From a bacterium (GTDB lineage Bacteria; RBG-13-66-14), in the NCBI GenBank assembly GCA_035528375.1, contig DATKYS010000015.1, positions 1-16,404 of the forward strand: a DNA stretch of 16,404 nt. The letters are read 5' to 3'. Below the pieces are notes generated by a model. It did not search any database. It saw nothing but the letters and a program-made list of their open reading frames with translations, and was not told the origin of the DNA. This document shows positions 1 through 16,404 of this stretch, piece after piece; the stretch's first letter is position 1; each line of letters begins with the position of its first letter. Both the position numbers and the translations under genes were made by a program.

Positions 1-70
1 TCCCCGGCCCTCCCCCAAAAGGGGGGAGGGAGAATAGGGCGGCCCTCACCCCGACCCGCGGGGAGAGGGG
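1..70. repeat. CCCTCACC-type dispersed repeat with flanking hairpin
   Basis: Directly seen: a C-run/G-run inverted repeat at about 11-30 (CCCTCCCCC / GGGGGAGGG on the minus strand), followed at 43-70 by a CCCTCACCCCGACCCGCGGG unit. The same type of unit recurs at 1692-1729 and 5966-6003. It lies immediately 3' of the phosphatase gene on the minus strand and may help end its transcript, but I see no T-tract, so a terminator is not claimed. Confidence 0.6.
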
Positions 71-71
71 C

Positions 72-1505
72 CTAGTCCTCCATCAGCACACCCAGCATCA
101 CCAGGAAAATCGCCGTGTCGTCCAGGTACGGCCCGCGCACCGGGTCCTCGGCCGCGATGTAGCCCTCGAAGAGCCCCGCCCACTCGCCGCGCGCGTAGAG
201 CGGTATGAGGCTGTTGGTGTGGCCGTGCGAGTTCCAGGCCCAGTACACCGCCTCGCCGGAATCAACGACCCCGTCCGCATCGCCGTCCTCCCAACCGGCG
301 CGGAGGCCGGACGGGTCGTAGGGCCTTTCCAGCCCCAGGGTGCGCGGGGAGACCTCGCCCAGCGGCACCCCCCTGATTCCGGGCCCGGCGGTGAGGTAGC
401 CGCACTCGTGGTCGCCGGTGACGATGACGAGGGTGTCGTCCCAGGAGGCCGGGGTGGAGGGGTCCTCGACCCAGTCCACGACGGCCCGGACCGCCGCGTC
501 GAACTCGCGCTCCTCGCCGATCATCCGGTCCATGTCGCCCGCGTGGGAAGCCCAGTCCACCGCGCCGCCCTCGACCAGCAGGACGAAGCCCTCGGGATCG
601 CGGTCCAGGACCGCCAGGGCCGCCTCCGTACACTCGGCCAGGGTCGGGTTCTCGGCGCTGGCGCCGGAGCCGTCGGCCAGGGCCCAATCGAAGCAGCCGT
701 CCTCGCCGCCGAAGAGGCCGAACAGGCGTTCGGTGCGCGGGTTCTCCGCCGCTTCCAGGAGCCGCGCCCCGCCGTCCGGGCTCCCCGCGACGCGCTCCAC
801 CAGCCGCCAGACGCCGTAGTCGCGGCAATCGGCGGCCAGACGTTCGAGCTGCGCGGGTGAGACGTAGTCGGAGTTCCACCCCGGGTGCCCCGCGCCGATG
901 AGCACCGCCGGCGGACAGCAGCTTCCGCCGCACCCGCCGCCGTAACCCTCGCCGGAGCCCGTGGAGCCCGGAACGCCCCACACACCCTCGTCGAAGACGG
1001 CGTAGCCGTTCCCACGGTCGTCGTTGTGGGCGTACCAGGCCGCCGGGGTGGCGTGGGAGACGGGGACGCTGGTGACCGCCCCCGAGGCGAGGCCGAAGTA
1101 TTCGGCGTACTCGCGGATACACGCCAGGCGCATCAGGTCCCCCGGCCCGGTGCCCAGGTTCCCCGCGTCCGCCTTGAAGCCGGTGTACATGGCGGTGGCC
1201 GCCGAGGCGCTGTCCGTCGCCGCCCGGGCCACGTAATCGAACTCGCTCCAGGCTTTTTCCGGGTCGTAGCCCACGCCGCCGTTGGCGCGCCGGGTGTCCG
1301 TATCCCAGGTGGAGACGGCCCAGGAGTCCCAATCGGCGTAAACCGGGTCCTCGCCGGTGTAGTTCTTCACCGCCTCCAGGTGCTCGTAGCCCCAGCCATC
1401 GGAGATGAAGAGGATGACGTAGCGCGGCGGGACGGGCTCGGGGGCGCAGCAGGAAAGGAGGAGGAGGGCCGCCAGGGCGGGGAAGATGAATGCGCGCAGC
1501 TTCAC
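72..1505 (-). CDS. Alkaline phosphatase family lipoprotein
   Basis: A 477-residue alkaline phosphatase-superfamily phosphomonoesterase, expected to release phosphate from organic esters outside the cytoplasm. The N-terminus is a lipoprotein signal: a charged MKLR start, a hydrophobic run, then LLSC with Cys19 as the likely lipidated residue. Superfamily motifs are in order: ISDGWG with metal ligand Asp36; ATDSASAATA with nucleophile Ser99; VEGGAVDWASHAGD from 311 (Glu312, His321); TGDHECG with Asp366 and His367; and NSHGHT with His427 and His429. The start is GTG, with GGAGG five bases upstream. Two oddities: a Cys/Gly-rich stretch at 189-197, and an EF-hand-like loop at 407-418 (Asp407, Asp409, Asp411, Asp415, Glu418) inserted before the last metal-ligand motif. 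It stands alone, and I saw no convincing Pho box. The family assignment is firm; the natural substrate is unknown. Confidence 0.93.
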   Translation of the reverse strand: MKLRAFIFPALAALLLLSCCAPEPVPPRYVILFISDGWGYEHLEAVKNYTGEDPVYADWDSWAVSTWDTDTRRANGGVGYDPEKAWSEFDYVARAATDSASAATAMYTGFKADAGNLGTGPGDLMRLACIREYAEYFGLASGAVTSVPVSHATPAAWYAHNDDRGNGYAVFDEGVWGVPGSTGSGEGYGGGCGGSCCPPAVLIGAGHPGWNSDYVSPAQLERLAADCRDYGVWRLVERVAGSPDGGARLLEAAENPRTERLFGLFGGEDGCFDWALADGSGASAENPTLAECTEAALAVLDRDPEGFVLLVEGGAVDWASHAGDMDRMIGEEREFDAAVRAVVDWVEDPSTPASWDDTLVIVTGDHECGYLTAGPGIRGVPLGEVSPRTLGLERPYDPSGLRAGWEDGDADGVVDSGEAVYWAWNSHGHTNSLIPLYARGEWAGLFEGYIAAEDPVRGPYLDDTAIFLVMLGVLMED

Positions 1506-1650
1506 GGGAACCTCCGTCGTTTAAATGACATATCCCAATCCATTACCGAAGAATACCATAACGTAGGGGCTGACCGGTCGGCCTTTTCCGTGTAATGTAG
1601 GGCGGCCCCGTAGGACGAGTCCTCTGCGGGCCGCCGCGATTTGCGATGAC

Positions 1651-1684
1651 GTAGGGGCGGGTCTTTAGACCCGCCCGTTTTTTA
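1651..1684. repeat. Hairpin repeat followed by T-run
   Basis: The stem GGGCGGGTC/GACCCGCCC has a four-base TTTA loop and is followed by a run of T. This is the shape of an intrinsic terminator on the plus strand, but no plus-strand gene lies upstream. It is more simply one member of the dispersed family; 5680-5706 carries the same stem without the T-run. Confidence 0.6.
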
Positions 1685-1691
1685 TAAGGCA

Positions 1692-1729
1692 CCCCTCACC
1701 CCAGCCCGCCCCCCAGAGGGGGGAGGGGG
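1692..1729. repeat. CCCTCACC-type dispersed repeat
   Basis: The unit begins CCCCTCACCCCAGCCCGCC and ends in a G-rich arm able to pair with its C-rich centre. It belongs to the same class as 43-70 and 5966-6003. Shorter remnants (CCCTCACCCC) occur near 1961 and 5656. Confidence 0.6.
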
Positions 1730-1985
1730 CAGGCGGGCCGACCTGAAGGTCGGCCCCTACGAGGTTGATGCGCGATTCACGCAAATTCCGTAGGGCGGGG
1801 AATCTATCCCCGCCGCTTTGTTAACCGCGGCGGCCCGCAGGGGATTTATCCCACGGGGCCGCCCTACATTGGGAATCGCGCGTTTCCGGCGTAGGGACGG
1901 GTGTCCACACCCGCCCGCGGGGGCCCGCAGAGGGGCCCCCCTACACTGCACGTGTCCCGACCCTCACCCCCGCCCGCCGACCGGG

Positions 1986-3335
1986 TTAAAATTCCGTCGA
2001 GCTGGTGAAACGGAAGCCCTTGAACTTCACCGCCGGCACCCGGATGCTGGAGAAATCCTCCGCGATTAAAAGCGTGTCGGCGCTCAGGGCCTCGATTTGC
2101 GAGAAGGCCCGCAGCATGGACTCGGTGAAGCGCAGGTTCTTCACCGGCCGCGAGACCTTGCCGTCCTCGATGAGGAAGGTCCCGTCCCGCGTCATCCCGG
2201 TGAACAGGAGTTGCATCGGGTCCAGGAAGGGGTTGAGGTAGTGGAAGTGGGTGACCAGCAGGCCGCGCTGTGTGGCGGCGACCATCTCCTCCAGCGAGCT
2301 CCCGCCGCCGGTCATGAAGAGGTTCATCGGGATGGCGCCGTAGGAGGCGGAGGCCGGAGGCAGCCCGTGGCCGGTGGACTCCGCCCCGACCATCTTCGCG
2401 CTGGTGCGGTCGTGGACCACGGCCTTGAGAACGCCCGCCTCGACCAGCGGCACGCGCTTTTTCGGCATCCCCTCGAAGTCGAAGGGGAGGGGGTTGCCCG
2501 AGGGATCGCGGGCGTCGTCAACGAGGGTGAACTCGTCGCTGAAGAGCTTCTCGCCGAGCTTGTCCACGGCGAAGGAGCGCCCCTCGGCGAAGGCCAGACC
2601 GTTGAAGCCGATGTAGCCCATCATCCCCAAAAGGCCCGCCACGCCGCGGTGCTCGACGATGACGTCGTACTCCGCCGGCTCGAGATCGGTGGGGTGCTGT
2701 CCGTCGCGGCACTTCTCCGTGGCCCGGCGGCCGATGGCGGCGGCGTCCAGGTCCCGCACGTCCTTGGAGTCGGCGGCGGACCAGCCCGCCGAGGTGCGCG
2801 ACAGGATGGTGGTGTTGACCGCGGCCCGCGTGCCGCAGTGATAGGCCTTGAGCCCCAGGGAGTTCACCAGCGCCACCTCGTTGCCCCCGGTGACGTAGGC
2901 CCCCGAGGCGTTGAAACCGTACTCGTCGCCGGCGGCGATGATTTTGGCCACCTCGTCGGCGCGGAAACCCGCCTCGGTCCGGTGGGTCTCGGCGACCCAG
3001 GCCTCCACCTCGGGGAACTCCTGGGGTCCGGGGAAGCCGGTGAAGCGGGGGTTGGGCGGCACGATGCCGGCGGACGCCGCCGCGCCCTCCACCGCACGCG
3101 CCAGGCCGTCGTCCGACAGGTCGTTCGTCGTCACCATCCCCACCCGGTTTCCGTCCACCACGGCCCGGACGGTGACGGTCGCGTCCCGCTTGGAGATGTT
3201 CTGGTGAATGTAGGAGTTGGCGAAGCGGGTCAGGTTGGTGTCGGAGGCGAAAAGGGCGGCCTCGAGGCCGTCGGCTCCGCCGAGGTCCACGGCGCGGGAG
3301 AGGGTCTCCAGAGCCCGGTCGCGTCCAAGCATCAT
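1986..3335 (-). CDS. tldE: TldE/PmbA-type metalloprotease partner subunit
   Basis: A 449-residue protein of the TldD/PmbA (U62) family, TldE/PmbA branch. In known systems TldE pairs with TldD in the cytosol to form a heterodimeric peptidase that trims unfolded or modified peptides, such as microcin B17 precursors or CcdA. It lacks the HExxxH zinc motif of its partner, as expected for this non-catalytic subunit. The N-terminal region reads AALFASDTNLTRFANSYIHQ, typical of the family, and the length is normal (about 450). The start is the ATG at 3335, which overlaps the tldD stop as ATGA, so the two are translationally coupled. An open frame runs in phase upstream to 4952, but it lies over tldD and is not coding. 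Peptide substrates are unknown, and no peptide-modification genes are nearby. Confidence 0.92.
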   Translation of the reverse strand: MMLGRDRALETLSRAVDLGGADGLEAALFASDTNLTRFANSYIHQNISKRDATVTVRAVVDGNRVGMVTTNDLSDDGLARAVEGAAASAGIVPPNPRFTGFPGPQEFPEVEAWVAETHRTEAGFRADEVAKIIAAGDEYGFNASGAYVTGGNEVALVNSLGLKAYHCGTRAAVNTTILSRTSAGWSAADSKDVRDLDAAAIGRRATEKCRDGQHPTDLEPAEYDVIVEHRGVAGLLGMMGYIGFNGLAFAEGRSFAVDKLGEKLFSDEFTLVDDARDPSGNPLPFDFEGMPKKRVPLVEAGVLKAVVHDRTSAKMVGAESTGHGLPPASASYGAIPMNLFMTGGGSSLEEMVAATQRGLLVTHFHYLNPFLDPMQLLFTGMTRDGTFLIEDGKVSRPVKNLRFTESMLRAFSQIEALSADTLLIAEDFSSIRVPAVKFKGFRFTSSTEF

Positions 3336-4777
3336 TGGGCAACACCTACCTTCACGCCGCGGAAGCGGGCCGGGGAGGTTCCGTGTCCGATGCGCATCAC
3401 CTGCGTCGGCTCCCCCTTGCCGCAGTTGGGGGTCCCCCAGAGGAACCACTGGTCCCGGTCGCCGATGGCGTCGCAGGAGCCCCAGAACCGCGGGGTTTTG
3501 TCGTAGTAGAGCGCGTTCTTCACCACGCGGCCCAGCTTGCCGTCCTCGATCTCCCGGGCGTACTCCACGCCGAACTGGAAGTTTATCCGCTTGTCGTCTA
3601 TGGACCAGCTCTTGTTGCCCGAGAGGAAGAGGCCGTGCTTCACGCCGCCCACGAGGTCCTCGAAGCCGGCATCCCCGGGCTCCAGGCAGACGCTGGTCAT
3701 GCGGCAGATGGGGAAGTCGCTCCAGCTCTGGGCCCGGCAGGCGCCGTGGGACCCGCCGCCGTGGAGGTGCGCCGTGTCCCGGGTGGAGAGGTAGTCGCAG
3801 AAGACGCCGTCCTTGACGATGTAGAACTTCTGCGCCGGGACCCCCTCGTCGTCGAAGGCGAAGTAGCCGAGGGAGCCGGGCAGCGTCGCGTCGGCGTAGA
3901 GGTTGACGATGGGCGAGCCGTAGATGTAGCTGCCGCGCTTGTCCAGGGTCAGGAAGCTGGTGCCGGCGAAGCTCGCCTCCTGGCCGATGACCCGATCCAG
4001 CTCCACGGCGTGGCCGCAGCTCTCGTGAATCTGCAAGAGCATCTGGGAGCCGTCTATGACGAGGTCCATCTCGCCGGCGGGGGCCTCGGGGGCGTGGACC
4101 AGCTCGAGGGCCTCGGCGCCCACCCGGGGGGCGTTTTTCACGAGGTCCATCTCCTCGATGACCTCCCAGCCCCGGGCCTGGTGAAGCCCGCGCATGCTGC
4201 ACGGGTAGGTGCGCCGCTGCATATCTCCGTCGGCCACGGCGATGCAGGTGAGCCCTCCGCCGCACTCCACCTTCCGCTGCTCGATGGCCGACCCCAGGGA
4301 GCTCACGAAGAACTTGTGCGTCTCCCGGGATTGGATGAAGCCCTCGACCACCCGGATTTCGTCGCCGACGCGCATGGCCTCGGTGGCCTCCAGGAGGAGG
4401 TCCGCCTTCTTTTCGAGGGGGACATCGAAGGGGTGGACGCGGTAGGCGTTGGGCCAGTAGCCCACGTAGGCGTCGAGGCGGTCGAGGATGAGGGGTTCGC
4501 GCTTGACCGTGGCCGAGGCCCTGGCTATTCCTAGAGCCCTGGCCGCCGTCCGGCGCATCTCCTCGGGGGTCAAAACGCTCGAGCAGGCAAAGCCGAAGGC
4601 CCCGTCGAAGACCACGCGAACGCCGAACCCCTTGTCGTACCCGCGGTTGGCCGTCTGTACCGCCCCGTTCTTCACCGAGACGTCCTCGGTCACCAGGTCC
4701 TGGTACCGGGCCTCGGCGTAGCTCGCCCCGTAGGTCAGGGCGTGGTCCACCGCGAGCTGCAGGAGCCCTTTGAGCAA
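3332..4777 (-). CDS. tldD: TldD-type zinc metalloprotease
   Basis: A 481-residue TldD, the catalytic subunit of the TldD/TldE peptidase. The family signature HESCGH is at 251-256 within QIHESCGHAVELD; the two histidines and the glutamate bind zinc and act in catalysis, with a further Cys ligand expected towards the C-terminus. The protein is close to the usual length (about 480). The start is TTG at 4777, decided by AAAGGAG five bases upstream; a strong promoter lies at 4815-4843. tldE follows with a four-base ATGA overlap, so both subunits come from one transcript. In other bacteria this pair matures small peptides or degrades unfolded ones; nothing here identifies the local substrate. The assignment is firm. 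Confidence 0.95.
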   Translation of the reverse strand: MLKGLLQLAVDHALTYGASYAEARYQDLVTEDVSVKNGAVQTANRGYDKGFGVRVVFDGAFGFACSSVLTPEEMRRTAARALGIARASATVKREPLILDRLDAYVGYWPNAYRVHPFDVPLEKKADLLLEATEAMRVGDEIRVVEGFIQSRETHKFFVSSLGSAIEQRKVECGGGLTCIAVADGDMQRRTYPCSMRGLHQARGWEVIEEMDLVKNAPRVGAEALELVHAPEAPAGEMDLVIDGSQMLLQIHESCGHAVELDRVIGQEASFAGTSFLTLDKRGSYIYGSPIVNLYADATLPGSLGYFAFDDEGVPAQKFYIVKDGVFCDYLSTRDTAHLHGGGSHGACRAQSWSDFPICRMTSVCLEPGDAGFEDLVGGVKHGLFLSGNKSWSIDDKRINFQFGVEYAREIEDGKLGRVVKNALYYDKTPRFWGSCDAIGDRDQWFLWGTPNCGKGEPTQVMRIGHGTSPARFRGVKVGVAQ

Positions 4778-4814
4778 ACCGTCTCCTTTCCGGGGAGTTT
4801 ATGCGTACCGAGCG

Positions 4815-4843
4815 ATGATAGGACGCGAGGCGGTCAAAGTCAA
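4815..4843 (-). promoter_or_regulatory. Sigma70-type promoter of tldD-tldE
   Basis: On the minus strand a TTGACT -35 box (4843-4838) and a TATCAT -10 box (4820-4815) are separated by exactly 17 bases. The expected transcript start is near 4808, giving a leader of about 30 bases that carries the AAAGGAG ribosome site of tldD. Confidence 0.8.
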
Positions 4844-4891
4844 CGGGGGAAACCGGTCGTTTCGACGGTGACTCGGCCCCTTTCCTAAAAT

Positions 4892-4945
4892 GTAGGGCGG
4901 GGCTTCTACACCCCGCCGCGGGCACCCGTAGAAGGGCACCCCTAC
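4892..4945. repeat. Two-hairpin GTAGGG...CCCTAC repeat unit
   Basis: The left hairpin has stem GGCGGGG(C/T).../CCCCGCC and the right hairpin GGGCACCC/GGGCACCC-type arms; the unit is bordered by GTAGGG and CCCTAC. A sister copy starts 12 bases further on, at 4957-5010. Together with the 5011-5132 spacer, which shows nothing recognisable, they fill the gap between tldD and the next gene. Confidence 0.8.
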
Positions 4946-4956
4946 ACCGCACAAAC

Positions 4957-5010
4957 GTAGGGCGGGGCTTCTACGCCCCGCCGCGGCGGCCCGCAGAGGG
5001 GCCGCCCTAC
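4957..5010. repeat. Two-hairpin GTAGGG...CCCTAC repeat unit
   Basis: The left hairpin is nearly identical to that of 4892-4945 (GTAGGGCGGGGCTTCTACGC), but the right arm is swapped for GGCGGCCC/GGGGCCGCC. The unit therefore looks modular, with interchangeable second hairpins. Confidence 0.8.
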
Positions 5011-5132
5011 ATAGCTGTTTTATCCAAGGCACCCCCACCCACGGCCCGTGCATCGAAAATTGCGATGGTGAACGGTCGTACCGGCCGGTCCGCCCGTTTT
5101 CAGGGTAGCCCCATCTCCGGCCCCCGGACGGC

Positions 5133-5528
5133 TCAGCAAGGGCAGAACGTTCCGAAGTCTTCCCGCGGTTCGTCGCTCGAGCCCGAGGCCACCTCGTCCA
5201 GCCACAGCCACCAGCGACTCCGTTTGGGTGAGGGCGCGATGTGGTGGCGCAGGGGGCCGTAGTACGACAGGCGGTACTCGGCCATCACGTCGCGGAGCCG
5301 GTTGATGCGGTTGTCGGAGAACCGGGGTTCGGAAAAACGGCGGTGCACCTCGCCGTCGGCCTCGGCCAGAATCCGGCGCATGCGTCGGGTCTGTTCGGGG
5401 TCGCGGCCCTTCAGGCCCATGTCGCAGATGTCCCGGGCCAGAAGGCTGACCTCGAACTCGTAACGCTCGTCGAAGGGCCCGAGCCGCCGCCAGACCTCGC
5501 ACTTGTTTTCCAGACTTGCCAGGTCCAT
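5133..5528 (-). CDS. Hypothetical protein, 131 residues
   Basis: I do not recognise a family. The product is 131 residues, soluble in appearance and rich in Arg and Glu, with long probable helices (residues about 15-75), an aromatic patch SRWWLWLDE near residues 104-112 and a C-terminal FCPC with two cysteines. It shows no signal peptide or membrane segment. Support for coding: codon-position GC pattern like its neighbours, an ATG start, and GGAGG about ten bases upstream. A short perfect inverted repeat (5552-5568) sits just upstream of the ribosome site and might be an operator or leader hairpin. It is flanked by repeat clusters and has no operon partner. It could be lineage-specific; a wrong call is possible but less likely. 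Confidence 0.65.
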   Translation of the reverse strand: MDLASLENKCEVWRRLGPFDERYEFEVSLLARDICDMGLKGRDPEQTRRMRRILAEADGEVHRRFSEPRFSDNRINRLRDVMAEYRLSYYGPLRHHIAPSPKRSRWWLWLDEVASGSSDEPREDFGTFCPC

Positions 5529-5551
5529 TTTTAGAAAACCTCCGGTGATTA

Positions 5552-5568
5552 CGGGGATTATTACCCCG
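5552..5568. promoter_or_regulatory. Inverted repeat in leader of the 131-residue gene
   Basis: CGGGG-ATTATTA-CCCCG is a perfect five-base-pair palindrome with a seven-base AT spacer, located about 24 bases upstream of the start codon and next to AT-rich DNA that could hold a -10 box. An operator or leader hairpin is possible; the function is inference. Confidence 0.3.
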
Positions 5569-5679
5569 GTTTTTGGTGAAAATTAAATTAGCAATATCCG
5601 TGCCCGGCATGTAGATGACGCAGGGGCGTGTGCCCTGACCCACCCGTTATTTTACCCCTCACCCCCGAGCTGCGATGAC

Positions 5680-5746
5680 GTAGGGGCGGGTCTTTAGACC
5701 CGCCCGCGGGCGACCGTGGAGGACTCGTCCTACCGGTCGCCCCTAC
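5680..5746. repeat. Two-hairpin repeat unit with nested stem
   Basis: The left hairpin is GGGCGGGTC/GACCCGCCC. The right hairpin has an outer stem GGGCGACCG/CGGTCGCCC and an inner stem AGGAC/GTCCT; the unit ends CCCCTAC. Compared with 1597-1635 and 5902-5940, both outer and inner stems have changed with pairing kept. Confidence 0.8.
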
Positions 5747-5814
5747 GGGGTTTATTCGTGGATGACGTAGGGGCGGGTGTCCACACCCGCCCATCGCCAA
5801 TCGAAACCCTAAAC

Positions 5815-5870
5815 GTAGGGCGGGGATTTGCCAGGGGCATAGCTCGCTTCGCTCGGTTCTCATCCCCGCC
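5815..5870. repeat. Hairpin repeat with long internal insert
   Basis: The arms GTAGGGCGGGGAT and ATCCCCGCC enclose about 34 bases, far longer than the 2-6 base loops of sister copies. The insert contains its own short palindrome (GCGAAGCGAGC-type) and is not found elsewhere in the window. Confidence 0.6.
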
Positions 5871-5901
5871 GTTTTCGCCCCACACCCCGGGTTGCGATGA
5901 T

Positions 5902-5940
5902 GTAGGGCGGCCCCGTGGGATGCATCCCCTGCGGGCCGCC
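5902..5940. repeat. Nested hairpin repeat
   Basis: The outer stem GGCGGCCC/GGGCCGCC and the inner stem GGGAT/ATCCC enclose a central GCAT-type palindrome. The inverted orientation of almost the same sequence forms the right half of 1790-1867, differing mainly in the central bases. Confidence 0.75.
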
Positions 5941-5965
5941 GCGTTACCGACGTTCCCAACCCCGA

Positions 5966-6003
5966 CCCTCACCCCAGCCCTCTCCCTAGAAGGGAGAGGG
6001 GGG
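5966..6003. repeat. CCCTCACC-type dispersed repeat
   Basis: The unit starts CCCTCACCCCAGCCCTCTCC, followed by an inverted arm GGGAGAGGG across a short TAGA loop. It is the most symmetric member of its class in the window. Confidence 0.65.
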
Positions 6004-6107
6004 ACCGCTTCACCCCCCTCCCGCGTTTGTGATGACGTAGGGGCGGGTGTCCACACCCGCCCGCAGGCCAATTGTTCTGCGCATATGTTTAGGTTCCTCC
6101 CACATGT

Positions 6108-6137
6108 AAAAAAGGAGCCAGCGCAGGCCGACCCCTT
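6108..6137 (-). terminator. Probable intrinsic terminator after the PIN gene
   Basis: Read on the minus strand, an eight-pair stem (GGGGTCGG against CTGGCTCC, with several G-U pairs) and a six-base loop are followed by six T. It begins about 20 bases after the PIN stop codon. The wobble pairs make it weaker than the nfnB terminator. Confidence 0.5.
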
Positions 6138-6157
6138 ACATACACATATATATCAAA

Positions 6158-6589
6158 CTACGGTATCATTTCTACACTATTTGGATAACACACATCATAA
6201 AAATCTTTTTTATTATAAGTTATCAAGTAGTTTATTTTGTATTCACCTGAAATATCATCAATAATGAGTCTTAAAACTCTATCCACTAAACTTAATTCTC
6301 GTTTATCAATTAATGCAATTGTATTTTCAAGTGCAGAATCACGATACTTTGAATCATCAATTTTAGTCCATTCTATCTCGCTTAACTTAAATTTAAACTG
6401 TGTAAGTAACCACGGTTTTTTAACTAAACGTGTGCGTAAAACCTCATAAAAAATGGGCCACGGGATTAGAATATATTCGTCTTTGACAATATCCCATAAG
6501 TCGGTTGCAGATTGATGATACCCATCGTCCCCTTTATCGAGAAGCGCGATCCAAAAGCCAGCATCAGTCATAAAAAATGATTTTGCCAA
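6158..6589 (-). CDS. PIN-domain protein, VapC-like probable ribonuclease
   Basis: A 143-residue protein with PIN-domain architecture. PIN toxins such as VapC cleave RNA with a Mg-binding acidic cluster. Visible here: Asp9 in FMTDAGFWIALL at the end of strand 1; Glu49 in IFYEVL; Asp103 in LSLVDR; and LITYNKKDF at 122-130, where Asn126 stands where many VapCs have Asp, with Asp129 close by. The start chosen is TTG at 6589, one base after the upstream stop and eight bases after GAGGA; this gives the short lead-in normal for PIN proteins. ATG at 6571 is an alternative but leaves only two residues before the key Asp. The gene is very AT-rich, unlike its neighbours, which indicates acquisition. It is co-transcribed with the 108-residue gene, as toxins follow antitoxins, but toxicity is inferred only. 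Confidence 0.78.
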   Translation of the reverse strand: MAKSFFMTDAGFWIALLDKGDDGYHQSATDLWDIVKDEYILIPWPIFYEVLRTRLVKKPWLLTQFKFKLSEIEWTKIDDSKYRDSALENTIALIDKRELSLVDRVLRLIIDDISGEYKINYLITYNKKDFYDVCYPNSVEMIP

Positions 6590-6590
6590 A

Positions 6591-6917
6591 TCAATAATCC
6601 TCTTCAGGAGTCGTCCGAATGGCGTACCCAAACCACGGTGCATGCCTTTTACGACCACCAAATATAAACCCCCCCCTTAGACTCTTTTTCACTGTGTCGT
6701 AGAAGATGATGTAAACTCTATCCTTTTTCCTTAAATTAACATTCGCTTCCAAATCACTTTTTATTTCTTCAATGAGATCATGTCGAAATATATAAACGAA
6801 GGAAGCTACACTATCTCCACACTCCCTGGCTTCATGGGAGTCCAACCAGAAATACATACTTTCGTAATCGCCTTCTATACCTAGATCGTAAGAAAGCCAA
6901 ATTCGTTGTTTTTCCAT
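6591..6917 (-). CDS. Small Cas2/VapD-like-fold candidate upstream of PIN gene
   Basis: A 108-residue protein whose family I cannot name with certainty. The order of predicted elements is strand (RIWLSYDLG, 5-13), helix (DYESMYFWLDSH, 17-28), strand (CGDSVASFVYIF, 33-44), helix (LIEEIKSDLEANV, 48-60), strand (DRVYIIFYD, 66-74), then a basic, glycine-rich tail (GGFIFGGRKRH, 82-92). This resembles the ferredoxin-like fold of Cas2/VapD, including a YD pair at the end of strand 1 and Ser36 before strand 2 (inference). It does not look like a classic VapB-type antitoxin. ATG start with GGAGGAGG seven bases upstream; promoter at 6942-6970. The PIN gene begins one base after its stop. AT-rich, so probably acquired together with it. 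It could be an antitoxin, a partner nuclease or an accessory protein. Confidence 0.72.
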   Translation of the reverse strand: MEKQRIWLSYDLGIEGDYESMYFWLDSHEARECGDSVASFVYIFRHDLIEEIKSDLEANVNLRKKDRVYIIFYDTVKKSLRGGFIFGGRKRHAPWFGYAIRTTPEEDY

Positions 6918-6941
6918 GATCGTACCTCCTCCAACAAATAC

Positions 6942-6970
6942 AGCTTAACCTACTAGATTCTTTTCGTCAA
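6942..6970 (-). promoter_or_regulatory. Sigma70-type promoter of the two-gene AT-rich island
   Basis: On the minus strand a TTGACG -35 box (6970-6965) and a TAAGCT -10 box (6947-6942) are separated by 17 bases. The leader to the ATG at 6917 is only about 18 bases and contains the GGAGGAGG site. The promoter sits five bases from the nfnB terminator, so the island is transcriptionally insulated. Confidence 0.72.
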
Positions 6971-6974
6971 CTTT

Positions 6975-6999
6975 AAAAAGGGCCGGCCAACGCCGACCC
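6975..6999 (-). terminator. Intrinsic terminator after nfnB
   Basis: Read on the minus strand, stem GGGTCGGC/GCCGGCCC (eight pairs, one G-U) with loop GTTG is followed by five T. It starts about 30 bases after the nfnB stop codon. Its GC-rich stem resembles the dispersed hairpins, so a repeat may have been recruited as terminator. Confidence 0.82.
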
Positions 7000-7029
7000 C
7001 GTAGGATTTCAACTGAATTAGACCTTCTG

Positions 7030-8469
7030 CTACAACTCGGGCCAGGTCTTGTCGCCCTTGACGTAGGCGTCCATGGCGCGGGCGGCAATTTTCCCCGCCC
7101 CCATCGCCTCGATGACCGTCGCGGCCCCCGTCACGATGTCGCCGCCGGCGAACACGCCGGGGATGTTCGTCCGCCCCTTCTCGTCGGTGACGATGTTGCT
7201 CCACTTGGTGACCTTGAGCCCCGGGGTGGCCTCGATCAAGAGCGGGTTCGGCCCGTTGCCGATGGCCACCACCACGCAGTCCACGTCGAGGATGAACTCG
7301 GAGCCCTTCATGGGAACGGGGCGGCGGCGGCCCGAGTCGTCCGGCTCGCCCAGCTCCATCCGGATGCACTCCATCCCCCCGACCCAGCCCTTGCCGTCGT
7401 CGAGGATTTTCAGGGGGTTCTGCAAAAGGAAGAACTCGATCCCCTCCTGCTCGGCGTGGTGTATCTCCTCGTTGCGGGCGGGCATCTCCACCCGCGAGCG
7501 GCGGTAGACGATGTAAACGTGCTCGGAGCCCAGGCGCAGCGCCGTGCGGGCCGAGTCCATCGCCACGTTGCCCCCGCCGATGACCGCCGTCCGCCTGCCG
7601 ACCCAGATTGGCGTGTCATTTCGCTCTGGGTCGTAGGCCCCCATGAGGTTGGCCCGGGTGAGGAACTCGTTGGCGGAGTAAACGCCGTTCAGGCCCTCGC
7701 CCTCGATCTTCATGAACCAGGGGAGCCCGGCGCCGGTGCCGATGTAGAAGGCCTCGAAGCCGTCCCGGCGCATCTCGTCCAGCGTCCAGACTTTCCCGAT
7801 GACCATGTTGTAGGAAAACTTGACGCCCAGCAGCTCGAGGTAGTGCGTCTCGCGGTCCACGATGGCCTTGGGCAGACGGAACTCGGGGATGCCGTAGCGC
7901 AGGACGCCGCCCGAGGCGTGGAAGGCCTCGAAGACGGTCACGTCGTAGCCCATGACGGCCAGGTCGCCGGCGCAGGTCATCCCGCCGGGCCCGCAGCCGA
8001 TGACGGCCACCCTGTGCCCGTTGGGCGGGGCGATTTCGGGGAGCTCGGGATCGCCGTGCGCGGCCTCCCAGTCGGCGACGAAGCGCTCGAGGCGGCCGAT
8101 GGCCACCGGCTCACCCTTCTTGCCCCGCAGGCAGACTATCTCGCACTGCACCTCCTGGGGGCAGACGCGACCGCAGACCGCCGGCAGGGAGTTGGTCCTC
8201 TTGATGACGCCCGCGGCTGCGCGGAAGTCGCCCTCCTTGACGGCGCGGATGAAGGCGGGGATGTCAATCTCCACCGGGCAACCGGCGATGCAGGGGCCGT
8301 CCTTGCACTCCAGGCAGCGCCACGCCTCGGCGACGGCCATCTCGTCGGTGTAGCCGAAGGGGACCTCCCGGAAGTTGCGCACCCGCTCCTCGGGGTCCTG
8401 CTCGGGCATCGGGGTCTTCTCGAGCTGCCTGACTCCGGCCTTCCTCAGTTCCTCGGGGGTTTTCTCCAC
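7030..8469 (-). CDS. nfnB: NfnB: large subunit of NADH-dependent ferredoxin:NADP+ oxidoreductase
   Basis: A 479-residue flavoprotein of the glutamate synthase small-chain family, here paired with NfnA. In Thermotoga and Clostridium the NfnAB complex is a cytosolic electron-bifurcating transhydrogenase coupling NADPH, NAD+ and ferredoxin. N-terminal cysteines 52, 55, 60, 64 and 99, 103, 109, 113 are placed to bind two iron-sulfur clusters. The FAD-binding VIGCGPGG is at 156-163 and a second dinucleotide motif, VIGGGNVAMD, at 296-305 (NADPH side). The start is GTG at 8469, sharing a base with the nfnA stop (TAGTG) and seven bases after GGAGG; the open frame extends 12 codons further, inside nfnA. 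Older annotation would call it a GltD-like glutamate synthase or sulfide dehydrogenase alpha subunit. The adjacent NfnA and the lack of a GltB large chain favour Nfn. Confidence 0.88.
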   Translation of the reverse strand: MEKTPEELRKAGVRQLEKTPMPEQDPEERVRNFREVPFGYTDEMAVAEAWRCLECKDGPCIAGCPVEIDIPAFIRAVKEGDFRAAAGVIKRTNSLPAVCGRVCPQEVQCEIVCLRGKKGEPVAIGRLERFVADWEAAHGDPELPEIAPPNGHRVAVIGCGPGGMTCAGDLAVMGYDVTVFEAFHASGGVLRYGIPEFRLPKAIVDRETHYLELLGVKFSYNMVIGKVWTLDEMRRDGFEAFYIGTGAGLPWFMKIEGEGLNGVYSANEFLTRANLMGAYDPERNDTPIWVGRRTAVIGGGNVAMDSARTALRLGSEHVYIVYRRSRVEMPARNEEIHHAEQEGIEFFLLQNPLKILDDGKGWVGGMECIRMELGEPDDSGRRRPVPMKGSEFILDVDCVVVAIGNGPNPLLIEATPGLKVTKWSNIVTDEKGRTNIPGVFAGGDIVTGAATVIEAMGAGKIAARAMDAYVKGDKTWPEL

Positions 8470-9302
8470 TACCCCACCTCCTTCAGGTAGCGATCCAGGG
8501 CGCACTTCTCCTCGGCCAGGTAGCGGTTCTGGCGGGCCATCATCTCGTTGAAATCAATCTCCTCGCCGCGCATCTCCGGCCCGTCCACGCAGGCGAACTT
8601 CACCTCGCCGCCCACGGTGACCCGGCAGGAGCCGCACATCCCCGTACCGTCCACCATGATGGTGTTCAGGCTGACGTACACCGGGACGCCGTAGGGCTTC
8701 ACCAGGTCGCGGCAGACCCGCATCATGATGGGCGGGCCGATGGCCAGCACGAAGTCGTAATCGGTGCTCTCGTCGAGCTTTGCTTTCAAAATGTCGGAGA
8801 CGAAGCCCTTGTGGCCGAAGCTGCCGTCGTCGGTGCAGACGATCAGCTCGTCGGAGGCGGCCCGCATCTCGTCCTCGAGGATGAGGAGGTTCTTTGAGCG
8901 GGCGCCGATGATGCTCACGACGCGGTTCCCGTTCTCCTTGAACTCCCGGGTTTTCGGCAGGAGCGGCGCGACGCCGATCCCGCCCCCCACGCCCAGGACC
9001 CGTTTGTGCTCACCGCCCATGGGGTGGTACCGGCCCAGGGGGCCGATGAAATCCGCCACCGCGTCGCCCGGCTCCAGGGTCCCCAGTTGGCGGGTGGTCT
9101 TGCCCACCTCCTGGAAGATGATGGTCACCGTCCCGGCCTCGGGGTCGCGGTCCACCATGGTCAACGGGATGCGCTCGCCGGTGTCGTTGATGCGCAGCAT
9201 GATGAACTGCCCGGGCTTAATCTTGCGGGCGATCAGCGGCGCCTCGACGTCGAATAGCTTGATGTCGGGCCCGAGGACTTTTTTACCGACGATCTTGAAC
9301 AA
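8469..9302 (-). CDS. nfnA: NfnA: small FAD/[2Fe-2S] subunit of Nfn complex
   Basis: A 277-residue ferredoxin-NADP reductase-like subunit, the NAD(H)-facing half of NfnAB (also annotated as sulfide dehydrogenase beta subunit). The FAD-binding motif RIPLT is at 44-48, a glycine-rich nucleotide loop GVGGGIGVAPL at 104-114, and a C-terminal [2Fe-2S] region GTGMCGSC...FACVDGP with Cys223, Cys226 and Cys238 plus a nearby Asp (Asp218), matching the Asp/Cys-ligated cluster of this family. The preferred start is TTG at 9302, six bases after AGGGGG, giving the usual MFKIV-like beginning; GTG at 9326 in the same frame would add eight residues and has no better ribosome site. It is translationally coupled to nfnB by a one-base overlap. 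No clear promoter was found upstream, where C-rich repeats lie. Confidence 0.88.
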   Translation of the reverse strand: MFKIVGKKVLGPDIKLFDVEAPLIARKIKPGQFIMLRINDTGERIPLTMVDRDPEAGTVTIIFQEVGKTTRQLGTLEPGDAVADFIGPLGRYHPMGGEHKRVLGVGGGIGVAPLLPKTREFKENGNRVVSIIGARSKNLLILEDEMRAASDELIVCTDDGSFGHKGFVSDILKAKLDESTDYDFVLAIGPPIMMRVCRDLVKPYGVPVYVSLNTIMVDGTGMCGSCRVTVGGEVKFACVDGPEMRGEEIDFNEMMARQNRYLAEEKCALDRYLKEVG

Positions 9303-9413
9303 GGCCAACCCCCTGGTTCGGTTCACTCACGAAAAGACGAAGAGGCGCGGCGCAAGGTCGGCGACCCTTCGGCCTCAGAAAAGGGGCCCTGTCCGCCCCC
9401 CGGCCATCCGGAT

Positions 9414-9597
9414 CGGCCTCCGCCACCCCCCCTTTCGAGCGTCTCCACACCCGCCCCCGACCATGCGGCCCGACCGCCACCGGAAGTAGCGAGCCGGGTT
9501 CAATCGGCACCCGCCCCCGACTATCCGGCCCGGCCTCCGCCACCCCCCCCTTTCGAGCGTCTCCACACCCGCCCCCGACCATCCGGCCCGACCGCCC
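9414..9597. repeat. C-rich direct repeat, two long copies
   Basis: A block of about 66 bases at 9414-9479 recurs at 9531-9597 with very few changes, including one extra C (seven versus eight) before TTTCGAGCG. A shorter core, CCGCCCCCGA, occurs at 9451, 9511 and 9569, giving a rough 60-base period. The C-runs are prone to slippage. The 295-base gap between the GNAT gene and nfnA holds no convincing gene; the open frame across it simply follows the repeat. Confidence 0.8.
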
Positions 9598-10194
9598 CTA
9601 TTCGAAGACCGAGGGGTGCCAGTCCTCCGCGTCGAGCCCCAGCTCCAGCACCCGCTCCATCACGATGCCCCCCTCGTTGCGGAAATTCTCCCGCATCCCC
9701 TCGAACCTTTTATCGGTGAAGATGGGGAGCCGGCAGTGGGGGGTGACATCGAAGGTCTCGTCTATGAGGTGGAAGTTGAGCTGGCGGCCGAGGTTCACCG
9801 CCGGGTTGTTGGTGGCGGAGACCTTGGCCCGCAGCTCCTTGAAGCCCAGGATGCCGAAGGCGAACTCGATGAAGGAGATGACGAGCTGGCGGCCGATGCC
9901 CCGCCCGATCCGGTCCGGGGCCAGCTCCAGCCCGAAGCGGCACCCCCCGTCCGACTCCTCGGTCCACACGAGGAGGCCCAGGGCCTGGCCGTTTTCGGTG
10001 TTGCAGACCACGGTGACGTTGCCCCACAGGAGCTTGAGCTCATCGAGGTTCTGCTGGGCGTTCTCGGGGGAGCCCCAGTGGTGCCCGTCGGAACCGAGGT
10101 ACACCGTGTCGGGCCAGTAGGAGAGCTTGAGGTCGTCCCCCGGTTCGAGTTCCCGGACGAAGAGGCCCGGGGCGGCGAAGAGGGCGCCGTTCAT
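9598..10194 (-). CDS. GNAT-family N-acetyltransferase
   Basis: A 198-residue protein with the GNAT acetyltransferase core, expected to move an acetyl group from acetyl-CoA to an amine of an unknown acceptor. Evidence: a strand-helix region LGLLVWTEE...FGLELAPDRIGRGIG with the acetyl-CoA pyrophosphate loop RIGRGIG at 95-101, then a helix (QLVISFIEFAFG), and the following strand/loop LRAKVSATNNPAVNLGRQLNF with the Asn-Asn-Pro turn at 129-131 found after motif A in Rim-like members. The C-terminus (150-198) extends beyond the core and includes a likely long helix. ATG start with AAAGGAA four to five bases upstream. It stands alone between two repeat-rich gaps; the context does not suggest a substrate. 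Confidence 0.78.
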   Translation of the reverse strand: MNGALFAAPGLFVRELEPGDDLKLSYWPDTVYLGSDGHHWGSPENAQQNLDELKLLWGNVTVVCNTENGQALGLLVWTEESDGGCRFGLELAPDRIGRGIGRQLVISFIEFAFGILGFKELRAKVSATNNPAVNLGRQLNFHLIDETFDVTPHCRLPIFTDKRFEGMRENFRNEGGIVMERVLELGLDAEDWHPSVFE

Positions 10195-10489
10195 ATCGTT
10201 CCTTTCGGGCCGGACGGCGGGAGCCGCCGCGGCGTCACGAACCGACCCCGACTCACCTTCGAGCGGTACGACCGGTCCGCCGCTGAAAACGAATCTACGG
10301 GGGCGCGGACCGCTCTTTTCTGCGGAATCGGTTGGTTGATCTAGTTTGGGGGAGTCTTGCGGCTTGCGCCGTCATGCGATTAATATGGGCCGTTAGGCGG
10401 TGGGCTCGTCTTTTCGCGGTCGGGCGGGGCCCACGCGGGTCCGGGGATAAGAACGACCACCCATCCCGTACCACCTTCCCACCGCTCAT
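10195..10489. other. Intergenic gap, nothing recognised
   Basis: This 295-base stretch between ndk and the GNAT gene shows no convincing gene, hairpin repeat or consensus promoter. A 64-codon minus-strand frame at 10295-10489 is Arg/Pro-rich, lacks a ribosome site and looks non-coding. A partly palindromic GGACCGGTCGTACCG-like stretch near 10266-10282 is weak. Confidence 0.5.
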
Positions 10490-10891
10490 TCAACGGGGAC
10501 CGAAAATCACCGCCACCTCGTACTTCGCCGCGTTCTCGCAGTCACTGCCGTGGACGGTGTTGCGCTGGATGGATTCGCCGTAGAGGGCGCGCAGCGTTCC
10601 GGGGGCGGCCTCGGCGGGATCGGTGGCGCCCATGACCTCCCGGGCGCGCCGCACCGCGTCGGGGCCCTCGAGAACCGCCGCCACCACGGGACCCGAGGAC
10701 ATGTAGGCCACCAGGGAGTCAAAGAACGGCTCGTCCCGGTGGATCCGGTAGAGCTCCCGGGCCCGCTCGGGCGAGAGGGTCAGCAGCTCGAGATCGGCGA
10801 TGGACAGCCCCGCCCCCTCGAAAGCGGCCAGGCACGCGCCCACCAGGTTCCGCTCCACGCCGTCGGGTTTCACCAGCACCAGGGTCCGCAC
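10490..10891 (-). CDS. ndk: Nucleoside diphosphate kinase
   Basis: A 133-residue NDK, which transfers the gamma phosphate from ATP to other nucleoside diphosphates through a phospho-histidine and so balances NTP and dNTP pools. The active-site signature RNTVHGSD is at 110-117 with phospho-acceptor His114. The family N-terminus LVLVKPDGVERNLVG, the HRDEPFF region at 51-57 and GATDPAEAAPGTLR at 88-101 are all present. It is slightly shorter than the usual 140-150 residues, with a compact C-terminus. The start is GTG at 10891, eight bases after GGAGG. It lies downstream of korC on the same strand, but 287 bases of direct repeats separate them, so joint transcription with the kor operon is possible but unproven. 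Confidence 0.95.
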   Translation of the reverse strand: MRTLVLVKPDGVERNLVGACLAAFEGAGLSIADLELLTLSPERARELYRIHRDEPFFDSLVAYMSSGPVVAAVLEGPDAVRRAREVMGATDPAEAAPGTLRALYGESIQRNTVHGSDCENAAKYEVAVIFGPR

Positions 10892-10907
10892 CCGTCAGAC
10901 CTCCCCC

Positions 10908-11154
10908 GCCGGACTCGGAATCCGCCCGCCGCACCGGCAGTACGGCCGTCCGCAGTCGGACTCCGCCGAACCTCCCCCGCCGGACTCAGAATCCGCGTGA
11001 CACGCCGTTAAAACGATCGAAGCCCGCCGCACCTCTCCCGCCTGGGTCAGAATCTACGCCCTCTCTTGCCGCTCGACCGGGCCCGAGAACCTCTACCGCC
11101 GGACTCGGAATCCGCGTGACACGCCGTTAAAACGATCGAAGCCCGCCGCACCTC
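10908..11154. repeat. Direct repeats between ndk and korC
   Basis: A 57-base block at 10979-11035 recurs at 11098-11154 with a single A/G difference, a period of 119 bases. Both start GCCGGACTC(A/G)GAATCCG and contain CGCCGTTAAAACGATCGAAG. A shortened copy of the first part is at 10908-10925. The near-identity of the long copies suggests recent duplication. The 287-base gap holds no credible gene. The repeat differs in sequence from the GTAGGG hairpins and from the 9414-9597 repeat. Confidence 0.85.
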
Positions 11155-11178
11155 CCCCGCCGAACCTCACCGCCGACC

Positions 11179-11769
11179 TCAGAATCCCTCCCGGCCGGCC
11201 CTGGCGTCCCGCGCCTTCACGCCCTCCCGCGCCCCCTCCTCGAACGCCCGCAGGTTGAGTTCCAGGAACCGCCCCGGCACTTTCTCGGTGAGCGCCCACT
11301 CCACCGCCTCCCGGCTCGTCACCCCGGTGAGGACCAACAGGTAACCCAGCGACATGATGTTGGCCACCACGGGGTTGCCCAGGGCGTCGCGGCAGTGGAA
11401 GGTGAAGGGGAAGCAGAAGGCGTCCTCCCGGGGGGGCTTGTCCACGAAGCTCGAATCGGCGACCAGGACGCCCTCGGGCTTGAGGTCGCCGGAGTACTTG
11501 TCGCAGGAGGCCTGGTTCATGGCCACCAGGACGTCAATCCGGGTGGGCTTGAGGTTGTTTATGGGGGCGTCGGCGATGCAGACCTCGCTCTTGGCGGCGC
11601 CGCCGCGGGCCTCGGGGCCGTAGCTCTGGGTCTGGACCACCGTGCGGCCGTCGTAGAGCCCCGCCGCCTGGGCCAGGATGCGACCCGAGGTCATCAGGCC
11701 CTGTCCGCCGGAGCCGGCGAAACGGACCACCGTCATCTTCACGCCGTGTTGCGATTGGATACCGGCCAA
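11179..11769 (-). CDS. korC: 2-oxoacid:ferredoxin oxidoreductase, gamma subunit
   Basis: A 196-residue gamma subunit of a four-subunit 2-oxoacid:ferredoxin oxidoreductase, probably the 2-oxoglutarate type. The gamma domain helps bind coenzyme A for the thioester product. Visible: FAGSGGQGLMTSG with the glycine-rich loop at 19-24, QTQSYGPEARGGAAKSEV, the family's signature stretch, and DVLVAMNQ. Two starts are possible: TTG at 11769, one base after the korB stop with a GGGGGG ribosome-site-like run five bases upstream, or ATG at 11736, which gives the more usual short N-terminus (MTVVRF) but has a poor ribosome site. Tight spacing favours the TTG. It is the last gene of the korDABC order on this strand. 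Confidence 0.88.
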   Translation of the reverse strand: MAGIQSQHGVKMTVVRFAGSGGQGLMTSGRILAQAAGLYDGRTVVQTQSYGPEARGGAAKSEVCIADAPINNLKPTRIDVLVAMNQASCDKYSGDLKPEGVLVADSSFVDKPPREDAFCFPFTFHCRDALGNPVVANIMSLGYLLVLTGVTSREAVEWALTEKVPGRFLELNLRAFEEGAREGVKARDARAGREGF

Positions 11770-11770
11770 C

Positions 11771-12619
11771 TCAACCCCCCTGAACCCGCCGGCAGAGCGC
11801 GGCGTAAACCTGGGTGAACTCGGGGCGGGAGTCGTCGTCGGTGAACACGCCGGTGAGGTACTGCCCCGGTTTGAGCGCGTAGCCGGGGTCCTTCTCCTTC
11901 AGCTTGCCGAAAGCCTTCAGGGGCACCGCCAGCTTCTTCTCCTCCTCCATCATCTCCACGGGGCTCACGTAGCGGTTGCGCCGGCCGTAGGTGGTGTAGC
12001 AGTGGGCCATGACCTCGACGACGGCGAAGCCGCGGATCTCGATGGCCCGGGCGATGAGCTCGGTCATGGCGGCCGCGTGGTAGCTGGTCGTGCGGGCGAC
12101 GAAGGCCGCCCCCGCCGCCTTGGCCAGGTTGCAGATGTCGAAGGGCGTCTCGATCATGCCGTAGGGCGCCGTGGAGGCCCGCCGGCCCACCGGGGTCGTC
12201 GGCGAGTACTGCCCGCCCGTCATCCCGTAGATGTAGTTGTTGACGATGATGGCGGTGAGGTCCAGGTTGCGCCGGCAGGTGTGGATGAAGTGGTTGCCCC
12301 CGATGGCGGTGGCGTCGCCGTCCCCCATGGCCGTGATCACCTTGAGGGAGGGCCGGGCCAGCTTTATCCCGGTGGCGAAGGGCAGGGCGCGGCCGTGGGT
12401 GCCGTGGAGCGTGTTGAAATCCGTGTAGACCGGCATCCTCCCCGTGCAGCCGATGCCCGAGACGAAGGCGATTTCGTCCTTGTCTATCTCCAGCTTGTGG
12501 ACGGCGCGGATGAGGGACCCCATGATGACGCCCAGGCTGCACCCCGGACACCACACCGTGGGGAATTTTTTCCTGGCGCGCAGGTATGAGAGGACGACCG
12601 ACTTTGGTTTTTGCGACAC
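11771..12619 (-). CDS. korB: 2-oxoacid:ferredoxin oxidoreductase, beta subunit
   Basis: A 282-residue beta subunit that binds thiamine diphosphate and an iron-sulfur cluster and catalyses oxidative decarboxylation of a 2-oxoacid, probably 2-oxoglutarate, to the acyl-CoA with ferredoxin as acceptor. The ThDP motif GDGDATAIGGNH starts at 99 and ends with VNNYIYGMTGGQ. Cluster cysteines are in WCPGC (24 and 27) and at Cys58 (GIGCTGR). The start is GTG at 12619; a GGGGAG run lies unusually close (about two bases), so the exact start is less certain than the gene. It follows korA by 17 bases and precedes korC by one base. Size and order fit KorB/VorB-type enzymes; the substrate cannot be fixed by sight. 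Confidence 0.9.
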   Translation of the reverse strand: MSQKPKSVVLSYLRARKKFPTVWCPGCSLGVIMGSLIRAVHKLEIDKDEIAFVSGIGCTGRMPVYTDFNTLHGTHGRALPFATGIKLARPSLKVITAMGDGDATAIGGNHFIHTCRRNLDLTAIIVNNYIYGMTGGQYSPTTPVGRRASTAPYGMIETPFDICNLAKAAGAAFVARTTSYHAAAMTELIARAIEIRGFAVVEVMAHCYTTYGRRNRYVSPVEMMEEEKKLAVPLKAFGKLKEKDPGYALKPGQYLTGVFTDDDSRPEFTQVYAALCRRVQGG

Positions 12620-12636
12620 GTCTCCCCCGTAACGCT

Positions 12637-13815
12637 TCAGAAGAGGAAGTCCGCGGTTTCGCCCTTCTCGCGCATTCCGCGGTGGGTCCGGACGAGGAGG
12701 TCGGCGACTTCGTAGGGGTTGAATATCTCCCCGTCGGCGCGGTTGACCGGGAGTACGCGCGCCCGGCCGCGGTTGACCCGCTCCACCTCGCCCACCAACT
12801 GTCCCAGGTTGAGCTCGGGGACCACCACCATCTCCACGCGGTCGCAGACCTCGTCAATGGCCTTCTCAGGGAGCGGCCAGATGGTCTTCAGTCGGAGCAT
12901 GCCGGCCTTGACGCCCGCCCGCCGGGCGGCGTAGAGCGTCCGGCGCATGGTCCGGGCCGTGCACCCGTAGGCCACCACGGCCACGTCGGCGTCGTCCAGG
13001 TCCACCCGCTCCGTCATGCGGATTTCGGGATTCTTGTCCAGCTTCGCGCACAGGTGGCGGAGCATCCGGTTGCACTCGGCGGGAACCCCGGTGGGGAAGC
13101 CGTCCTCGTCGTGGGTCAGGCCGGTGACGTGGTAGCGGTAGCCCTCGCCGAAGGGGATGAGGGGGACGGTGCCGTGGGCGGTGAGCTCGAAGGGGCGGTA
13201 CCACTCGGCGGGGCGCTCGGCGATCTCTCGCTCGACCACGTGAAGCTCGCCGGGCTCGGGGACCTCGATGACCTCGTACATGTGGCCTATCATCTCGTCG
13301 GCCAGAAGGATAACCGGGGTGCGGAACCGCTCGGCGAGGTTGAAGGCCTCCACGGTGAGGGTGAAGCACTCCGTGACGCTTTCGGGGGTCAGCACGATGA
13401 TGGGGTGGTCGCCGTGGGTGCCCCAGCGGGCCTGCATGACGTCGCCCTGGGCGACCTTGGTGGGGAGTCCGGTGGAGGGCCCGCCGCGCATCACGTTCAC
13501 CAGGACGCAGGGCGCCTCGATCATGGCCGCGTAGCCCAGGTTCTCCTGCATGAGGGAGAAGCCGGGTCCGCTGGTGGCGGTCATGGACTTGGCCCCGCCC
13601 ATGGCGCCCCCCACGATGGCCGCCATGGAGGCTATCTCGTCCTCCATCTGGATGAAGGAGCCGCCCCGCTTGGGCTGCTCCAGCGCCATTATCTCGGCCA
13701 CCTCGGTGGAGGGGGTGATGGGGTACCCGGCGAAGAAATCGCACCCGGCGTAGAGCGCGCCGTGGGCTATCGCCTCGTTACCCGAGTAGAACTGCAGATT
13801 TTTACCCGTCGCCAT
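12637..13815 (-). CDS. korA: 2-oxoacid:ferredoxin oxidoreductase, alpha subunit
   Basis: A 392-residue alpha subunit that contributes the pyrimidine-binding domain to the ThDP site of the oxidoreductase. It begins with GNEAIAHGALYAGCDFFAGY, then the hallmark YPITPST at 31-37, MEDEIASMAAIVGGAMGG, and TATSGPGFSLMQENLG. It lacks a fused gamma domain, as expected with a separate korC. The ATG start lies inside the end of korD (a 14-base overlap, korD stop TAA at 13804-13802), so translation is probably coupled. 2-Oxoglutarate is the likeliest substrate from subunit sizes and gene order; branched-chain 2-oxoacid (VOR-like) is the main alternative. In an anaerobe this would feed a reductive or partial TCA path or amino-acid fermentation. 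Confidence 0.92.
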   Translation of the reverse strand: MATGKNLQFYSGNEAIAHGALYAGCDFFAGYPITPSTEVAEIMALEQPKRGGSFIQMEDEIASMAAIVGGAMGGAKSMTATSGPGFSLMQENLGYAAMIEAPCVLVNVMRGGPSTGLPTKVAQGDVMQARWGTHGDHPIIVLTPESVTECFTLTVEAFNLAERFRTPVILLADEMIGHMYEVIEVPEPGELHVVEREIAERPAEWYRPFELTAHGTVPLIPFGEGYRYHVTGLTHDEDGFPTGVPAECNRMLRHLCAKLDKNPEIRMTERVDLDDADVAVVAYGCTARTMRRTLYAARRAGVKAGMLRLKTIWPLPEKAIDEVCDRVEMVVVPELNLGQLVGEVERVNRGRARVLPVNRADGEIFNPYEVADLLVRTHRGMREKGETADFLF

Positions 13816-14041
13816 CGGCTTTCTCCGCCTCGGGTTTGTCCCTGACGTTGACCGCGAAATCGGGGCACAGAATCTCGCAGAGCTTGCAGTAGAGGCAATT
13901 TTCGAGGTGGGCGATCTCCGCCTTGCCGAGGCGGTTGAGCACCAGCACGCCCTTGGGGCAGAAGGCGACGCAGATGCCGCAGCCCTTGCACCACTCCTCG
14001 AAGATGCGCACCGGATTTTCGTTGTGGTCGTTCTTGCCCAT
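13802..14041 (-). CDS. korD: 2-oxoacid:ferredoxin oxidoreductase, ferredoxin-like delta subunit
   Basis: A 79-residue protein with two complete [4Fe-4S] motifs, CxxCxxCxxxCP: Cys18, 21, 24, 28 and Cys49, 52, 55, 59. It is the electron-transfer delta subunit that passes electrons from korB to soluble ferredoxin. The tail is acidic and low-complexity (KPEAEKADGDG). The preferred start is ATG at 14041, five bases after the era stop. A GTG at 14050 overlapping that stop (GTGA) is an alternative; AGGAG lies 12 bases before the ATG and three before the GTG, so neither spacing is ideal. The open frame continues upstream inside era and is not coding there. The 14-base overlap with korA ties it to the complex. 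Confidence 0.9.
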   Translation of the reverse strand: MGKNDHNENPVRIFEEWCKGCGICVAFCPKGVLVLNRLGKAEIAHLENCLYCKLCEILCPDFAVNVRDKPEAEKADGDG

Positions 14042-14046
14042 TTTCG

Positions 14047-14961
14047 TCACCGGCTCCTGCCGTAGCCGAACCCGTCGAGGGCGGCGGGGTCGCGGCGCCA
14101 CTTGGGCCGGACCTTGACCGAGAGGTCCAGGTACACGCGCCGATCCAAAAAGGCCTCCACGGTTTGTCGGGCCCGCACGCCGATTCCGCGCAGGACGGAC
14201 CCCCCGGCCCCCACGACTATCCCCACCTGGCTCTTTTTCTCCACGAAGAGGGTCGCGGCGATGTAGGTGAGGCCGCCCGGCCGCTCCTCGAATGTATCCA
14301 GGGCGACCTCGAGGGCGTAGGGCAGCTCCTCGCGCAGGACGAGCATCGCCTGCTCGCGCACGAATTCGCCCACCAGCTCGCGCTCGGTCTCGGCGGTGAG
14401 CTGGTCGGGGTCGTAGAAGGGCGGCCCGGCGGGCAGCATCTCCACCAACCGGCCGAGGAGGGCCTCGAACCCCGCTCCGGTGAGGGCCGAGACTCCGAAT
14501 GCCTCGACGTCACCGCCCCCCAGCCGCGGGGGAAGGGGGCCGGCGTCCGGGAGATCAATTTTATTCCAGGCCGCGAGCCACGGTTTTTTCGCCCCCGCGG
14601 CCAGGTCGCCGAGCTCGCCGTCGGTCGGCCCGCAGTCGGTGGAGTCCACCACGACCAGAACGGCGTCCGCGTCGGCCAGCGCCGTCCGGGTGGTCGCCAT
14701 CATCCTGCGCCCGAGCTCGTCCATCGGTCGGTGGTACCCCGGCGTGTCCACGAAGACCGCCTGGTATCCGTCGGCGGTGAGTACGCCGCGCAGGAGGCGG
14801 CGCGTGGTCTGGGGCTTGGGGGTGACGGGCGCGACCTTCTCGCCCAACAGGGTGTTGAGGAGAGTGGACTTGCCGACGTTTGGGCGACCTAGAAGTACCA
14901 CAAATCCGCTGTGGAAGACGGTTTCGGTGGAATCGCTCTTCTTCAATGCGGGCCGGTGCAT
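14047..14961 (-). CDS. era: GTPase Era
   Basis: A 304-residue Era, an essential GTPase that binds the 3' end of 16S rRNA through a KH domain and assists 30S maturation, often at the membrane. G motifs: GRPNVGKST at 25-33 (G1), QTTRR near 51-55 (G2), DTPG at 72-75 (G3), NKID at 133-136 (G4), SAL at 158-160 (G5). The C-terminal KH domain runs from about 205 to 290 with GxxG loop GAGG at 251-254, where Ala252 replaces the usual basic residue. The ATG at 14961 gives a normal length, although no strong ribosome site precedes it; an in-frame GTG lies two codons upstream. A promoter at 15035-15063 leads in. The oxidoreductase genes follow almost without gaps, an unusual operon partner for Era. Confidence 0.95.
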   Translation of the reverse strand: MHRPALKKSDSTETVFHSGFVVLLGRPNVGKSTLLNTLLGEKVAPVTPKPQTTRRLLRGVLTADGYQAVFVDTPGYHRPMDELGRRMMATTRTALADADAVLVVVDSTDCGPTDGELGDLAAGAKKPWLAAWNKIDLPDAGPLPPRLGGGDVEAFGVSALTGAGFEALLGRLVEMLPAGPPFYDPDQLTAETERELVGEFVREQAMLVLREELPYALEVALDTFEERPGGLTYIAATLFVEKKSQVGIVVGAGGSVLRGIGVRARQTVEAFLDRRVYLDLSVKVRPKWRRDPAALDGFGYGRSR

Positions 14962-15034
14962 GACCACGACGCCGGCAGGGGCGGAATCCCGACACGGTGC
15001 GCCGCACCGGATGCATCCGCACAAAAACAGACGC

Positions 15035-15063
15035 AGTTTAGCAACTCGCCCGGGGATAGTCAA
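15035..15063 (-). promoter_or_regulatory. Sigma70-type promoter of the era-korDABC operon
   Basis: On the minus strand a TTGACT -35 box (15063-15058) and a TAAACT -10 box (15040-15035) have a 17-base spacer. The leader to the era ATG is about 67 bases. The promoter lies back-to-back with the plus-strand promoter at 15093-15121, about 30 bases away. Confidence 0.75.
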
Positions 15064-15092
15064 GCTCAACCGGCCCCGCCGATGCGTGCAAT

Positions 15093-15121
15093 TTGACACG
15101 GGACCGTGCAAACGGTAGAGT
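15093..15121 (+). promoter_or_regulatory. Sigma70-type promoter of the SelA-like gene and marC
   Basis: A perfect TTGACA -35 box (15093-15098), a 17-base spacer and a TAGAGT -10 box (15116-15121). The expected start is near 15128, giving a roughly 20-base leader that carries AAGGAGG. Confidence 0.8.
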
Positions 15122-15148
15122 AATCCCTTGAATTAAGGAGGCTTAGCG

Positions 15149-15895
15149 ATGGCGCACCCCCCGAGCGTGGACGCGGTTCGGCGCGAGGTCCTCGAGCGGG
15201 AGCCCGACCTGGGCGCTCTGCCCGGCGGGCTTCTTACCGGGCTCTGCCGCCTGGCGCTCCGGCCGGGGCCCCCGGGGGAGTCGGCCGCCGAAGCCGTCCG
15301 CTGGGGCCGGGACCTGCTGGGCCGGCCGTCCGGGGAGAAACTCCCCGTCTTGACGACTCTCCTGGCCGCCGAGCTCTACGGTTTGCCCCTCGGGGATATG
15401 GTCGCGTGCGACGACCCCGCGCGGGGGTTGGCCGCGTTTTTTTCGAGAAGCATGGCGCGGCGCGTCTGGCTCTGCCGCGGGCAGAAGCTGACCCTGGCCG
15501 ACGGCCGCCGCCTGGCCGATGTGCTGACCGAAACCGGGCTGGAAGTCGTCCCCTTCGGGACCACCAACCGCTGCCGCTCCGGGGAGCTCGCCCGTGAATG
15601 GGCCTCCGGCGACGGGGCGGTGTGGGCCGCCTCGGGGAGCTTCCGCCTGGCCGGTTTCGTCGAGCACCTGGGAATCGGGGAGCTGGCGGAGCTGGCCCGG
15701 GGGACCGGCGGACCGGCGGCGGTGCTCCTGGACGACTGGCTGGAACCCGCGCCGCGCCTTGAGGACCTGCCGGCATTCGTGATTCCCGCGCCCGGGCCGG
15801 GATTCGCCGTCGGGACGGACCCCGGCGACGCGCCCGCCGAAGACCGTCTCCGCCCCCTGTTCGAACTCCTGCGCGGTCATCTCCTCGGAGGGTAG
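15149..15895 (+). CDS. Shortened SelA-like protein, probably lacking the PLP lysine
   Basis: A 248-residue protein resembling L-seryl-tRNA(Sec) selenium transferase (SelA), the PLP enzyme that makes selenocysteinyl-tRNA. Seen: PPSVDAV at 4-10, like the SelA opening LPSVD; WLCRGQKLTLADGRRLADVLTETG (107-130), like SelA SRG..VEIGG.FRIP..M..SG; GTTNR at 137-141, a SelA hallmark; and SGSFRLAGFVEHLGIGELAELA (162-183), like SNYRI.GFT..V...EL. LLDD at 193-196 matches the Asp-rich DDLGSG region. Full SelA is about 460 residues. The usual HTNLGRAPL segment and the SGDKLLGGPQ lysine motif are absent; FVIPAPGPGFAVGT (210-223) sits where that motif should be. Strong start: AAGGAGG seven bases before ATG, own promoter. 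It is thus intact as a gene but unlikely to do SelA chemistry. Function unknown; homology by eye. Confidence 0.7.
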   Translation: MAHPPSVDAVRREVLEREPDLGALPGGLLTGLCRLALRPGPPGESAAEAVRWGRDLLGRPSGEKLPVLTTLLAAELYGLPLGDMVACDDPARGLAAFFSRSMARRVWLCRGQKLTLADGRRLADVLTETGLEVVPFGTTNRCRSGELAREWASGDGAVWAASGSFRLAGFVEHLGIGELAELARGTGGPAAVLLDDWLEPAPRLEDLPAFVIPAPGPGFAVGTDPGDAPAEDRLRPLFELLRGHLLGG

Positions 15896-16404
15896 ATGAA
15901 CGAATTCTGCCTCCAGCTCATCTTCCTGATCATCATCATCAACCCGGTGAGCCAGATGATGCTGATCCTGTCCATCGCCCGGGAGCACCCGGACCGGGAC
16001 GTGTCGCGTCTCATCTACCTCGGGAACCTGTGGGCTTTTTTAATCACGGCGCTCATCGCCGGGACGGGGAGCTTCCTGTTCAAGGTGGTCTTCCGGGTGG
16101 ACGTGGCCACGCTGCGGCTGGCCGGGGGGCTGGTGCTGGCGGGAATAGGCTACACGCGCCTGAGCCGGGGGGTCACCTTCCACCTGCGCCGGAACCAGGA
16201 CCTGGGCGAGTTGAAGGTGGTCCCCTTCGCGGTGCCGTTGATCGTGGGGCCGGCCACCTTCGCCCAGGCGGTCACCATCGCCGCGCACTCCGGCGAGCTG
16301 TTCGCCCTGGGGGCCGTGGCCGCCGCCATCGCCCTCAACGTGGGGCTCATGCGCCTGACGCTCCTCTTGCAGAAGGTCATCAACCAGAACGTGGTCAGCG
16401 TCAG
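15896..16404 (+). CDS. MarC-family integral membrane protein (partial)
   Basis: Begins with ATG directly after the TAG of the SelA-like gene, with GGAGG four to five bases upstream inside that gene, and runs open to the window edge (169 codons seen; family proteins are roughly 200 residues). The product is very hydrophobic: segments at about 5-27, 41-65, 74-88, 108-130 and 135-158. MarC/UPF0056 features include INPVSQMMLIL at 15-25, LWAFLI, LRLAGGLVLAG at 73-83 and VPFAVPLIVGPATFAQ at 109-124. MarC proteins are inner-membrane proteins of unclear role; the old link with multiple antibiotic resistance has not held up. Co-transcription with the SelA-like gene is nearly certain from the spacing. 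Confidence 0.88.
   Translation, partial: MNEFCLQLIFLIIIINPVSQMMLILSIAREHPDRDVSRLIYLGNLWAFLITALIAGTGSFLFKVVFRVDVATLRLAGGLVLAGIGYTRLSRGVTFHLRRNQDLGELKVVPFAVPLIVGPATFAQAVTIAAHSGELFALGAVAAAIALNVGLMRLTLLLQKVINQNVVSV

Follow-up and report, generated by a model that had tools for sequence, protein, structure and literature searches.

Toxin-antitoxin modules of the VapBC type join a PIN nuclease to an antitoxin with an RHH, AbrB, HTH or Phd DNA-binding fold, and the PIN-associated antitoxins covered in section 9 of PMC2701414 are all DNA-binding types. In VapKSC, a VapC-like PIN toxin is held by a small non-VapB protein, a STAS-domain antitoxin, and a kinase is encoded by a third gene (PMC13373217). 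The Cas2 fold is known in two roles, as a scaffold in CRISPR adaptation and as the toxin VapD; in the two-gene VapXD operon, the Cas2-like protein is the toxin (PMC7180214). BPSL1038, from a Cas2/VapD nuclease sub-family, has a non-CRISPR Cas2 fold, keeps the Asp and is described as a nuclease in its own right, with no PIN partner mentioned in the relevant sections of PMC10491678.

The locus analysed here resembles VapBC in that a PIN nuclease with four acidic residues is encoded second in a tight two-gene operon, behind a small first gene, and in its mobile and sporadic distribution. However, the first gene is predicted to encode a protein of Cas2-like fold, and the criterion for VapBC proper, an antitoxin with a known VapB DNA-binding fold, is not met. 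Like VapXD, the unit has a Cas2-fold protein within a two-gene operon, although here the probable toxin is the PIN protein, and the Cas2-like protein probably serves as its antitoxin; with VapKSC it shares a VapC-like putative toxin next to a small non-VapB protein. We consider it likely, with a probability of about 0.72, that the unit is a type II toxin-antitoxin module, spread by horizontal transfer, whose antitoxin has the Cas2 fold. That the Cas2-fold protein acts as antitoxin is an inference, and toxicity and rescue data are lacking.

The window, that is, the whole stretch of DNA analysed, comprises 16,404 nucleotides of a 2.63-Mb genome (G000), which belongs to a small phylum with 14 genomes, G000 included, available for comparison. 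The unit occupies positions 6158-6917 on the minus strand, between nfnB, whose identity is backed by Pfam, and a PmbA/TldD pair. Its features are as follows.

6591 to 6917, minus strand: first gene, putative antitoxin of predicted Cas2 fold, 108 aa, ATG start (open reading frame, model, homologues)
6158 to 6589, minus strand: second gene, VapC-type PIN nuclease and putative toxin, 143 aa, TTG start (open reading frame, model, homologues)
6925 to 6932, minus strand: strong Shine-Dalgarno sequence GGAGGAGG, 7 nt upstream of the first gene's ATG (read from sequence)
6942 to 6970, minus strand: possible weak promoter, TTGACG-17-TAAGCT (read from sequence)
6112 to 6137, minus strand: terminator downstream of the PIN gene, a hairpin of 11 pairs with a run of T (folding z -4.4)
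About 6980 to 7001, minus strand: terminator between nfnB and the pair (folding z -2.1)

The two genes form an operon. A single base (6590) separates the stop codon of the first gene from the TTG of the PIN gene, for which an in-frame ATG at 6571, 18 nt inside the TTG, is an alternative start. The pair has a G+C content of 0.357 against 0.678 in the remainder of the window, and the drop takes no more than a few hundred bases at either end. None of 200 shuffled sequences folded as well as the terminator at 6137-6112, and 8 of 200 folded as well as the hairpin on the nfnB side (about 7001-6980). The promoter candidate, with a 17-nt spacer, matches at five of six positions in the -35 element (TTGACG, 6970-6965) but at only three of six in the -10 element (TAAGCT, 6947-6942), and it fell below the threshold of a consensus promoter scan and was absent from its output. 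This promoter, inferred from sequence alone, is the weakest detail of the unit's description. The first-pass annotation had described an AT-rich two-gene unit with a sharp G+C drop at both flanks, genes one base apart, a terminator of its own and insulation from nfnB by another, all of which held; its promoter with a 17-nt spacer is the least well supported.

The unit is real and not a chance arrangement, because the same two genes adjoin in 18 loci. These intact pairs come from several phyla, and the Cas2-like gene is always first. In all 16 aligned loci it is directly followed by the PIN gene, with a gap of -38 to +6 nt, which meets the type II criterion of two adjacent small genes that usually overlap or touch; the two intact pairs beyond this alignment are L048 and L050. 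A single-sequence search of genome contigs with P0001 gave no match and a two-row profile gave 13. The hosts of these 13 pairs include Desulfamplus, Hydrogenedentes, Desulfonema, Gammaproteobacteria, Rhodomicrobium and Tariuqbacter genomes, as well as Terriglobia, Methylococcaceae, Desulfomonile, Desulfurobacterium and others. Two candidate loci, L018 and L019, were discarded as false positives; the gene concerned encodes a protein of 808 aa. In 13 host genomes and 297 Desulfobacterota genomes, PIN profile hits above 100 bits all adjoin a Cas2-like gene, and PIN proteins without such a neighbour score about 41 bits or less. Furthermore, the distance matrices of the Cas2-like and PIN families correlate (r 0.67; 0 of 5000 permutations). 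The pairing is conserved, and the two families share a joint history. Both genes are under purifying selection, with dN/dS values between L007 and L008 of 0.10 for the Cas2-like gene and 0.19 for the PIN gene, and a value of 0.12 for the Cas2-like gene between L049 and L048.

The distribution is sporadic and mobile. In plasmid records, the only homologous pair found is that of pWTk445, a conjugative plasmid of Advenella kashmirensis; phage records gave no homologue. One pair in a viral contig is cargo of a P2-like prophage, surrounded by phage primase, regulator, tail and tape-measure genes. In 15 of 16 loci the pair exceeds its flanks in A+T content (mean 12 points). Across four sampled groups, the Cas2-like gene occurs in 6/297, 1/398, 2/68 and 1/199 genomes (0.25-3%); the last three of these counts consist of nothing but the seed genomes. 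The 13 further genomes from the phylum of the window gave no copy. With this mobile, sporadic spread and a PIN toxin with four acidic residues, two further type II criteria are met. No constant third gene was found across the loci, whose neighbours are unrelated and mostly housekeeping, including S2, EF-Ts, RRF, 6PGD and FTHFS. As a separate observation, the pair in L011 (3227-5380) sits between pyrH and frr, usual neighbours in a housekeeping operon.

Such surroundings leave room for another explanation, an ordinary RNA-processing operon without toxicity that chance gene transfer has distributed. RNA processing is also among the functions of PIN proteins, and copies of the pair often lie between housekeeping genes. 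Against this reading stand the sparse and patchy spread over several phyla, the carriage by a plasmid and a prophage, the loss of the PIN gene alone described below, and the fact that a relative has a HigBA module at this site, and we regard it as very unlikely. In that family relative (L126, G012:C116, 3124-4552), the spot between PmbA/TldD and nfnB holds an AT-rich HigB toxin gene with an HTH/M78 partner, and the spot could be a hotspot at which toxin-antitoxin modules insert. The contig of the closest relative, G009, ends at nfnB, so the spot beyond it is not covered.

The second protein has a VapC-type PIN nuclease fold with four acidic residues; that it cuts RNA and is toxic is inferred. 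The protein from the window falls below the Pfam match level, and 12 of its 16 homologues match Pfam PIN. A sequence profile of the family picks VapC AF1683 and VapC20 among solved structures, and the structural model (pLDDT 92) matches VapC20 at Z 15.3, AF1683 at 13.9 and other VapC proteins at Z 11-15; VapC20 of Mycobacterium tuberculosis is the nearest solved PIN. The acidic set D9, E49, D103 and D129 is invariant in 16 relatives, including one at only 18% identity.

For the 108-residue protein, the criterion of a Cas2-type ferredoxin-like fold is met by model prediction. The AlphaFold model (15 sequences) has a pLDDT of 88, and of at least 93 over residues 1-80. All of the top 23 Foldseek matches in the PDB are Cas2 structures (probability 0.84-1.00, E from 0.009 up), with type I-E and I-F forms in the highest ranks, and in a VIA realignment rows 1-42 are all Cas2 (Z 8.9-6.4), with the first non-Cas2 row at Z 6.1. 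BPSL1038 reaches a VIA Z of 6.0, and VapD is a weak structural match at Foldseek rank 50. The order of elements is that of Cas2, namely strand, helix, two-residue strand, strand, helix, strand, strand, including the short strand before strand 3. Nonetheless, no Foldseek E-value is lower than 0.001, and ferredoxin-like folds often reach middling Z scores. D11, C33, G34, P94 and W95 are invariant in 16 homologues. D11 ends strand 1 where Cas2 and VapD have their catalytic Asp, and the VIA ranges align it with D10 of Sso Cas2; S36 follows 25 residues later, the same spacing as from D10 to S35 in Sso Cas2 (PMC10491678, PMC5815122).

Profile-profile comparison does not prove homology to Cas2 at the sequence level. 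Against classic Cas2, 4 of 200 shuffles reached the score, but a reversed control scored higher; against type I-E Cas2 there was nothing, with 176 of 200 shuffles as good. In the same test, two accepted Cas2 families also failed to find each other clearly. Pfam gave no match for the 108-residue protein, Pfam and NCBIfam scores of the Cas2-like protein were scattered and at chance level, no antitoxin family in either library matched it, and BFVD gave no convincing match. In contrast to CRISPR Cas2, the protein has an invariant PIN partner and a conserved C-terminal APWxGY, and gave no significant sequence match to Cas2 families, and neither cas1 nor a CRISPR array was found in the loci searched. 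No CRISPR-like array was found in the 18 loci, and Cas1 was absent from the best 25 families per library, in two libraries, for 56 flanking genes, the flanks covering only a few kb.

The first-pass annotation had read the pair as a small Cas2/VapD-like protein with a PIN nuclease. The PIN assignment and the Cas2 part held, as did the Asp after strand 1 and the Ser recalling Cas2, whereas the resemblance to VapD is weak. It had also stated that a predicted fold unrelated to Cas2/VapD, or homologues that are not adjacent, would refute it; both checks were run and neither did so, the predicted fold being Cas2-like and the homologues adjoining on mobile or sporadic DNA. It had proposed a toxin-antitoxin or defence pair of a new kind; the toxin-antitoxin reading is well supported by genome evidence, without experimental data.

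Decayed copies bear on which protein is the toxin. In L047 the PIN gene is truncated and the Cas2-like gene intact; in L049, a syntenic orthologue of the intact L048 and L050, the PIN gene is frameshifted and the Cas2-like gene intact; and L051 has a lone, divergent Cas2-like gene. Loss that hits the PIN gene fits expectation if the PIN protein is the toxin, although there are only three such cases, and one may reflect an assembly error. In the three syntenic loci, the pair is flanked by lspA and an ileS-like aminoacyl-tRNA synthetase gene.

The roles might also be reversed, with the Cas2-fold protein a toxin like VapD and the PIN protein either restraining it or acting as a second RNase. There is a precedent in VapD, a Cas2-like RNase known to act as a toxin (PMC7180214), and D11 is conserved. 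However, it is the PIN gene that decays, the PIN protein retains its four acidic residues, the Cas2-like gene stands in first position, the usual antitoxin place, and VapD is only a weak structural match. We consider this reversal very unlikely.

Under the preferred toxin-antitoxin reading, the Cas2-fold protein would be made first from the same message, its translation probably coupled to that of the PIN protein, and would dimerise like Cas2 and keep PIN proteins inactive in a complex. The contact to the PIN protein may be the C-terminal R-K-x-APW-x-GY segment. This segment, in a stretch that holds the invariant P94, W95 and G97, is among the most conserved parts of the protein, yet it has a pLDDT of only 52-57 in the lone model, a combination that suggests ordering on a partner. 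The C-terminal part of E. coli Cas2 binds Cas1. When expression stops or the partner is lost, as under stress, during phage infection or after the element itself is lost, the PIN protein would be freed, cut rRNA or tRNA and stop growth; we propose that growth arrest on loss would keep the unit and its carrier in the population. Against this reading, the Cas2 active-site Asp is kept in all 16 relatives, which is more than a plain inhibitor needs, and no autoregulatory operator came to light. With D11 conserved, the Cas2-like protein could have a second activity, as a nuclease or sensor.

Such an activity is central to a further explanation, a two-nuclease anti-phage defence module in which an Asp-dependent Cas2-fold nuclease or nucleic-acid sensor scaffolds the PIN effector or releases it upon infection. 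In its favour, D11 is invariant at the catalytic Asp position with S36 25 residues on, one copy is prophage cargo, and VapC-like toxins act in anti-phage modules such as VapKSC. Against it, the mostly housekeeping neighbours form no defence islands, and PADLOC gave no match. We consider this explanation unlikely; it overlaps with the toxin-antitoxin reading and does not exclude it. A bolder version, which we also doubt, would make the Cas2-fold protein both a dimeric scaffold and an Asp-dependent sensor for the PIN nuclease, as Cas2 scaffolds Cas1, in an immunity module triggered by infection and independent of CRISPR, perhaps similar to the ancestral setting of Cas2 recruitment.

Pfam, PADLOC and PHROGs recognise neither window protein, and Pfam, NCBIfam, PADLOC and PHROGs hold no entry for a Cas2-fold partner of a PIN toxin. 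The pair is undescribed in the literature searched; TADB was outside the scope of this search, so an earlier description is not excluded. If the toxin-antitoxin reading is true, antitoxin to a PIN toxin would be a third role of the Cas2 fold, the list of VapC partners would extend past DNA-binding proteins, and there would be a testable link from toxin-antitoxin modules to the origin of Cas2. Several of the pairs are short and complete, and hence quickly testable.

Additionally, we made some observations on the DNA around the unit. A 131-residue open reading frame without a Pfam match lies beside it on the minus strand (window 5133-5528). The two flanking terminators (window 6110-6138 and 6975-7003), 865 bases apart, are 76% alike, and the arm GGGGTCGGC is present in both on the minus strand; conceivably, the twin terminators mark an insertion into the nfnB terminator together with a copying of that terminator. 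Finally, a palindromic intergenic repeat of 41 bases, based on GATGACGTAGGGGCGGGTGTCCACACCCGCCC, occurs four times in window 5611-6068.
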